In this document: positions 1 to 64,000 of the stretch, piece by piece | Position numbering within the stretch: position 1 is the stretch's first letter | Layout of the letters: every line of letters starts with the position of its first letter | Origin: Curtobacterium sp. VKM Ac-1395 | GTDB lineage: Bacteria > Actinomycetota > Actinomycetes > Actinomycetales > Microbacteriaceae | Assembly: GCF_015350975.1 (NCBI RefSeq) | Contig: NZ_JADKRX010000011.1 | Coordinates: 907-64,906, forward strand | Direction of reading: 5' to 3' | Length of the DNA stretch: 64,000 nt | Program-made: the position numbers and the translations under genes | The notes under the pieces: generated by a model | The model's database searches: none | What the model was told of the DNA's origin: nothing | Seen by the model: the letters and a program-made list of their open reading frames with translations, nothing else

Positions 1-1
1 T

Positions 2-140
2 CGTCCGCGTCGTGATGGGGACCGTCCGTTCAACTCGGATCGTCCGCGTCGTGACGGCGATCGTCCGTTCAACTCGGACCGTCCGCGTCGTGACGGCGAT
101 CGTCCGTTCAACTCGGACCGTCCGCGTCGTGACGGCGACC
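2..140 (+). repeat. 39-bp direct repeats inside TPR protein gene
   Basis: Three full 39-bp units begin at positions 2, 41 and 80, and a partial unit begins at 119. They differ at only a few bases and keep the frame. The array is cut by the window edge, so the total copy number is unknown. Confidence 0.85.
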
Positions 141-1186
141 GTCAGGAGCGCGGCCAGTTCAGCACGCGCGGCGGCGACGACCGCAAGCGCTTCGGCGACG
201 GCTCTCGTGCGCCCGGTGCCCGCTTCGGCGAGGCCGCGCGCGACGACTGGGAAGACCGCGACCCGTACGGCACCCGCTCGATCCGCCCGCGCCACGAGGA
301 CCCGGAGATCCCCGAGGAGGTCCAGGCGCGCGACCTGCACCCGCAGGCTCGCACGGAGCTGAAGACCCTCAGCAAGGACAACGCCGAGTGGGTGGCGCGG
401 CACCTGGTCACCGCGGCGATGTTCATCGACGACGACCCGGAGCTCGCGAACCAGCACGCCCTCAGCGCTGCCCGTCGTGCCGGTCGGGTCGCGGTCGTCC
501 GGGAGACGGCAGCGATCACCGCCTACCGCCTCGGGGACTTCAGCACCGCCCTTCGTGAGCTGCGCACCTACCGACGCATCTCCGGGCGGAACGACCAGCT
601 CCCGATGATGGTGGACTGCGAACGCGGACTCGGTCGTCCGGAGCGGGCGCTCGAGCTCGGCCGGTCGGTCGAACGCTCGGCGCTCGAACCCGGCGTGCAG
701 GTGGAGCTCGCGATCGCGATGTCCGGCGCGCGTCTTGACCTCGGGAATCCCACAGCTGCCCTCGGTGAGCTGGAGATTCCACAGCTCGACCCGTCCACGG
801 CGTACACGTGGTCGCCCGCGCTTTACAGTGCTTACGCGGCCACGCTCGAGGAGCTCGGCCGCCAGGACGAGGCCGACGAGTGGTGGGCCCGTGTCGATCG
901 TGCGGCAGAGGCCCTCGCCGAAGTCGCCGACGAAGACTCTTGGGAGACAGTTGATGTGGTCGAGGAAACGTTCGAAGTCGACGAGCCCGCTGACGAGCTC
1001 GAACAGCCCGGAAACGCCGACGAGCTCGAGCAGCCCGGAGACGTCGACGAACCCGGCGAGCCCGACCAGCTCTCGCCCCTCGGGGACCCCGGCTCCGACG
1101 ACGACCTCGACGACGAGCCCGACGACGACCTCGGCGAGATCGACGACGACAACCCCCGCGACGTCGACGGGTCCGCAGCCGACTGA
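2..1186 (+). CDS. TPR-like repeat protein, 5' end outside window
   Basis: The frame is open from the left edge to the TGA at 1184-1186, so the gene begins upstream; 394 residues are visible. The first ~45 visible residues are 3.5 copies of a 13-residue Arg/Asp-rich unit (RPRRDGDRPFNSD) encoded by a 39-bp direct repeat. The middle (about residues 130-300) is Ala/Leu/Arg-rich helical sequence with TPR-like spacing (for example HALSAARRAG and TAYRLGDFSTALRELR). The last ~80 residues are an acidic Asp/Glu/Pro tail. A protein of this kind just before the HAD-tlyA-nadK-recN block is common in actinobacteria. TPR folds usually mediate protein-protein contacts; the exact role is unknown. The basic N-terminus and acidic tail are probably disordered. 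Confidence 0.75.
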   Translation, partial: RPRRDGDRPFNSDRPRRDGDRPFNSDRPRRDGDRPFNSDRPRRDGDRQERGQFSTRGGDDRKRFGDGSRAPGARFGEAARDDWEDRDPYGTRSIRPRHEDPEIPEEVQARDLHPQARTELKTLSKDNAEWVARHLVTAAMFIDDDPELANQHALSAARRAGRVAVVRETAAITAYRLGDFSTALRELRTYRRISGRNDQLPMMVDCERGLGRPERALELGRSVERSALEPGVQVELAIAMSGARLDLGNPTAALGELEIPQLDPSTAYTWSPALYSAYAATLEELGRQDEADEWWARVDRAAEALAEVADEDSWETVDVVEETFEVDEPADELEQPGNADELEQPGDVDEPGEPDQLSPLGDPGSDDDLDDEPDDDLGEIDDDNPRDVDGSAAD

Positions 1187-1217
1187 CACCCCGCGTCCGC
1201 CGACGGACGGCGTCGAC

Positions 1218-2192
1218 GTGGTCCTCACCGACCTCGACGGCGTCGTCTACCGCGGCCGCAACGCCATCCCGCACGCGGTGGAGGCCCTGACCCAGGCGTC
1301 CCGCACCGCACGGGTGGGTTACATCACGAACAACGCCTCGCGCCGTCCGTCCGACGTCGCCGAGCACCTCGAGGGCTACGGGCTGCAGGTCGGCCCGGAG
1401 GACGTCGTCACGTCGTCGCAGGCCGGCGTGCGGCTCCTCGAGACCCTCGTGCCGGCGGGTTCCACGGTCCTGGTCATCGGCGGCATCGGCCTGACCAGCA
1501 TCGTCGAGCAGGCGGGCTTCACCGTGACCGCGAGCGCTGACGACGCACCGGCGGGCGTCATCCAGGGGTTCTCCCCGGACCTCGGGTGGACGCAGCTCGC
1601 TGAGGCGTCGTTCGCCCTCGCGGACCCGCAGATCCCCTGGGTCGCGACGAACATGGACTGGTCGATCCCGGTGGAGCGCGGCATCGCGCCGGGCAACGGC
1701 ACGCTGGTCGCCGCCGTGCACCAGGCGGTCGGTCGGATGCCGGTCGTGGCCGGAAAGCCCGAACGACCGATCTTCGACGCGGCCCTGGCCAGGTTCGGCG
1801 GTGAGCGTCCGCTGTTCATCGGGGACCGACTCGACACCGACATCAAGGGCGCCAACGACGCCGGCATCCCGAGCGTGCTCGTGCTGACCGGCATCGACCA
1901 GGCCAAGCAGGTGCTGGCGGCCGACGAGCGCTCCCGCCCGACCTACGTGCTGCAGGACCTCCGTGGGCTCTCGGCGCCGTACCCCGTGACGCACCGGCAC
2001 ACCGCGGACGACGGCACCCGCTACGTCAGCGTGGGTGATGCCACCGTGCGGATGCAGCGGAACGTCGTCGGCGTCGAGCAGGCGGGGTCCGACGCGATGG
2101 ACCTGCTGCGTGCGGGGGCGACGGCGATCTGGGACTCCGGCCTGGCCATCTACGGCCTCGACGTGGACCCGCAGCTGTACGGCGGCGAGTAG
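1218..2192 (+). CDS. HAD-IIA (NagD-like) phosphatase
   Basis: Predicted cytosolic phosphatase of the haloacid dehalogenase superfamily, probably acting on a small phosphorylated metabolite. With the GTG at 1218 the protein has 324 residues. Motif I is TDLDG (nucleophile D7, acid/base D9), followed by ITNNAS (motif II), GKPERP and IGDRLDTDI (metal-binding motif). The C-terminal ~70 residues extend past the usual NagD core. GTG 1218 is chosen because the DLDG motif normally lies within ten residues of the start. The same frame stays open upstream to an ATG at 954, but that stretch is Ser/Thr/Pro-rich and overlaps the TPR gene. Only 31 bases separate it from the TPR stop, which suggests one operon. 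Confidence 0.85.
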   Translation: MVLTDLDGVVYRGRNAIPHAVEALTQASRTARVGYITNNASRRPSDVAEHLEGYGLQVGPEDVVTSSQAGVRLLETLVPAGSTVLVIGGIGLTSIVEQAGFTVTASADDAPAGVIQGFSPDLGWTQLAEASFALADPQIPWVATNMDWSIPVERGIAPGNGTLVAAVHQAVGRMPVVAGKPERPIFDAALARFGGERPLFIGDRLDTDIKGANDAGIPSVLVLTGIDQAKQVLAADERSRPTYVLQDLRGLSAPYPVTHRHTADDGTRYVSVGDATVRMQRNVVGVEQAGSDAMDLLRAGATAIWDSGLAIYGLDVDPQLYGGE

Positions 2193-2193
2193 C

Positions 2194-2355
2194 GTGTCAG
2201 ACGTGCCAGTCGACCAGCAGGAGCAGCCCAGCGACATCGCCGAGCGTGCCCGAGCGGCCGAGGAACTCCCGCTGACCGACCGCGCCGACGTCTTCGCCGG
2301 TCTGCACGACGAGCTGCGCACGCGGCTCGAGAGCGGCGGCACCGCGAGTGCCTGA
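2194..2355 (+). CDS. small conserved protein before tlyA
   Basis: A 53-residue protein starting at GTG 2194, one base after the stop of the HAD gene and overlapping the tlyA start by 8 bases. It is predicted to be mostly helical and charged (IAERARAAEELPLTDRADVF, then HDELRTRL). Small genes of this type occupy the same slot between the HAD and tlyA genes in other actinobacteria. Tight coupling at both ends supports a real gene. Function unknown. Confidence 0.7.
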   Translation: MSDVPVDQQEQPSDIAERARAAEELPLTDRADVFAGLHDELRTRLESGGTASA

Positions 2356-3226
2356 CGCCGACATGACGGCCCCGGACTCGGTGCAGACCGACGGTGCCGC
2401 GGACACGGGCGAGCGCACGGCCGCCGCGCCGGTCCGGCTCGACGCCGCCGTCGCCGCACGTGGCCTGGCCAGGTCCCGCACCGCTGCCGCCAAGCTCATC
2501 CTGGACGGACGGGTCAGCGTCGACGGCGCTCCGGTCGTCAAGGCGTCGACACCGGTCACCGACGACACCCCAATCGTGGTCGACGCCGGCGACGAGTGGG
2601 TGTCCCGTGCGGCGCTCAAGCTCGTCGGCGCGCTCGACACCTTCGGCGTGGACCCGTCGGGCCGCGTCGCGCTGGACGTCGGCGCGAGCACGGGCGGCTT
2701 CACGCAGGTGCTCCTGGCCCGCGGAGCACGACGAGTGGTCGCGCTCGACGTCGGGCACGGGCAGCTCGACCCGGTGGTGGGGCTCGACGACCGCGTCACC
2801 GTGGTCGAGGGCGTCAACGCCAGGAACCTGACGGCCGCCGACTACCTGGCCCTCGACCCCGCCGCGGGGGAGACCAGCCTGGTCGTCGGGGACCTGTCCT
2901 TCATCAGCCTGCGGATCGTCCTGCCCGCACTGGTCGAGGCCGTGCCGGCGGACGAGTACGTCCTGCTCGTCAAGCCGCAGTTCGAGGTCGGTCGTGGTGG
3001 TGTCCGTGAGGGCATCGTGCACGACGCCGACCTCCGGAACGACGCCCTGATGAACGTGCTGTGGGCAGCGTGGGACCTCGGCTTCGGGACCGCGGGCATC
3101 GCGGCGTCGCCGATCCTCGGCACCCACGGCAACCACGAGTACGTCGCGCGTCTCCAGCGGGGCGCAGGGTCGAACCCGACAGAATGGATCGACCGGGCCA
3201 CGGAACTGGCGGAAGGAACCCCATGA
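2348..3226 (+). CDS. tlyA: TlyA family rRNA 2'-O-methyltransferase
   Basis: TlyA methylates riboses in 16S and 23S rRNA using SAM; in mycobacteria its loss gives capreomycin resistance. The protein has 292 residues from GTG 2348 (an ATG five codons later is the alternative). An S4 RNA-binding domain covers about residues 31-90 (RLDAAVAARGLARSR), followed by an FtsJ-like Rossmann methyltransferase with the SAM motif LDVGASTGGFTQ and LVVGDLSFISLR. The stop overlaps the nadK start (ATGA), so the two are translationally coupled. Confidence 0.93.
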   Translation: MPDADMTAPDSVQTDGAADTGERTAAAPVRLDAAVAARGLARSRTAAAKLILDGRVSVDGAPVVKASTPVTDDTPIVVDAGDEWVSRAALKLVGALDTFGVDPSGRVALDVGASTGGFTQVLLARGARRVVALDVGHGQLDPVVGLDDRVTVVEGVNARNLTAADYLALDPAAGETSLVVGDLSFISLRIVLPALVEAVPADEYVLLVKPQFEVGRGGVREGIVHDADLRNDALMNVLWAAWDLGFGTAGIAASPILGTHGNHEYVARLQRGAGSNPTEWIDRATELAEGTP

Positions 3227-4158
3227 GCGACGACCGGCACATCCTGCTCGTGTCGCACACGGGTCGGCGGGACTCGATCGACGCCGCGGTCGAGGTCTGC
3301 GACCTGCTGCACGCGGCCGGCGTCACCCCGGTGATGCCCTTCGACGAGTACGCCGACATCCGCCGGGCCGAGGCGTCCGTGGGCAAGGTCGACATCCTCG
3401 GCGTGGACGTCCAGCTCGAGGACCTCGAGATCGTGATCGTCCTCGGCGGCGACGGCACCATCCTCCGCGCGGCGGAACTCGCACGCGGCACCCACGCCCC
3501 GCTCGTCGGCGTGAACCTCGGCCACGTCGGGTTCCTCGCCGAGAGCGAGCGGGACGGCCTCGGCGAGACCGTGCAGCGCGCCCTGTCCGGCGACTACAAC
3601 GTCGAGGAGCGCGTGGCACTGCAGGTCGACGTCGTCGTCGGCAACGAGGTCGTCTACTCGTCGTGGGCACTCAACGAGGCCACCATCGAGAAGGCCTCCC
3701 GCGAGCGCATGCTCGAGGTCGTCACCGAGGTCGACGGTCGTCCGCTGTCGTCCTTCGGCTGCGACGGCGTCGTCGTCTCCACCCCCACCGGCTCCACCGC
3801 CTACTCGTTCTCGGGTGGCGGCCCCATCGTCTGGCCGAACGTCGACGCCATCCTCATGGTGCCGCTGAGCGCCCACGCGCTGTTCTCGCGGCCGATCGTC
3901 GTCGGGCCGGACTGTGTCCTGGCGATCGAGGTCCTCCGCCGCACGAGCGGTGTCGGCGTGCTGTGGTGCGACGGCCGACGCACGCACGACCTCCCCCCGG
4001 GAGCCCGCGTCGAGGTCCGTCGTTCGCCGGAGCCCGTCCGGGTCGCACGGCTCAAGGACGCCCCCTTCACGGACCGCCTCGTGGCGAAGTTCCAGCTCCC
4101 GGTCGCCGGCTGGCGCGGCCCGCAGCACGACGACGAGGAGACCGGGGGCGACCGGTGA
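3223..4158 (+). CDS. nadK: NAD kinase
   Basis: Phosphorylates NAD to NADP with ATP or polyphosphate and is the only route to NADP. 311 residues; the diphosphate-binding motif GGDGT lies at 75-79, then NLGHVGFLAE, the LNEATIEK substrate loop and TPTGSTAYSFSGGGP. ATG 3223 overlaps the tlyA stop and is preceded by GGAAGGA. The C-terminal ~20 residues are charged and beyond the conserved core. Its stop overlaps the recN start. Confidence 0.96.
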   Translation: MSDDRHILLVSHTGRRDSIDAAVEVCDLLHAAGVTPVMPFDEYADIRRAEASVGKVDILGVDVQLEDLEIVIVLGGDGTILRAAELARGTHAPLVGVNLGHVGFLAESERDGLGETVQRALSGDYNVEERVALQVDVVVGNEVVYSSWALNEATIEKASRERMLEVVTEVDGRPLSSFGCDGVVVSTPTGSTAYSFSGGGPIVWPNVDAILMVPLSAHALFSRPIVVGPDCVLAIEVLRRTSGVGVLWCDGRRTHDLPPGARVEVRRSPEPVRVARLKDAPFTDRLVAKFQLPVAGWRGPQHDDEETGGDR

Positions 4159-5849
4159 TCGAGGAGATCTCCATCGCCGACCTCGGCGTGATCGGCGAGG
4201 CCACCCTCGAGCTCGGCCCCGGCTTCACCGTCGTCACGGGTGAGACCGGCGCCGGCAAGACCATGATCGTCACCGCGCTCGGGCTGCTGCTCGGCGCACG
4301 TGCCGACGCCGGCTCGGTCCGCCGTGGTGCCTCGAGCGCCGTGGTCGAGGGCCGCTGGCACGTCCCGGACCACGCCACGGTCGTCGACCGCGTCGAGGAC
4401 GCCGGCGGCGCGGTGGAGGACGGCGAGCTGATCCTCACGCGCACCGTGTCGGCCGAGGGCCGGAGCCGCGCCACGGTCGGTGGCCGCAGTGCCCCCGTCG
4501 CCGTGCTCGGGGAGCTCGCCGACCAGCTCGTCACCGTGCACGGGCAGTCCGACCAGATCCGCCTGACGTCGTCCACCGCCCAGCGTGCGGCGCTCGACGG
4601 CTTCGGTGGCGCCACGGTCGAGAAGGCACTGCGGAAGTACGTCACCGCGTACGACGCCTGGCAGGAGCACGCCGCCGAGCTCGAGACCCTGACGCGGGAC
4701 CGCGACGACCGGCTCGCCGAGGCCGCTCGGCTGCGCGCCGCCTCCGACGAGATCGAGGCCGCGGCACCCCAGCCCGGCGAGGACGCCGAGCTCGCGGAAC
4801 GCGCCGAGCGCCTCGGCAACCTCGAGGAGCTCCGCCTGTCAGCGGGCCTGGCACACGAAGCCATCTCGTCCGAGTCCCTGGACGGTGCCGCGGACGTGAT
4901 CGGCCTCGTCGAGGCCGCCCGCCGTGCGGTCGAGCGGGTCGTCAGCGCCGACAGCACCCTGCAGCCGGTCCTCGAGCAGCTCACCGAACTCGGGATCCAG
5001 GCCAGCGAGGCCTCGGCCAGCCTGTCGAGCTACCTCGGGTCGCTCGAGCCCGAAGCCGGCCACGACCTCGAACTCATCAACGAACGCCGCGCGGTCCTCG
5101 CCGCCCTGGCACGGAAGTACGGCGAGACCGTCGACGACGTCATCGCGTTCGGCGAGCGGGCCTCGAACCGACTGCTCGAACTCGACGGTGACGACGACCG
5201 CATCGTCGCCCTGCAGCAGGCCGTCGAGCAGGACGAGCAGACCCTCGCCACGGCGGCCTCCGCGCTGACCTCTGCCCGCACGAAGGCCGCGACCGACCTG
5301 GCCAAGCGCGTCACCGCGGAGCTGGGGACGCTGGCGATGGGCGGCGCGACCCTGGTGGTCGAGGTCACCGACGCCGGTGAGTACCGACGCCACGGCCGGG
5401 ACCAGGTCGCGATCCTGCTCCAGCCGCACTCGGGCACCGACCCGCGACCGATCGGGAAGGGCGCATCCGGCGGCGAGCTCTCCCGCGTCATGCTCGCGAT
5501 CGAGGTCGTCATGGCCGGCAGCACGACGGTGCCGACCTTCGTGTTCGACGAGGTGGACGCCGGGGTCGGGGGTGCTGCCGCGATCGAGATCGGCCGTCGG
5601 CTGGCAGCGCTCGCCGAACGCACCCAGGTCATCGTCGTCACGCACCTGGCCCAGGTCGCGGCGTTCGCGAACAACCACCTCAACGTCGTGAAGGACGCCA
5701 GCGGCGCGGTGACGTCGTCGAGCGTGCGGCGCCTGGAGGGCGACGACCGGCTGCAGGAGATGGCCCGGCTGCTCTCCGGCCTCGGCGACAGCGCCAGCGG
5801 CATGGATCACGCCCGCGAACTGCTCGAGGTCGCGGGCCGCTCCGCCTGA
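4155..5849 (+). CDS. recN: DNA repair protein RecN
   Basis: SMC-like ATPase that acts early in recombinational repair of double-strand breaks. 564 residues, normal for the family. Walker A (TGETGAGKT) is at residues 28-36. A central coiled coil covers roughly 150-370 and is rich in Ala, Glu and Leu. The ABC signature GASGGELSR and Walker [13 protein letters not shown] are near the C-terminus. The GTG start at 4155 overlaps the nadK TGA, so recN ends a HAD/small ORF/tlyA/nadK/recN operon. Confidence 0.96.
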
Positions 5850-5903
5850 CCAAGGTGAGACGCGCCCGGCGAACGCGAGTCGCGCCTCCCGGCACTTCTG
5901 ACG

Positions 5904-5909
5904 TACGAT
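5904..5909 (+). promoter_or_regulatory. pyrG -10 element, leaderless type
   Basis: TACGAT lies 8 nt before the pyrG GTG. There is no Shine-Dalgarno sequence in between, so transcription probably starts at or next to the start codon. No clear -35 is visible. Confidence 0.5.
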
Positions 5910-5917
5910 GGAACCCC

Positions 5918-7630
5918 GTGGCGGACACTCTCAGCAGCGGTACCCAGGCAAGCATCCCGACCCCGAAGGTGACGAAGCAGATCTTCGTGACCGGCGGGGT
6001 CGTCTCGTCTCTCGGCAAGGGCCTGACGGCGGCCAGCCTCGGCAACCTCCTCACGGCTCGCGGCCTCCGGGTCGTCATGCAGAAGCTCGACCCGTACCTC
6101 AACGTGGACCCGGGCACCATGAACCCGTTCCAGCACGGCGAGGTCTTCGTGACCGACGACGGCGCCGAGACGGACCTCGACATCGGGCACTACGAGCGCT
6201 TCCTCGACATCAACCTGTCGCAGTCGGCGAACGTCACGACCGGTCAGGTGTACTCGACGGTCATCGCCAAGGAACGCCGCGGCGAGTACCTCGGCGACAC
6301 CGTGCAGGTCATCCCGCACATCACCGACGAGATCAAGCGTCGGATGCGCGAGCAGGCCGGCAACGACCCGCAGCCCGACGTCATCATCACCGAGGTCGGT
6401 GGGACCGTCGGCGACATCGAGTCCCAGCCGTTCCTCGAGTCCGCGCGCCAGGTGCGTCACGAGCTCGGCCGCAACAACGTGTTCTTCGTGCACGTGTCGC
6501 TGGTGCCGTTCATGAACGCGTCCGGTGAGCAGAAGACGAAGCCGACGCAGCACTCCGTCGCCGCGCTCCGCTCGATCGGCATCCAGCCCGACGCCCTCGT
6601 GCTCCGCTCGGACCGCCCGGTGTCTGACTCGAACAAGCGCAAGATCGCGCTCATGTGCGACGTGGACGAGGACGCCGTGGTCAACGCCGTGGACGTCCCG
6701 TCGATCTACGACCTGCCGACGCTGCTGAACAGCCAGGGCCTTGACCAGGTCATCGTCGACGCCCTGCACCTCGAGGCCGGCGCCGTGGACTGGACCTCGT
6801 GGAACCCGGTGCTGCGCGCGGTACACGAGCCGAAGAAGGACGTCACCATCGCCCTGGTCGGCAAGTACATCGACCTGCCGGACGCCTACCTGTCGGTCAC
6901 CGAGGCGCTCCGTGCGGGTGGCTTCGCGCACAACGCCAAGGTCACGCTGAAGTGGGTCGTGTCCGATGACTGCACCACGCCCGAGGGCGCGGCCAAGCAG
7001 CTCGGCGACGTCGACGGCATCTGCGTCCCCGGCGGCTTCGGCGTGCGCGGGATCGAGGGCAAGCTCGGTGCGCTGAAGTTCGCGCGCGAGAACCAGATCC
7101 CCACGCTCGGCCTGTGCCTCGGCCTGCAGTGCATGGTCATCGAGTACGCCCGGCACGAGGCCGGCCTGGTCGACGCCTCGAGCTCCGAGTTCGACCCGGA
7201 GACCTCGACCCCCGTCATCGCGACGATGGCCGAGCAGGTGGACATCATCGCCGGTGGCGACCTCGGCGGCACGATGCGCCTGGGCCTCTACCCCGCCCAC
7301 TTCACCGAGGGCTCGCTCGCCGCGTCGCTCTACGGAGCCCCCGAGGCCTCCGAGCGGCACCGCCACCGCTACGAGGTCAACAACACGTACCGCCAGCAGA
7401 TCGCGGACGCCGGCCTGGTGTTCTCGGGCACCTCGCCCGACGGCACGCTCGTCGAGTACGTCGAGCTGGACCGTGCGGAGCACCCGTTCTACATCGGCAC
7501 GCAGGCGCACCCCGAGCTGCGCTCGCGGCCGAACAACGCGCACCCGCTCTTCGCCGGCCTGGTCGAGGCCGCGATCGCGCGGAACGAGGCGTCGCGCCTC
7601 TTCGACCCGGAGTCGGAGCAGGTCGCGTAG
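5918..7630 (+). CDS. pyrG: CTP synthase
   Basis: Makes CTP from UTP, ATP and glutamine, the last step of de novo pyrimidine nucleotide synthesis. 570 residues from GTG 5918. The synthetase domain begins at [17 protein letters not shown] and the class I glutamine amidotransferase domain carries the nucleophile in [11 protein letters not shown], with the His/Glu of AHPELRSRP completing the triad. The frame stays open upstream to 5855, but GTG 5918 gives the usual short N-terminal extension and sits directly after a -10 element. The C-terminal tail is ordinary. Confidence 0.96.
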
Positions 7631-7650
7631 CCAGCGTCACCAGCAGACAG

Positions 7651-7689
7651 ACGGGAGGCTCCCCACCGGACCGGTGGGGAGCCTCCCGT
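7651..7689. terminator. pyrG terminator palindrome (family member)
   Basis: Perfect inverted repeat with 19-bp arms (7651-7669 and 7671-7689) around one base; it opens with ACGGGAGGCTC and closes with the reverse complement. It lies 20 bases after the pyrG stop and lacks a U-tract. The outer arms match the palindrome family found at six other places in the window, while the centre differs. Confidence 0.8.
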
Positions 7690-7734
7690 CCGTCGTCTGG
7701 TCGGGTCCCGAGAAGCGGTGACGGTGGCCGCTGG

Positions 7735-7740
7735 TTTGAT
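7735..7740 (+). promoter_or_regulatory. -10 element of Nudix gene
   Basis: TTTGAT preceded by TGG (extended -10), 6 nt before the GTG at 7747, with no ribosome binding site. Confidence 0.5.
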
Positions 7741-7746
7741 GGGGCC

Positions 7747-8316
7747 GTGACCGACGAACCGATCTCTGACGAACCCGCTTCCTTCGACGTGACCGACTCC
7801 GCGCTCGTGTACGAGGGCGCCGTGTGGAACGTCCGCCGCGACACCGTGGCGTACGGCGACGGCAGCATGGTGCGCGAGTACATCGACCACACCGGCGCGG
7901 TCGCCGTGTACGCCGAGGACGACGAGGGCCGCGTGCTCGTCATCCAGCAGTACCGGCACCCCGTGCACCTGCGCGACTGGGAGCTGCCGGCCGGCCTGCT
8001 CGACAAGCCGGGGGAGGACCACCTCGTCGCCGCGCAGCGGGAGCTCGCGGAAGAGGCCGACGTGCAGGCGGAGACGTGGGAGCCGCTGGTGCACTACAAC
8101 ACCTCGTCCGGTGGCAGCAACGAGTTCATCGAGGTCTTCCGGGCCCGTGGCGTCACGGCGACGTCGTCGGCCTTCGAGCGGGAGGCCGAGGAAGCCGACA
8201 TCGTGGTGCGCTGGGTCCCGCGGGCCGAGGTGCTCGAGGGCATCTTCGACGGCCGCATCCACAACTCGGCGCTGATCGTGGCGGCGCTCGCCGTGGACGC
8301 GCTCGAACGCGGTTGA
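7747..8316 (+). CDS. Nudix hydrolase, ADP-ribose pyrophosphatase type
   Basis: Predicted to cleave ADP-ribose to AMP and ribose 5-phosphate. 189 residues. The Nudix box runs from about G83 (PAGLLDKPGE) to the helix QRELAEEADV with the metal-binding Glu residues 99, 102 and 103. The loop has one more residue than the textbook motif, as in other actinobacterial members. The WELPAG lead-in is typical of the ADP-ribose subgroup. GTG 7747 follows a -10 element directly. Adjacent to xerD as in many relatives. Confidence 0.9.
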   Translation: MTDEPISDEPASFDVTDSALVYEGAVWNVRRDTVAYGDGSMVREYIDHTGAVAVYAEDDEGRVLVIQQYRHPVHLRDWELPAGLLDKPGEDHLVAAQRELAEEADVQAETWEPLVHYNTSSGGSNEFIEVFRARGVTATSSAFEREAEEADIVVRWVPRAEVLEGIFDGRIHNSALIVAALAVDALERG

Positions 8317-8332
8317 CGGGCTGGGCGGGCGC

Positions 8333-8338
8333 TAGCCT
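8333..8338 (+). promoter_or_regulatory. -10 element of xerD
   Basis: TAGCCT in the 28-base gap after the Nudix gene, 6 nt before the xerD GTG; no Shine-Dalgarno sequence. Confidence 0.45.
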
Positions 8339-8344
8339 CGTCGG

Positions 8345-9340
8345 GTGATCCCGCTCGACCGTGCCACCGAGACCTACCTGCGGCACGTCGCAATCGAGCG
8401 GGGACTCTCCGAGCACACGCTGTCGGCCTACCGGCGGGACCTGGCGACGTTCGCCGAGTGGATCGCCACGCAGCCGGAGGTGTCGTCGGCGGGTGCTGAC
8501 CGAGCCGGTGGTGCGTCGGTGGCGACCGACGTGGGGCGCTTGGCTCGGGCGGACCTCGCCGGGTTCGTGACGCACCTGGCGACGCGTGAGCCGGCTCCGC
8601 TCGCGCCGCGCTCCGTCGCGCGGATGCTCAGCTCCGTTCGGTCGTTCAGCGCGTTCGCCGCGGGGGAGGGCTGGCTGCCGCTCGATCCCGGCGCTTCCGT
8701 CCGTCCGCCGAAGGCCCCGATGCGGCTGCCGAAGGCGATCTCGGTGCACGACATGGAGCGGCTGCTCGGAGCGGTCGACGGCGACGACCCCGTGCAGCTC
8801 CGGGACCGGGCGCTGCTCGAGCTCCTCTACGCCACGGGTGCGCGCATCTCCGAGGCCGTCGGGTTGTCCGTGGACGACGTCACGACACTGTCCGGGGTGG
8901 ACGAGGCCGCGGACGCCGACACCGACGTCTCCGTGGTGCGGGTCACCGGCAAGGGCAACAAGCAGCGCATCGTGCCGCTCGGCAGCTACGCCCGGGCCGC
9001 GGTCGAGGCCTACCTGGTGCGGGCGCGGCCGCTGTTCGCCACACGGGGGAGCTCGACGCCGGCGCTCTTCCTCGGAGCCCGGGGTGCGCGGCTGTCCCGC
9101 CAGAGCGCCTGGCTCGTGATCCAGGCTGCTGCCGCCGGTGCCGACCTCGCCGAGCACGTGTCGCCGCACACGTTCCGGCACTCGTTCGCGACGCACCTGC
9201 TCGAGGGCGGGGCGGACGTGCGCGTGGTCCAGGAGCTCCTGGGGCACGCGAGCGTCGCGACGACGCAGATCTACACGATGGTGACGGCGGACATGCTGCG
9301 GGACGTGTACCAGACGGCGCACCCGCGGGCGCGGCGGTAG
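8345..9340 (+). CDS. xerD: tyrosine recombinase XerD
   Basis: Site-specific recombinase that with XerC resolves chromosome dimers at dif. 331 residues, about 20-30 longer than E. coli XerD because of acidic inserts near residues 45-65 and 183-195. An N-terminal SAM-like core-binding domain ([19 protein letters not shown]) precedes the catalytic domain. All catalytic residues are visible: R167 (TGAR), K203 (GKGNK), H275 and R278 (SPHTFRHS), H301 and nucleophile Y310. No phage or integron context, so this is the housekeeping recombinase rather than an integrase. Confidence 0.93.
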
Positions 9341-9377
9341 CGCGGGCGCGACGGACGCGCGGGCGCGACGGTCGCGC
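9341..9377. terminator. GC-rich direct repeats and hairpin after xerD
   Basis: Two 17-bp direct repeats of GCGCGGGCGCGACGG plus two bases, then a 7-bp hairpin at 9363-9377 (GCGCGAC/GTCGCGC). It lies between the convergent ends of xerD and the DUF2510 gene and may terminate one or both transcripts. Confidence 0.45.
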
Positions 9378-9419
9378 GGGGCGCGTGCGCGGCGTCCGCG
9401 CTGGTGTGGGGGTGTCGCG

Positions 9420-9860
9420 TCAGAACATGTGGGACACGGCGACGACGCCCGTCGCCAGCGCCACGACCATCGCCGAGGCCGACAGGCTCCGGGCCACCGG
9501 ACGCCAACCGCCCGTGGCGTTCGGGTGCACGAGGCCGGCCACGCCAGCCGCGAACCCGAGCACACTGCAGGCGCCCCAGGGGTTCAGCGCCACGGAGACG
9601 ACCGCCAGCACGACGGCCAGACACGTCATCACGCAGAACCGCTGCGCGGCCCCGGCACCGTAGGCCACCGTGCGGCTGTCGGCCGGGCGGGCGAGCACGG
9701 AGAACGCCGGCCCGGTGGGCGTCACGACGATGGGCCGGACCGCCTCGACCGGACGGCTCGGGAGCGGCCTGGTGGCGTCACCCCAGGCGCGGCCGTCCCA
9801 CCATCGGAGACGGGCGGGTTCCCGGGGGTCCGGGAACCAGCCTGCGGCCGGCAGCGTCAC
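9420..9860 (-). CDS. DUF2510 domain membrane protein
   Basis: 146 residues from a GTG with a good AGGAG upstream. The N-terminus carries the DUF2510 signature (GWFPDP, then LRWWDGRAW), a short domain found at the ends of many actinobacterial membrane proteins. Two hydrophobic segments follow (about 75-93 and 98-112), plus a third near the C-terminus. Function unknown. It ends convergently with xerD, so it is transcribed alone. Confidence 0.8.
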   Translation of the reverse strand: MTLPAAGWFPDPREPARLRWWDGRAWGDATRPLPSRPVEAVRPIVVTPTGPAFSVLARPADSRTVAYGAGAAQRFCVMTCLAVVLAVVSVALNPWGACSVLGFAAGVAGLVHPNATGGWRPVARSLSASAMVVALATGVVAVSHMF

Positions 9861-9973
9861 GGGGAGCTCCTGAGAACGGGTGGAAGGTGCTCTCTGACGC
9901 TAGGACGACGCTGCCGCCTGCCCCAGTCCCAACCCGGGTGTCGGCAGGAAGGGGGACAGGCGGCGAGCGGGGG

Positions 9974-11005
9974 TCAGGCCGGGACGGGCGCGGCGTCCAC
10001 CTCGCGCATGACCGCTGCGACCGCAGCCAGCTGCCGGGCGTTGAAGTCGACGCCGAGCTGGTTCGGCACGGTGACGAGCACCGTGTCCGCGGCCCGCACG
10101 GCTGCGTCTGCGGCGAGCTCCGCGACGAGGTCCTCCGGCGACCCGATGTACGAGCGACCGAACCGGGCGAGGCCGCCGTCGAGGTAGCCGACCTGGTCAG
10201 CGCCCTCGGCCTGTGCACGGAGGCCGAAGTAGTGCTGCGACTCGTCGTCGATGATCGGGATGATGCTGCGCGAGACCGAGACGCGGGGTGTGCGCTCCCA
10301 GCCCGACTCCGCCCAGACGCGACGGAAGCGTTCGATCTGCTCGGCCTGCAGCTCGTCGAACGGCACGCCGGTGTCCTCGGTGAGGAGCGTCGAGGACATC
10401 AGGTTCATGCCCTGCTCGGCCGTCCACTCCGCGGTGGCGCGGGTGCCGGCGCCCCACCAGATGCGGTCGCCGAGTCCGTCGGAGAGCGGCAGGACCGGCA
10501 GCGAGCCCTCGGCGCCGGTCATCTGCGGGTTCGCGTTCGCCATCGGCTCGCCGGCGATCGCGCGCCGGAAGACGCTGGTGTGCGCTCGGGCCAGGTCGGC
10601 GCCGTTCGGGTCGGAGGCCTCGGGCACGTAGCCGAAGGACTGGTACCCGGCCTGCGCGGTCTCGGGTGACCCACGGCTCACGCCGAGCTGCAGTCGGCCG
10701 CCGGAGATGAGGTCGGTCGCTGCCGCCTCCTCCGCCATGTAGAGCGGGTTCTCGTAGCGCATGTCGATCACGCCGGTGCCGATCTCGATGCGGCTGGTCC
10801 GGGCGGCGATCGCGGACAGGAGCGGGAAGGGCGCCGCCTGCTGCTGGGCGAAGTGGTGGACGCGGAAGTACGCGCCGTCCACGCCGGCCTCCTCGGCAGC
10901 CACCGCGAGGTCGATGCCCTGCACCAGGGCCTCACGACCGCTGCGCACCCTCGACCCCGGCACGTCGCGCCAGTGTCCGAACGACAGGAATCCGATCTTG
11001 GTCAT
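9974..11005 (-). CDS. luciferase-like (LLM) flavin oxidoreductase
   Basis: Predicted FMN- or F420-dependent oxidoreductase of the bacterial luciferase superfamily; the substrate cannot be read from sequence. 343 residues from ATG 11005, starting MTKIGFLSFGHW. Family features are the TIM-barrel opening, IEIGTGVIDMRYENPLYMAEEAA, ISGGRLQLGVSRGS and a C-terminal GSPEDLVAEL. The frame is open further upstream, but that stretch has no start codon and overlaps the divergent gene. A second paralogue lies at 17420-18448. Confidence 0.88.
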   Translation of the reverse strand: MTKIGFLSFGHWRDVPGSRVRSGREALVQGIDLAVAAEEAGVDGAYFRVHHFAQQQAAPFPLLSAIAARTSRIEIGTGVIDMRYENPLYMAEEAAATDLISGGRLQLGVSRGSPETAQAGYQSFGYVPEASDPNGADLARAHTSVFRRAIAGEPMANANPQMTGAEGSLPVLPLSDGLGDRIWWGAGTRATAEWTAEQGMNLMSSTLLTEDTGVPFDELQAEQIERFRRVWAESGWERTPRVSVSRSIIPIIDDESQHYFGLRAQAEGADQVGYLDGGLARFGRSYIGSPEDLVAELAADAAVRAADTVLVTVPNQLGVDFNARQLAAVAAVMREVDAAPVPA

Positions 11006-11047
11006 GTCGATGCGAACGCATCCGCACGGACGGCCATTCCGCACGAC

Positions 11048-11053
11048 TACGGT
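11048..11053 (+). promoter_or_regulatory. -10 element of DksA-like gene
   Basis: TACGGT, 7 nt before the ATG at 11061, inside the 55-base divergent gap with the LLM gene. Confidence 0.4.
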
Positions 11054-11060
11054 CGGCTCC

Positions 11061-11396
11061 ATGGAGTTCGACCCGCGGAGCGCGCTGACCGACGAACGGG
11101 CACGGTCCGAGAAGCTGCTGGCCGACGTCGAGCGGAGCATGCGGGACGTCAGCGACGCCCGCGACGGCGCGAACACGGACGACGAGCACGACCCCGAGGG
11201 CGCGACGCTCGCCTGGGAACGCGGCTCGCTCGGCGCGGTGCGGGACGACGCCCGCCGCCGGATCGGGCTGGTCGACGCGTCGCTGGCCCGGCTCGACGCG
11301 GGCACGTACGGCACGTGCGCCGTCGGCGGCGAGCCGATCCCGCAGGCACGGTTGGCGGCGGTCCCGTGGGCCGCGACGTGCGTCGCGCACGCGTGA
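11061..11396 (+). CDS. TraR/DksA-like protein with degenerate zinc finger
   Basis: 111 residues. The C-terminus matches the TraR/DksA zinc-finger layout (GTYGTCAVGGEPIPQARLAA, then PWAATCVAHA). The usual four-cysteine site is incomplete: C86 and C107 are kept, but the partner positions are G89 and H110. The N-terminal half is a predicted charged helical hairpin (SEKLLADVERSMRDVSDARD), as in DksA-like proteins that enter the RNA polymerase secondary channel. Zinc binding, and so function, is uncertain. Probably leaderless. Confidence 0.75.
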   Translation: MEFDPRSALTDERARSEKLLADVERSMRDVSDARDGANTDDEHDPEGATLAWERGSLGAVRDDARRRIGLVDASLARLDAGTYGTCAVGGEPIPQARLAAVPWAATCVAHA

Positions 11397-11397
11397 G

Positions 11398-11443
11398 GAG
11401 CCTCCCGTCCGCCGCCTGGTGACGTGACCCGGCCTGGAGGCTC
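11398..11443. terminator. weak hairpin, possible remnant of palindrome family
   Basis: GAGCCTCC at 11398-11405 pairs with GGAGGCTC at 11436-11443 across a 30-base loop. The arms match the outer arms of the terminator family, but the centre is unpaired. It follows the stop of the DksA-like gene. Confidence 0.35.
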
Positions 11444-11506
11444 GGCCACCGTCCACGACGGAGGCGACGGTCACCCGCTGCGCCGGTGATTCTCAGCCGC
11501 GGGCCC

Positions 11507-11512
11507 TACCGT
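11507..11512 (+). promoter_or_regulatory. -10 element of PGPGW gene
   Basis: TACCGT, 6 nt before the ATG at 11519; no ribosome binding site. Confidence 0.5.
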
Positions 11513-11518
11513 TCCCGC

Positions 11519-11941
11519 ATGGAGACGGACCGGGACCACCTCACTGCGAGCGCAGCGGATGCTGCACGGCCGCAGCGGTTCCGGTGGTTCCACGACATGC
11601 GCGCCTGGATCCACGCCCGGCCGCACGTGCACCTGTTCTGGAAGGTGCTGATCGGCATCGTCGGCGGGCTCGTGGTCATCATCGGGCTGATCCTGGTGCC
11701 GCTGCCCGGGCCCGGGTGGCTCGTGGTGTTCATCGGGCTGACGATCCTGGCCAGCGAGTTCCACTTCTTCCACCGGATCATCACGTGGCTCCGGGCGCAG
11801 CTCCACCGGTTCTGGGACTGGGCGAAGGCCCGCGGTCCTCGGTGGCTGCGCCGGATGGCCGACCGGAACAAGGCGGACGTCGACGCCGCCCACGAGGACG
11901 CCCACCGGACCATGGGCCGACAGGCCCGGCCCGGGCACTAG
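11519..11941 (+). CDS. PGPGW-family (TIGR02611-like) membrane protein
   Basis: 140 residues. Two transmembrane segments (about residues 41-61 and 65-83) flank the PLPGPGW motif that names the family. The C-terminus is basic and amphipathic. The family is widespread in actinobacteria and has no known function. The start at 11519 is preferred over the longer frame from 11486 because a -10 element precedes it directly. It converges with the MFS gene, whose stop is 7 bases away. Confidence 0.85.
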   Translation: METDRDHLTASAADAARPQRFRWFHDMRAWIHARPHVHLFWKVLIGIVGGLVVIIGLILVPLPGPGWLVVFIGLTILASEFHFFHRIITWLRAQLHRFWDWAKARGPRWLRRMADRNKADVDAAHEDAHRTMGRQARPGH

Positions 11942-11948
11942 CGCTCGG

Positions 11949-13202
11949 TCAGTCTGCTGCCGCGGTCCGGATCGAGCCGGTGGCGGTGCGCTCGAGGACC
12001 TCGGACGCGTGCTCCTCGACCACGGCGGCGTCCTTCGACACGAGCTGCAGCACGAGGGCGACCCCCGCGGCGAGGACGATGAAGGCGCCGTACCCGGCGA
12101 TGACCGGTACGAGGCCGACCGTCGGCTCGAGCAGGCCCCCGATCACGGCCGGCACGCCGAACGCCAGGTAGCTGACGACGTAGATCGTCGAGAGCAGACC
12201 GGCACGGTGCGTCGGGGCGGCGGTGGCGAGCAGCATCCGGAGCGGCGCCTGGAACCCCGCGCCGAACCCGACGCCGGCGATCGCGCTGCCGACGACGAGC
12301 CCCGGCAGGGAGTGCGCGAACACGAAGCCGACCGTGACGACCGGCCCGAGGATCAGTGCGACCAGGCCGATGAGCACGCCGACCCGGGCGTCGAGCCGCT
12401 GGATCGCGATGCCCGTCGCTGCACCGACACCCGTGACGACGGCGATGAGGGCCCCGGCGGCGAAGTGGTTGTCGATGCCGAAGACCGCGCCGAGCGCCGA
12501 GGGCACGAGCGAGAGGAACAGGCCGCCGAGTGCCCAGCTCGCCACGAGGGAGCCCGCGACGCCGCGGAACAGCCGTCGTGAGGACCGCGGCACGGCGATC
12601 GTGGGGCGGAGGGAACGCAGGGCTCCCGGACGTCGGGTGCCCTGCTCGGGGACGACGACGAGCGCGACGAGCATGAGCACGAGGAGCACGCCGAAGAGCA
12701 GGTAGACGAACTGCTCGGGCGCTGGGCCCCACTCGACCAGGGCGCCGCTCGACAGGGCGCCGGTGGCGAGCGCGATCGGCGGGACGGCGCCGTTCAGCAC
12801 GCCGGCGAGGGTGGGGTGGCGCTCGAGCGAGTTGTCGATGAGCGCGGCGCCGAGTGCGCCGATGAGCAGCCCGACGGAGACGCCCTGCAGCACACGGTCG
12901 AGGATGAGCGCCCCGAGGCCGTCCGCGACCGCGAACAGCCCGAGTGACACGGCCAGCCCGATGCCGCCGGCCACGAGCACCGGCTTCCGCCCGACGTGGT
13001 CGGACAGGCGCCCGGCGACGAGCAGGCTCGCGAGCAGCCCGGCGACGTAGATCGCGAACACCGCGGTGAGCATGAGCGGGGTCAGGTGCCACTCGGCGGC
13101 GTACACCGGGTAGATCGGCGACGGGACGGCCGAGGACGCCAGTGACACGAGCAGCAGCGCCGCGATGATCCAGAACCCGGCGACCGAGCGAGTGGACTGC
13201 AT
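11949..13202 (-). CDS. MFS transporter (putative drug exporter)
   Basis: 417 residues from ATG 13202, preceded by GGAAGGG. About 12 hydrophobic segments and the MFS loop motif GRLSDHVGRKPVL between TM2 and TM3 place it in the major facilitator superfamily. It is divergent from an ArsR-family regulator with paired operators in the gap, so expression is probably controlled by that regulator. The substrate is unknown; a toxic compound exporter is the usual role of such pairs. Confidence 0.88.
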   Translation of the reverse strand: MQSTRSVAGFWIIAALLLVSLASSAVPSPIYPVYAAEWHLTPLMLTAVFAIYVAGLLASLLVAGRLSDHVGRKPVLVAGGIGLAVSLGLFAVADGLGALILDRVLQGVSVGLLIGALGAALIDNSLERHPTLAGVLNGAVPPIALATGALSSGALVEWGPAPEQFVYLLFGVLLVLMLVALVVVPEQGTRRPGALRSLRPTIAVPRSSRRLFRGVAGSLVASWALGGLFLSLVPSALGAVFGIDNHFAAGALIAVVTGVGAATGIAIQRLDARVGVLIGLVALILGPVVTVGFVFAHSLPGLVVGSAIAGVGFGAGFQAPLRMLLATAAPTHRAGLLSTIYVVSYLAFGVPAVIGGLLEPTVGLVPVIAGYGAFIVLAAGVALVLQLVSKDAAVVEEHASEVLERTATGSIRTAAAD

Positions 13203-13260
13203 GAGCGACCCTTCCGTTGTGCGAGGCCCGTCGTACGCGAGCCGCTGTGCCAGACCCGCT

Positions 13261-13278
13261 GTACGAGTCTGTTCGTAC
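13261..13278. promoter_or_regulatory. operator 1, ArsR/MFS intergenic region
   Basis: Perfect inverted repeat GTACGA-N6-TCGTAC. It is the same half-site and spacing as operator 2, with centres 41 bp (about four helical turns) apart. Confidence 0.7.
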
Positions 13279-13301
13279 CGCATTGGTACAGCACGATCGT
13301 T

Positions 13302-13319
13302 GTACGACGCAAGTCGTAC
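13302..13319. promoter_or_regulatory. operator 2, overlapping ArsR promoter
   Basis: Perfect inverted repeat GTACGA-N6-TCGTAC (one base longer on each side if GTACGAC/GTCGTAC is counted). Its right half-site falls where the -35 of the regulator gene would be, so binding should repress the regulator's own promoter. Confidence 0.72.
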
Positions 13320-13336
13320 TGGGAGGGGAACCCTGG

Positions 13337-13342
13337 TAGCGT
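13337..13342 (+). promoter_or_regulatory. -10 element of ArsR-family gene
   Basis: TAGCGT with an upstream TGG (extended -10), 7 nt before ATG 13350; 17 bp downstream of the right half of operator 2. Confidence 0.5.
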
Positions 13343-13349
13343 CCCGTCC

Positions 13350-13715
13350 ATGCCCGAGCGCGTCGATGCCCCCGAACGGCTGCCGCAGCCGTCCCCGGCC
13401 GAGATGGACCTCCCCGTCGTGTTGGACGCCCTGTCGGATCCGATCCGACTCGCGATCCTGCACCGGTACCTCGTCGACGCCGCCGGTGGTGAGCGCTCCT
13501 GCGGGTGGGTCGGCATCGACCGGCCGAAGTCCACGTTGACGCACCACTTCCGTGTGCTGCGTGAGGCCGGGCTCCTCGAGCAGCACCTGGAGGGCCTCAC
13601 CCGGATCAGCCGCGTGCGCGTCGAGGACGTGCAGCAGCGGTTCCCCGGCCTGCTCGACCTGGTCATGGCGTGGCAGGTCCCCGCGGCGCTGATGCGGGCG
13701 GACCTGGTCGCATGA
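13350..13715 (+). CDS. ArsR-family transcriptional regulator
   Basis: 121 residues with a winged helix-turn-helix of ArsR type: VVLDALSDPIRLAILHRYL, then the recognition helix region KSTLTHHFRVLREAGLL and a wing ending in ISRVRVEDV. No metal-binding ELCVCDL motif is present, so the ligand is probably organic. It is divergent from the MFS gene and coupled to the downstream methyltransferase by an ATGA overlap. The two operators suggest it represses both directions. Confidence 0.88.
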   Translation: MPERVDAPERLPQPSPAEMDLPVVLDALSDPIRLAILHRYLVDAAGGERSCGWVGIDRPKSTLTHHFRVLREAGLLEQHLEGLTRISRVRVEDVQQRFPGLLDLVMAWQVPAALMRADLVA

Positions 13716-15292
13716 GCACTCACACGCTGCCCGAGGTCGTCGCCGACCCGGTCGTCACCTCGGCGCTCGCCGCGGACCTGACGGCCGCGGGCTTCACCGT
13801 CGACGGGGTCGACGCACTCTGGGGCGCGGACGCCGCCGAAGCGCTGCACCGCGGCAACCGGGTGCCCGCGCTCCGTGCCCTCGCCGCGCGGGACACGTCC
13901 CCGCTCGGCACCCTGGCCACGCTGTTCGTGCTCGGGCTGCCGGTCGCGCGGACCGCGGCCGACGCGGCCTTCCCCTCCGTGCGCGTCGACGAGCTCGTGC
14001 GCGCCGGGATCGTGCGTGTGGAGGAGGTCGACGCCCCCGACGTGGACGCGGTCGACGACGCCGACCTGGTGCGGCCCGCGGTGGACCTGCGCCCGTACGC
14101 GTTCGTCGACGACGCGGGTGCCGGCAGCTGGTGGATCGTCTCGGACCTCGGGGAGCTCGCACTCGGCGCCGCGCTCGACGAGGAGCACGTGCTCGGCATC
14201 GGCGGGGCCACCACCACGCTGAGCGGGCTGCAGGTCCCCGTGCCCGTCCGTCGGGTGCTCGACCTCGGCACCGGCTGCGGCATCCAGGCCATGCACGCCC
14301 GACGGTTCGCCGACCAGGTGGTCGCGACCGACATCTCCCGTCGCGCGCTCGACATCGCCCGCTTCAACGCCGAGCTCAACGGCCTGGACGGCATCGAGTT
14401 CCGTCTCGGGTCGCTGTTCGAGCCGGTGGCGGGGGAGCGCTTCGACCGCATCGTCTCGAACCCGCCCTTCGTCATCACACCCCGCACCGAGGGTGTGCCG
14501 TCCTACGAGTACCGCGACGGCGGCATGGTCGGCGACGCGCTCGTCGAGACCGTGCTGCGCGGTCTCGCCGACCACCTGGAGCCCGGCGGCACCGCGCAGC
14601 TGCTCGGCAACTGGGAACACCACTGGGGCGTGGACGGCCTGGACCGCGTCCGCGGGTGGTTCGCCGACACCGACCTGGACGTCTGGGTCGTCGAGCGCGA
14701 ACGACAGGACCCGAACCGCTACGCCGAGACCTGGATCCGCGACGGCGGCACCAAGCCCGGCACACCGACGTTCGACCGCCTGGTCGGCGCCTGGCTCGAC
14801 GACTTCCAGGAACGCCGGGTCATCGGGGTCGGCTTCGGCTACGTCGTGGTCCGGAAGCCCCGGACGGGAGGCCCGGCTGCGCTCCGGCGGTTCGAGCGCG
14901 TCCCCGAGACGCTCGGCTCCAACCCCGCTGGCCTCGGTGCCACGGTGGCGCGGGTCCTCGACGCGGCCGAGTGGCTGGCCGCGCACGACGACGTCGCGCT
15001 CGCGACGGCGCACCTGCGGGTCGCGGGGGACGTCACTGAGGAGCGCTTCTACTGGCCGGGCAACGACGACCCGACCGTGATGACGCTCGTGCAGGGCGGC
15101 GGCTTCGGTCGTCGCGTCGACGCCGACACCGCGCTCGCCGCGTTCGTCGGGGCCTGCGACGGGGAGCTGTCCGTGGCCGCGATCGTCGGCGCGCTCGCGC
15201 AGATCACCGGCGTGGACGAGCAGGCGCTCGCCGCGGACCTGCTGCCGGCCGCACGCGAACTGGTCCTCGACGGGCTGCTGTCCCCGGCCTGA
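13712..15292 (+). CDS. class I SAM-dependent methyltransferase
   Basis: 526 residues. A ~170-residue N-terminal region of unknown function precedes a Rossmann methyltransferase with the SAM motif LDLGTGCGIQ (about 184-192) and NPPF at about 250-253. NPPF is typical of enzymes that methylate amide or exocyclic amino nitrogens (HemK/PrmC, RsmC types). The remaining C-terminal part has no motif I recognise. ATG 13712 overlaps the regulator stop, so it is co-transcribed with the ArsR gene. The substrate is not predictable. Confidence 0.85.
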   Translation: MSTHTLPEVVADPVVTSALAADLTAAGFTVDGVDALWGADAAEALHRGNRVPALRALAARDTSPLGTLATLFVLGLPVARTAADAAFPSVRVDELVRAGIVRVEEVDAPDVDAVDDADLVRPAVDLRPYAFVDDAGAGSWWIVSDLGELALGAALDEEHVLGIGGATTTLSGLQVPVPVRRVLDLGTGCGIQAMHARRFADQVVATDISRRALDIARFNAELNGLDGIEFRLGSLFEPVAGERFDRIVSNPPFVITPRTEGVPSYEYRDGGMVGDALVETVLRGLADHLEPGGTAQLLGNWEHHWGVDGLDRVRGWFADTDLDVWVVERERQDPNRYAETWIRDGGTKPGTPTFDRLVGAWLDDFQERRVIGVGFGYVVVRKPRTGGPAALRRFERVPETLGSNPAGLGATVARVLDAAEWLAAHDDVALATAHLRVAGDVTEERFYWPGNDDPTVMTLVQGGGFGRRVDADTALAAFVGACDGELSVAAIVGALAQITGVDEQALAADLLPAARELVLDGLLSPA

Positions 15293-15318
15293 CCGCTGGG
15301 CGCGATCGTCTCCGGACG

Positions 15319-15360
15319 CACGTGACCCCGGGCGCGGTCAACGACGCCCGGGGTCACGTG
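15319..15360. terminator. bidirectional terminator hairpin
   Basis: Perfect 16-bp stem (15319-15334 with 15345-15360) and a 10-base loop, between the convergent ends of the methyltransferase and the epimerase genes. Its sequence is unrelated to the palindrome family. Confidence 0.8.
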
Positions 15361-15367
15361 GTGGCGC

Positions 15368-16231
15368 TCAGGAGCGGTGGTCGCGCCAGGAGTGCTGCGG
15401 GTCGTAGCCCAGCAGCTCGCGGGCCTTCTCCGACGACAGCAGGGAGCTGACGCCGTCGATGTCCGAGCGGCGCTCGATGTCGGGCACGAAGCGCTCGACG
15501 AGCTCGAGGGTCGGGGTGTCCATCACCGTGTCGGGGCTGGCGATCACGAAGGCCTCGAAGCCGGTGAGCTCGCTCTCGACGGCCTTGCGCACGGCCTGGG
15601 CGCCGTCGCGGGAGTCGATGTAGGACCACAGGTTGAAGGTCTTCGCCTCGGGCGTCGCGTCCCACGGGTACGACGGGTAGTCGGTCTCGTCCATGACGTT
15701 CGAGAACCGCAGCCCGATCATCTTCAGCGTCGGGTCCCAGCGGGTGAAGTGCCGGGCCATCTCCTCCTCCACGGCCTTGCCGAGGGAGTACGAGGACTGC
15801 GGGCGCACCGGGAAGTCCTCGTCGACGGGCAGGTAGGGCGGGTGGTGCTCGCCCATCGGGATGCCGAGCAGGGTCTCGCTCGACGCCCAGACCACGTTCC
15901 GGATCTTCGCCGCGCGAGCCGCGTGGAACACGTTGATCGACGAGGTGACGTTGTTCGTGATGAGCGCCACGTCCGGCACCTGCCCGGGAGCGGGGACGGC
16001 CGCCAGGTGCACGACCGCGTCGACGTGGTCGTAGCGGTCGTCGACGCCGATGAACGCGTTCAGCACCTGCCCGTAGTCGGTCAGGTCGATGCGGACGAAC
16101 TGCACCCGTTCGGGCTTGTCGGGCGAGGGGACCCGGTCGAGGAGGACGACGTCGTACCCGTGTTCGTCGAGGTCGCGCACCACCGCTCGTCCGAGCTTGC
16201 CGCTGCCGCCGGTCACCACTACGCGAGTCAT
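15368..16231 (-). CDS. NAD(P)-dependent epimerase/dehydratase (extended SDR)
   Basis: 287 residues. Rossmann fold with GGSGKLG at the N-terminus, the acidic LDRVP after strand 2 (suggesting NAD), SSE in place of the usual catalytic Ser context (VVWASSETLLG), and the Tyr/Lys pair in SSYSLGKAV. Such enzymes act on nucleotide sugars or similar polyols. ATG 16231 is chosen because GGAGG lies just upstream; in-frame starts at 16246 and 16264 would add 5 or 11 residues. Confidence 0.87.
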   Translation of the reverse strand: MTRVVVTGGSGKLGRAVVRDLDEHGYDVVLLDRVPSPDKPERVQFVRIDLTDYGQVLNAFIGVDDRYDHVDAVVHLAAVPAPGQVPDVALITNNVTSSINVFHAARAAKIRNVVWASSETLLGIPMGEHHPPYLPVDEDFPVRPQSSYSLGKAVEEEMARHFTRWDPTLKMIGLRFSNVMDETDYPSYPWDATPEAKTFNLWSYIDSRDGAQAVRKAVESELTGFEAFVIASPDTVMDTPTLELVERFVPDIERRSDIDGVSSLLSSEKARELLGYDPQHSWRDHRS

Positions 16232-16333
16232 CGCGCCTCCGCTCATCGTCGAGTTGCTGTCCACCCATCCTGCCGTGCGGGGGTGGACGCAGGCAGGTAC
16301 TGACGGTGCCCTGCTGTGCCGGGGGTGCGCCGA

Positions 16334-16358
16334 GCCTCCTGGCCGGTCGTCAGGAGGC
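16334..16358. terminator. hairpin at end of TetR gene
   Basis: GCCTCCTG/CAGGAGGC 8-bp stem with a 9-base loop, overlapping the stop codon of the minus-strand TetR gene. Plausible terminator for that gene. Confidence 0.5.
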
Positions 16359-16946
16359 GGACACGGCAGCGACCTCGGCGATCGCGAGCCGGGTGACCAG
16401 CTCGACGTGCGCGGCCATGTCGCGGCTCGGGTCGAAGAGCCACTGGATCTGCATGCCGTCGGAGACGGCGAGCAGGACGCTCGTGAGCTTCTCGGGGTCG
16501 ATGTCGGCGCGCAGCCGGCCGTCCTCCTGCATGCGGCGGAAGTCGGCGGCCATGACCCGACGGAACTTCTCGTAGCGCTCGCGGAACCAGGCGTGCGCGG
16601 GGTGCTCCGGGTCGGTCGCCGCCGCGGCGGACAGGTTGACGAACATCTGCACGAGACCGGGGACCTCGGCGTTGTGCCGGACGATCGCTGCGAGGAGCTC
16701 CGCCGGGTCGTGGGCGTCCCAGTCGGCGGCGTCGTCGATCGCGTCGCGCCGCCGGAGGACCTCGACCCAGAGTTCGTCCTTGGACTCGAAGTAGTGCAGG
16801 AGTCCGGCCTGTGTGAGCCCGACGGCTTCGGAGATGTCCCGGATGCTGGTGCGTCGGAAGCCCTGGCGGGCGACGAGTTCGAGCGCGACGGTGAGGATCT
16901 GCTCGCGCTTGGCGATGCCCTTCGCGTAGGAACCCCGTCGTGTCAT
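16350..16946 (-). CDS. TetR-family transcriptional regulator
   Basis: 198 residues from ATG 16946. The N-terminal helix-turn-helix is clear (KREQILTVALELVARQGFRR, then IRDISEAVGLTQAGLLHYF). The C-terminal ligand domain includes AWFRERYEKFRR and a long final helix, resembling regulators that sense small hydrophobic compounds. The longer frame to 17033 is less likely because a -10 element sits 6 nt before 16946. The target is not obvious: the nearest genes are the epimerase and an LLM oxidoreductase. Confidence 0.88.
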   Translation of the reverse strand: MTRRGSYAKGIAKREQILTVALELVARQGFRRTSIRDISEAVGLTQAGLLHYFESKDELWVEVLRRRDAIDDAADWDAHDPAELLAAIVRHNAEVPGLVQMFVNLSAAAATDPEHPAHAWFRERYEKFRRVMAADFRRMQEDGRLRADIDPEKLTSVLLAVSDGMQIQWLFDPSRDMAAHVELVTRLAIAEVAAVSAS

Positions 16947-16952
16947 GGCAGG

Positions 16953-16958
16953 ACTGTA
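16953..16958 (-). promoter_or_regulatory. -10 element of TetR gene
   Basis: TACAGT on the minus strand, 6 nt before the ATG at 16946. Confidence 0.5.
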
Positions 16959-17159
16959 CCGCCGACGACAGGGGACCATTCGCAGGCACCTGAGCACCCG
17001 TCCATCCGCTTTCCGTGCCATCACCAGATCCATTCACTAGCATGGACGCCAGCGTCAGGCGGCTGGTTACCGTCGACGCGCGCACCGCCAAGGGATCGCC
17101 GTGTGAGCGACGCGGCCTCCTGATCCGGCCGATGGAGCCCCGGCGGTCCCGGTGCGTCA

Positions 17160-17191
17160 GATGCGCCCTCGCGTTCTCGCGGGGGCGCATC
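17160..17191. terminator. hairpin terminator
   Basis: 14-bp stem (GATGCGCCC paired with GGGCGCATC, then one T-G pair and CGCG/CGCG) closing a TTCT loop. It is followed by GTCGTTCC on the plus strand. Confidence 0.65.
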
Positions 17192-17419
17192 GTCGTTCCC
17201 TGTCCTGGTGGTTCCGGTCCTGGATGACTTCTGCCGTTGTCGGACAAAGTGATGACGCTTCATCACGATTCCCTGGGAGCAGGACCGCGTGATTGTGACA
17301 AACCAGGCGGTAGGTGGAACGATGAGGGCGCCATCTCGGGCGGATCAGGGTCGAGATGGTCATCCGGCTGGGGGCGCCGGGTCGCACCACCCCGAGTGCG
17401 CTCCCGCCGGATGTCCTCG

Positions 17420-18448
17420 TCAGCGGACCAGGTGCGGCGCGACCTGTTCGGCGATCACGGTCAGGATCCGCTCGTGCGACGCGGCGTCGCCGTTGGCCGG
17501 CAGCGTGATCACGAGTTCGTCCGTCGCGGTGACGGCCGGGTCGGCGCGCAGGGCCTCGACGATCGCGGCGGGTTCGCCGGAGACGACCTTGCTGAAGCGG
17601 AACGGCGGGGTGCCGGACAGGGGGCGTCCCTCGTCGTCCATGCCGGAGGCGTAGCTGGTCAGGAACTCCTCGTGGACCTCGCGGTCGTGGTCGTCCAGCA
17701 GCGGGACGACGATCCGGCCGACGGCGACCTTCGGGGTGCGCCCGACGTGCGTGCCGGCTGCCTGGAGTTCGGCGAAGCGGGCGCGGTAGGCCTCGATCTG
17801 CGCCGCCTGTGCCACGGCGAAGGACTCGCCCGTGTCCTCGGTGTTGAGGGTCGAGCAGTGCAGCAGGAGGCCCTTCTCGGCCGTGCGAACCGCGGTGCCC
17901 ATGCTGCCGCCGCCCCACCACACCCGGTGGCGGAGCTCGGGGCTCAGCGGCTGCAGCGTCAGGTCGGTGCCCTCCGGGATGCTCTCGTAGCCCTTGCCCG
18001 AGGTGCCGAGCGGCTGGCCGTCGAGGACCTCGAGGAGCCGGGAGGCGCGTGCCTCGGCCTCCTCGCGGAAGCTCCGCTCCACGCTGCCGAACACCGGGTC
18101 GAGGATCGGGCCGTAGCCGGCGATCCCCGTGCTGATGCCGAGCTGCACGCGACCGCCGCTGAGCAGGTCGACCGTGCTGGCGTCCTCGGCGAGACGGACC
18201 GGGTCCTCGTAGCGCATCCCGAGGACGGCGGTGCCGAAGCCGATCGTGCTGGTCCGCTGCGCGGCGGCGGCGAAGAACGTCATCGGGCTCGTCAGGAACG
18301 GCTCGAAGTGCCGACCGCGGACCCACCCGGTGCCGTACCCGAGCCGCTCGGCGGTCTCGAAGAGGCGGAGGCCGTCCTCCAGGGCGGCGGCCGCGCCGGC
18401 GGCACCCCCGTGGTTGGGGACGAAGGACAGGAAGCCGAGTTCACGCAC
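17420..18448 (-). CDS. luciferase-like (LLM) flavin oxidoreductase
   Basis: 342 residues from GTG 18448 (VRELGFLSF). Family features: FVPNHGG, RGRHFEPFLTSP, IGFGTAVLGMRYEDP, LLSGGRVQLGIS and VWWGGGSMGTAVRTAEKG. It is a paralogue of the gene at 9974-11005 and shares the GFLSF opening and the RYE-P and SGGR-QLG segments. Cofactor (FMN or F420) and substrate are unknown. The long minus-strand frame continuing upstream is antisense to the helicase gene and is not coding. Confidence 0.88.
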   Translation of the reverse strand: MRELGFLSFVPNHGGAAGAAAALEDGLRLFETAERLGYGTGWVRGRHFEPFLTSPMTFFAAAAQRTSTIGFGTAVLGMRYEDPVRLAEDASTVDLLSGGRVQLGISTGIAGYGPILDPVFGSVERSFREEAEARASRLLEVLDGQPLGTSGKGYESIPEGTDLTLQPLSPELRHRVWWGGGSMGTAVRTAEKGLLLHCSTLNTEDTGESFAVAQAAQIEAYRARFAELQAAGTHVGRTPKVAVGRIVVPLLDDHDREVHEEFLTSYASGMDDEGRPLSGTPPFRFSKVVSGEPAAIVEALRADPAVTATDELVITLPANGDAASHERILTVIAEQVAPHLVR

Positions 18449-18454
18449 GAGTCG

Positions 18455-18460
18455 AGTGTA
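18455..18460 (-). promoter_or_regulatory. -10 element of LLM gene
   Basis: TACACT on the minus strand, 6 nt before the GTG at 18448; no Shine-Dalgarno sequence. Confidence 0.5.
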
Positions 18461-18541
18461 TGCGGGTGCATGGATCTGTGGAAGGTGCGGTGGCTGTCCA
18501 CGGATGTCGAGCCTCCCGACCGTCCGCCGGTGCCGGGCTGG

Positions 18542-18547
18542 GAGGAT
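18542..18547 (+). promoter_or_regulatory. possible -10 element of helicase gene
   Basis: GAGGAT, 6 nt before ATG 18554. It keeps only the second and last -10 bases, and GGAGGATG could instead serve as a ribosome binding site. Confidence 0.3.
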
Positions 18548-18553
18548 GGGTGC

Positions 18554-21109
18554 ATGACCGACGTCACCACTGCTGCTCCGCTCGTCGCCGCGATGCCGGC
18601 GGCCCCCGGCGGTGTCGTCGACCCCGACGCCGTCTACCAGGCCTTCGCCGACTGGGCTGAGTCGAGCGGCCGACCGCTCTACCCGGCGCAGGACGAAGCC
18701 GTCATCGAGCTGGTGTCCGGGGCGAACGTCGTCCTCAGCACGCCCACCGGCACCGGCAAGTCGCTCGTCGCGGCCGGCGCGCACTTCGCAGCGCTCGCCG
18801 AGGGCAAGCGCAGCTGGTACACCGCGCCGATCAAGGCCCTGGTGTCGGAGAAGTTCTTCCAGCTCGTCGACCTGTTCGGCGCCCACAACGTCGGCATGGT
18901 CACGGGGGACTCCAGCGTCAACGCGGACGCCCCGATCATGTGCTGCACGGCGGAGATCCTCGCCAACCTCGCACTCCGTCAAGGACCCGACGCGGACGTG
19001 GACGTCGTGGTCATGGACGAGTTCCACTTCTACGGCGACGCCGACCGCGGCTGGGCGTGGCAGGTGCCGCTGCTCGTGCTCGAGCATGCGCAGTTCCTGC
19101 TCATGTCGGCCACGCTCGGGGACGTCACCACGATCGCGGACGACCTGTCGCGGCGGACGGGCCGGCCGACCGCTCGGGTGACCGGCGTCTCGCGTCCGGT
19201 GCCGCTCGAGTACGAGTACGTGATGACCCCGGTGCAGGAGACCGTCGAGCGCCTGCTGGAAGAGGGCAAGGCGCCCGTCTACATCGTGCACTTCGCCCAG
19301 GCCGCCGCACTCGAGCGGGCGCAGGCGCTCATGTCCGCCAAGGTCGCCTCGCGTGAACGCCGTGACCAGATCGCCGAGGCGATCGCCACGTTCCGCTTCA
19401 GCGCCGGGTTCGGGCAGACGCTCTCCCGCCTGATCCGTGCCGGCATCGGAGTGCACCACGCGGGGATGCTGCCGAAGTACCGACGGCTCGTCGAGCAGCT
19501 GGCACAACGTGGGCTGCTCCCCGTCATCTGCGGCACGGACACCCTCGGCGTCGGGATCAACGTGCCGATCCGATCGGTGCTGCTGACCGGCCTGACCAAG
19601 TTCGACGGCACCCGGATGCGCCAGCTGTCTGCACGCGAGTTCCACCAGATCGCCGGACGAGCGGGTCGTGCCGGGTACGACACCGAGGGCGACGTCGTCG
19701 CCGAGGCACCCGAGCACGAGATCGAGAACGCCCGTTCGGTGGCCAAGGCGGGGGACGACCCGAAGAAGAAGAACAAGATCAAGCGCAAGAAGGCGCCCGA
19801 GGGCTTCGTCTCGTGGGGGCAGGCGTCCTTCGAACGGCTCATCAACGCCGAGCCCGAGCCGATGGTGTCGCGGATGCGGATCACGCACGCGATGGTGCTC
19901 GCCGTCGTGGGCCGCGGGGGCGATGCGTTCGAGGACGTCCGGTCGCTCGTGTTCGACAACCACGAGCCGCGGTCCCGCCAGCTCGACATGGCCCGTCGCG
20001 CCCTGACGATCGCCCGCACGCTCATCAACGCCCGGGTGATCGAGAAGGTGGACGGCGCGTACCGCGTGACCGTCGACCTGCAGGCCAACTTCGCGCTGAA
20101 CCAGCCCCTGTCGCCGTTCGCGCTCGCCGCGTTCGAGCTGCTGGACCCCGACTCGCCGACGTACGCGCTCGACATGGTGTCCATCGTGGAGGCCACCCTC
20201 GACGACCCCCGCGCGATCCTGTCGCAGCAGCAGTTCAAGGAGCGCGGGGAAGCCGTCGCGCGGATGAAGCAGGAGGGCATCGAGTACGAGGAGCGCATGG
20301 AGCTGCTCGAGGAAGTGACCCACCCGAAGCCGCTCGACGAACTCCTGACCGCCGCGTACGAGGCCTACGCCGCCGAACAGCCGTGGGTGCTCGACTTCAC
20401 GCTGTCACCCAAGGCCGTCGTCCGTGACATGTACGAGCGAGCGATGACCTTCGGCGACTTCGTGCGGTTCTACCAGCTCACTCGGTCCGAGGGGCTCGTG
20501 CTGCGCTACCTCTCCGACGCCTACCGCACGATGCGGCAGACCATCGCGGACGAGCAGCGCACGCAGGAGCTCGACGACCTGATCGAGTGGCTCGGGGAAC
20601 TCGTGCGCCAGGTCGACTCCTCGCTGGTCGACGAGTGGGAGGCCCTGATGAACGGGGACGTGGCGCTCGCCGAGGCCGAACACGCGGAGATCGCGCCGCC
20701 CCAGCCCGCGCGGCTCACCGGCAACGTGCGGGCGTTCCGCGTGCTCGTGCGCAACGCCCTGTTCCAGCGGGTGCTGCTCGCCGCGAACGACGACATCGAC
20801 GGTCTCGGCGAGCTCGACGCCACTGCCGGCTTCGACCGCGCCGCCTGGGACCTGGTGCTCGAGGAGTACTACGACGAGCACGACACCATCGGGATCGACG
20901 CCGACGCCCGGTCGATGCAGTTCCTCGACCTGTCCGAGCAGGGGCGGACGTGGCGTGCGCGGCAGATCTTCGCGGACCCGGCCGGCGACAAGGACTTCGG
21001 CTTCTCGGCGACGATCGACCTCGACGCCTCGGACGAAGCGGGCGAGGCCGTCGTGCGGGTCACGGAGATCGGTCGCTTCGACGGCTGGACCGAGGTCGAC
21101 GTCGACTGA
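18554..21109 (+). CDS. DEAD/DEAH-box RNA helicase, DUF3516 type
   Basis: 851 residues, the size of actinobacterial Ski2-like helicases that end in DUF3516. Walker A is TPTGTGKS at 63-70, motif II is DEFH at 155-158, motif III is MSATLGD, and motif VI is HQIAGRAGRAGYD. Between the two RecA domains and the C-terminus is a Lys-rich loop (KKKNKIKRKK). The C-terminal ~350 residues match the DUF3516 layout. RNA processing or turnover is the likely role. The gene stands alone, with the LLM gene divergent. Confidence 0.9.
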   Translation: MTDVTTAAPLVAAMPAAPGGVVDPDAVYQAFADWAESSGRPLYPAQDEAVIELVSGANVVLSTPTGTGKSLVAAGAHFAALAEGKRSWYTAPIKALVSEKFFQLVDLFGAHNVGMVTGDSSVNADAPIMCCTAEILANLALRQGPDADVDVVVMDEFHFYGDADRGWAWQVPLLVLEHAQFLLMSATLGDVTTIADDLSRRTGRPTARVTGVSRPVPLEYEYVMTPVQETVERLLEEGKAPVYIVHFAQAAALERAQALMSAKVASRERRDQIAEAIATFRFSAGFGQTLSRLIRAGIGVHHAGMLPKYRRLVEQLAQRGLLPVICGTDTLGVGINVPIRSVLLTGLTKFDGTRMRQLSAREFHQIAGRAGRAGYDTEGDVVAEAPEHEIENARSVAKAGDDPKKKNKIKRKKAPEGFVSWGQASFERLINAEPEPMVSRMRITHAMVLAVVGRGGDAFEDVRSLVFDNHEPRSRQLDMARRALTIARTLINARVIEKVDGAYRVTVDLQANFALNQPLSPFALAAFELLDPDSPTYALDMVSIVEATLDDPRAILSQQQFKERGEAVARMKQEGIEYEERMELLEEVTHPKPLDELLTAAYEAYAAEQPWVLDFTLSPKAVVRDMYERAMTFGDFVRFYQLTRSEGLVLRYLSDAYRTMRQTIADEQRTQELDDLIEWLGELVRQVDSSLVDEWEALMNGDVALAEAEHAEIAPPQPARLTGNVRAFRVLVRNALFQRVLLAANDDIDGLGELDATAGFDRAAWDLVLEEYYDEHDTIGIDADARSMQFLDLSEQGRTWRARQIFADPAGDKDFGFSATIDLDASDEAGEAVVRVTEIGRFDGWTEVDVD

Positions 21110-21181
21110 CGCGCGGTCCGGCGCACCCTGGTGTGCGGGCGTCCGGCCGTTCGGGGGTGTGCCGGACTTCCGGCGGACGAG

Positions 21182-21187
21182 TAGCGT
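21182..21187 (+). promoter_or_regulatory. -10 element upstream of DUF6458 gene
   Basis: TAGCGT about 31 nt before ATG 21219, leaving a normal leader that contains the ribosome binding site GGAAGGA (21205-21211). Confidence 0.4.
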
Positions 21188-21218
21188 CTCCCGCGCCACC
21201 TACCGGAAGGAATGCGAC

Positions 21219-21470
21219 ATGCGCATCGGATCCAGCATCGCCCTGATCGTCATCGGCGCGATCGTCGCCTTCGCGCTGAACGTGCAGCTCGCCGGCATCG
21301 ATCTCCGCCTCATCGGCTACATCCTGATGGCCGCGGGCGTCGTCCTGCTCATCATCAGCCTGGCGGTGGCCTTCGGCGGCCGTCGCACCACCACGACCAC
21401 GCGCTCGGGCGTCGACCCGGCCTCGGGGGAGCAGATCACGCGGCAGGACCGCCGCGACGGCACCTACTGA
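21219..21470 (+). CDS. small DUF6458-like membrane protein
   Basis: 83 residues, two transmembrane helices (about 4-22 and 29-51) and a polar Thr-rich C-terminal tail (RRTTTTTRSGVDP). The layout MRIGSSIALIVIGAIVAFAL matches the small DUF6458 proteins of Microbacteriaceae, whose function is unknown. A clear ribosome binding site supports the start. Confidence 0.8.
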   Translation: MRIGSSIALIVIGAIVAFALNVQLAGIDLRLIGYILMAAGVVLLIISLAVAFGGRRTTTTTRSGVDPASGEQITRQDRRDGTY

Positions 21471-21486
21471 ACCACCTGACTGACTG

Positions 21487-21516
21487 ACGGGTCCGGGCTC
21501 TCGAGTCCGGGCCCGT
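21487..21516. terminator. terminator after DUF6458 gene
   Basis: 10-bp stem (ACGGGTCCGG with CCGGGCCCGT, one T-G pair) with a further CTCGAG in the loop, 16 bases after the stop. Confidence 0.7.
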
Positions 21517-21558
21517 CGTCGTGTGTCCGGGGCCGGGTCTGGGTCCGGTTCTGATTCT

Positions 21559-21585
21559 GGTTCCGGTTCCGGTTCCGGTTCCGGT
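21559..21585. repeat. GGTTCC hexamer repeat
   Basis: About four uninterrupted copies of GGTTCC, with degenerate copies just upstream. It sits at the left end of the repeat-rich gap. Confidence 0.7.
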
Positions 21586-21586
21586 G

Positions 21587-21905
21587 GCGGTGCACCGGAT
21601 TCCGTCCGCGGCGCTGACGAATCCGGTCAGCGAAACCCGGCGCTGACGAATCCGGTCAGCGAAACCCGGCGCTGACGGACCGGATCCGTCACGGCGATTC
21701 CGGAACTCCGTCGCGCGGAGCCGCGGAGGCGCGGGTCTTCACGCCGCGGAACCCGTGGGCGTCCGAGCTCCGACGACGTCGGCTCAGAACCGGGTCGCGG
21801 GCAGAGTCGCCTCGGGGTGCGCTGCCGGCTCCGCGACCGCGACGCGCTTCCGAGTCGGGGGTGCGCTGCCGGCTCCGCGACCTCGACGCGCTTCCGAGTC
21901 CGAGC
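21587..21905. repeat. imperfect duplication, copy A (contains rnhA 3'-end relic)
   Basis: Matches copy B (21938-22180) in the same orientation. A 54-base block is identical (21680-21733 = 22002-22055), and the 23 bases at 21768-21790 equal 22090-22112. On the minus strand copy A still reads VAEPAAHPEATLPATRF-stop, a diverged version of the RNase HI C-terminus. Internally it has two tandem copies of a 29-bp unit (GCGCTGACGAATCCGG...) and two of a 43-bp unit. Confidence 0.85.
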
Positions 21906-21937
21906 CCGTCGGTGTGTCTCCGGGGCCAGTTCTGGGA

Positions 21938-22180
21938 GCGGTGCACCGGATTCCGTCCGCGGCGCTGACGGATCCGGTCGACGGAGCCCGGCGCTGACGA
22001 ACCGGATCCGTCACGGCGATTCCGGAACTCCGTCGCGCGGAGCCGCGGAGGCGCGAGTCGTCAGGCCGTGGAGCCCGTGGGGCTCCGCGCTCCGACGACG
22101 TCGGCTCAGAACAGGGTCGCGGGCGGGGTGGCCTCGGGGAGCGCTGCCGGCTCCGCGACCTCGACGCCCGGCCAGCCCGG
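21938..22180. repeat. imperfect duplication, copy B (overlaps rnhA 3' end)
   Basis: Second copy, beginning GCGGTGCACCGGATTCC as copy A does. It runs through the intergenic region and the last ~25 codons of rnhA. Confidence 0.85.
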
Positions 22181-22627
22181 ACCCGTCGGCACGTCGGCAC
22201 GGTTCTGGTACGCCGTGGCAGCACCTCGGGCGCGGACGTCGGCGGCCTCGTTCATCTCGTGGCCCATGTGCCCGCGGACCCACTCGAAGGTGACCTTGCG
22301 GCCCTGCAGCTCGGCGTCGAGCTCCTTGATGATCTCGACGTTCAGGACGGGCTTGCCGTCGGCCTTGCGCCAGTTCTTCCGCTTCCAGCCGGCGAGCCAC
22401 TCGGTGCAGGCCTTGATGGCGTACTGGCTGTCGCAGAGGATGTGCAGCGGCTCGCCGGTGTCCTTCGTGGCGCGGAGCAGCTGCAGCACGGCGGTCAGCT
22501 CGCCTTGGTTGTTCGTCCCACGCGGCCACCCACCGGCGGCCCAGCGGTCGTCGTCGACGTACCAGGCCCAGCCGGCCGGGCCGGGGTTGCCGAGGGCGGA
22601 GCCGTCAGCTGCTGCGACGATCGTCAC
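22106..22627 (-). CDS. rnhA: ribonuclease HI
   Basis: Degrades the RNA strand of RNA-DNA hybrids. 173 residues from GTG 22627, with a strong AGGAGGT upstream. The catalytic carboxylates D8 (AAADGSALGNP), E43 (NNQGELTAV), D66 (LCDSQYAI) and D130, with H120 (WVRGHMGHEMNEAAD), are all present. The last ~25 residues are an Ala/Pro/Glu tail that is repeated as a relic in the duplicated sequence downstream. The longer frame to 23206 is antisense noise. Confidence 0.94.
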   Translation of the reverse strand: MTIVAAADGSALGNPGPAGWAWYVDDDRWAAGGWPRGTNNQGELTAVLQLLRATKDTGEPLHILCDSQYAIKACTEWLAGWKRKNWRKADGKPVLNVEIIKELDAELQGRKVTFEWVRGHMGHEMNEAADVRARGAATAYQNRADVPTGPGWPGVEVAEPAALPEATPPATLF

Positions 22628-22689
22628 GGGGGACCTCCTGAGGTGGGGCGAGTGCCCGACAACGGTAGCGGACCCGGGGAGGTGCTCCC

Positions 22690-23262
22690 TCAGCGGACGG
22701 AGGCGCCGTCGAGCGCCGAGACCAGCGCGTCGCCGTCGGGGACGTCCCAGAACGCGGTGGTCCTCGGGCCGAAGAAGCCGTCGAGCCCGGTGTTCGCGTA
22801 GATCGTCTGCACGCTGTTGCCGCCGAAGAACGCCCGTGCGCCGGAGTTGCCCGTCTCCCACTGCACCGAGCAGTGGGTTCGGTCGCGCGTCCACTGCACG
22901 TTGCGGTCGGTGCGACGGACGTCGGTCTCCCGGGTGCTGCGGCCGTTCGTGATGAAGACTCGTCGGTCGGTGACGGCGTACACCTCGGTGCGCTTGCGGT
23001 GCCGTTTGACGAGGAAGCGGCCGACCAGCAGGTGCAGGCCGACGAGCACGAAGACGCTGCCGAGGACCCAGGCGAACGACGGCCCGTCCGCGATCGTGGC
23101 GGGGATCATCATGGACGTCAGGAGCCCGCACCAGAGCAGGCTGAACGGGATGAGGAAGCCGTCCCGCCCGGTGAACAGCTTGCGGGGGTCGCTCTGCCCC
23201 ACCCACAGCAGGTGTTCGCCGCTGCGGAGTTGGTCGGAGGCCAGGGCACGAGGATCCATCAC
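22690..23262 (-). CDS. membrane protein with PH-like domain
   Basis: 190 residues. Two transmembrane helices (about 35-57 and 63-84) are followed by a beta-rich domain beginning TEVYAVTDRRVFI, the signature of bacterial PH-like (bPH) domains. Function unknown. The start is GTG 23262 rather than ATG 23259 because a -10 element lies exactly 6 nt before the GTG. It lies upstream of rnhA on the same strand, 62 bases away. Confidence 0.7.
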   Translation of the reverse strand: MMDPRALASDQLRSGEHLLWVGQSDPRKLFTGRDGFLIPFSLLWCGLLTSMMIPATIADGPSFAWVLGSVFVLVGLHLLVGRFLVKRHRKRTEVYAVTDRRVFITNGRSTRETDVRRTDRNVQWTRDRTHCSVQWETGNSGARAFFGGNSVQTIYANTGLDGFFGPRTTAFWDVPDGDALVSALDGASVR

Positions 23263-23268
23263 GCCATG

Positions 23269-23274
23269 ACGCTA
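23269..23274 (-). promoter_or_regulatory. -10 element of PH-like membrane gene
   Basis: TAGCGT on the minus strand, 6 nt before GTG 23262. Confidence 0.5.
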
Positions 23275-23362
23275 CCGATCCGAGCGTCCCCCGTCCGACC
23301 CCCAGAACTGGGAACGCTGGACCCTGGCCCGCCTAGCGTCGGCGGGGACGAGAGGAACACCC

Positions 23363-23683
23363 ATGAGCAACGACATCGCAGGCCCCGAGCACTCCGACGA
23401 CCGTGACCGCTCCGAGGCACTGACGAACGCCGCACACTCCGACGACGTCGACGGGGTGGACGAGCGCGAGCAGCGGGCGGCCGACACGTCCTACAGCCCC
23501 TCGAGCGAGCGGGAGATGGACGCGTCGCAGACCCTGCAGCGCGACGACGACGACCTGCGCGAGGACGGCATCGACCCCTCGCGGATCGTCGCGGCCCCCG
23601 GGACCGGCGGCGCGGACGACGCGGGCGACGTCGAGCCCGAGCCCGGTGACCTGCACCTGCCTTGGCAGTCGGAGAGCAACTGA
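23363..23683 (+). CDS. acidic, probably disordered hypothetical protein
   Basis: 106 residues, about 30% Asp/Glu, with no hydrophobic core (DRDRSEALTNAAHSDDVDG, then QRDDDDLREDGIDPSRIVA). GAGAGGA precedes the ATG, and a -10-like TAGCGT lies at 23334-23339. Not recognised. Convergent with the aldo/keto reductase gene. Confidence 0.65.
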   Translation: MSNDIAGPEHSDDRDRSEALTNAAHSDDVDGVDEREQRAADTSYSPSSEREMDASQTLQRDDDDLREDGIDPSRIVAAPGTGGADDAGDVEPEPGDLHLPWQSESN

Positions 23684-23692
23684 CCCTCGCCG

Positions 23693-24511
23693 CTACGACA
23701 CCGAGTCCGGGTGGGAGCCCGTCCGCTGCCCGGACTCGAGCGTCGCGATCGCGGCCAGGTCGTCGTCGCTGAGCACGAAGCCCTCGACGGCGAGGTTCGT
23801 GCGGATCCGCGACGGCGTCACCGACTTCGGCAGGACGACGACGCCCTGCTGCACGTTCCACCGCACGAGGACCTGCGCCACGCTCACCCCGTGGGCGTCG
23901 GCGATGCGCGTCAGCACCGGGTCCTCCACCAGGCGCCCCCGCCCGAGCGGCGACCACGCTCCTGTCACGATGTCGTGCTGCGCGTGGAACGCCATGAGTT
24001 CGTGCTGGGGCAGCCACGGGTGCCGCTCCACCTGGTTCAGCGCCGGCACCTCGCCCGTCTCCGCGATGACGCGTTCGAGGTGCGGCACCTGGAAGTTGGA
24101 GACGCCCACGCTCCGGGCACGCCCGCTCGCACGGAGCTCGACGAGGGTGCGCCAGGTCTCGACGTAGCGGTCGTTCGCCGCGGCCGGCCAGTGGATCAGG
24201 TAGAGGTCGACCGCGTCGAGCCCGAGCCGGTCGAGGCTGGCGTCGAACGCCCGCAGGGTCGCGTCGCGCCCCTGGTGGTCGTTCCACACCTTGGTGGTCA
24301 CGAAGACGTCGTCACGGTCCAGTCCGGAGGCCCGGATCGCCTTCCCGACGCCGCGTTCGTTGCCGTACATCTCGGCCGTGTCGACGTGGCGGTAGCCGGC
24401 ATCGAGCGCGATGCCGACCGCGGTCTCGGCATCCGCGTCGTCGACCTTGTACACACCGAAGCCGACGGCTGGGACGGAGCGGCCGTCGCGGAGGGGGATG
24501 GAGGTGACCAT
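23693..24511 (-). CDS. aldo/keto reductase
   Basis: NADPH-dependent carbonyl reductase of the AKR5-like (2,5-diketo-gluconate reductase) type; the substrate is not known. 272 residues, with the full catalytic tetrad D44, Y49 (DTAEMYGNE), K74 (VTTKVWND) and H107 (LIHWP). The cofactor loop near the C-terminus reads LPKSVTPSRIRTN. Start ATG 24511; possibly leaderless. Confidence 0.92.
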   Translation of the reverse strand: MVTSIPLRDGRSVPAVGFGVYKVDDADAETAVGIALDAGYRHVDTAEMYGNERGVGKAIRASGLDRDDVFVTTKVWNDHQGRDATLRAFDASLDRLGLDAVDLYLIHWPAAANDRYVETWRTLVELRASGRARSVGVSNFQVPHLERVIAETGEVPALNQVERHPWLPQHELMAFHAQHDIVTGAWSPLGRGRLVEDPVLTRIADAHGVSVAQVLVRWNVQQGVVVLPKSVTPSRIRTNLAVEGFVLSDDDLAAIATLESGQRTGSHPDSVS

Positions 24512-24517
24512 GCGTCC

Positions 24518-24523
24518 ATCCTG
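24518..24523 (-). promoter_or_regulatory. possible -10 element of aldo/keto reductase gene
   Basis: CAGGAT on the minus strand, 6 nt before ATG 24511. Weak at the first position. Confidence 0.35.
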
Positions 24524-24591
24524 CCGGGCGGGGCGGAGGTGGGGCGGGCCTCCCGGCCGGATCTGTGGAGAGCGCGCTCGCCGGGGCGTCC

Positions 24592-25797
24592 TCAGGTGGG
24601 GAGGTTGACCGGCTCGGTGTCGGGGATGGGGCTGGCGTCGCGACCGCGCAGGTCGGGGAGCCAGCGCTTCGCGACCAGCGGCAGGAGCACCCCGACGAAC
24701 GCTGCTGCTGCACCGACCGCCAGGCCGCCCGTGGCGCCGTGCTGGTCGATGAGGAAGCCGGCGACTGCCGACCCACCCGCGGCGCCGATGAGCTGCCCGG
24801 TGCCCATCCAGCCGTAGGCCTCGGCGGTGTCGGAGAACTTCACCGTGGCGGACACGGAACCGAACATCACGGCGAGGGCCGGTGCGATGCCGCCGCCGGC
24901 GATGAGGAGTGCGAACGACAGCCACCAGAACCCGGTGCCGAACGTGGCGAGCCCCAGGCCGATGAAGACGATGAGCATGCGGGTCCAGAGCGTGCTCGGC
25001 GAGATCGGACGGTGGCCGAACGCCAGACCGCCGACGAGCGAGCCGACCGCGAAGATCGCGAGGACGATGCCGGCGTTCGGGCTGCCCTCGCCGAAGGCGC
25101 TGGTGACGCCGGCCTCCACCGCGGCGCACGCCCCGATGAGGAGCAGGCCGGTCAGGGTGGCCACGACGACGGACGGACGCTTCATCACGACGCCGAACGC
25201 GCGCTTGGACCGGGGGATGCGCACGCGGCCGAGCTCGGGGGAGGCGATGAACCAGACGCCGCCGACGACGAGGAACACCATCGCCACGACGATGGCCTCG
25301 ACCGTGCCGATCTGCGTCGCGACGAACGTGGTGATGACCGGGCCGGCGACCCAGATGAGCTCCTGGGCGCTGGCGTCGAGCGAGAACAGGGGCGTGAGCT
25401 GCGCTGAGGTCACCATCTTCGGGTAGATGGTGCGCACGGCCGGCTGCACGGGCGGAACCGCCAGCCCGCCGAGGAACCCGATGACGACGTACGCCCACAG
25501 GGGCATCAGCACGAACGCGATGACCGCCATGCTCGCGAGCGCGACGATGCTGGTCAGGATCAGCACCGGCCGCATGCCCCAGCTGCCCATCCAGCGGCTG
25601 GTGAGCGGGCCGGCGATGGCCTGGCCGACGCTCGTGGTGGCGAGCACGAGACCCGCGGAGCCGTACGAGCCGAAGATGTGCTCGACGTGCAGCAGGTAGG
25701 CGAGCGAGAGCATCCCGAACGGGAACCGCGCGGTGAGCTGGGCGGCGATCACACGGCCGACGCCGGGGGTCTTCAACAGGTTGCCGTACGCGCTCAC
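24592..25797 (-). CDS. MFS transporter
   Basis: 401 residues with about 12 transmembrane segments. The start is GTG 25797 ([20 protein letters not shown]). The TM2-TM3 loop is less conserved than usual ([16 protein letters not shown]) but keeps the R-G-RP pattern. Similar proteins are annotated as sugar or drug efflux MFS in actinobacteria. It is divergent from nrdH across 366 bases and not obviously linked to nucleotide metabolism. Confidence 0.86.
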
Positions 25798-25803
25798 GCA
25801 ACG

Positions 25804-25809
25804 AGTGTA
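25804..25809 (-). promoter_or_regulatory. -10 element of MFS gene
   Basis: TACACT on the minus strand, 6 nt before GTG 25797. Confidence 0.5.
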
Positions 25810-25923
25810 CGGACCGGACGGGGCGGTGCGGGGCGTGTGTCACCCGACCGGGGGAGGGTGCCCTGGACGGGGTCCGGGACCTGCTTCTCAGACACGCCGA
25901 CGAGGGGGTACGAACGGGCCGTT

Positions 25924-26037
25924 TCCACACCTCGGGACAACCCCCTCCACAGGCTGTTGGCAGTGTCGGTGGTGCGGGGCAGACTGGCGGAAATCCGGGG
26001 CTGTGGGGAATCCACAGACTGTGGATGGCGTTGTGGA
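25924..26037. promoter_or_regulatory. cluster of DnaA-box-like TCCACA sites
   Basis: TCCACA at 25924, 25946 and 26011, and its reverse complement TGTGGA at 26020 and 26032. The middle pair forms the perfect palindrome ATCCACAG-A-CTGTGGAT at 26010-26026. Each site differs from the 9-base DnaA consensus at two or more positions. Confidence 0.45.
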
Positions 26038-26052
26038 AACTACAGGGGTGTA

Positions 26053-26068
26053 ACACTTCCTCTAGTGG
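26053..26068 (+). promoter_or_regulatory. candidate NrdR box 1
   Basis: ACACTTCCTCTAGTGG matches 11 of 16 positions of the NrdR consensus acaCwAtATaTwGtgt. Its centre is 32 bp from that of box 2, the helical spacing typical of paired NrdR sites. Confidence 0.5.
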
Positions 26069-26084
26069 TCCACCCGGGCATCGG

Positions 26085-26100
26085 GCACAACATGTAGTAG
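26085..26100 (+). promoter_or_regulatory. candidate NrdR box 2
   Basis: GCACAACATGTAGTAG matches 11 of 16 NrdR consensus positions and overlaps the presumed -10 of nrdH, where binding would block transcription. Confidence 0.55.
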
Positions 26101-26163
26101 CGTCGTGCTCAGCACAGCACCAGAACTTCGGGCTCCGAACGGGGTCCAGAACAAGGGGAGAAC

Positions 26164-26397
26164 ATGGCCGTCATCGTCTACACCAAGCCGTCCTGCGTCC
26201 AGTGCACCGCCACGTACCGGGCCCTCGACAACAAGGGCATCCAGTACGAGGTGCACGACGTCTCGACGGACGACGCCGCCCTCGAGCACGTCAAGAGCCT
26301 CGGCTACATGCAGGCCCCCGTCGTCGTGACCGACGACGACCACTGGTCGGGCTTCCGTCCCGACAAGATCGCGACGCTCAGCGCCGAACTGGCGTAG
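26164..26397 (+). CDS. nrdH: NrdH glutaredoxin-like redoxin
   Basis: Supplies electrons to the class Ib ribonucleotide reductase, itself reduced by thioredoxin reductase. 77 residues with redox motif C11-V-Q-C14 (KPSCVQC), the [16 protein letters not shown] region and the usual NrdH length. AAGGGGAGAAC precedes the ATG. First gene of the nrdHIEF operon. Confidence 0.95.
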
Positions 26398-26401
26398 GGC
26401 T

Positions 26402-26422
26402 CCACCGTCCGGCGGACGGTGG
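26402..26422 (+). terminator. hairpin between nrdH and nrdI
   Basis: 9-bp perfect stem CCACCGTCC/GGACGGTGG with a 3-base loop, 4 bases after the nrdH stop. It may trim the transcript or reduce read-through so that nrdH is made in excess. Confidence 0.5.
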
Positions 26423-26504
26423 GTCGAACTCGATCAGGAGGCTCGACTCACCACCCGCCGGACACCCCCGGTCCGTCTGTCCGCACCTCACAAGGAGCGA
26501 CACC

Positions 26505-26921
26505 ATGAGCCGAATCGTCTACTTCTCGAGCGTGTCCGGGTACACCGCGCGCTTCATCGAGAAGCTCGGCCGCGACGCGGACCGGATCCCGCTCTACCCG
26601 GGCGAGCCGTTCCTGCACGTGGACGAACCGTACGTCCTCGTCCTTCCCACCTACGGTGGCGGCAACGGCGAGGGAGCGGTCCCCAAGCAGGTCATCAAGT
26701 TCCTGAACGACGAGCACAACCGGTCACTGATCCGGGGCGTCATCGTCGGCGGGAACACGAACTTCGGTGAGGCCTACGGCCTGGCGGGCGACGTCGTGTC
26801 GCGCAAGTGCCACGTGCCCGTGCTCTACCGCTTCGAACTCTTCGGCACGCCGGACGACGTGTCCGCGGTCAACTCAGGATTGGATGCATTTTGGACGCAG
26901 CAGTTGCAGACGTCGATCTGA
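26505..26921 (+). CDS. nrdI: NrdI flavodoxin-like protein
   Basis: Flavoprotein that provides the oxidant for assembling the dimanganese-tyrosyl radical of NrdF. 138 residues, with FMN loop [10 protein letters not shown], then [13 protein letters not shown] and [19 protein letters not shown] precedes the ATG. The 3' end overlaps the presumed nrdE start. Confidence 0.95.
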
Positions 26922-29044
26922 CGTCGCCGACGACGGGGATGGACTACCACTCCCTCAACGCGATGCTCAACCTCTACGACGCGGACGGCAAGATCCAGTT
27001 CGATAAGGACCGCGAAGCCGCCAAGCAGTTCTTCCTGCAGCACGTCAACCAGAACACCGTCTTCTTCCACAACCTGAAGGAGCGGCTGGACTACCTGGTC
27101 GAGAACGAGTACTACGAGCAGGCGACGATCGACCTGTACTCGATGGACTTCATCCAGCGCCTCAACGACCTGGCGTACTCGAAGAAGTTCCGCTTCCAGA
27201 CGTTCCTCGGCGCGTTCAAGTACTACACGAGCTACACGCTCAAGACGTTCGACGGCAAGCGCTACCTCGAGCGCTTCGAGGACCGCGTCGTGATGACCGC
27301 CCTCGGCCTGGCCCAGGGCAACGAGCAGCTCGCGATCGACCTCGTCGAGGAGATCGTCGCCGGCCGCTTCCAGCCCGCCACCCCGACGTTCCTCAACACC
27401 GCGAAGGCCCAGCGCGGCGAGCTCGTCTCCTGCTTCCTCCTCCGCATCGAGGACAACATGGAGTCGATCTCCCGCGGGATCAACTCCTCGCTGCAGCTCT
27501 CGAAGCGCGGCGGCGGCGTGGCCCTGCTGCTCTCCAACATCCGCGAGGCCGGCGCCCCGATCAAGCAGATCGAGAACCAGTCCTCGGGCATCATCCCCGT
27601 GATGAAGCTGCTGGAAGACTCCTTCTCCTACGCGAACCAGCTCGGTGCGCGTCAGGGTGCCGGCGCGGTCTACCTCAGCGCCCACCACCCGGACATCATG
27701 AAGTTCCTCGACACCAAGCGCGAGAACGCCGACGAGAAGATCCGCATCAAGACGCTGTCCCTCGGCGTCGTCGTGCCGGACATCACGTTCGAGCTCGCGA
27801 AGAACAACGAGGACATGTACCTGTTCTCGCCGTACGACGTCGAGAAGGTCTACGGCGTCCCGTTCGGCGACGTCCCGATCTCCGAGAACTACCGCGCGAT
27901 GGTCGACGACTCGCGCATCAAGAAGACGAAGATCAAGGCGCGCGAGTTCTTCCAGACCATCGCGGAGATCCAGTTCGAGTCGGGCTACCCGTACATCGTG
28001 TTCGAGGACACGGTGAACAAGGCCAACCCGATCAAGGGCCGGATCAACATGTCGAACCTGTGCTCGGAGATCCTGCAGGTCAACACCCCGACCACCTTCA
28101 ACGAGGACCTCTCGTACAAGGAGATCGGCAAGGACATCTCCTGCAACCTCGGCTCGCTGAACATCGCGCTGACGATGGACTCGCCGGACTTCGGCAAGAC
28201 CATCGAGACCGCCATCCGCGGCCTGACCTCGGTCTCGCAGATGTCCCACATCACGTCGGTCCGCTCCGTCGAGGACGGCAACGACAAGTCGCACGCCATC
28301 GGCCTCGGCCAGATGAACCTGCACGGCTACCTTGCTCGTGAGCGCGTGTTCTACGGCTCCGACGAGGGCATCGACTTCACGAACATCTACTTCTACACGG
28401 TGCTGTTCCACGCCCTGCGCGCCTCGAACAACATCGCGATCGAGACCGGGGAGACCTTCGACGGCTTCCGCGACTCGAAGTACGCGTCGGGTGAGTTCTT
28501 CGACAAGTACACCGACCAGGTCTGGACGCCGGCGACCCCCCGCGTCGCGTCGCTGTTCGACAACGCGAACATCACCATCCCGACGCAGGACGACTGGAAG
28601 GCGCTGAAGGCGTCCATCCAGGAGCACGGCATCTACAACCAGAACCTGCAGGCCGTCCCGCCGACCGGTTCGATCTCGTACATCAACCACTCGACGTCGT
28701 CGATCCACCCGATCGCGTCGAAGATCGAGATCCGCAAGGAAGGCAAGCTCGGCCGCGTCTACTACCCGGCGCCGTTCATGACGAACGACAACCTGGACTA
28801 CTACCAGGACGCGTACGAGATCGGTGCCGAGAAGATCATCGACACGTACGCCGCGGCGACGCAGCACGTGGACCAGGGCCTGTCGCTGACGCTGTTCTTC
28901 AAGGACACCGCCACCACGCGTGACATCAACAAGGCGCAGATCTACGCATGGCGCAAGGGCATCAAGACGATCTACTACATCCGTCTGCGCCAGCTCGCCC
29001 TCGAGGGCACCGAGGTCGAGGGCTGCGTTTCGTGCATGTTGTGA
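26891..29044 (+). CDS. nrdE: class Ib ribonucleotide reductase, alpha subunit
   Basis: Reduces ribonucleoside diphosphates to deoxyribonucleotides. 717 residues if the TTG at 26891 is used. That start overlaps nrdI by 31 bases and has AGGA about 10 bases upstream; the first ATG is 26939, directly before the conserved [14 protein letters not shown]. Conserved features include the redox Cys in [16 protein letters not shown], the radical-path segment NLCSEI and the C-terminal GCVSCML that exchanges electrons with NrdH. It lacks an N-terminal ATP-cone, as expected for class Ib. Confidence 0.93.
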
Positions 29045-29085
29045 CGCCTCCGGCGTCGTGCATGCTGCGTCGTCTCGGTCGCTGA

Positions 29086-30177
<1,092 letters not shown>

Positions 30178-30943
30178 GTCTGACTTGATTCGTGGGGACG
30201 CCCCGCTGGCTTTGGCCGGCGTGATCCGCCCCTGTCAAATTGGCGCGTGCACTGCTGAATCTGGCGCAGGTCCAAGTCTTATTGGTTCGCCACTGTCATG
30301 AGTTGGAACTCATCGCTGTGAGGGGCGTCTGTCTGTGCTCGTCCCGTTCTACGATCAAACTCGGTTCCCGAGTGCAGCTCTGTTGAGAGGGTCGTGGTTC
30401 GGGCCGCGCGAGTCGTCGTACTCCGGTCGAGCTTTCCCCGGGCCCTTGGCCGGAGGTGCGCAGTTCTGATCCGGTCGTGGACCTTGCTCGTCAGTTGGCG
30501 TTTAGCTTAAGTAGCGCGATCGGGGACGAAAGCCTGCGTTTTGTGGCCGTCCGTGCTGGTCTGAACCACGTCACTCTGCTCAACGTGCTGGCGGGGAAGG
30601 TGTGACCAGATTGGCGACGTTCTCGCGCCTCCACTTCGCTTTCGGGGGCACATCACGGTTCTGGTTTTTTGATTGACCGACAGCTCGCCGACGTCAACAT
30701 AGGACAGAGCCCCAAGGGTAACGAACGGCCGCGCTGGCACCGTTCGCCCCGACGTTCCACCAGTTCCGACGCCTCGGCGACAGATCGACCTCGCTGTTCG
30801 TGTCAGAGGCACCGCAGGACGGCACGGGCGTCACGCACGTCTAAAGGTGCTGTCGACAGCGTCTGATCGGGGGTTGTGGGTCTCCTTCCCGATGACCCTC
30901 GAATCGAGCCACCGCCGGCGGCCACGGCGGTTACGCTCGCCGC
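30178..30943. other. gene-poor region, left part of accessory island
   Basis: 766 bases after nrdF with no supportable gene; every frame is short or has atypical composition. GC is visibly lower than in the flanks, with T-runs such as CTGGTTTTTTGATTG near 30665. No convincing nrdF terminator, tRNA or attachment-site repeat was seen. It marks the change from the core chromosome to accessory genes. Confidence 0.55.
30932..30937 (+). promoter_or_regulatory. -10 element of 159-residue hypothetical gene
   Basis: TACGCT, 6 nt before ATG 30944; no ribosome binding site. Confidence 0.5.
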
Positions 30944-31423
30944 ATGGATCAAATCGCTACGCACGTGCACATCAACCGGGACGTCCCTGCGGGCGCCGGC
31001 GCAGGTGTCTGGAAGCTCACGCTATACACGGACACCGGGTACGTCGTCGACGCCGTCGCGCTCCGCACGCGGGACCGCAAGGCCGACCCGCTCGAGGAAG
31101 CCATGGCGGCCCTCCGCGAACGGCAGTACGACGTTGGCGATTGGGTGCAGCCCGATGAAGGTGAGTGGAACGCCGAGGTTGCACGGTTCGGGGAGAAGGA
31201 CACGATCACCGTGCACTTCGTCGACAAGAACCTGCACCTGTCGGGCACGGTGAAGTCGTACGGCACGCCCCGCTTTGTCGAGCTCGCAATCGAGGGACAG
31301 GACTACCACCCGTGGTGGACCCTCGCCGACCTGCGCGAGCTCGGTAGCGCTGACGCGCACTACCGGCCCTACGAAGGACTCGAGACTGAGGGTGACCTGC
31401 CCCTGTGCACGGACGCGAGCTGA
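30944..31423 (+). CDS. hypothetical protein
   Basis: 159 residues, not recognised. It is soluble with mixed alpha/beta character (GVWKLTLYTDTGYVVDAVAL, then DTITVHFVDKNLHLSGTVKS). Tryptophans are relatively frequent. The start is supported by a -10 element at the correct distance. First gene of the island, 160 bases before the PIN-domain gene. Confidence 0.65.
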   Translation: MDQIATHVHINRDVPAGAGAGVWKLTLYTDTGYVVDAVALRTRDRKADPLEEAMAALRERQYDVGDWVQPDEGEWNAEVARFGEKDTITVHFVDKNLHLSGTVKSYGTPRFVELAIEGQDYHPWWTLADLRELGSADAHYRPYEGLETEGDLPLCTDAS

Positions 31424-31584
31424 AGCCGCTCAGCCCTCGACGATGACGCGCTGGCTGATCCATAGCTTTGGAATGCTCGCCCGAGACGCGGTGATCGTAG
31501 CCACGTAGTCGTGTCTGGTGGCCTGGTGCAGCTACATCCCGTTCAGCACGACAGCATCGAACCCCCGCCATGAAGGAACGCCCG

Positions 31585-33201
<1,617 letters not shown>

Positions 33202-33325
33202 GGAGCGCTATTGCAACGCAGTACGGGTGTAATACCTGGGTACGGTCGAACGCCTCGCCGTAGCCCGCGCTCCACGAAGGACATCAAGGGTGACGTCCCC
33301 GTGTGACCGTCGCCATCAGGACCGC

Positions 33326-33400
33326 CTACTCGTACTCGTCGAGCGAGTCGTAGAACCGGTCGAAGCCTTTGCCCTCGTACTCGACCGTCCACTGGCTCAC
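33326..33400 (-). CDS. possible 24-residue peptide or gene remnant
   Basis: GTG 33400 opens VSQWTVEYEGKGFDRFYDSL and four more residues before the stop. The composition (aromatic and charged, with good codon usage) looks protein-like rather than random. It may be the 3' end of a decayed gene whose upstream part was lost at the A6G10 tract. Confidence 0.25.
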   Translation of the reverse strand: MSQWTVEYEGKGFDRFYDSLDEYE

Positions 33401-33415
33401 CTGTTATTGCTCAGC

Positions 33416-33431
33416 AAAAAAGGGGGGGGGG
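33416..33431. repeat. A6G10 homopolymer tract
   Basis: Six A followed by ten G, the longest homopolymer noticed in the window. It lies 410 bases before the CBASS operon. Confidence 0.85.
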
Positions 33432-33453
33432 TCATGCTTGCCATCGGCGCAGG

Positions 33454-33807
33454 CTATGGCTGTGGTGGGCGAATCGGTTCCACTTCGTCTGCGGCAAGCC
33501 AGATCGCATCCAGCCGCCCCCGAAGATCCGCAGTGGCTTCGGTAGACAGTTCCACCGCGGTCGGTGCGCTGTCCCACCCGCCATGAGCGGCGATCCGCTG
33601 TACGGCGACGGAGCCGACGAATGGTCCGCAGGTTAACGACTCAGCCCAGTACTGGGCGCATCCCGCAGTCGTTACGGTTCGCAGGGCCTGCAGAATTCGG
33701 CTAGTGAGGCCGGTGCGGGACGGCGTCACGATCGCAACCGTGGAGTTACAGGCACGCGACTCAGGGTTGAAAATTTGCCGCTTAGATGATTGGCTGGCAT
33801 TGTCCAC
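33454..33807 (-). CDS. possible hypothetical protein divergent from CBASS operon
   Basis: 117 codons from GTG 33807. Third-position GC is moderately high, and stretches such as GRLDAIWLAADEVEPIRP and GLTSRILQALRTV look like helices. No ATG and no clear ribosome binding site. It would be divergent from the ATPase gene with 33 bases between starts. Not recognised; it could be spurious. Confidence 0.3.
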   Translation of the reverse strand: MDNASQSSKRQIFNPESRACNSTVAIVTPSRTGLTSRILQALRTVTTAGCAQYWAESLTCGPFVGSVAVQRIAAHGGWDSAPTAVELSTEATADLRGRLDAIWLAADEVEPIRPPQP

Positions 33808-33840
33808 CAAAAGGGGGACAACCTTACGAGGGGGCGGCGA

Positions 33841-34737
33841 GTGGACCTGTCGACACACATTGTGAGAAACGATCTCGTGAAGGCAGGCGCCGACACTGGC
33901 GAATGGGACTCGATCGTTACCGCACCAGCGGTCAAAAATCGGCTGATCCGCTCCGTGCTGCTCGGCTTGCAGCTCCGAGGCAAGCTTTCGTTCCATGTCA
34001 GCGCGTTGCACGGTCTCGCACTCATCATCGGACCACCCGGCACTGGGAAATCCACGATTGTCCGTGGCCTCGCCGGACAAATTGCCAACCTCGTCACCCA
34101 GAAACAGTGCAGGCTCATCGAGATTAACCCGCACGGATTGATGAGCGGAGAGCACGGCAAGAGCCAGCAGCAGGTCCACATCCTGCTAACCGAGCAGATT
34201 CCGACCCTCGCCGACGACGGGCTGCCCACGATCCTGATGCTCGATGAAGTCGAGTCGCTCGCAGTCGCCCGAAGCGAAGCCTCCCTCGCAGCGAACCCGG
34301 CGGACGTTCACCGCGCGACCGACGCGGTCCTGACCTCCCTCGACGAGATCGCACAGAAACACCCGAACATCGTCGTCGTCGCCACAAGCAACTTCACCGG
34401 CGCACTCGACGAAGCGTTCCGATCTAGAGCAGATGTGCTCATCGAGATGCCATTCCCGGACGCGACCGCAATCGAAGGCATCCTGCGACGGGTTCTCATC
34501 GATTTCAGTCACGCCTACCCGACCCTTGCGGAGGTCGCGGCGGCCCCAGAACTTTCGCGGGTCGCCCGCGCGCTCGTCGGACGAGACGGCAGGGCGATCC
34601 GAAAGAGCGTCACGGAAGCGATGCTTCTCCGTCTGGAAGTGACCATCGACCCTGCACAGCTGACTCTCGATGACCTCCTTGAGTCAGCTGGCGCCGGAAC
34701 GACGGCAGGGACGGAGCGGCCCCATGCGACGCTCTAG
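33841..34737 (+). CDS. cap6: Pch2/TRIP13-like AAA+ ATPase of type III CBASS
   Basis: 298 residues from GTG 33841, preceded by GAGGGGGCGG. One AAA+ module: Walker A GPPGTGKST at 64-72, Walker B LDEVES at 124-129, sensor-1 ATSN at 161-164 and the following SRADV typical of TRIP13. The segments LIEINPHGLMSGEHGKS and DEVESL are the hallmarks of Pch2/TRIP13 remodelers. In type III CBASS this ATPase (Cap6) unfolds the HORMA protein and so switches the nucleotide synthase off. An upstream TTG at 33790 is in frame but less likely. It overlaps the next gene by 14 bases. Confidence 0.85.
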   Translation: MDLSTHIVRNDLVKAGADTGEWDSIVTAPAVKNRLIRSVLLGLQLRGKLSFHVSALHGLALIIGPPGTGKSTIVRGLAGQIANLVTQKQCRLIEINPHGLMSGEHGKSQQQVHILLTEQIPTLADDGLPTILMLDEVESLAVARSEASLAANPADVHRATDAVLTSLDEIAQKHPNIVVVATSNFTGALDEAFRSRADVLIEMPFPDATAIEGILRRVLIDFSHAYPTLAEVAAAPELSRVARALVGRDGRAIRKSVTEAMLLRLEVTIDPAQLTLDDLLESAGAGTTAGTERPHATL

Positions 34738-35203
34738 AATCATTGCTGGGACGCCGTGCCGGTCTGCAACAGAAGCATGGGCCACGGTTGTTGCGCTGAT
34801 CGGCGACAGCATCGAACGCAGTAATGACGTTCCAGACGGCTCGTGTGCGAAGGCGCTACGACCGCTCGACGGACTCATGGCGGCGATGATCAGTAGCGGC
34901 AGCTTCGACGACCGGCCCATCGTCGTCACCGCTGGGCCGTTCCAGGTTGCGGTGACGATCGCGACCGGGGACGCGGCATTCACGGTCGAGGAGAACCTTG
35001 CACCAGTGCCAGGCGGCGCATCCGCAGTCGCGGCCTGGAAGATGTACATCCCCGCTCGCGGAAGCCTCGGCGCCGCTCTCGAAGCCGCGGCGGCTGCGCT
35101 CGACCACGTGTCAACGGGGACAGCGCCGGAGCCATCCGAGAAGGCATCGACCGGCAGCAGCGCGATTGACGCGGCAGCGCTTCGCGCCCTCGGAGGTCGA
35201 TAA
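34724..35203 (+). CDS. CBASS accessory protein, tentative second HORMA
   Basis: 159 residues from ATG 34724, inside the end of the ATPase gene. Predicted helices at the N-terminus (SATEAWATVVALIGDSIER) are followed by strands (RPIVVTAGPFQVAVTIATGD) and a WKMYIPARGSL segment, then an Ala-rich helix and a disordered tail. Position between the TRIP13-like ATPase and a HORMA gene, with TAATG coupling to the latter, argues for the second HORMA protein found in some type III CBASS operons. I cannot confirm the fold from sequence alone. Confidence 0.6.
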   Translation: MRRSRIIAGTPCRSATEAWATVVALIGDSIERSNDVPDGSCAKALRPLDGLMAAMISSGSFDDRPIVVTAGPFQVAVTIATGDAAFTVEENLAPVPGGASAVAAWKMYIPARGSLGAALEAAAAALDHVSTGTAPEPSEKASTGSSAIDAAALRALGGR

Positions 35204-35709
35204 TGACCAGCACCTCGACCTCGACAACGACGTACACAAGAACGCAGACAGCAACGCATCTCGCGGACGTACTCATGTCCACCGTTGCCGAAATTCTAAT
35301 AATCCTCGGAATTGATACGACTCGCTACTTTAATCAGCTTGCGACCGACCAGCGAGCGATCCAGGCATGGATCACGGAAGGGTCCCTAAAAGCACTCAAC
35401 GTCGAGTGCGTGTCCCCAGCGGGCGACCTCATCGCCAAGTTCGAGTTCACTGTCAGCTACGCGCCGGCGAACGCCGGTGCAACGGCGTTCACCACAACTC
35501 AGAAGCAGGCCGCACGGTATACAGCGAAGGTCGCAGCGATGCCGCCGGGAACCACGTACCGCCTCGTATGCACCTTCAACTCCGCCCGTACACCACAGCC
35601 CGGGTGGGATCCGGCGACGCTCGCTTCAACCGCGCACCTCTCAGGGCGCACTATCGGCACTCTCGCATCCGCGCCACATGCGTCAACCTCCACCCGCATC
35701 TACACCTGA
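35203..35709 (+). CDS. cap7: bacterial HORMA-domain protein of type III CBASS
   Basis: 168 residues starting in the TAATG overlap. The N-terminus is Thr/Ser-rich with STSTTTYTRTQTATH, as in bacterial HORMA1 proteins. It continues with a helix (ADVLMSTVAEILIILGI), the WITEGSLKALNVECV segment and a C-terminal PGW followed by a flexible end that may act as the safety-belt region. HORMA proteins bind a peptide ligand and then activate the CD-NTase. Assignment rests on these patterns plus the neighbours. Confidence 0.72.
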   Translation: MTSTSTSTTTYTRTQTATHLADVLMSTVAEILIILGIDTTRYFNQLATDQRAIQAWITEGSLKALNVECVSPAGDLIAKFEFTVSYAPANAGATAFTTTQKQAARYTAKVAAMPPGTTYRLVCTFNSARTPQPGWDPATLASTAHLSGRTIGTLASAPHASTSTRIYT

Positions 35710-35720
35710 AGGACGAGCCA

Positions 35721-36572
35721 ATGGGAGCAGTCGACGATGCGTTCGCACGTCTGAAGGCCACGCTTGAAATCACCGATGTGGAAGCATCGACGGCAGCGAA
35801 GCGCCACCGTCTCATCCGAGACCACATCCGCGAACGGTGGGACCTCGAAGACGATTTCCTGACGGGAAGCTACGACCGCCACACGAAAACGAAAAAACTC
35901 AAAGACGTCGACGTGTTCGTCGTCATCGACCCAGACGGTCCACAAGGAAGCCTCGCCGATGGCACCGGGTATGCGGCTATCGCAGCATTGCGAGACATCC
36001 TCGCGCCACGGTGGGAGGTGGAAACCGACGACGTTGTCGCACGCATCGTTTACTCAGCCGAGGAGGTCGCTTCGTATGAGATCGCCCCGGCATTCGCGAC
36101 GACCGACGGTTACCTCATCCCGAACGGGAACGAATGGATGGAGACCAACCCGTCCATCCATGCAGACCTGGTCACCGCCAAGAACCAGGAGTTCGGCGGA
36201 ATATTCGTGCCGCTGGTGAAGATGCTGAAGGGGATCAACCGTGAGTACGACGAGCCGATCCAACCTTCTTTCCTGCTCGAAGTGATGGCGCTCGATCTGT
36301 GCATTGCGCCGGCACAGAACTACGCCAACGAGGTACAGTTCTTCCTCGCAGGGGCGGCTGACGCAGTCCGCGACGACTGGGCGGACCCCGCGCATCTGGG
36401 GGACGACGTGAACAAGCACATGAGTCCCGCCGACCGGGAGAGCGCATCCCGCATGTTCACCGAGTGGAACCTGATCGCGGAGAACGCGATTGCGCTCGAC
36501 GAAGCTGGACACTCATCCGAGGCCGTCAACGAGTGGCGCAGCCTGTTCGGCAACCGAATGCCGAAGCGCTGA
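35721..36572 (+). CDS. CD-NTase (cGAS/DncV-like nucleotidyltransferase)
   Basis: 283 residues. The pol-beta active-site pattern is clear: GS at 49-50 (LTGSYDRHTKTK), DVDV at 62-65 and the third carboxylate in the SYEIAPAF strand, here E120 rather than the more usual Asp. The C-terminal helical domain includes VPLVKMLKGINREYDEP and SFLLEVMALDL. Such enzymes make cyclic di- or trinucleotides on phage infection. Product and clade cannot be read from the sequence. AAGGACGA precedes the ATG, and its stop overlaps the effector start (TGATG). Confidence 0.85.
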   Translation: MGAVDDAFARLKATLEITDVEASTAAKRHRLIRDHIRERWDLEDDFLTGSYDRHTKTKKLKDVDVFVVIDPDGPQGSLADGTGYAAIAALRDILAPRWEVETDDVVARIVYSAEEVASYEIAPAFATTDGYLIPNGNEWMETNPSIHADLVTAKNQEFGGIFVPLVKMLKGINREYDEPIQPSFLLEVMALDLCIAPAQNYANEVQFFLAGAADAVRDDWADPAHLGDDVNKHMSPADRESASRMFTEWNLIAENAIALDEAGHSSEAVNEWRSLFGNRMPKR

Positions 36573-37477
36573 TGCCGCTCGAATCGCAAGATCTGTACAC
36601 CACGCAGCAGGGGTCGAAATACATCCACCTCCTGGCAGCGTCCACGGTCGCGAGTAGTTGGACGCAAATGTGGGACGCTTGGCGATTCGGGATCGCCTGC
36701 GCGGCCGCTGCTATAGGGGTAGCGGCGGCCTTCTTGCCCGAGCTCCGTCCGTGGTCCAGTGTCATCGGCGTCGTCGCAACGATCGTTACGACCTTCGTGT
36801 TGACACGGTACCGGACCGCCGCAGCGAGGCGGAGTGCCGTCGTCCAAGACCAATTCGACCGCGGTCTATTCGGGCTCGTATGGCCGAGCATAAATCCGCT
36901 GGCGCTCACCGCCGCAGACCTCAACGACCTCGCGCGACGCAACACCCAGGCGCAAAATTCTCCTTGGTACGCAAACGTTACTGACATTCCAAGCCCCGCC
37001 GCTGAAACGTACTGCCAGCGCGAAGCTCTGCTGTGGGATTCGGAGCTTCGCACGAGGTGGACACGGATATGTGTGGGCGTCCTCATCGCAGTGTCGGCCG
37101 TCGAGCTAACCGCGGGAGTCGGGATGCAACTGCTGTTGTGGCAGTTCATCCTCTTGCTTGTCGTCCCGACCTCGTCGCTGCTGACGCTGCTTGCAACGAA
37201 CGTGTATCACCAACAGAGGAACGTCGCCCGAAAGAAGGAGCTTGCCGTCGGCGCGACGAAGAGCCTGAAACAGCTTTACGACGATCGTTCGGAGCAAAGG
37301 GTCGGCTTAGTGCGCGACGCTCTCGAGGCTCGACAGCAGGAAATCTTCGCACTGCGATCGGAAGGCGTTCGCGTGCCGTCATGGTTCTACAGACTGCATC
37401 AGACGGTGTTCGAGTCCAACCATGAGTTCGACGCGGCCGCGGAGCGGGCACGATGGGCCGGGTGGTCGCGGGTATAA
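36572..37477 (+). CDS. S-4TM family predicted pore-forming CBASS effector
   Basis: 301 residues with four transmembrane helices in two pairs (about 38-54, 61-79, 164-183 and 188-206). Between them is a soluble stretch carrying QDQFDRGLFGLVW and YCQREALLWDSELRTRW, patterns typical of the S-4TM effector family found beside CD-NTases. Activation by the cyclic nucleotide should permeabilise the inner membrane and stop growth of infected cells. Last gene of the operon; a weak inverted repeat follows. Confidence 0.83.
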   Translation: MPLESQDLYTTQQGSKYIHLLAASTVASSWTQMWDAWRFGIACAAAAIGVAAAFLPELRPWSSVIGVVATIVTTFVLTRYRTAAARRSAVVQDQFDRGLFGLVWPSINPLALTAADLNDLARRNTQAQNSPWYANVTDIPSPAAETYCQREALLWDSELRTRWTRICVGVLIAVSAVELTAGVGMQLLLWQFILLLVVPTSSLLTLLATNVYHQQRNVARKKELAVGATKSLKQLYDDRSEQRVGLVRDALEARQQEIFALRSEGVRVPSWFYRLHQTVFESNHEFDAAAERARWAGWSRV

Positions 37478-38231
37478 CGACAACCCCAGCCAAGCCTCCT
37501 CCGAAAACCGCGACTGCGTTGGAGGTTGCTCGTTCTAATTTAAGAGCCCAGACCGACGCGCCACGTCCAGATTCCTGAGGAGGGCAGGGCGGCGACGGTG
37601 CAGGACGAGCGCGCAGTGGTAACCGCTTGAAGCTGCAAACTTGCGGATATTTGTACCACAATACCCGTCAGCCGGGTCTCCCCGGCCGCGACTTCGGCAG
37701 CACAAGCTCCCAGCCATCGACAGGGGACAAGCAGTACTGACTACCCTGATCCAAGTACGAGTGAGAGCGATCTGACAAGGTCCCGAAGGTGCTCCAGTCG
37801 ACAACGCGCAAACGAGGGGTCGTCGTAGAGAGTCGCGTACCTGCGATGTCGATGCCTTCGGATCTTCGAATTGATACGGATCCAGCCGGCTGAGGGAAAG
37901 ATCGAACCCGCTGCTGGGCCTGGCGCGCGAGGTCCCGGCTGTCGTGAGTCGACCAGCCTCGAGCGTCATGACCGCGGGTTTCTCCGACTGGTAACTCATA
38001 CCAGCGCATGATCTCCAGCAGTCGTCATACTCAGCGCTCCGGCTCACCGTTGTCACTATGGATTCGCGGGTAGTCGCCGAACGACGCGATGGCCGCCGCG
38101 CGAATCTCCCGCACGGAGAAGCAGCGGGAAGGTGGACGTGAGTGAACAGCAGCGAGGGCACGGAAGCGTGGGCATCGCGACGACAGCCGCGGGGTACGCG
38201 ATAGGATCGACGAATCCAACGACCCGGGCAG
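37478..38231. other. gap after CBASS operon
   Basis: 754 bases with reduced GC. The only candidate gene is the minus-strand frame at 37668-38009, listed separately. No strong hairpin was found directly after the effector gene. Confidence 0.5.
37668..38009 (-). CDS. possible hypothetical protein
   Basis: 113 residues from ATG 38009 with CTGGAGATC upstream. Stretches such as RLRVVDWSTFGTLSDRSHSY and GWELVLPKSRPG could be real. Third-position GC is only a little above half, which is low for this genome but normal for the island. Not recognised. Confidence 0.3.
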   Translation of the reverse strand: MRWYELPVGETRGHDARGWSTHDSRDLARQAQQRVRSFPQPAGSVSIRRSEGIDIAGTRLSTTTPRLRVVDWSTFGTLSDRSHSYLDQGSQYCLSPVDGWELVLPKSRPGRPG

Positions 38232-38999
38232 GTGATCTTGAGCGACTCGATCCTCAGCACGGGGTACCCGGAGGTCCTTGATGCAGGTGGCTACAGGATG
38301 ACAGACCTCGACTTTGAATTCGTGGGCGTGACCGTCCCAGTAGCGATTGACTGCCACAGCCAGCGAGTGCCCCTTGGTATGACGGCTCCGCAGTACCAAC
38401 AGTTCTTGCAGACGCTCGAAGTAGCGTTGAGTGCGGATGGCTTGGACGACGCCGATGTGCGGCTACAGGGGAGCGCTGGGCAATTCTTCTCCAGCCCGGC
38501 GAAGCGTCTTCCCAAGGACAAGGGTGAACTTCTCAATGTGTTCATGGACGAATTTGGCCGTCGCTGGGAGGCTGAAGAGGGTGACCGCATCTTCGCGGCA
38601 TATAAGAAACAATGGCCGAAGGACTCGCCCGATCAACGCCCGTTCGACTCGCTTTACCGCCTTGGAGTAGCCAAACACCCGAGTGACGTTGACGTCCAGA
38701 TATCAAGCGATGCGGCGCTAGCGGTGGTGCGGACCGATTTGCGCGAGCATGGCGGAGTCGATCCAGGCAGCGTAACCATGGCGGATGTGAAGTACTCGTT
38801 CCTGCAAAAAGCGCTCACCGATTTTCTGTTCCTGTATGTGCAACAGTGGGCCGAAAGGTGGAGGCGACATCTAAATCGCGACGTCAACGTGGTGTTTTTT
38901 GGCCGCAGCGGCCCGCCCAGCAACGGTAAATTGTTCTCTAGCCACTTCAGGGACACGGACTGGATCGTTCGAGCAGCGCCAGAATGGAGCCATCTATGA
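38232..38999 (+). CDS. nucleotidyltransferase-like protein, unassigned defence candidate
   Basis: 255 residues from GTG 38232 (TTG 38238 and ATG 38299 are alternatives). A pol-beta NTase pattern is present but split: LQGSAGQFFSS around residues 78-88, then about 60 residues later KHPSDVDVQIS, a typical metal-binding D-x-D strand. Between them is a charged helical insert (FMDEFGRRWEAEEGDRIFAA). The C-terminus includes FFGRSGPPSNGKLFSSHF. It could be an unusual CD-NTase or minimal NTase. The stop overlaps the next gene (ATGA), so the two form a unit. Confidence 0.6.
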   Translation: MILSDSILSTGYPEVLDAGGYRMTDLDFEFVGVTVPVAIDCHSQRVPLGMTAPQYQQFLQTLEVALSADGLDDADVRLQGSAGQFFSSPAKRLPKDKGELLNVFMDEFGRRWEAEEGDRIFAAYKKQWPKDSPDQRPFDSLYRLGVAKHPSDVDVQISSDAALAVVRTDLREHGGVDPGSVTMADVKYSFLQKALTDFLFLYVQQWAERWRRHLNRDVNVVFFGRSGPPSNGKLFSSHFRDTDWIVRAAPEWSHL

Positions 39000-39751
39000 A
39001 CCCCGCATTCAGGCCTCATCAAGCGATGCGGCACACGCATACGAGCGCTTCAGCTTCGCAGCCAAGTGCGGCAACGATCGCGAAGCTGCTCACAGATCGG
39101 TCGCTCCGGATTCCTGAGTCTGAAATTCCCGCGCTATCACGCCACGTGCGCAAGATCTCCCACCTGGTCCGAAACGAGAGCCACGCCAGTCGAAAAGAGG
39201 TCGCTCGACTCCTTGAATCCGACGACCTTGCTCAACGGTTATTTCAAGACCTTGCTCCAGGCCTTAGGAATCGCGGTCAAGAATTGCAAGTCCGCCGCCC
39301 CGTGAATGCTCGACGCTCGTTCAAGGCTCGAGCAGACCGTACGGTGACGGTGCAACTCGTCTTCGTTCCAAGCCAACGCGCGATTGTCAAGCGAGACGGT
39401 GGCGAAAGGTTGGTGAAGCGCGAGTCTGACGTACGTGGGCCGAAAAAAAACGCGATTCATGCCGACGTGCTCGGCACGTTCTCTGCCGAGAGTCTCGACG
39501 AGCTAGAGGCCGGCCTCGCCGCACTCGACCTGCCGGTATATGGGTACAACGATCGCACGCGCGCTGTTCTCGCCTCTCGTAATCTGCGCGAAGCGCCTGC
39601 GTCGCCGGCAATCTTACAGCTGAGTCGCACTCAGGAAGAGAAGCGGTACGAACTCGCGATTCGTTGGCTTGACCCTGAACCGGACATTACTCCGGAAATC
39701 CGCGAGACGATTAGCCGCCTGGTGGGTCCTCACGGCGGGGCCGCCCGGTAG
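38996..39751 (+). CDS. hypothetical partner of NTase-like protein
   Basis: 251 residues from ATG 38996 in the ATGA overlap (ATG 38984 is also in frame). Helical N-terminal half (IAKLLTDRSLRIPESEIPAL, HVRKISHLVRNE), then a basic middle (RRPVNARRSFKARADRTVTV) and a mixed C-terminus. Not recognised. Translational coupling to the NTase-like gene suggests a complex or a substrate/effector relation. The sequence after its stop still looks coding in another frame, so the gene may be truncated. Confidence 0.6.
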   Translation: MNPAFRPHQAMRHTHTSASASQPSAATIAKLLTDRSLRIPESEIPALSRHVRKISHLVRNESHASRKEVARLLESDDLAQRLFQDLAPGLRNRGQELQVRRPVNARRSFKARADRTVTVQLVFVPSQRAIVKRDGGERLVKRESDVRGPKKNAIHADVLGTFSAESLDELEAGLAALDLPVYGYNDRTRAVLASRNLREAPASPAILQLSRTQEEKRYELAIRWLDPEPDITPEIRETISRLVGPHGGAAR

Positions 39752-39930
39752 AGCTTCCCGCGATTCCACAGGCCCTATCTGCAACGGCGCGGGGAGCAGC
39801 CGCAGCTAGACTCAGCACTTGGTACGGCTTCCCTGGCGCCGGGCACACCTGTGACCTCGTCTACAACGGCAATGCGAGCCTCACCCGGTTCGAAATGACG
39901 GCGACTGGACAAATATGCAAACTTACACGT
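39748..39930 (+). pseudogene. possible frameshifted extension or gene remnant
   Basis: A frame without a start codon reads VELPAIPQALSATARGAA and later STWYGFPGAGHTCDLVYNG, then SLTRFEMTATG, with strong GC-ending codons. It begins exactly at the stop of the preceding gene, in a different frame. It could be the real 3' part of that gene after a frameshift, or a relic of another gene. Confidence 0.35.
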
Positions 39931-39996
39931 GGCGGATACTTGAGGAATCGACGGCGGTATCTCTCTCGTAGCCGACTGTCATCACAACCCCACCCG

Positions 39997-40012
39997 GAGT
40001 GTTCGAACACTC
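39997..40012. promoter_or_regulatory. perfect 16-bp palindrome
   Basis: GAGTGTTCGAACACTC, 8-bp arms with no spacer. It resembles a regulator site but has no gene start beside it. The order GTTC-GAAC is the reverse of a LexA box. Confidence 0.4.
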
Positions 40013-40186
40013 GACGTTGGTCGCGTATCTCAGGCTTCCGCCGTGAAGAGGCTTGCTAGGGTGAAGAAAAGTGTGCCCAGTTCGAATGCGCCTGTCGTTT
40101 CCTGTTTCGGAGCGTCCCCGCTTAGCCGCGGTACGGTGGGCGGTCGTCTGAGACGAAGCACGCTACGCGAATGAGGAGATTGCGTC

Positions 40187-40200
40187 TTCGCCTAGGCGAA
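40187..40200. promoter_or_regulatory. perfect 14-bp palindrome
   Basis: TTCGCCTAGGCGAA, about 120 bases after the stop of the minus-strand 554-residue gene. It could be an operator or a small structural element. Confidence 0.35.
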
Positions 40201-40321
40201 AGTGCCCGCCGCGCATGAGGCGAGCAGGATCAAAAGATCAGCGGTTGAGCACAAGAATATTACGCGCAACCCCCATCAGCATCAGTCGTTCACGGTTTAG
40301 GACACCGACTTCCGGCGTTGC

Positions 40322-41986
40322 CTACTTGTCGCTGACGGTCTTGTCGTAGTTGCGGCGACGTTCCGTTGCGCGGTCCAACAGCGTTGGTCCGAAGTCGAAA
40401 GATCGGAACCGCAATCCATGGTCCAACCAGGCGTTCAAATCGTCGTCCGCGTCGGCCTCGTCGGCGTTCAGAATCAGCTTCCGAAACGCTTCCGCGAGCC
40501 GCGGATGGGCTTGCTCTAGGGATGCCGACGTTTCATGTGCCAGCATCGTTGCGACCTCCTCCAGCGCGCGGGCACGGGCAGTGTGGTCCGCGGATGCGGT
40601 TTCGCCTCGCTGCATGCTAGTGAGCAGGTCTCGGGCAGCTTCGTGTCGGGAACGAGCTTGCGTGTGACTGAACTCGCCGAGGGCGCGGTTGAACGCGGAC
40701 AGCCGCCCCCAACCAGCGGCGTCGAGCCACCGGTGCGGTGTTGTCGCGGCTCCGCGGAGTTCCATGGTGGCGGCGCGTTCTGGTTTCAGCCGGTGCGTAC
40801 GTGCTCGAGCAGTGTTCTCCAGCACGGTGCGCATGCAGATCAGCGACTCGTCGACGTCTTGAAGCCACAGCACCCACGACGATTCCAACGCGGAAGCCGC
40901 TGCCTGCAGCGCATCGGTTCGGGTGCTCGGCTCTGATGTCCTGGCGAGCAGTTCCGTCATCTCGGTGATGCAACGGTAGAACAGGATAAGCGCGTCAAGG
41001 GTGACCGGGGAGAACGCGTCCCCGAGCATGCTCTGCTCTTCGCGGAAAGACTGCCTCGCATGATCGATTGCCCGTGCCCACCGCTCCTCGATCGCCATCC
41101 ACGCGAACGTGAGCATGTTGACTGGGTCTTTGCTGCGGTTTGCAACAATCCGTCGATACGTTGCTCCCCAATCGGAAATCGTGTCGGCGAGGTCCGATGT
41201 GACGAAGCTGTAGTCGAGTGGGGGAGCGGTGACCGTCAGGAACTCCGGTGGCGTCGTCGGAGGGAATTGTTCAACTCGAAGTTGGAGGGACCCGTGGCTG
41301 ATCGGGGTGACCGCTGCCGTACTGGCGTGGGCCGTGTCGATTGCGCCCCGCACCTGTCGAAGGGCCATCTCCGCAGCTTGGACGACAAGCTGATGCACCT
41401 CAGCTCGGTCCACAGCGTCGATACTCAAGTTGATAGTGATGGTGCGTCCGGCTCTCGTGATGCTTCGCCCGTGGAGGAGTTCCGAGAGGTCTGCCCATTC
41501 TTGCCCGAAGTCACGACCGTCAACCATCGCTGGGTACACCGACCAAACCCGGCGGAGGAAGTCAGCGTACTCCTCTCCGTCGTCCGGCCAGATGTTCCGG
41601 GTTGAGCTGAGGTTGTAGGTCCACCGTTCGATGAACTGCCGGGCGAGCGCGACAGCGCCGGCCGTGTACCCGAATCGGAGGAACCAACACACTTTGGAGA
41701 ACGTGTCGAGACCTTTTCGCAGTTCCTGCAGCCACGCTGCCTCCTCCGTTGCAGGCGGTGCCCAATGCCACGGAGCACCGAGCGCCTCAAGAATGTCATC
41801 AGCCGCTGCGATCGCTCCTGCGGTCTGCCACGCAAGATCGGGAAGTAGGCCCTCCAACGATGCATGATCGGCGGCGCGGAGTTCGGAGATTTGCTGCAAC
41901 GGCCCGGCGAGGCTGACCGGCTCAACCGAACTCAGCTCCTGTAACCGTGCCAGCAGTTGTCTAGCAGCGGTGCGTTCGTCATCCAC
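40322..41986 (-). CDS. hypothetical 554-residue protein
   Basis: Start GTG 41986 (VDDERTAARQLLARLQELSS) is chosen because a -10 element sits 7 nt before it; the open frame reaches 42037. Mostly helical and soluble, with a Trp-rich helix pair (ICMRTVLENTARARTHRLKP; FLRFGYTAGAVALARQFIER). No nuclease, ATPase or membrane motif was seen. Not recognised; the island context makes a defence or abortive-infection role possible but unproven. Confidence 0.65.
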   Translation of the reverse strand: MDDERTAARQLLARLQELSSVEPVSLAGPLQQISELRAADHASLEGLLPDLAWQTAGAIAAADDILEALGAPWHWAPPATEEAAWLQELRKGLDTFSKVCWFLRFGYTAGAVALARQFIERWTYNLSSTRNIWPDDGEEYADFLRRVWSVYPAMVDGRDFGQEWADLSELLHGRSITRAGRTITINLSIDAVDRAEVHQLVVQAAEMALRQVRGAIDTAHASTAAVTPISHGSLQLRVEQFPPTTPPEFLTVTAPPLDYSFVTSDLADTISDWGATYRRIVANRSKDPVNMLTFAWMAIEERWARAIDHARQSFREEQSMLGDAFSPVTLDALILFYRCITEMTELLARTSEPSTRTDALQAAASALESSWVLWLQDVDESLICMRTVLENTARARTHRLKPERAATMELRGAATTPHRWLDAAGWGRLSAFNRALGEFSHTQARSRHEAARDLLTSMQRGETASADHTARARALEEVATMLAHETSASLEQAHPRLAEAFRKLILNADEADADDDLNAWLDHGLRFRSFDFGPTLLDRATERRRNYDKTVSDK

Positions 41987-42337
41987 GCACGTAACGGTAG
42001 AACAAACCGGTGCAATCGCGCCGACGCGCCACGTCAATAGCGCGAATCCTTTCCACCTGTGACGCAGCCTCCGGGAGACCAGGATTGTCAGAGCTCTCTG
42101 TCACGACTGGCAGTCTGCACGCTGCATGCAACCTGACGCAGCGAGCGTGGCTGCCGCCGGTCGGCCTAGGAAGGTGCTCCGAGGGATGGCGGCGAACTGC
42201 CACCCAGGAGGTGCACATCGGCAAAGTTCGCTCGGCGGGCCTGGATCCGCGAATTGACGAGCTCCCTGTCGGGTCGCCGCTCCTTGACTCCCAATATTCT
42301 GGTATCGCCCTGAGATACTGACGCTCCGCTGCTCCGG
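41987..42337. other. gap upstream of hypothetical gene
   Basis: 351 bases. Open frames exist on both strands (42010-42321 plus, 41979-42380 minus), but neither shows a ribosome binding site, a -10 at the right place or a known pattern, so no gene is called. Confidence 0.4.
41994..41999 (-). promoter_or_regulatory. -10 element of 554-residue gene
   Basis: TACCGT on the minus strand, 7 nt before GTG 41986. Confidence 0.4.
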
Positions 42338-42793
42338 TCAGACCAGCATTGCTTGCCGTGACCGAGGCCGTGGTTCCCACGCGTCAAGCAGGGCAGCTCG
42401 TTCCGAATCGATGTAGCGGAAGCTCTGCGGAGGTTCGATGAGCACCTGGCTGCGGAGCTCGGACAGTGGCATGGGGACTTCCCATCGCACTGGCGAACGG
42501 ACTTGCAGGATTGCCGGCACCGGAACGTCGCCTAGGTAGGCGTCTAGGGATTGCCTGGCGATGGCAATGACGTGGCCGTATGCGTCCCACACATCTGATG
42601 CGTTTGGCCGGTCTGCGGAGTCAAGAGACGCGGTCCCGATGACTGCGCGTTCTGGTGAGCTGGAGTACAGGTAGATCTTCGTGCCGGCGGGCTGGTCGGG
42701 GAACCGGCGTCGAACTTCGGCGGTTTTCGTGCCTGCGAGGATCGCTGCAGCGAATGGGTACGGCCGGGCTCGACTGGGTGATCGAACAAGCAA
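42338..42793 (-). CDS. ASCH-domain protein
   Basis: 151 residues if TTG 42793 is the start; no ATG or GTG is available in frame near the domain. The ASCH pattern is visible: PYPFAAAILAGTKTAEVRRR, then AGTKIYLYSSSP and AVIGTASLD. ASCH domains are PUA-like folds that bind RNA or modified nucleotides, and some act in RNA modification or defence. The unusual start and island position mean the N-terminus could be truncated. Confidence 0.7.
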   Translation of the reverse strand: MLVRSPSRARPYPFAAAILAGTKTAEVRRRFPDQPAGTKIYLYSSSPERAVIGTASLDSADRPNASDVWDAYGHVIAIARQSLDAYLGDVPVPAILQVRSPVRWEVPMPLSELRSQVLIEPPQSFRYIDSERAALLDAWEPRPRSRQAMLV

Positions 42794-42908
42794 CCGGGTA
42801 CGACCACGGGACTCTGCTGCAGGCGCACCGCCTAAACACCCGCGCCCATCGCTAGTACAAGCGGTCAGGCTTTGTCCAAGCCGGTGAGACGAACACGCAT
42901 TACCTCGG

Positions 42909-43127
42909 GTGGAGTTTTCGTGGTGGACGTGGTGTGGGCTCGTGGTCATCCTGCTCGCAGGGTGTGGGCTGATCGGACGTGCCCTCGTCATCGCGGTTCG
43001 CAGGGATGGGATTGGCCGGGCCAGAGCAGAGCGCGGGACCAGTGCCCCTTGGTTCTGGTCGGGAATCGGAGTGTGCGCCGTCGCGGGTTTGCTGCTGATC
43101 CTGTGGGTCATCGCACCCGACAGCTGA
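42909..43127 (+). CDS. small two-helix membrane protein
   Basis: 72 residues from GTG 42909. TM1 at about 7-29 (WCGLVVILLAGCGLIGRALV) and TM2 at about 47-67 (WFWSGIGVCAVAGLLLILWV) with a basic loop between (RRDGIGRARAERG). Positive-inside topology is plausible. Not recognised. Confidence 0.55.
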   Translation: MEFSWWTWCGLVVILLAGCGLIGRALVIAVRRDGIGRARAERGTSAPWFWSGIGVCAVAGLLLILWVIAPDS

Positions 43128-43332
43128 CCGTCGAAACAGCGACTTCTCCAAGAGGCCGAGCCTTCCTCGGAAGCGAATCGCATACCGAAGGCAACCGCGG
43201 CGGGATACTCATCCCATGAGCAAGGCCGCCAAGCGCTCTGACGACGGGCCGCGACGATTCCGGACGCTGCGGCCGAACGCCCTCCGCGACGTCCTTCCAC
43301 GCTGCTTGGTGAGCGCATCAGATCACCTCTGT

Positions 43333-43338
43333 TACCTT
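43333..43338 (+). promoter_or_regulatory. -10 element of 159-residue gene
   Basis: TACCTT, 7 nt before GTG 43346. Confidence 0.45.
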
Positions 43339-43345
43339 CGAGCAC

Positions 43346-43825
43346 GTGGAGCAGCCCGCTTTGATCATCATGAAGACCAACGGGTCTGTCAGCAGCGTCC
43401 TGAACGACACCTTCCGCTCGATCCCCGACCAGATCCGTCGCAGCCTCGGCCTGCTCGACAACGACGACCACTTCGCGTGGCTGATTTTCTCCGCACTGAT
43501 CGACGACGAGACCTGGCGCTCCGGCCCGCAGTCGGTCATCGATGAGTACGGCAACTCCTACCTTCAGGCCGGCGGCACCGCGGAGAAGATGAGCGTCGAA
43601 CTCCGCCGACGTGAGGACGACGGCGAGTACCGCTTCTACATCGTCGGCCGTGACCACGACCTCGCGGAACCGCTCGCGGAGACCATCGACGTGCAGGCTG
43701 CGCACGAGCCTCGGCACCCGTCAGAGCTCTTCACCGCCGACCAGGCAGCGCCGGTGTTCATGCACTACGTCGAACACCAGACGGTCCCCGACGGCTACAC
43801 GCTCCGTCTCATCGCCGACATGTGA
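43346..43825 (+). CDS. hypothetical protein
   Basis: 159 residues, acidic and soluble, with strong GC-ending codons like the core chromosome. Segments include TFRSIPDQIRRSLGLLDNDD and GEYRFYIVGRDHDLAEPLAE. Not recognised. It is followed by a palindrome-family terminator and may mark the right border of the island. Confidence 0.7.
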   Translation: MEQPALIIMKTNGSVSSVLNDTFRSIPDQIRRSLGLLDNDDHFAWLIFSALIDDETWRSGPQSVIDEYGNSYLQAGGTAEKMSVELRRREDDGEYRFYIVGRDHDLAEPLAETIDVQAAHEPRHPSELFTADQAAPVFMHYVEHQTVPDGYTLRLIADM

Positions 43826-43869
43826 CAGGTGGCGGCGCCGCCGCCGTCCGTCCGCGACCCTGCTCCGGA

Positions 43870-43905
43870 CTGGAGGCGCGGTGCCAGCTGGCACCGAGCC
43901 TCCAG
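43870..43905. terminator. palindrome family copy, convergent position
   Basis: 18-bp arms CTGGAGGCGCGGTGCCAG/CTGGCACCGAGCCTCCAG with one G-A mismatch and no loop bases. It lies between the ends of the 159-residue gene and the MarR gene. Confidence 0.8.
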
Positions 43906-43927
43906 GCTGACCAAGTGGGGACCTGGC

Positions 43928-44377
43928 TCAGGCGGACTGCGCCGGGTGGCTGGCGAGCACCTTGCCGAGCAGGCCGATGAGGGCCTTGCGCTCGTCGGGG
44001 GAGAGCGCGGTCAGGAGCTCCGCCTGCACCGCCCGCGCGTGGTCCAGGAGTTCTGACGACCTCGCACGGCCCTCGGTCGTGATGGTGACGACGTTCCGCC
44101 GCCGGTCCTCCGGGTCCGGCTGCCGGCTCGCGAACCCGTCGGTCTCGAGGCGGACGACGATGCCGTTGACGTTGTTCCGGTCGAGACCGAGGATCCGCCC
44201 GATGTCGGCCTGGCTGAGCGGGCCGTTCTCCTCGAGGAGGGACAGGACCGCGAAGTCGGACCGTGCTTCGAGCGGCATCCTCGCGCCTGTCAGACGCGCC
44301 CCGATCGTCGCGACGCGGCCGGCCTGCCAGCTCACCAGGGTTCGGAGTGCCTCGGGCGGCGTCGGCGCTTCATGCAT
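43928..44377 (-). CDS. MarR-family transcriptional regulator
   Basis: 149 residues from ATG 44377. The winged helix-turn-helix reads FAVLSLLEENGPLSQADIGR, LGLDRNNVNGIVVRLETDGF, then the wing DPEDRRRNVVTIT. It is divergent from an SDR-like gene; two GTTGG-N5-CCAAC operators sit in the gap over both promoters, so it probably represses itself and the SDR gene until a ligand binds. Confidence 0.9.
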   Translation of the reverse strand: MHEAPTPPEALRTLVSWQAGRVATIGARLTGARMPLEARSDFAVLSLLEENGPLSQADIGRILGLDRNNVNGIVVRLETDGFASRQPDPEDRRRNVVTITTEGRARSSELLDHARAVQAELLTALSPDERKALIGLLGKVLASHPAQSA

Positions 44378-44383
44378 GGCAGC

Positions 44384-44389
44384 ACGATA
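44384..44389 (-). promoter_or_regulatory. -10 element of MarR gene
   Basis: TATCGT on the minus strand, 6 nt before ATG 44377, with operator 1 just upstream. Confidence 0.5.
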
Positions 44390-44392
44390 CCA

Positions 44393-44407
44393 GTTGGCGC
44401 GACCAAC
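44393..44407. promoter_or_regulatory. MarR operator 1
   Basis: GTTGG-CGCGA-CCAAC, a perfect inverted repeat located in the spacer of the MarR promoter. Confidence 0.72.
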
Positions 44408-44420
44408 GATCGGTGCTACC

Positions 44421-44435
44421 GTTGGCAACACCAAC
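44421..44435. promoter_or_regulatory. MarR operator 2
   Basis: GTTGG-CAACA-CCAAC, same half-sites and spacing as operator 1, centres 28 bp apart. It overlaps a -10-like TACCGT (44417-44422) for the SDR gene. Confidence 0.72.
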
Positions 44436-44460
44436 ATTGGTTTGACCAAGGAGTTCCGCC

Positions 44461-44463
44461 ATG
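44461..44463 (+). promoter_or_regulatory. start codon of SDR gene with strong RBS
   Basis: AAGGAG lies 7-12 bases before this ATG. Unlike its divergent neighbour, this gene has a normal leader and ribosome binding site. Confidence 0.6.
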
Positions 44464-45204
44464 AACGAAGTACCGTCCACCCACGACCTCTCCGGCCGCC
44501 GCGTCCTCGTGCCCGGCGGCACCGGTGGCGTTGGGAAAGGCATCGTCCGCGCGTACATCGACGCGGGCGCCGACGTCGTCGTACCCACCCGGTCTGAGGC
44601 GCGCGGAGTCGAGTTGCGCGCTGCACTCGGCGCCGTCGGGACATCCCCGCTGCTGCACCTGCCGACGCACGACTACACCTCCTTCGCCGGGGCCGAGGCA
44701 CTCGGTCGCGAGATGACCGAGCGGATGGGTGGCATCGACGATGTCATCGTCCCCGTGGGGGGCTGGTGGCAGGGCGGACCGCTGACCGGCATCGCCGAGG
44801 ACGACTGGGCCGCTGCCTTCACGGGACTCGCCACGGTGCACATGGCGGTGGCGCGGGCGATCGTGCCTCGGCTCAGCGGCCTGGGCGCGTACACGGTGAT
44901 CGTCGGTCAGTCAGCCGAGTTCCCGGTGCCCAACAGCGGACTGGTGAGCATGGAGCAGGCCGCGGTGCTCATGATGCAGCGCGTTCTGGCCGCGGAGTCG
45001 CCGGACGAGCGGATCCACGCGCTGGTGCTCGGGCCTGTCCGGACCCGGTTCGTCGAGGGTGACCCCGAGTGGGTCTCCACGGCCGAGGTCGGCGCGGTCG
45101 CCATCGCGCTGTCCCTGGCGACCGGCGTCGGTAGCCGCACCGTGCCGCTCGGGTCGAGTGCCGAAGCCCGTACGACGATCGAAGCCCTCGTGCCCGCGGT
45201 GTGA
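44461..45204 (+). CDS. SDR-fold protein lacking the Tyr-Lys pair
   Basis: 247 residues with the Rossmann start GRRVLVPGGTGGVGKGIVRAY. The catalytic region reads VIVGQSAEFPVPNSG and then SMEQAAVLMM. The usual Y-x-x-x-K positions are Val and Gln, so ordinary SDR catalysis is unlikely. It may bind NAD(P) as a sensor or use another mechanism. Controlled by the MarR operators. Confidence 0.75.
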   Translation: MNEVPSTHDLSGRRVLVPGGTGGVGKGIVRAYIDAGADVVVPTRSEARGVELRAALGAVGTSPLLHLPTHDYTSFAGAEALGREMTERMGGIDDVIVPVGGWWQGGPLTGIAEDDWAAAFTGLATVHMAVARAIVPRLSGLGAYTVIVGQSAEFPVPNSGLVSMEQAAVLMMQRVLAAESPDERIHALVLGPVRTRFVEGDPEWVSTAEVGAVAIALSLATGVGSRTVPLGSSAEARTTIEALVPAV

Positions 45205-45231
45205 CCGCACAGGCCGCGATGGACGTGCCCG

Positions 45232-46452
45232 CTACCGGCTGAGTTCGTCCTCGACGAACGTCGGACGGCCGAGTGTGACCGCCGGGATCCCTGCCGCGAG
45301 CGTGACGGCGAGGAGGAAGAGCAGCGGCAGCGTCCAGCCGCCGCTCGCGTCGTGGAGCAGCCCGACCAGCAGCGGGCCGAGCGCGCCGAGGGCGTACGCG
45401 GTGCCCTGGGCGAAGCCGCTCAACGCCACGGTTCCGCCGTGTGTCCGGGTGCGGACGTTGATGAGCACCAGGCAGACGGGGAACAGGATCGAGCCGCAGC
45501 CGATCAGGAGCACCCAGAGCAGGGTGAGCGGCGCGGGCGCGAGCAGCAGGCCGAGGTATCCGAGTGCGAAGCTCAGGACTCCCGCGGCGATCAGCAAGCC
45601 GACGTTGCGGAGCCGAGGCACGAGCAGGGGAGCGATCAGTGCGCCGGGGACACTGATCACGCCGGTGACAGCGAGGAGCACGCCAGCTTCGGTCGGCGTC
45701 GATCCGGCGACGTCCTGCAGGATCTCCGGCAGCCAGGCGAAGGCCGCGTAGGTGCAGATCGCGCTCGAGGAGAAGAGCGCGGTGATCGACAGTGCGGCGC
45801 GGGATCGCCACAGACGGGTGACGACCTCGGTGGGTGCGGGGCTGACGAGACCGGCGTCTGTGCGGCGGAGTTGGCGCTGCTGTGCGAGGACGATGAGCCA
45901 GGGGACGAGTGCTGCCGCCGAGGAGACTGCCCAGACGGCGAGCGAGGTCCGCCACCCGGCGTACTGCGCGATCGGTGCCGCCAGGGCAGCCGGCACCGCG
46001 GTGCTGACTCCGACGATGCACGCGTAGACCGCGGTCAGCAGGGCCACCCGGTCGGGGAAGTAGCGACGGACGACGGACGGCAGCAGCACGTTGCCGACAC
46101 CGGTGCCGGCGAACGCCAGGATGCTGCCGACCAGCAACATCGCGACGCCCGGTGCCACCGCGCGGACGAGGTGGCCGACGGTGATGAGGGCCAGCGCGAG
46201 GACGATCCCGCCGTCGAGCCCGAGCCGCCGCGCGACGCGTGGTGCCGTGAACCCCGAGGCCGCGAACAGCAGCGGCGGCAGGGTGCCGAGCAGGCCGACG
46301 TCGAGGTTCGAGACGGGGAAGTCGGCCCGGATGTCACCGATGATCGGCGAGACCGCAGCGACTGCTTGGCGAAGGGTGAACGCCACGAGCACGATGCCCA
46401 GCAGCGCGGCCGTGCGACCCGCCCACAGGGGAAGGCGACGGCTCTCGAGCAT
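45232..46452 (-). CDS. MFS transporter, CynX/NimT-like
   Basis: 406 residues with about 12 transmembrane segments. ATLRQAV-like TM1 (VAFTLRQAVAAVSPIIGDIR) and the GLLGTLPPLLFAASG segment are typical of the CynX/NimT group, which moves cyanate or nitroimidazole-type compounds; the substrate is unknown here. ATG 46452 has a -10 element 6 nt upstream. It converges with the SDR gene. Confidence 0.87.
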   Translation of the reverse strand: MLESRRLPLWAGRTAALLGIVLVAFTLRQAVAAVSPIIGDIRADFPVSNLDVGLLGTLPPLLFAASGFTAPRVARRLGLDGGIVLALALITVGHLVRAVAPGVAMLLVGSILAFAGTGVGNVLLPSVVRRYFPDRVALLTAVYACIVGVSTAVPAALAAPIAQYAGWRTSLAVWAVSSAAALVPWLIVLAQQRQLRRTDAGLVSPAPTEVVTRLWRSRAALSITALFSSSAICTYAAFAWLPEILQDVAGSTPTEAGVLLAVTGVISVPGALIAPLLVPRLRNVGLLIAAGVLSFALGYLGLLLAPAPLTLLWVLLIGCGSILFPVCLVLINVRTRTHGGTVALSGFAQGTAYALGALGPLLVGLLHDASGGWTLPLLFLLAVTLAAGIPAVTLGRPTFVEDELSR

Positions 46453-46458
46453 CTGCCG

Positions 46459-46464
46459 AGTCTA
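46459..46464 (-). promoter_or_regulatory. -10 element of CynX-like MFS gene
   Basis: TAGACT on the minus strand, 6 nt before ATG 46452. Confidence 0.5.
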
Positions 46465-46515
46465 GGGGTGAGGTTGGTTCGTCTCGGGCTCGGCTTCAGC
46501 GCCCAGACGGTCTGC

Positions 46516-48000
46516 TCAGCGGCGCGGGCTCTCGGCGGGCGGGTCCTCGGTCGGAGTCACCAGGAGGGCGGCGGCGATGTTCGCGGCATCGAGCACGACG
46601 CGAGTCAGGGGCTCGATGTCGAGATGGCCGCGGTTCATCTCGAGGAGCTTCGCGGCAGCGTGCGCGTAGGCCACGTACCAGTCCTCTGGCGGAAGCTCCC
46701 CCGCGGGGATCGCGAAGGTCCGGAGTCCGAACCCCACTGCTTCGCGTGGCATCCAGCGGGCGCTCGTCCCGGGTGCGAACCGCGGGACGTCGAACTCGGG
46801 GGTCCCCATCGTCACGCTGCTGTGGTGGCGGATGTCCTCTGCGGTGGGTGCGATCCGCCCGGCGTCGACGAGCGGCGCGGTGACGATCGCGTACACCGAT
46901 GCTGGCGCCACGAACAGCGGGTACTCGGTCGCATCGCCCACCGCGAAGCGCTCACCGTCCGGCCCCTGCCCCATCCTGTTGACGCGGCCCTGGTACTCCG
47001 GGGAAGCGTTCTCGACACCGCGGAGCGCAGCCACCTGCGCCGCCCGTCCCGCGAGCGACCCGAGGACGGTCAACACGGTCTCGGCGTGCAGACCTTGCGG
47101 GTCCTCGAACACCGCTGCTGCGTGCGCGAGGATGCCGTCGCCCACGGCTCGCGCGCGGGCGAACCGGTCGTCGGCGATCGTCATCGGCGGGGTGGTTGCC
47201 GCGCTGGGGGACGCTGCTGCTCCGTCCGGTGCTGCTGCCTGAGGCTCTGTTCCCTCCCGCGGAGGCATGTACTTCGCCATCGCGTTCGCGCTGTCGAGCG
47301 CCACCCGGGTCAGGCTCGCGAGGACGGCTGGCTCCGCCCGGTACTGATCGAGGATCGTCTTCACCGCGAGCGCGTAGGCGACGTACCACTGCGTCACGGG
47401 CAGCCGTCTGGAGTGCTGGATGGCGAGGGCCCGACCGCAGTGCTCGAGCGCTTCGCGGGGGAGCCACCGCACACTCGTGCCCGGTTCGAGCCGCGGGACC
47501 ACGAACGCGTCCGTCCCGATGGCCTGCGCGGCACGCACGGTCAGGTCCTCGGCCGACGGCGCCGTCCCGCCGACGGACCGCAGCGGTGTGGTGACGATGT
47601 TCCAGACGCTGTACTGAGCGTCGAAGAGCGGGAAGGCGATGGCGTCGCCCATGAGCGCCCGAGCGCCGTTCGCGCCGTCGATCACGAGGTCCGTGCGCGA
47701 GGTGTAGTCCGGGTCGCCGGACCGCTTGCCCATCACGAGCGCGGCCTGGGTACCGAGGCCGGTCATCGCACCGAGCACGGTCACGGCGCTCTGCGGATCG
47801 AGGTCGGCTCCGTCGGTGAACGACGTCGTCGTCAGTGCGGCGAGCCGCCGGCCCATGAGCGTCGCGTACGCCAGCGGATTGGTCGTCGCTTCGGCATCGG
47901 CCTGCGCGAGCCACCGGTCGAGCTCGGTGTCCTGCCCGGCGCCGTCGCCCGTCGTCGCTGCTGCGCCGTCAGCCTGCGCGCGCCGTTTCCGTCCGAACAC
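46516..48000 (-). CDS. hypothetical protein with tandem duplicated domain
   Basis: 494 residues from GTG 48000 with AAGGGGGAA upstream. Two homologous halves are joined by an Ala/Pro linker (about residues 255-275). Matching pairs include VTVLGAMTGLGTQAAL / LTVLGSLAGRAAQVAA, AFPLFDAQYSVWNIVTTPL / EYPLFVAPASVYAIVTAPL, VPRLEPGTSVRWLPREA / VPRFAPGTSARWMPREA, and WYVAYALAVK / WYVAYAHAAA. Soluble, no signal peptide. Not recognised. Confidence 0.75.
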   Translation of the reverse strand: MFGRKRRAQADGAAATTGDGAGQDTELDRWLAQADAEATTNPLAYATLMGRRLAALTTTSFTDGADLDPQSAVTVLGAMTGLGTQAALVMGKRSGDPDYTSRTDLVIDGANGARALMGDAIAFPLFDAQYSVWNIVTTPLRSVGGTAPSAEDLTVRAAQAIGTDAFVVPRLEPGTSVRWLPREALEHCGRALAIQHSRRLPVTQWYVAYALAVKTILDQYRAEPAVLASLTRVALDSANAMAKYMPPREGTEPQAAAPDGAAASPSAATTPPMTIADDRFARARAVGDGILAHAAAVFEDPQGLHAETVLTVLGSLAGRAAQVAALRGVENASPEYQGRVNRMGQGPDGERFAVGDATEYPLFVAPASVYAIVTAPLVDAGRIAPTAEDIRHHSSVTMGTPEFDVPRFAPGTSARWMPREAVGFGLRTFAIPAGELPPEDWYVAYAHAAAKLLEMNRGHLDIEPLTRVVLDAANIAAALLVTPTEDPPAESPRR

Positions 48001-48104
48001 GATTCCCCCTTCGCTCGGTCCATCGTGGCCTGGGCCGCGCGGCGGATCGAGCCCGCATCTGGGGGGCTTGTGGTCGCTCCGGTGCTGTCCCCGCGACCGC
48101 ATTC

Positions 48105-48148
48105 CGGACTGGAGGCGCGGTGCCAGCTGGCACCGCGCCTCCAGTCCG
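48105..48148. terminator. palindrome family copy, 44-bp perfect
   Basis: A perfect palindrome of 22-bp arms with no spacer (CGGACTGGAGGCGCGG... mirrored). It sits between two minus-strand genes, after the stop of the 63-residue membrane protein. Confidence 0.85.
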
Positions 48149-48181
48149 ACTCGGACGCAAGCCTGTCCGCCACCTGCCACG

Positions 48182-48373
48182 TCAGCGCTGGTGAGTGCGT
48201 CGGCCCCTCCGCGCTTCCAAGACGAACTTGGCACCGAGGCCGGCCCCGATCACGACGACGGGGGTGCCGATGACGAAGACCGCCGATGATGCCTCGGGGG
48301 CGCTGGAGGCGATCGCGAGCAGTGCTGCGAGCGCAGCGATGACGATCAGCAGGTACAGCAGCCATGCGCGCAT
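48182..48373 (-). CDS. small two-helix membrane protein
   Basis: 63 residues from ATG 48373 with AGGAAAGGA upstream. TM1 at about 3-21 (AWLLYLLIVIAALAALLAIA) and TM2 at about 31-50 (AVFVIGTPVVVIGAGLGAKF), then a basic tail (EARRGRRTHQR). Function unknown. Confidence 0.65.
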   Translation of the reverse strand: MRAWLLYLLIVIAALAALLAIASSAPEASSAVFVIGTPVVVIGAGLGAKFVLEARRGRRTHQR

Positions 48374-48435
48374 GAGGATTGTCCTTTCCTGCTTCGGGTC
48401 AGAAGGGCTCGACAGTTCTAGACTGGTACTGCAGT

Positions 48436-49338
48436 ATGTCAAACAACACCACGACTCTTGCGGCGCGAGGGTCGCAGCTCGGCCCCAGAGGGAGGCACCA
48501 AGTGCGGAATCCGATGGAGCGCTCCGGGCATTGGCGCGCGAGTGTTCGCACTGCCGACGGCTGGCGGACCGTCCGCGGGCCCCGCGGGCCGTACGCCGCC
48601 GCTTCGATGCTCGAGTGGGGGAGCATCACGAAGGGGCTCGTGGGTACGACCGCCTGTCTCACGCTCGGGGTCGAGCGGCCGGTCGTGCACTACCTCCCCG
48701 GTGTGCCCGACGCCGAGATGACCGTTGCTGATCTCATCCACCACACCTCGGGTCTGCCGCGGCTTCCAGCCACGATGCGCGACCGCCTGTTCGCTGACCC
48801 CTACCGAGAGGCTGTCGGGGTTCCTCTGGACCTGGCAGCGGCGGTACCGGTCACTTCCCGAGGCCAGTTCGTGTACTCGAACCTCGGGTACGCCCTCCTC
48901 GGTGCAGTGCTCGACGAGGTGCACGGCGACTGGTTCGCCGCTGTACGCCAACACGTCTTCGAGCCAGCGGGGATCAGCTCTGCGGTACTCGTGCCTGCCC
49001 CGGCAGAGCGCGTGGTGCCGAAGTTCCTCGGTCGTGCGATCACGCCGTGGGCGCTCGGGGAGTCGTCGTTCGCGGCGGCAGGCGGCGTCTGGTCGACGTT
49101 CGACGACCTCTGTCGCTACGCCGACTGGGCGCTCGAGGCTGGCGCTGGGGGCGCTCGCACGGTGAGCTGGCAGCGGCGAGGGGCATCGACCTGGATCAAC
49201 GGCGAGGTGCGAGCGGCAGGAGCGGTCATCGCCAACGCGGCAGGAGCCACCGCGGTCGTGCACGCGCTTGCGAAGGCTCCGCATGCAGCCGACAGGATCG
49301 CCACGGAGCTCATCAAGCACGAGGTGCGGCGCCGGTGA
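48436..49338 (+). CDS. serine beta-lactamase-like hydrolase, possibly incomplete
   Basis: 300 residues from ATG 48436, a few bases after TAGACT (48419-48424). The family motifs S63-x-x-K66 (WGSITKGLVG) and Y147-S-N149 (FVYSNLGYALLG) are present, plus LIHHTSGLP. The third box (HxG or KTG) is missing: the C-terminal ~60 residues are short and lack the usual strand. So it may be an esterase-like or inactive member. No signal peptide. Confidence 0.75.
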   Translation: MSNNTTTLAARGSQLGPRGRHQVRNPMERSGHWRASVRTADGWRTVRGPRGPYAAASMLEWGSITKGLVGTTACLTLGVERPVVHYLPGVPDAEMTVADLIHHTSGLPRLPATMRDRLFADPYREAVGVPLDLAAAVPVTSRGQFVYSNLGYALLGAVLDEVHGDWFAAVRQHVFEPAGISSAVLVPAPAERVVPKFLGRAITPWALGESSFAAAGGVWSTFDDLCRYADWALEAGAGGARTVSWQRRGASTWINGEVRAAGAVIANAAGATAVVHALAKAPHAADRIATELIKHEVRRR

Positions 49339-49386
49339 GACGGCCGACCAGCTGCCTGAGTGTCACACGCACACCGGCGGGTGGAG

Positions 49387-50946
49387 TCAAGCCGGTACGA
49401 CCTCCGCCACGACGCTGCGGACGTGCGCGAGGACGTCGGCGGCTGCGGAGACGGGCCGGCGGGCGGCGATGTAGCCGTCCGGGCGGATGAGCGCGACCGC
49501 GTCGTGCGCGGGCGCGTACCGGGATGCGGCATGGCCCTGCGAGTCCTCGATCGCGCCGGCGCCGATCCGGTGGACGTGGACGTCTGCAGGCGCGGCTTCG
49601 AGCGCACGCATGTCCTCGGGGTCGTCCGAGAAGACGAAGACCGTCCAGTGGGGGCCTCGGAGGAGGTCGAAGGTCGAGCCGGCGAAGCCGTGGCCCCGGA
49701 GACCCGTCGCGTACGGTGCGCGAACGGCGGGCTGGTCGTCGAGGGACAGGGGGTTCGGGGCGTAGCGCAGGGACAGTCCGGTCGTGTCGTCACCGCCCAT
49801 GCCGTCGAGTCCGCGGTCGACTCCTTCCGCGCCACCGGTCGCGCCGGCGCGGAACGTGTGCATCTTGTCCGTGCTCATCTCGAGGACGGAGGCGGCGATC
49901 GGACGGCGCTCCAGTTCGTACGTGTCGAGGAGAGCGGGGTCCGCACCCTGGACGACTGCGGCGAGCTTCCACCCGAGGTTCCAGCTGTCCTGGATCCCGG
50001 TGTTCATGCCCTGCCCTCCCGCCGGCGAGTGCGCGTGGGCTGCATCGCCGGCCAGGAACACCCGCCCGACGCGGTAGTGGTCCGCGAGACGGACGTTGGC
50101 GCGGTAGAGCGAGAGCCAGGTCGCTTCCTTCAGGGTCACCCGGTCCTTCCCGAGGTGGTCGTCGAGCAGCTGCTGGTACAGCTCGAGCGACGGCGGTTCC
50201 GCGTCGTCGCCGGCTTCGGTCGTCGACTGCCACTGCCAGAGGTCCGTCGTCGGGAGCGGGGTGAGCCCGATCATGCCGTGACTGGTCGGCAGGATGTACT
50301 GCCGCCCGTGGTCGAGCCCTTCGAGACGGACGTCGCCGAGGTACCAGCGATCGTGCATCGTGAAGCCGTCGAACGCCACGCCGAGTGCGTGACGGATCGT
50401 GCTCCTGCCTCCGTCCGCGCCGACGACCCAGCGAGCGCGGATCGTCTCCGGGCCGTCCGGTCCGTCGACCCGCACGTCCACGAAGTCGGCCTGCTGCTCG
50501 ATGTCGATGGCGGCGGTGCCGAACTCGACGTGGACACCGTCGAGCGCCAGCCGGTCCCGGAGCGGGCCCTCGACGTCGAACTCGCTGATCCAGAGGGTCT
50601 CCGGGTACGCGGTCGTGGTCGGGTCGGACACCGGAACGGTGATGGGTTCTCGGTCGATCACGGTGCCGTCGTCGGTGATCATCCGGACCGGCAGCTTCGT
50701 GACACCACGCGTCAGGACCTCGTCGGCGACGCCGAGGTCGTCGAGCACCTCGAGACTCCGTGGTTGCAGGCCCTTCCCGCGCGAGGCGACGCTCGGCACG
50801 TCGAACCGCTCGATCACGCGGACACAGGTTCCGCGCCGGGCGAGGTCGCAGGCGAGCGTGAGCCCCGTGGGGCCAGCCCCGACGATCACGACGTCCGTCA
50901 CGGTGGTCGGGCTGGGGCTCGGGGTGGTGGGGGTGGTGTGCGGCAT
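49387..50946 (-). CDS. FAD-dependent aromatic hydroxylase (group A monooxygenase)
   Basis: 519 residues. The FAD-binding GxGxxG (VVIVGAGPTGLTLACDLARR), the DG motif (VVGADGGRSTIRHALG) and the GD motif (GDAAHAHSPAGGQGMNTGIQD) place it with PHBH-type hydroxylases that use NAD(P)H and oxygen. Some relatives inactivate rifampicin; the C-terminal thioredoxin-like domain is also present. GGAAGG precedes the ATG. Divergent from a TetR gene with a palindromic operator between, so probably induced by its substrate. Confidence 0.88.
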   Translation of the reverse strand: MPHTTPTTPSPSPTTVTDVVIVGAGPTGLTLACDLARRGTCVRVIERFDVPSVASRGKGLQPRSLEVLDDLGVADEVLTRGVTKLPVRMITDDGTVIDREPITVPVSDPTTTAYPETLWISEFDVEGPLRDRLALDGVHVEFGTAAIDIEQQADFVDVRVDGPDGPETIRARWVVGADGGRSTIRHALGVAFDGFTMHDRWYLGDVRLEGLDHGRQYILPTSHGMIGLTPLPTTDLWQWQSTTEAGDDAEPPSLELYQQLLDDHLGKDRVTLKEATWLSLYRANVRLADHYRVGRVFLAGDAAHAHSPAGGQGMNTGIQDSWNLGWKLAAVVQGADPALLDTYELERRPIAASVLEMSTDKMHTFRAGATGGAEGVDRGLDGMGGDDTTGLSLRYAPNPLSLDDQPAVRAPYATGLRGHGFAGSTFDLLRGPHWTVFVFSDDPEDMRALEAAPADVHVHRIGAGAIEDSQGHAASRYAPAHDAVALIRPDGYIAARRPVSAAADVLAHVRSVVAEVVPA

Positions 50947-50985
50947 GACGCTGCCTTCCGGTTCGGAGCACGGGGTTGTGCCGGA

Positions 50986-51016
50986 GTTTTCACACTACAC
51001 CGTGTAGTTCCAAAAC
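50986..51016. promoter_or_regulatory. TetR operator, 31-bp near-palindrome
   Basis: Centred on C51001: inner ACTACAC/GTGTAGT and outer GTTTT/AAAAC pair perfectly; only the three bases between them do not. The right inner arm lies where the -35 of the TetR promoter should be. Confidence 0.78.
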
Positions 51017-51024
51017 TGGATGGC

Positions 51025-51030
51025 TACAGT
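51025..51030 (+). promoter_or_regulatory. -10 element of TetR gene
   Basis: TACAGT, 6 nt before ATG 51037. Confidence 0.5.
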
Positions 51031-51036
51031 CGGGGT

Positions 51037-51657
51037 ATGGCCGTTCCCACCCGTGCTCTCCGCCCGAGCTCCGAACGGAAGCGGGCGGCGATGCTCGACG
51101 CTGCCCGGGACCGCTTCCTGGTGGACGGCTACGACCGCACGTCCGTCGATGCCGTCGCCGCGCAGGCGGGCGTCTCGAAGCGGACGGTCTACGACCACTT
51201 CACGGACAAGGACGGACTGTTCGCCAGCGTCGTGGAGCAGGCGTCCGCGGCGTTGCTGTCGTCCGTCGAGGAGGCTGCCGACCAGGAGCTCCGAGTGGAC
51301 CGCGATCTCACCACCGCACTCCTGGCGTTCACACGACGGATCGCCACCCAGACGCTGCAGTCGTCCGACTACGCCGTCGTGAAGATGCTCCTCGAGTCGG
51401 GGCGGTCGGTCCCCGCGTCCGGGGCGGATCTGGCACGTGACCCCGAGCAGCTCATCGCGGACCGGTTCCGCGAGCTGGCCGACGCCGGCGTGATCCGCGC
51501 GGCGAACCCGCGGCGGGCCTCCGAGCACTTCACCGCCCTGACGTTCCTCCTCGCACTGAACGCACCGGGACTCGACGCCGCCGCCGTCGACGCGGTCTTC
51601 GTCGACGGCGTGGACGCCTTCGTCCGTGCGTACGGCGCCGAGCGCGCGGCTTCGTGA
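51037..51657 (+). CDS. TetR-family transcriptional regulator
   Basis: 206 residues. Helix-turn-helix: RKRAAMLDAARDRFLVDGYD, VDAVAAQAGVSKRTVYDHF. The C-terminal part resembles AcrR/RutR-like ligand domains (FTALTFLLALNAP). It is the likely repressor of the FAD monooxygenase and of itself through the palindrome in the gap. It converges with mesD 30 bases away. Confidence 0.9.
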   Translation: MAVPTRALRPSSERKRAAMLDAARDRFLVDGYDRTSVDAVAAQAGVSKRTVYDHFTDKDGLFASVVEQASAALLSSVEEAADQELRVDRDLTTALLAFTRRIATQTLQSSDYAVVKMLLESGRSVPASGADLARDPEQLIADRFRELADAGVIRAANPRRASEHFTALTFLLALNAPGLDAAAVDAVFVDGVDAFVRAYGAERAAS

Positions 51658-51687
51658 GCTGAGCGCTGCAGTCCGCTCAGCGTCGGG

Positions 51688-52737
51688 CTAGCGTCCCGAC
51701 GGGACCGCGGTGCCGACGAGCTCCGCCCGGACGATGTCGGCTCCGGCCGACAACGCACCGAGCTTGTCGAGCGCGGCACCACGCGCGAGGGGAGCCATGC
51801 CGCAGTTGGAGCTCGGGATGAGCTTGTCGGCGTCGACGAACTCCAGGGCGCGACGGAGCACCTCCGCGACTTCCTCCGGGGTCTCGACGGCCTCGGTCGC
51901 GACGTCGATCGCGCCGAGCATGACCTTCTTCCCGCGGATGAGCTCGACGAGTTCGAGCGGGACATGGGAGTGGATGCACTCGAGCGAGACGATGTCGATC
52001 GACGACTGCTGGAGGAGTGGGAAGGACTGCTCGTACTGGCGCCACTCGGCCCCGAGCGTCTCCTTCCACCTGTTGTTGGCCTCGATGCCGTAGCCGTAAC
52101 AGATGTGCACGGCGGTCTCGGCGCGGAGGCCCTCGGCAGCGCGTTCGAGCGCGGCGACGCCCCAGTCCTGCACCTCGTCGTGGAAGACGGTGAAGGCGGG
52201 CTCGTCGAACTGGATGACGTCGACGCCGGCGGCTTCGAGTTCGCGCGCTTCCTCGTTGAGGATCGTGGCGAACTCCCACGCCAGCTTCTCGCGGCTCTTG
52301 TAGTGCTGGTCGGAGAGCGTGTCGATCATGGTCATCGGGCCGGGGAGCGCCCACTTGATCGGGCGGTCGGTCTGGCTCCGCAGGAACGCAGCGTCCTCGA
52401 CGAACACGGGCGCCCGGCGGCTCACGGCACCGACGACGGTCGGGACGGCAGCGTCGTACCGGTCACGGATCCGGACGGTCTCCTTGCGGTCGAGGTCGAC
52501 CCCGTCGAGGTGCTCGATGAACGTGGTGACGAAGTGCTGGCGGGTCTGCTCGCCGTCGCTGACGATGTCGATGCCGTGGCGTTCCTGCTCGTGGACGGCG
52601 GACCGGAGTGCGTCCTGCTTGCCCTCGGTCAGTGCCGTCCCTTCCAGCAGCCAGGGGGACCAGAGCCGCTCGGGCTCGGCGAGCCAGGACGGTTTCGGCA
52701 GGCTGCCGACGATGGAGGTGGGCAGGAGGGTGCTCAT
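51688..52737 (-). CDS. mesD: MesD-type folate-independent methionine synthase
   Basis: Corresponds to the C-terminal catalytic core of MetE and methylates homocysteine with a non-folate donor. 349 residues. Zinc ligands H211 and C213 (AVHICYGYG), E253 (SLECIHSH) and C312 (SSNCGMAPLA) match MetE. The N-terminal half of MetE is absent. It is next to a DUF1852 (MesX) gene, the combination described as the MesD/MesX oxygen-dependent system. Same operon as mesX, 29 bases downstream. Confidence 0.87.
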   Translation of the reverse strand: MSTLLPTSIVGSLPKPSWLAEPERLWSPWLLEGTALTEGKQDALRSAVHEQERHGIDIVSDGEQTRQHFVTTFIEHLDGVDLDRKETVRIRDRYDAAVPTVVGAVSRRAPVFVEDAAFLRSQTDRPIKWALPGPMTMIDTLSDQHYKSREKLAWEFATILNEEARELEAAGVDVIQFDEPAFTVFHDEVQDWGVAALERAAEGLRAETAVHICYGYGIEANNRWKETLGAEWRQYEQSFPLLQQSSIDIVSLECIHSHVPLELVELIRGKKVMLGAIDVATEAVETPEEVAEVLRRALEFVDADKLIPSSNCGMAPLARGAALDKLGALSAGADIVRAELVGTAVPSGR

Positions 52738-52766
52738 GTGCAGGTGGTTCCTGTCGTTGGGGGAGG

Positions 52767-53774
52767 TCAGTGGGTGAGAGCGGCCTGAGCTGTGGGCGAC
52801 AAGGCCCACTGCTCGAGGAGTGCTCGGTGCGGCTCGACGAGGTGCTCCTCGGTGTACCGGCCCTGGGTGATCGCGAGGCGGCTCCGTTCCTCCCGGTCGT
52901 AGGTGACGGACGGCGTGGAGAAGTCCGTGTGCGCCAGGCTCGGGCGGTAGGTGCTCGGAGCGGCGGTGTTCGCGTTGTAGATCTCCGGTCGGTAGATCTT
53001 CTGGAACGTCTCCATGGTGCTGATCGTGCCGATGAGCTGCAGGTCCGAGTAGTCGTTCGCCACGTCGCCGCGGGAGTAGAACGCGAGGGGCGCCTTCCCG
53101 CCGGCGGGCATGAAGTAGCGGACCTGCATGCCCATCCGACCGAAGTAGTCGTCGGTGAGGGAGGAGTGCTCGTGCTCGTACTCGGCACCGAGGACCGGGT
53201 GGACGTACTCCGTCTGTCGGTAGGTCTGGCTCGTCGAGACGCTGATGCACACGACGGGCTCGACGCTGAAGTTCGACCGGAACGCCGAGGACTCCAGGAA
53301 GCGCTGGAAGAGCTGTCCGTGGAGCTCGCCGAAGTCGGACGGGACCGAGGACAGCGACGGCAGCAGGACGGCGAAGTCGTAGTCGCGCAGGTACGAGGAG
53401 AAGTTGTTGCCGAGGATCCCCTGGTGGCGCTCGCCGGTGTGCTGGTCGAGGATCGCGACGTCGAGCATCTCGAGCAAGGGGAACTCGCCGGCAGAACCCT
53501 GGTCGACGAAGTGCGCGGTGACCGAGACGATGTCGAGCTCGACCCGGAAGCGGTCGCCAGCCGAACCGGCAGACCCGTCCGACCCGGCCGGGATGCCCGA
53601 CGCGAGCTCGTTGCAGCGCCGGTCGATCATGCCGATGGCCGTGCGGAGGTTCTGCTGACGGTGCTCACCGCGCGCCAGGTTGGCGAAGTTCGTGGTCAAC
53701 CGGGAGCTGTCCGCGGGGGAGTAGTCCTCGTCGAACCGCGTCCGCGTGATGCTGAAGGTCAGGTCATTCGCCAT
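52767..53774 (-). CDS. mesX: MesX (DUF1852) protein
   Basis: 335 residues beginning MANDLTFSITRTRFDEDYSP, the DUF1852 signature. MesX is needed with MesD for methionine synthesis and is thought to help supply the methyl group in an oxygen-dependent way. A Gly/Ser insert (IPAGSDGSAGSAGD) interrupts the domain near residue 65. Divergent from a LysR-type gene that probably controls it. Confidence 0.85.
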   Translation of the reverse strand: MANDLTFSITRTRFDEDYSPADSSRLTTNFANLARGEHRQQNLRTAIGMIDRRCNELASGIPAGSDGSAGSAGDRFRVELDIVSVTAHFVDQGSAGEFPLLEMLDVAILDQHTGERHQGILGNNFSSYLRDYDFAVLLPSLSSVPSDFGELHGQLFQRFLESSAFRSNFSVEPVVCISVSTSQTYRQTEYVHPVLGAEYEHEHSSLTDDYFGRMGMQVRYFMPAGGKAPLAFYSRGDVANDYSDLQLIGTISTMETFQKIYRPEIYNANTAAPSTYRPSLAHTDFSTPSVTYDREERSRLAITQGRYTEEHLVEPHRALLEQWALSPTAQAALTH

Positions 53775-53803
53775 CCCCCGAGCATGACGGGACGAGCGGG
53801 TCA

Positions 53804-53817
53804 TCGGGTAATCCCGA
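53804..53817. promoter_or_regulatory. candidate LysR-type operator
   Basis: TCGGG-TAAT-CCCGA inverted repeat in the 72-base gap between mesX and the LysR gene. Confidence 0.5.
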
Positions 53818-53834
53818 ATCGCTATGCGCTGGTA

Positions 53835-53840
53835 TAGCCT
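53835..53840 (+). promoter_or_regulatory. -10 element of LysR gene
   Basis: TAGCCT within TATAGCCT, 6 nt before ATG 53847. Confidence 0.5.
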
Positions 53841-53846
53841 CCGCCT

Positions 53847-54788
53847 ATGGCCCGGGTCTCGAACGACATCACGCTGCAGCAACTCCGGTACTTCATCGAG
53901 GTCGCGACGGAGGGCTCGATCAGCGCAGCCGCCGATCTGCTGTACGTCGCGCAACCGACCCTGTCCGCGGCGATGAAGGACCTCGAGACGCGGATCGGGC
54001 GCCCGCTGTTCGTCCGGTCGGCCCGCGGGGTGGTGCTCACCGTCGACGGCGTCGAGTTCCTCGGGTACGCCCGACAGGTCGTCGAGCAGGTCTCCCTCCT
54101 CGAACAGCGCTACGTCGGTGGGCAACCGTCGCGTCGGCTGCTCGGGGTGTCGGCGCAGCACTACTCGTTCGCCGTGGAGGCCTTCGTCCGCATGGTCGAT
54201 GCGGCGGCCGCGGACGAGTACGAGTTCTCCCTCCGCGAGACCCGCACCTGGGACATCATCGAGGACGTCCGCACGCTCCGGAGCGAGGTGGGCATCCTCT
54301 ACCGCAACGACTTCAACCGGCAGGTCCTCGGGAAGCTGCTCCGGGACGCCGGCGTCGTGTTCACCCCGCTGTTCATCGCGGAGCCGCACATCTTCGTCGC
54401 CAAGCGGAACCCGCTCGCGTCCCGGAAACGTGCGACCCTCGCCGAAATCGCGGACCTGCCTCGGCTCACGTTCGACCAGGGCGCGAACAACTCCTTCTAC
54501 CTGGCCGAGGAGATCCTGTCGACGATGTCGAGCAAACGGGAGATCCGCGTCTCGGACCGGGCGACGATCTTCAACCTCATGATCGGCCTCGGTGGGTACA
54601 CGATCTCGACGGGGCTCATCAGCGACGACCTGGACCCCGAGATCGTCGCCATCCCGCTCGACGTCGACGAACGCATCGAGATCGGGTGGATCGCCCACGC
54701 CTCGGTCCCGCTGACCGTGCAGGCGCAGGCGTACTTGGAGGAGCTACGCGCGGTGGTCACCAGCTACGGCGTCGAGCCGCTGGGGTGA
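53847..54788 (+). CDS. LysR-family transcriptional regulator
   Basis: 313 residues with the LysR helix-turn-helix at the N-terminus (LQQLRYFIEVATEGSISAAA, QPTLSAAMKDLETRIG) and a periplasmic-binding-like effector domain. Divergent from mesX-mesD, so it is the likely activator or repressor of methionine synthesis by that pathway, perhaps sensing a sulfur metabolite. Followed by a strong terminator. Confidence 0.9.
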   Translation: MARVSNDITLQQLRYFIEVATEGSISAAADLLYVAQPTLSAAMKDLETRIGRPLFVRSARGVVLTVDGVEFLGYARQVVEQVSLLEQRYVGGQPSRRLLGVSAQHYSFAVEAFVRMVDAAAADEYEFSLRETRTWDIIEDVRTLRSEVGILYRNDFNRQVLGKLLRDAGVVFTPLFIAEPHIFVAKRNPLASRKRATLAEIADLPRLTFDQGANNSFYLAEEILSTMSSKREIRVSDRATIFNLMIGLGGYTISTGLISDDLDPEIVAIPLDVDERIEIGWIAHASVPLTVQAQAYLEELRAVVTSYGVEPLG

Positions 54789-54801
54789 GCAGGCGGGCAT
54801 C

Positions 54802-54843
54802 GGACGGGAGGCTCGTGGCGGGCCCGCCACGAGCCTCCCGTCC
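54802..54843. terminator. palindrome family copy, 42-bp perfect
   Basis: 21-bp perfect arms around GGGCCC, with outer GGACGGGAGGCTC. It lies 14 bases after the LysR gene stop. Confidence 0.85.
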
Positions 54844-54942
54844 GTCCGGTGTCCTGCCCGCTTCTGCCAGGTCCGAGCAGTTACCCTGAGCCCGCCAGGA
54901 CCTCGGTCGTGAGCGACAACCCGAACCGCATGCGGAGGCACC

Positions 54943-56106
54943 GTGCTCGACCGAACACGACGACGACCATCTCGAACGGCAACGCGTGTGGTCGCCGGGC
55001 TGCTCGTCGCCCTGGTCGCGACCGTCGCGACGGGGTGCGCCTCGACGAAGCCCGCGGAGCGCGAGCCCCTCGCCGCGTGGAACGCCGCCGTGGCCGACCG
55101 GTCTGATGCACCCGCCAAGTGGGTCGCTCTCGGGGACTCGATCACCGAGGGCCAGGGTGCCTCCGCTCGTTCCACGCGCTGGATGGACCTGACGCTGGAC
55201 CAGCTGCGGACGCGTCACGCGACGTCGGGGGCCCGCGGGGGTGCCGGGTACCTCCCCGCGCAGTTCGCGGTCTACGCGCCGGACTCGACCTGGGGCGACT
55301 GGGCGACGTCGAAGACGGGGTCGAGCCAGTACGACGTGACCGTCCCCGACCTCGGCTACCGGGCGGTCGCCATGCAGGGGGGCGCTTCGCGGACCTACCC
55401 GTTCACCGGGACCGGCATCGACATCTGGTGGACGCGCTACGACGGCTCGGGCGACTTCACCTACAGCATCGACGGCGGCGCACCGACGACGGTGTCGACG
55501 ACGGGGAAGGCCAGCACCGGGACCGTCACGAAGGTGGACGGCCTCCGGCGGGGGGAGCACGCCATCACCGTCACCGCAGTGAACCCGTTCTCGCTGCAGG
55601 GCTTCACGGTCTACGACGGCGATCGGGACAAGGGCATCCAGCTGTACGACTCGGCGCACTCCGGGGCGACGATCGCGACCTTCACCGAGGACCAGGCCGG
55701 ATTCCTGCGGGCCATGCGCCGTGCGGGGCCGAACCTGATCACCATCACGCTGGGCGGCAACGACTCGCAGCACGTCACGCCCGCGGAGCTCGGACGGCAG
55801 TACCAGGCGTTCCTCGAGGCGCTCGCCGCACTGCCCACCAAGCCCTCACTGCTCGTGATCGGCGAGTTCACGCCGGCTCCTGCGATGACGAACAACATGT
55901 CGAGCCCCTGGTCGAGCTACCTCTCCGCCACGAAGAAGGCCGCTGCGGCTGCCGGGGCTGCGTACGTGAGCATGGACGACACCTTCCCGAAGGCCACGTA
56001 CTCCGGCACCGGGATCTACTCGACGGACGGCCTGCACCCGAACGACAAGGGCCAGCGCCGGATCGCGAAGCTCGTGTTGTCCACGCTCGCCGCGCACGAG
56101 GACTGA
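54943..56106 (+). CDS. SGNH/GDSL-family lipoprotein esterase
   Basis: 387 residues from GTG 54943, with GGAGG upstream. An N-terminal signal (VVAGLLVALVATVATGC) ends in a lipobox with C32. Catalytic Ser S66 is in ALGDSITEG, the oxyanion residues are in TLGGNDSQH, and the Asp/His pair is in STDGLHPNDKG. So it is probably a membrane-anchored acyl or carbohydrate esterase facing outside. The ~100-residue beta-rich insert after S66 is typical of sugar-binding SGNH variants. Confidence 0.85.
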   Translation: MLDRTRRRPSRTATRVVAGLLVALVATVATGCASTKPAEREPLAAWNAAVADRSDAPAKWVALGDSITEGQGASARSTRWMDLTLDQLRTRHATSGARGGAGYLPAQFAVYAPDSTWGDWATSKTGSSQYDVTVPDLGYRAVAMQGGASRTYPFTGTGIDIWWTRYDGSGDFTYSIDGGAPTTVSTTGKASTGTVTKVDGLRRGEHAITVTAVNPFSLQGFTVYDGDRDKGIQLYDSAHSGATIATFTEDQAGFLRAMRRAGPNLITITLGGNDSQHVTPAELGRQYQAFLEALAALPTKPSLLVIGEFTPAPAMTNNMSSPWSSYLSATKKAAAAAGAAYVSMDDTFPKATYSGTGIYSTDGLHPNDKGQRRIAKLVLSTLAAHED

Positions 56107-56140
56107 CCGACCGAACCGTGCCGCGGGCGGTCCGCACGAG

Positions 56141-56656
56141 CTACGGAGTCGCTCCGTCCGGGTGCGCCTGCCGGGTGCGCTGCCGGCGGTCGACGGCGAT
56201 GATGCCGGCGCCGAGGAGGCCGGCGAGCACGGCACCGACCGTGTTCATGAACCAGTCGTTGGTGTCGCACGCCCTGCCGAGGTTCGGCAGCAGTGCCTGG
56301 ACGAGCTCGATGGCGGCGGACAGCCCGGACGCCGCAGCCACGGCCCAGACCGGTCGGCTCGTGAGCAGCGCGGCGAAGAGCGTCACCGGGAACAGGAGCG
56401 CGACGTTGGCGAGCGTGTCGATGCCCTGGAACGGGACGGAGAACTGCACCGTGCAGAAGGTCCCGTTGCCCCCGTCGCCCGCCGGGGTCATCGTCAACGC
56501 GAGCACCCCCACCGCGCTGATGACGGCGAGCGTCACGAGCGTCCGCCGAGCCTGCCGGCGGTGCGTCCACCATCCCAGGGCCGTGAACGCGACCAGGACG
56601 ACCCAGAAGAGCACCTTCACGGCCGATGCGTGGTTGACGAGGAAGGTCGTGATCAC
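56141..56656 (-). CDS. VanZ-family membrane protein
   Basis: 171 residues from GTG 56656, with GGGAGGATCTCC upstream. Four to five transmembrane segments; the VanZ signature is visible (LANVALLFPVTLFAALL, then SAAIELVQALLP and DTNDWFMNTVGAVLAGLLG). VanZ proteins confer low-level teicoplanin resistance in enterococci; the role here is unknown. Its stop is 34 bases from the end of the convergent esterase gene. Confidence 0.82.
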   Translation of the reverse strand: MITTFLVNHASAVKVLFWVVLVAFTALGWWTHRRQARRTLVTLAVISAVGVLALTMTPAGDGGNGTFCTVQFSVPFQGIDTLANVALLFPVTLFAALLTSRPVWAVAAASGLSAAIELVQALLPNLGRACDTNDWFMNTVGAVLAGLLGAGIIAVDRRQRTRQAHPDGATP

Positions 56657-56709
56657 GAGGAGATCCTCCCATCGCTCGTGCAGGCCGGCGGTACCGCTGC
56701 GCTCGTCGC

Positions 56710-56715
56710 TATGGT
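56710..56715 (+). promoter_or_regulatory. -10 element of tyrosine phosphatase gene
   Basis: TATGGT, 6 nt before GTG 56722. Confidence 0.5.
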
Positions 56716-56721
56716 GTCTGC

Positions 56722-57444
56722 GTGCGAGACCTCGTGTGGGACGGGTACCTGAACGCCCGAGACCTGGGCGGCCTCCCGACGCCCCTGTCCGCGACCGGGG
56801 CGACCCGCTTCGGCAGGGTGGCACGAGGGCCGCGCCGCGAGCTGTTGACCGAGACCGGGTGGCGGGACGCCCACGGCTGGGGCCTCGCAGCGGTGGTCGA
56901 TCTCCGGTGCGCACACGAGGTCGGCGTCCGCGACGGGGACCCCGTCGTCGCTCCCGAGACGCTCGACGCTGTCCCGGTGGTGCACGCGCCGACCGAGGAC
57001 CAGGACGACCCCGAGTTCCGGGAGACGTGCTTCCCGATCCTGGACTCGCCCGAGTACTGGCGACACAACTGGCGCATCTTGCCGCACCTCGTCCTCGGCA
57101 CGCTGACGGCGATCGCGGACGCGCCGCACGGACTCCTGGTGCACTGCAGCGCTGGCCGCGACCGAACGGGCATGATCAGCGCGCTCCTGCTCAGCAATGC
57201 GGGGGTTGCGCCAGCGGTGGTCGCTGCCGACTACGCGGAGTCGGTCCGGGTGATGGCAGGGGCGAAGTCGCACGCGCCCCACGACCGGCAGGCCACCTGG
57301 GGGACGGACGAGGTCGACGAGTGGATCGCGCTGACTGCTCCGATCGTCGAAGACGTGGCTGCCGACGTCGACGCCGCCTTCGCGACCATCGGGGCTGACG
57401 CCGAGCTGCGGGTCCGGCTGCGCGGTCGCCTGACGGAGCGCTGA
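56722..57444 (+). CDS. tyrosine protein phosphatase (Cys-based)
   Basis: 240 residues from GTG 56722. The P-loop HCSAGRDRTG (C142, R148) and an N-terminal NARDLGGLPT typical of actinobacterial PTPs that also hydrolyse phosphoinositides. A secreted-effector signal is absent, so it acts in the cytosol. The divergent VanZ gene starts 65 bases away. Confidence 0.88.
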   Translation: MRDLVWDGYLNARDLGGLPTPLSATGATRFGRVARGPRRELLTETGWRDAHGWGLAAVVDLRCAHEVGVRDGDPVVAPETLDAVPVVHAPTEDQDDPEFRETCFPILDSPEYWRHNWRILPHLVLGTLTAIADAPHGLLVHCSAGRDRTGMISALLLSNAGVAPAVVAADYAESVRVMAGAKSHAPHDRQATWGTDEVDEWIALTAPIVEDVAADVDAAFATIGADAELRVRLRGRLTER

Positions 57445-57657
57445 TGCGTGGTCGTCGGAGTGCGCTTGCAGTCGCGGTGCTGACGATCGTCGGGGGCGGC
57501 CTGAAGACATCGGACGCGGAGCACCTCGACCGCATGATCACGCACGTTCCCGCACGATCCCGCATCATCAGGCATGAGTTACGGTCATGAACTGGCCTGG
57601 GCGGGCAGGATCTGACGGGTCGGTCTCGATGGTCGAGGCCCGAAGAGGAGCACCCGC

Positions 57658-58152
57658 ATGTCGTCGAACCCGTACCAGTCGAACGCGCAACAGGCGGCGC
57701 CGACCGCAGCGCCCCGTTTCGTCACGATCGCGTTCTGGTTGTACCTGATCACCGCACTGGCGCACATCGTCGGCATCATCATCAGTGCGACGCGGCTGCC
57801 GGCAGCGCAGCAGGCGGCGAAGGACCAGCTCCAGCAGTCGGGGACCTCGACGAACGGCGTGGACGTCAACGGCATCCTCGGCGCGACCCTCGTTGCCAGC
57901 ATCGTCATCGGCGTGCTCTACATCATCGCGTTCATCGTCTTCGACCTGTTCATGCGCCGCGGTGCGAACTGGGCCCGGATCGTCCTGCTCATCGTGACGA
58001 TCCTCGGCCTCACCGGCGTGATCGGTGGCTCCGGTGTGGGAGCGGTCGGGGTCCTCGCCTCGGTCGTCGCGGCCGTCCTGACGTTCCTGCCGGCGTCGAA
58101 CGCCTGGTTCCGCGCGGTGAAGGACCGCAAGCGGGGCGCGATCCAGAACTGA
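57658..58152 (+). CDS. four-helix membrane protein
   Basis: 164 residues with AGGAG about 10 bases before the ATG. Transmembrane helices at about 21-43, 73-98, 106-124 and 126-145; a Gln-rich loop between TM1 and TM2 (AAQQAAKDQLQQSG). N-terminus polar (SSNPYQSNAQQAAP). Function unknown. The preceding 213 bases hold no gene. Confidence 0.72.
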   Translation: MSSNPYQSNAQQAAPTAAPRFVTIAFWLYLITALAHIVGIIISATRLPAAQQAAKDQLQQSGTSTNGVDVNGILGATLVASIVIGVLYIIAFIVFDLFMRRGANWARIVLLIVTILGLTGVIGGSGVGAVGVLASVVAAVLTFLPASNAWFRAVKDRKRGAIQN

Positions 58153-58163
58153 CGAGATCCAGA

Positions 58164-58199
58164 CAGGAGGCTCGGTGCCGGTTGGCACCGAGCCTCCTG
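58164..58199. terminator. palindrome family copy, convergent position
   Basis: 16-bp perfect arms CAGGAGGCTCGGTGCC/GGCACCGAGCCTCCTG with a GGTT loop, between the convergent membrane-protein and ketopantoate-reductase-like genes. Confidence 0.85.
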
Positions 58200-58255
58200 C
58201 ACGTCCGAGGGGCTCGAGGGGTCCGCGTCTTCCCGGCGAGGACGGCGGGTGCGGC

Positions 58256-59194
58256 TCAGCGGAGCAGGGCTGACCGGTCGAGGCGCGGGGTCGCGATGCC
58301 GAGCTCGCGGGCTGTGTGGGACACGTCCTCGATGACGGCGCGCGGTTCTGCGGCGTTCGGGTCACCGTGCCCCGCGAGGCTCGCGCGGGCGATCGGGACG
58401 AGGCGCGTCGCCGCTGCGAGCATGGCTCCCGTCAGCTTCGGGCGCCGCGCGGGGAGCGACGCCGTCCGGTGGAGGCTGAGGTCGACGCCTCGTGCCTCGA
58501 GGACCGGGAGGAGCTCGCGGCTCGTCAGGAAGGCGTCGCCGAGTGCGCGCCGGTCCCCGATCATGCTCGCGAGCCCGCCGTAACGCAGTGCCGCGGAGAA
58601 CATGCCCGCGTCCAGGACGACGTGCAGCCAGAGCCACCCGCGCATGTCCGGTTGGTCGCGGACGACGAACCCCGCCTGTCGGAAGGCGAGCCGAGCCTCC
58701 AGTCCGCGTCGGTCTGGACCGGGTGCCGGTGCTGCCAGGGTGACCGATCGGAGGACCCCACCGTGCAGGACGCCGTCATCGCTGAAGCCGCCGCCCGCGC
58801 CGGGGAAGCCGAACACCACCTGATCGGCCGGGATCGGGGCGATCGCGTCGACGGGTTCCTCCCAGACGTTGCCGAGGACCACCACTGTCGCGTCGCCGAT
58901 GCGGGGCGCCAGGAACGCTGCCGCTTCGCGGAGTCGGTGGTGGCCGACGCTGAGGACGACGAGGTCGTAGCCGTCGTCCGGGTGGACCGACTCACGGAGC
59001 TCGGCCCGGTAGGAGGTTGCGCTCCGTCGGCCGAGGGGGCCGCGTCGCCCGTCGACGACGTCCAGCTCCACTCGGTCGCCGTACTCCGCAGCGCGCCCCG
59101 GGCGGACGTAGTGGTCGACGTCGTGGCCTGCCTGGTGGAAGGCCTGGCCGTAGATGGTCGCGATGACCCCGCGTCCGAACATGAGGATCCGCAT
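58256..59194 (-). CDS. ketopantoate reductase-like protein
   Basis: 312 residues from ATG 59194. Rossmann start MRILMFGRGVIATIYG resembles PanE/ApbA (GxGxxG replaced by GRGVIA), with VVLSVGHHRLREA and an NVWEEPVDAI segment. The C-terminal helical domain is present but the catalytic Lys/Glu pattern is weak. It may reduce a 2-keto acid other than ketopantoate. A divergent TetR gene with two operators controls it. Confidence 0.72.
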   Translation of the reverse strand: MRILMFGRGVIATIYGQAFHQAGHDVDHYVRPGRAAEYGDRVELDVVDGRRGPLGRRSATSYRAELRESVHPDDGYDLVVLSVGHHRLREAAAFLAPRIGDATVVVLGNVWEEPVDAIAPIPADQVVFGFPGAGGGFSDDGVLHGGVLRSVTLAAPAPGPDRRGLEARLAFRQAGFVVRDQPDMRGWLWLHVVLDAGMFSAALRYGGLASMIGDRRALGDAFLTSRELLPVLEARGVDLSLHRTASLPARRPKLTGAMLAAATRLVPIARASLAGHGDPNAAEPRAVIEDVSHTARELGIATPRLDRSALLR

Positions 59195-59215
59195 CGTGCA
59201 CCTGTCCGCTAAGTT

Positions 59216-59228
59216 GGAGGCCGTCTCC
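59216..59228. promoter_or_regulatory. TetR operator, left site
   Basis: GGAGGC-C-GTCTCC, one mismatch from the right site, centre 27 bp away. Confidence 0.6.
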
Positions 59229-59241
59229 ACTTGTGAAGATA

Positions 59242-59256
59242 CGGAGACTGTCTCCG
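59242..59256. promoter_or_regulatory. TetR operator, right site
   Basis: CGGAGAC-T-GTCTCCG, a perfect 7-bp inverted repeat. Each site is also followed by CTTGT, giving a direct repeat. Confidence 0.7.
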
Positions 59257-59291
59257 CTTGTCAACGACTGCTGTCCGATCGAGGAGGACCA

Positions 59292-59822
59292 GTGCGCGCC
59301 GATGCTCGACGGAACCGGGACGCGATCATCGCGGCGGCTCGGACGGTGTTCGAGCGCGACGAGCAGCTCCGGTTCGACGACTTCGCCACGCGTGCCGGTG
59401 TCGGGGTCGGGACGCTGTACCGGCACTTCCCGACGCGGGAGGCGTTGGCGGCGGCGGTCTACCAGGGCGAGGTCGAGGCGCTCTGCGGGCAGGCGCGGGA
59501 CTCGGTGCGGCCGGCGGGGGAGCGCCTCGAGGTGTTCCTGCACACGTTCGTGGAGTACGTGGTCGAGCATGCGGCGTTGGCCCGGACCCTCGCGTCCGTC
59601 GTCGATCCGGCGACCCAGGCCGAGGGTGGTAGCGAGCTCGAGCGCACGCTCGGTGACCTGATGGCCTCCGCGGTCGCCGAGGGTGCCATCGGAGCGGATG
59701 CGACTCCGGGTGCCGTGCTCGTCGCGCTGCATGGCATCGGGTCTGCGACCGACCGGCCGGAGTGGGCCGCGGAGGCGCGGGAGTTGGTGGAGCTGGTGCT
59801 GCGGGGGCTCAGGGCGCACTGA
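59292..59822 (+). CDS. TetR-family transcriptional regulator
   Basis: 176 residues from GTG 59292, with GAGGAGG upstream. Helix-turn-helix: RNRDAIIAAARTVFERDEQL, DDFATRAGVGVGTLYRHFPT. The short ligand domain carries a C-terminal SBP56-like helical set (AHGIGSATDRPEWAAEARE region). Divergent from the ketopantoate reductase-like gene with two operators in the gap. Confidence 0.88.
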   Translation: MRADARRNRDAIIAAARTVFERDEQLRFDDFATRAGVGVGTLYRHFPTREALAAAVYQGEVEALCGQARDSVRPAGERLEVFLHTFVEYVVEHAALARTLASVVDPATQAEGGSELERTLGDLMASAVAEGAIGADATPGAVLVALHGIGSATDRPEWAAEARELVELVLRGLRAH

Positions 59823-60015
59823 CGTGCGGAAGCGGTCGGCTCAGCGCCGGACGTCCGAGCTCGGCGGCCGGTCCAGCGGGTCGGTTCAGGCGGTCGGCGG
59901 CGCGTCCGAGCAGCCAGTTCGGTGCCCCGTGACCTCGGCTCGTCCTTCAGCGTTGGGTGACGCAACATCAGCCCGGCGGGCGTTGTCGACCACAGCGAGG
60001 TCGGGGCCGTCGCGG

Positions 60016-60564
60016 TCAGCCCTCGATCGGGTTCTGCGTCAGCGTGAACGTCAGCCCGCTCAGGTTGATCGTCTGCGCCTTGCCGGTCGTCACGTCCGAC
60101 GACAGACCGATCGTGTAGGTCACGTCGAGCACCGAGGTCCCCGCCGTGGGCTTGACGGTCCACGTGGTCCGGCCGGCCGGGGCCAGTGACGAACTCGTCG
60201 ACGAGACGCCGAGCGACTGGGTCGACGCGGCGATGAGGTCGGCGTCGCCGGTGATGCTCTGCGGTGTCCAGGACAGGTCGGCGGAGAGGTCGTCCCCGGT
60301 CGCGGTGACGTCCAGCGTCTGGTGGAACTGGTACGTGTTCCCCGGCACCATGCGCACCTTCGCGATGTCCACGACGTCGGAGCGGCCGTTCGTGATGTCC
60401 GTCCAGACGCCGTCGGCGTTCGCGGACAGGGCGAGCGTGCCCGAGCTGACGGTCGAGGGCTGGGTCTCGGCGTCGGCGTTCCAGAGGGCGAAGGTGCTCG
60501 CGCCACCGAGGAGCAGGGCGATGCCGGCAGCCCCGGCGATGGCACCGTTGACGATCTTGAGCAT
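60016..60564 (-). CDS. secreted protein with SipW-type signal peptide
   Basis: 182 residues from ATG 60564. The N-terminus (VNGAIAGAAGIALLLGGAST, then FALWNADAE) matches the alternate (SipW-dependent) signal peptide of CalY/TasA-like proteins. The mature part is beta-rich and Thr/Ser-rich. Such proteins form surface fibres in Bacillus; here no SipW peptidase or partner is visible nearby. Confidence 0.72.
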   Translation of the reverse strand: MLKIVNGAIAGAAGIALLLGGASTFALWNADAETQPSTVSSGTLALSANADGVWTDITNGRSDVVDIAKVRMVPGNTYQFHQTLDVTATGDDLSADLSWTPQSITGDADLIAASTQSLGVSSTSSSLAPAGRTTWTVKPTAGTSVLDVTYTIGLSSDVTTGKAQTINLSGLTFTLTQNPIEG

Positions 60565-60703
60565 GGAGTTCCGTTCGGGTCGGGTTCGCGGAATGCCCTG
60601 AACGTACCGGTCCCCCGAAGTGCGGACACGGGCCTCATCCACTTCACCGGCCCCCAGAACGAGGGTGTGCCGATGGGTCGCGGTCCACGGCTCCGCGGGA
60701 CCG

Positions 60704-60709
60704 TAGAAT
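60704..60709 (+). promoter_or_regulatory. -10 element of zinc-ribbon SDR gene
   Basis: TAGAAT, 5 nt before GTG 60715. Confidence 0.5.
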
Positions 60710-60714
60710 CTCGT

Positions 60715-62181
60715 GTGACCTCCGAGCCCCTCGACCCCAGCAGCATCCCTCCCGAGGACCTGGCCGTCACGCTCCGGGTGTTGGAGCAGCTGACCGAGAT
60801 CGACGAGGCGCACCCCGACTTCGTCCGCGTGCGGCACGCGACGGCGAGGATGTTCAAGGCCGTCAAGCGGGCGCACCGGCTCGAGAAGCGCGCGGTCATC
60901 GCCGAGGCGGATCGACGCGTCATCGCCGCGACCGCGACCGGCGCCGCGGACCGGATCGACGACGAGACCCGCGGCGTCCCGATCAGCGCCTCGACGGCAG
61001 CGGCCACCGCCGGCACCCTGCTGAAGGCCCGCCCCTGCTACATGTGCAAGCAGCAGTACACGGTCGTCGACGCGTTCTACCACCAGCTGTGCCCGGCGTG
61101 CGCGGCCATGAGTCACGCCAAGCGCGACGCCCGGACCGACCTGACGGGCAAGCGCGCCCTGCTCACCGGCGGGCGCGCGAAGATCGGCATGTACATCGCG
61201 CTCCGGCTGCTGCGCGACGGTGCCCACACCACCATCACGACCCGGTTCCCGCGCGACGCGGTACGCCGGTTCACGAGCCTGCCCGACTCCGCCGACTGGA
61301 TCTCGCGTCTGAAGGTCGTCGGCATCGACCTCCGTGACCCCGCGCAGGTCATCGGGCTCGCGGAGGACGTCGCCGCGTCCGGGCCCCTCGACATCCTGGT
61401 GAACAACGCCACGCAGACCGTGCGCCGGTCGCCGGGGGCGTACCAGCCGCTCGCCGACGCCGAGCTCGCCCCGCTGCCGGACGGGCCACTGCCCGAGCTG
61501 GTGACGTTCGGCCACACGAACGACCAGCACCCGCTGGCTCTGGCGCGCTCGGTCACGGCGCACCCCGTGCTCGCGGCCGCTGCGGCCCGGGCGGAGGAGC
61601 TCACCGAGCAGGCGATGGCTCCCGGGTCGAGCTCGCTCGAACGACTGGCCGGAGGAACCGCGATCGACGCCGGCGGTCTCGTCCCCGACCTGCACGACGT
61701 GAACTCGTGGACGCAGCAGGTCGACGAGGTGGACCCGCTCGAGATGCTCGAGGTGCAGCTCGCGAACACGACGGCACCGTTCATCCTGATCTCGAAGCTC
61801 CGAGCGGCGATGGCAGCGAGTGGCGCACGCCGGACGTACGTGGTGAACGTGAGCGCCATGGAAGGGGTGTTCGGCCGTGCGTACAAGGGGCCGGGGCACC
61901 CGCACACGAACATGGCGAAGGCCGCGGTCAACATGCTGACGCGGACGAGCGCGCAGGAGATGTTCGAGACGGACCGGATCCTGATGACGAGCGTCGACAC
62001 CGGTTGGATCACGGACGAGCGGCCGCACCCGACGAAGGTGCGACTGGCGGAGGAGGGCTTCCATGCTCCGCTCGACCTGGTCGACGGAGCAGCCCGCGTG
62101 TACGACCCGATCGTGCGGGGAGAAGCGGGCGAGGACGTGTTCGGCGTGTTCCTGAAGGACTACCAACCCAGCGCCTGGTGA
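60715..62181 (+). CDS. SDR-fold protein with N-terminal zinc ribbon
   Basis: 488 residues from GTG 60715. A helical N-terminal region precedes a CXXC...CXXC zinc ribbon (C108, C111, C126, C129; RPCYMCKQQY, LCPAC). The Rossmann domain begins TGKRALLTGGRAKIG. The SDR Tyr of Y-x-x-x-K is replaced by Thr (HTNMAKAAVN). A long insert lies between the dinucleotide site and the catalytic region. It may be a nucleic-acid-associated or sensor protein rather than an ordinary dehydrogenase. Confidence 0.75.
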   Translation: MTSEPLDPSSIPPEDLAVTLRVLEQLTEIDEAHPDFVRVRHATARMFKAVKRAHRLEKRAVIAEADRRVIAATATGAADRIDDETRGVPISASTAAATAGTLLKARPCYMCKQQYTVVDAFYHQLCPACAAMSHAKRDARTDLTGKRALLTGGRAKIGMYIALRLLRDGAHTTITTRFPRDAVRRFTSLPDSADWISRLKVVGIDLRDPAQVIGLAEDVAASGPLDILVNNATQTVRRSPGAYQPLADAELAPLPDGPLPELVTFGHTNDQHPLALARSVTAHPVLAAAAARAEELTEQAMAPGSSSLERLAGGTAIDAGGLVPDLHDVNSWTQQVDEVDPLEMLEVQLANTTAPFILISKLRAAMAASGARRTYVVNVSAMEGVFGRAYKGPGHPHTNMAKAAVNMLTRTSAQEMFETDRILMTSVDTGWITDERPHPTKVRLAEEGFHAPLDLVDGAARVYDPIVRGEAGEDVFGVFLKDYQPSAW

Positions 62182-62210
62182 TCCCGACGCCACGGGCAGG
62201 TTCGCGAGCC

Positions 62211-62216
62211 TAGCGT
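62211..62216 (+). promoter_or_regulatory. possible -10 element of DHA2 transporter gene
   Basis: TAGCGT, 9 nt before ATG 62226, so a very short leader is likely. Confidence 0.35.
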
Positions 62217-62225
62217 GGGGTCGTC

Positions 62226-63698
62226 ATGACAGCTGAAGATCGCACAACTCCGGAGTCCGACGTGGCTCCCTCCGACCAGCCGGATCCGAACCGCTGGAAA
62301 GCCCTCGTCATCTGCCTGCTCGGCGGCGGGATCGTCCTCCTCGACGTCTCGATCGTCAACGTCGCGCTGCAGTCCATCTCGACCGGGCTCCCCGGCACCT
62401 CGCCCGAGGCCGTCCAGTGGATCCTGTCCGGGTACGCCCTGTCCTTCGGGCTCCTCCTCGTGCCCGGCGGCCGACTCGGTGACGCCACGGGCCGACGCCG
62501 GATGTTCGTCATCGGGGTCGGGCTCTTCACCGTCGCGAGTGCCCTCTGCGGGTTCGCGCCGAACGGCATCGTCCTGGTGGTCGCGCGCCTGGTGCAGGGG
62601 CTCGCGGGCGGTCTGCTCACCCCGCAGGTCACCGCGCTCATCCAGCAGCTGTTCCGCGGCAAGGAGCGGGGCACCGCCTTCGGGCTCTTCGGGGCGACGG
62701 TCGGCATCGCGACCGCGATCGGTCCGCTCATCGGCGGCTTGCTCATCACGGCGTTCGGCACCGAGAACGGGTGGCGCTTCGTCTTCTTCGTGAACCTGCC
62801 CGTCGGGGTCGTGACGATCCTCCTGGCCTTCCGCTACCTGCCGGGCATGACCAGCACCGAACGGGGTCGCAAGCACGACTTCGACCCGGTCGGCATCGTG
62901 CTGCTCGGTGCCGCGGTGGTCGCGCTGCTCCTGCCGTTCGTGCAGTCCTCGGAGTGGAAGGGCAACACGAAGTGGTGGCTCGTGGTCGTCGCCGTCGTGC
63001 TCGGCGCGCTCTTCGTCCTGTGGGAGCGGCGCTACGAGCGGACGAAGGAGCCCCTGATCGACCTGGGGCTGTTCCGCCGTCGGTCGTTCTCGCTCGGCGT
63101 CGGCCTGGCCACGCTCTACTTCGCCGGTTTCACCCCGCTGTTCTTCGTCCTGACGCTCGCGCTGCAGTCGGGCCTGCACTACTCGGCGCTGATGGCAGGC
63201 CTGTCGTCGGTGCCGTTCGCGATCGGTTCGGGCATCGCCTCGACCATCGGCGGTCGGATCGTGCACCGCTTCGGTCGGCAGCTCATCGTCATCGGGACGA
63301 TCCTCGTGCTCCTCGGGCTCGGCGCGGTCATCTGGGTGGTCGCGAACCACTACCGGTCCGACCTCGGCTGGTGGCTCGTCCTGCCGCTGCTCGTCGCCGG
63401 CATCGGCTCCGGGCTCACCATCTCCCCGAACCAGACGCTCACCCTCTCCGAGGTGCCCGTCGAACAGGGCGGCTCCGCGGGCGGCCTGATCCAGGTCGGC
63501 GCCCGGGTCGGTTCCGCAGTGGGCATCGCCGCGGTCGGCAGCGTCTTCTACTCGATCCTGGCGAACTCGAACGGTGACTACGCCAAGGGCCTGCCGCTCG
63601 GGCTCGGCGTCTCGCTCGGCTTCGTCGCCGCGGCGCTGGTCGCCGGGATCGTCGACGTGGTCGTCGGCAAGGCCCGGGGGACCGAAGCGACGGTCTGA
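62226..63698 (+). CDS. DHA2-family MFS drug exporter
   Basis: 490 residues with about 14 transmembrane segments. Motif C and the antiporter region read WILSGYALSFGLLLVPGGRL and GRRRMFVIGVGLF; LIGGLLITAFGTENGWRFVF matches the EmrB/QacA group. It probably exports lipophilic drugs by proton antiport. Short gap after the zinc-ribbon SDR gene. Confidence 0.9.
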   Translation: MTAEDRTTPESDVAPSDQPDPNRWKALVICLLGGGIVLLDVSIVNVALQSISTGLPGTSPEAVQWILSGYALSFGLLLVPGGRLGDATGRRRMFVIGVGLFTVASALCGFAPNGIVLVVARLVQGLAGGLLTPQVTALIQQLFRGKERGTAFGLFGATVGIATAIGPLIGGLLITAFGTENGWRFVFFVNLPVGVVTILLAFRYLPGMTSTERGRKHDFDPVGIVLLGAAVVALLLPFVQSSEWKGNTKWWLVVVAVVLGALFVLWERRYERTKEPLIDLGLFRRRSFSLGVGLATLYFAGFTPLFFVLTLALQSGLHYSALMAGLSSVPFAIGSGIASTIGGRIVHRFGRQLIVIGTILVLLGLGAVIWVVANHYRSDLGWWLVLPLLVAGIGSGLTISPNQTLTLSEVPVEQGGSAGGLIQVGARVGSAVGIAAVGSVFYSILANSNGDYAKGLPLGLGVSLGFVAAALVAGIVDVVVGKARGTEATV

Positions 63699-63712
63699 GC
63701 ACCGGACCACGG

Positions 63713-63758
63713 ACGGACGGGAGGCTCGGTGCCAGCTGGCACCGAGCCTCCCGTCCGT
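63713..63758. terminator. palindrome family copy, 46-bp perfect
   Basis: 23-bp perfect arms (ACGGACGGGAGGCTCGG... mirrored) with no spacer, 14 bases after the transporter stop. The longest member of the family. Confidence 0.88.
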
Positions 63759-63828
63759 CGTGGCGACCGGGACGGGACCCTCGGGCAGCCATTCGTCCTG
63801 GACGGGTGCGCTGTCGCCGTGGGCGTTG

Positions 63829-63834
63829 TACGTT
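63829..63834 (+). promoter_or_regulatory. -10 element of lactococcin-like gene
   Basis: TACGTT, 6 nt before ATG 63841. Confidence 0.5.
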
Positions 63835-63840
63835 CGCTGC

Positions 63841-64000
63841 ATGAGATACATCACATGGAAGCGGGGCGCGGCGAACGGCGGGCGCCTGCGGACCACGCAG
63901 CGAGTCGGCGGCGGCGTGTGGATCTACGGCATCGGCGGCGGGAACTCGTACTCGTACTACGACCACAGCGGCAAGACGCACAAGTCGACGGCCTGCGCCG
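63841..64000 (+). CDS. lactococcin-972-like protein, 3' end outside window
   Basis: 53 codons are visible. The pattern VGGGVWIYGIGGGNSYSYYD followed by HSGKTHKSTAC matches the lactococcin 972 family (Gly-rich turn, W-x-Y-G, paired aromatics, H-ST). The N-terminus is basic (MRYITWKRGAANGGRLRT) and has no hydrophobic signal peptide, which is unusual for a bacteriocin precursor. A -10 element at the leaderless distance supports this start. Immunity and ABC genes, if any, would be beyond the edge. Confidence 0.6.
   Translation, partial: MRYITWKRGAANGGRLRTTQRVGGGVWIYGIGGGNSYSYYDHSGKTHKSTACA

Follow-up and report, generated by a model that had tools for sequence, protein, structure and literature searches.

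The right-hand end of a 64,000 nucleotide stretch of the Curtobacterium sp. VKM Ac-1395 genome (referred to here as the window; G000:C3:907-64906) contains the start of a gene which, read against its orthologues, is probably a natural export-minus allele of a lactococcin 972-family bacteriocin gene. A single internal in-frame deletion of 54-56 codons has removed the whole signal peptide together with most of the linker, and the start codon, a promoter-like box, the reading frame and the mature domain all remain. We consider it probable, at roughly three chances in four, that this is a Sec-type bacteriocin allele whose in-frame loss of the signal peptide has left a non-exported, non-producing and possibly immune 'cheater' operon. 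The first-pass annotation of the window had described a lactococcin-972-like protein without a signal peptide; that finding proved to be real and can be well explained.

Genetic context and family membership

The contig that carries the window (G000:C3) has a total length of 67887 bases and continues to the right of it. The window encoded the 5′ part of the gene on the forward strand (63841-64000, of which 63841-63999 read MRYITWKRGAANGGRLRTTQRVGGGVWIYGIGGGNSYSYYDHSGKTHKSTACA), where the gene was cut by the window edge. In the extended locus (L017:4748-5017) it encoded a protein of 89 amino acids with the C-terminal end ...GGNTAFWDTK* and had its stop codon at the equivalent of window position 64110. 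This continuation completed the family domain and did not break its sequence pattern. An incomplete gene was the closest of the three explanations put forward in the first-pass annotation, in that 54-56 internal codons were lost, but neither end of the gene is missing.

A TACGTT box (63829-63834, forward strand) was read 6 nt 5′ of the ATG, and the surrounding TTGTACGTTC was kept in the orthologues of two other genomes, G013 and G055. The box is a plausible -10 element and would yield a leaderless transcript; a scan for the consensus detected no two-hexamer sigma-70 site around the gene start. The earlier wording that a -10 element fixes the start was too strong, even though the box itself is credible; conservation in G013 and G055 backs the start at 63841. 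The upstream neighbour is an open reading frame of 490 amino acids (62226-63698, forward strand), whose sequence features suggest an MFS-type transporter. It was found at the same place in G013 and G055 and served as the flanking reference for divergence.

A perfect palindrome, GAGGCTCGGTGCCAGCTGGCACCGAGCCTC, lies between this 490 amino acid ORF and the bacteriocin gene (63721-63750). It had 17 exact sites in the VKM Ac-1395 genome, one each in G010 and G011 and none in the other 17 of the 20 genomes searched, a set that left out G013 and G055; related copies were present at the same place in both of the latter. The end of the contig falls inside a copy of the palindrome, and contig C12 opens in a related stretch. 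This pattern suggests an intergenic REP-like element that is expanding.

The 89 amino acid protein matched PF09683 over residues 23-86 with 38.3 bits (cut-off 22, E 2.1e-9) and TIGR01653 with 32.4 bits, only just above the cut-off of 32.1. It shared 96% and 98% identity with its orthologues in G013 and G055 over residues 10-89. A tblastn search of a plasmid collection with the protein at E 0.01 gave no match. Its predicted model (mean pLDDT 79.9) aligned with Formosin D (9hkj; Z 12.1, rmsd 2.0 over 78 residues) and with lactococcin 972 (2lgn; Z 8.3, rmsd 2.2 over 65 residues), both of which ranked above the next chain compared (Z 6.0). The weaker fold matches (Z 6 and below) were to mixed beta proteins and were set aside as common arrangements. 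The model thus predicts that the protein keeps the lactococcin 972 beta-sandwich fold, and the likeness to both bacteriocins extends to the domain sequence. Formosin was not described as a bacteriocin among the matches listed in our literature search. Two cysteines in the domain, C52 and C59, were invariant in the five aligned sequences of the subgroup, a pair that fits an oxidising location outside the cell. Lactococcin 972, in contrast, is said in a review to lack cysteines (PMC8538875), and the protein encoded at the window edge differs further in having no signal peptide. Because the family models were passed but the defining signal peptide is absent, the gene is, in our classification, a deletion allele of a lactococcin 972 family member and not a functional member.

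Absence of the signal peptide and evidence for its deletion

The absence of a signal peptide was judged by hydropathy and not by a signal-peptide predictor. The best 15-residue Kyte-Doolittle mean was 0.54 inside the 89 amino acid protein. Because the frame extends without a stop well into the upstream neighbour, an in-frame start further 5′ was also considered. Over the 130 in-frame codons preceding the domain, a stretch that takes in the first 22 residues of the protein, the best mean was 0.8 and no hydrophobic segment was present; an upstream signal peptide, the finding that could have overturned the original observation, was not present there.

A survey of the genus with PF09683 covered 66 genomes, one per species. 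This revealed matches in 44 genomes and none at E 0.001 in the remaining 22; the 60 match rows corresponded to 59 copies, as two rows were the halves of one frameshifted gene. In 55 of the 59 copies a hydrophobic segment with a mean of at least 1.5 (lowest 1.64) was found in frame 5′ of the domain. The copies under 1.5 were the gene in the window and those in G012, G034 and G004. Among the 59 copies, no other combined a retained original start with an intact frame and the lack of a hydrophobic part. A cytosolic subfamily of lactococcin 972, or the cytosolic relative suggested in the first-pass annotation, is unsupported, since the nearest relatives of the protein are ordinary signal-peptide proteins.

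The genes of G013 and G055 (which appear to be those of Curtobacterium sp. VKM Ac-2865 and sp. MMLR14_010) lie at the same place, with the same upstream neighbour and with the same TTGTACGTTC box in front of their ATG; they share the mature domain and the gene order bacteriocin-permease-ATPase. The difference is that both keep 54-56 codons that the window's allele is without. Codons 1-9 (63841-63867, forward strand) encode MRYITWKRG, which aligned with MRYITFKQG in G013 and MRHITWERS in G055 and is the leftover of the original N-terminus. After codon 9 the orthologues carry the additional codons, which encode a hydrophobic signal peptide (..VTVALGAALVGVLALPATASASA.. in G013) and most of the linker. 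Compared with G013 the gap was 168 bp and compared with G055 it was 162 bp, each length divisible by three. The deletion junction falls at 63864-63868, its placement being ambiguous by a few bases. It is followed by a residual propeptide linker, ..ANGGRLRTTQRV (63869-63906), aligned with ..ANDGRLRTTQRV in G055 and ..AGDGRLRTTQRV in G013. Past the linker, G013 and G055 continue ..GRLRTTQRVGGGVWIYG.. as the window's gene does, and the mature lactococcin 972 domain, as delimited by the PF09683 match and the predicted fold, begins GGGVWIYGIGGG... at 63907 and runs beyond the window end at 64000 (all on the forward strand). No direct repeat of at least 6 bases bridging the segment was found in G013 or G055 in the 25 bases flanking each end on both sides.

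The more distant copies in G035 (78% identical) and G012 (G012:C3:697473; 56%) also have a signal peptide and linker, which makes the full form ancestral and the absence of the signal peptide derived. From these alignments, the window's allele is an in-frame internal deletion of an ordinary signal-peptide bacteriocin gene and not merely a gene cut by the window edge. The deletion allele was present in one genome only of the 66.

The downstream pair and divergence of the operon

An immunity/ABC gene pair had been proposed as something to look for to the right of the window. Such a pair was found directly downstream with both frames open. A permease-like ORF of 667 amino acids with about 6 hydrophobic segments (L017:5028-7031) begins ten bases after the bacteriocin gene, and its end is overlapped by a gene for an ABC ATPase of 221 amino acids (PF00005; L017:7021-7686). 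The order bacteriocin-permease-ATPase matches the arrangement of three genes in lactococcin 972 loci, and both downstream frames were open and of equal length in the window's genome, G013 and G055. The permease had no match to Pfam or NCBIfam models at E 1, so that membership of DUF1430 has no model support. For the ATPase, TIGR03608 was the best of 198 NCBIfam hits, at 163.9 bits and below the cut-off of 254.85; this model describes the ABC protein of the lactococcin 972 group and is named 'putative bacteriocin export ABC transporter'. The P-loop of the ATPase read APSGAGKST in the window's genome, G013 and G055 and GASGVGKST in G035; the Ala of the former sits where the Walker A motif usually has its first Gly.

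A permease of this type occurred at nine places in the 66 genomes (E 0.001), and all nine adjoined a PF09683 gene; no orphan permease/ATPase pair of this type was found among them. At the eight places other than that of the window, a hydrophobic signal segment is encoded in the bacteriocin gene itself.

Alignment of L017:4814-7686 with the corresponding locus of G055 (L090) showed 97.7-98.8% identity in the operon and 94.6% in the 490 amino acid ORF. The dS to G055 was 0.027 for the permease and 0.038 for the ATPase (about 0.03 for the operon), against 0.192 for the flanking ORF. Synonymous changes amounted to 22 at about 751 sites in the operon and 70 at about 414 sites in the flank (Fisher p 2e-16). 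As the dS of the operon is so far below that of its flank, recombination has probably carried the operon from one species to another. The deletion itself is, by the same comparison, recent: it would be younger than the split of the operon from that of G055, because the G055 copy is intact.

The last 75 codons of the gene showed no amino acid difference and 3-4 synonymous differences from G013 and G055. The neutral expectation is 0.5-2.5 amino acid changes, with a probability of 0.09-0.61 of seeing none; the deletion is too young for the absence of change to be informative on selection. The dS of the mature domain against G013 was lower than that of the permease and ATPase, a difference that was not significant (Fisher p 0.35). 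The dN/dS of the permease and ATPase was 0.26-0.44, below 1 in all comparisons, and reflects mostly the time before the deletion.

Damaged copies elsewhere in Curtobacterium

Damage to the bacteriocin gene, as judged from the aligned loci, is recurrent in the genus. The copy at G012:C3:457073-457255 (L093) has lost 106 nt, including the ribosome-binding region, the start and the core of the signal peptide, relative to its intact counterpart at G006:C1:400889-401071 (L094), the flanks of the two being nearly identical. By alignment this is a second deletion, independent of that in the window. At that locus the permease (675 amino acids) and ATPase frames are open. The copy at G036:C1:108158 has its signal peptide and a frameshift in the domain, and its downstream pair is open. 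At G004:C129:64248-64427 (L096) the 5′ part of the gene was replaced by unrelated sequence, most of the permease was lost and an ATPase-like ORF was left. In G034, a genome rated 65% complete, the bacteriocin gene was frameshifted and the permease was also split by frame. The pair was therefore open in three of the five broken copies (G000:C3, G012:C3:457073 and G036:C1:108158), and the permease was not open in G004 and G034.

The VKM Ac-1395 genome also encodes a second, different lactococcin 972 operon (G000:C1:166422-166610; L018, L082), in which the signal peptide, the permease (662 amino acids) and the ATPase (222 amino acids) are intact.

Discussion

Lactococcin 972 binds lipid II and inhibits septum formation. 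The 89 amino acid product of the deletion allele, if made, would be expected to stay in the cytoplasm because it has no signal peptide, and so away from lipid II on the outer face of the membrane; the strain would then be a non-producer of this bacteriocin. As the presumed immunity permease and ATPase are uninterrupted, the strain may remain immune, which is the least certain step of the proposed mechanism. The promoter-like box kept at the gene may be active. The preserved frame together with the 75 unchanged codons could hint at continued function, but the deletion is too young for this to be telling, and a random deletion would keep the frame one time in three. For no lactococcin 972 locus, according to PMC11796350, has an immunity role of the downstream B and C genes been verified.

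The arrangement resembles the partial streptococcin clusters of Streptococcus pneumoniae, in which the bacteriocin is lost and presumed immunity and transporter genes remain. Most such clusters were described as lacking the bacteriocin gene and keeping immunity and/or transporter genes, for which the authors suggested a cheater phenotype (PMC6120550), and scbBC without scbA was reported in 157 of 571 pneumococcal genomes (PMC11796350). As described in the latter source, producers inhibited scbBC-only pneumococci, and such strains showed no expression of the locus on their own, because the deletion of scbA had also taken the ComE site of the promoter. Their sensitivity and non-expression tell against a simple cheater in pneumococci. 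The two cases differ in that the pneumococcal deletion took the bacteriocin gene with some of its promoter, whereas the window's allele has lost only the export part, in frame, and has its promoter-like box and mature domain left.

The locus is also alike to that of lactococcin 972 itself in its three-gene cluster, there given as lcn972-orf2-orf3 (PMC4055356). A described case that shares the family and the genus is APC 4022, in which an ABC gene adjoins the core gene; it is described as two core-peptide clusters, and the parts of that report consulted mention no lost signal peptide (PMC10456417). Among the matches listed in a search of the open literature there was no lactococcin 972 gene with an excised signal peptide, and a search for a bacteriocin with loss of its signal peptide gave no match.

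The explanation nearest to the cheater reading is plain decay: the whole operon is being lost, and the pair is still open only because mutations have yet to reach it, without any selection to keep immunity. Deletion and loss of export are common to both readings, which part solely over the reason for the intact pair; we regard plain decay as a real possibility at somewhat below even odds. As the deletion is recent (dS of the operon to G055 of about 0.03), intact neighbours are expected even without selection. The G004 copy, in which the 5′ part of the gene is gone along with most of the permease, the 22 of 66 genomes without a PF09683 match at E 0.001, and the sensitivity to producers reported for pneumococci with scbBC alone (PMC11796350) all point the same way. 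Against it, the three broken copies in G000:C3, G012:C3:457073 and G036:C1:108158 keep an open permease and ATPase, and the permease/ATPase dN/dS of 0.26-0.44 is below 1, though this stems mostly from the time before the deletion. An artefact of assembly or sequencing might be suspected in a draft genome of 18 contigs, the more so as this contig ends about 3 kb further on in a repeated palindrome. Neither G013 nor G055, however, has a direct repeat of at least 6 bases bridging the segment, so the sequence there offers an assembler no means of jumping across it. The missing length is an exact multiple of three and substitutions specific to the VKM Ac-1395 genome lie beside the junction, which makes an assembly error an unlikely source of the allele; we give an artefact of either kind very little credence.

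Two further explanations would have the shortened protein still at work. Leaderless bacteriocins are active without an N-terminal extension and are exported by a dedicated ABC transporter, and the 89 amino acid protein might likewise leave the cell through the adjacent ABC/permease pair, or by leakage. The pair would then be an exporter, and the step from a signal-peptide to a leaderless bacteriocin would have been caught in the act; we hold this to be highly improbable, both for the role of the pair and for export as a whole. The name of the best NCBIfam match of the ATPase (TIGR03608), the kept frame and mature domain, and the family fold retained in the predicted model speak for such export, but at the eight other places with this permease type a signal segment is present in the bacteriocin, so that the pair does not normally replace a signal peptide. 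Mediterrocin is predicted to be Sec-dependent (PMC12345188), and lactococcin 972-like bacteriocins are thought to be Sec-secreted (PMC11796350). Another export route, as the first-pass annotation had also proposed, found no support in the sequence analysis. It is about as hard to credit that selection maintains the protein for a new role in the cytoplasm, for example as a decoy or regulator. The unchanged frame, promoter-like box and domain sequence would suit such a role, but the allele is limited to one genome, the deletion is too recent for a test of selection, and the C52/C59 pair fits an oxidising location outside the cell.

The window's operon and that of G055, whose permeases are 98.8% identical, form a natural near-isogenic pair with and without the signal peptide. 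A strain with the permease/ATPase pair but without export could be used directly to find out whether these two genes suffice for protection. The allele also carries a small warning for domain-based mining, which would count such alleles as producers since both PF09683 and TIGR01653 pass. Together with the second, independent deletion in G012, it suggests that loss of the export region may be a recurrent route by which Curtobacterium stops production of these bacteriocins.
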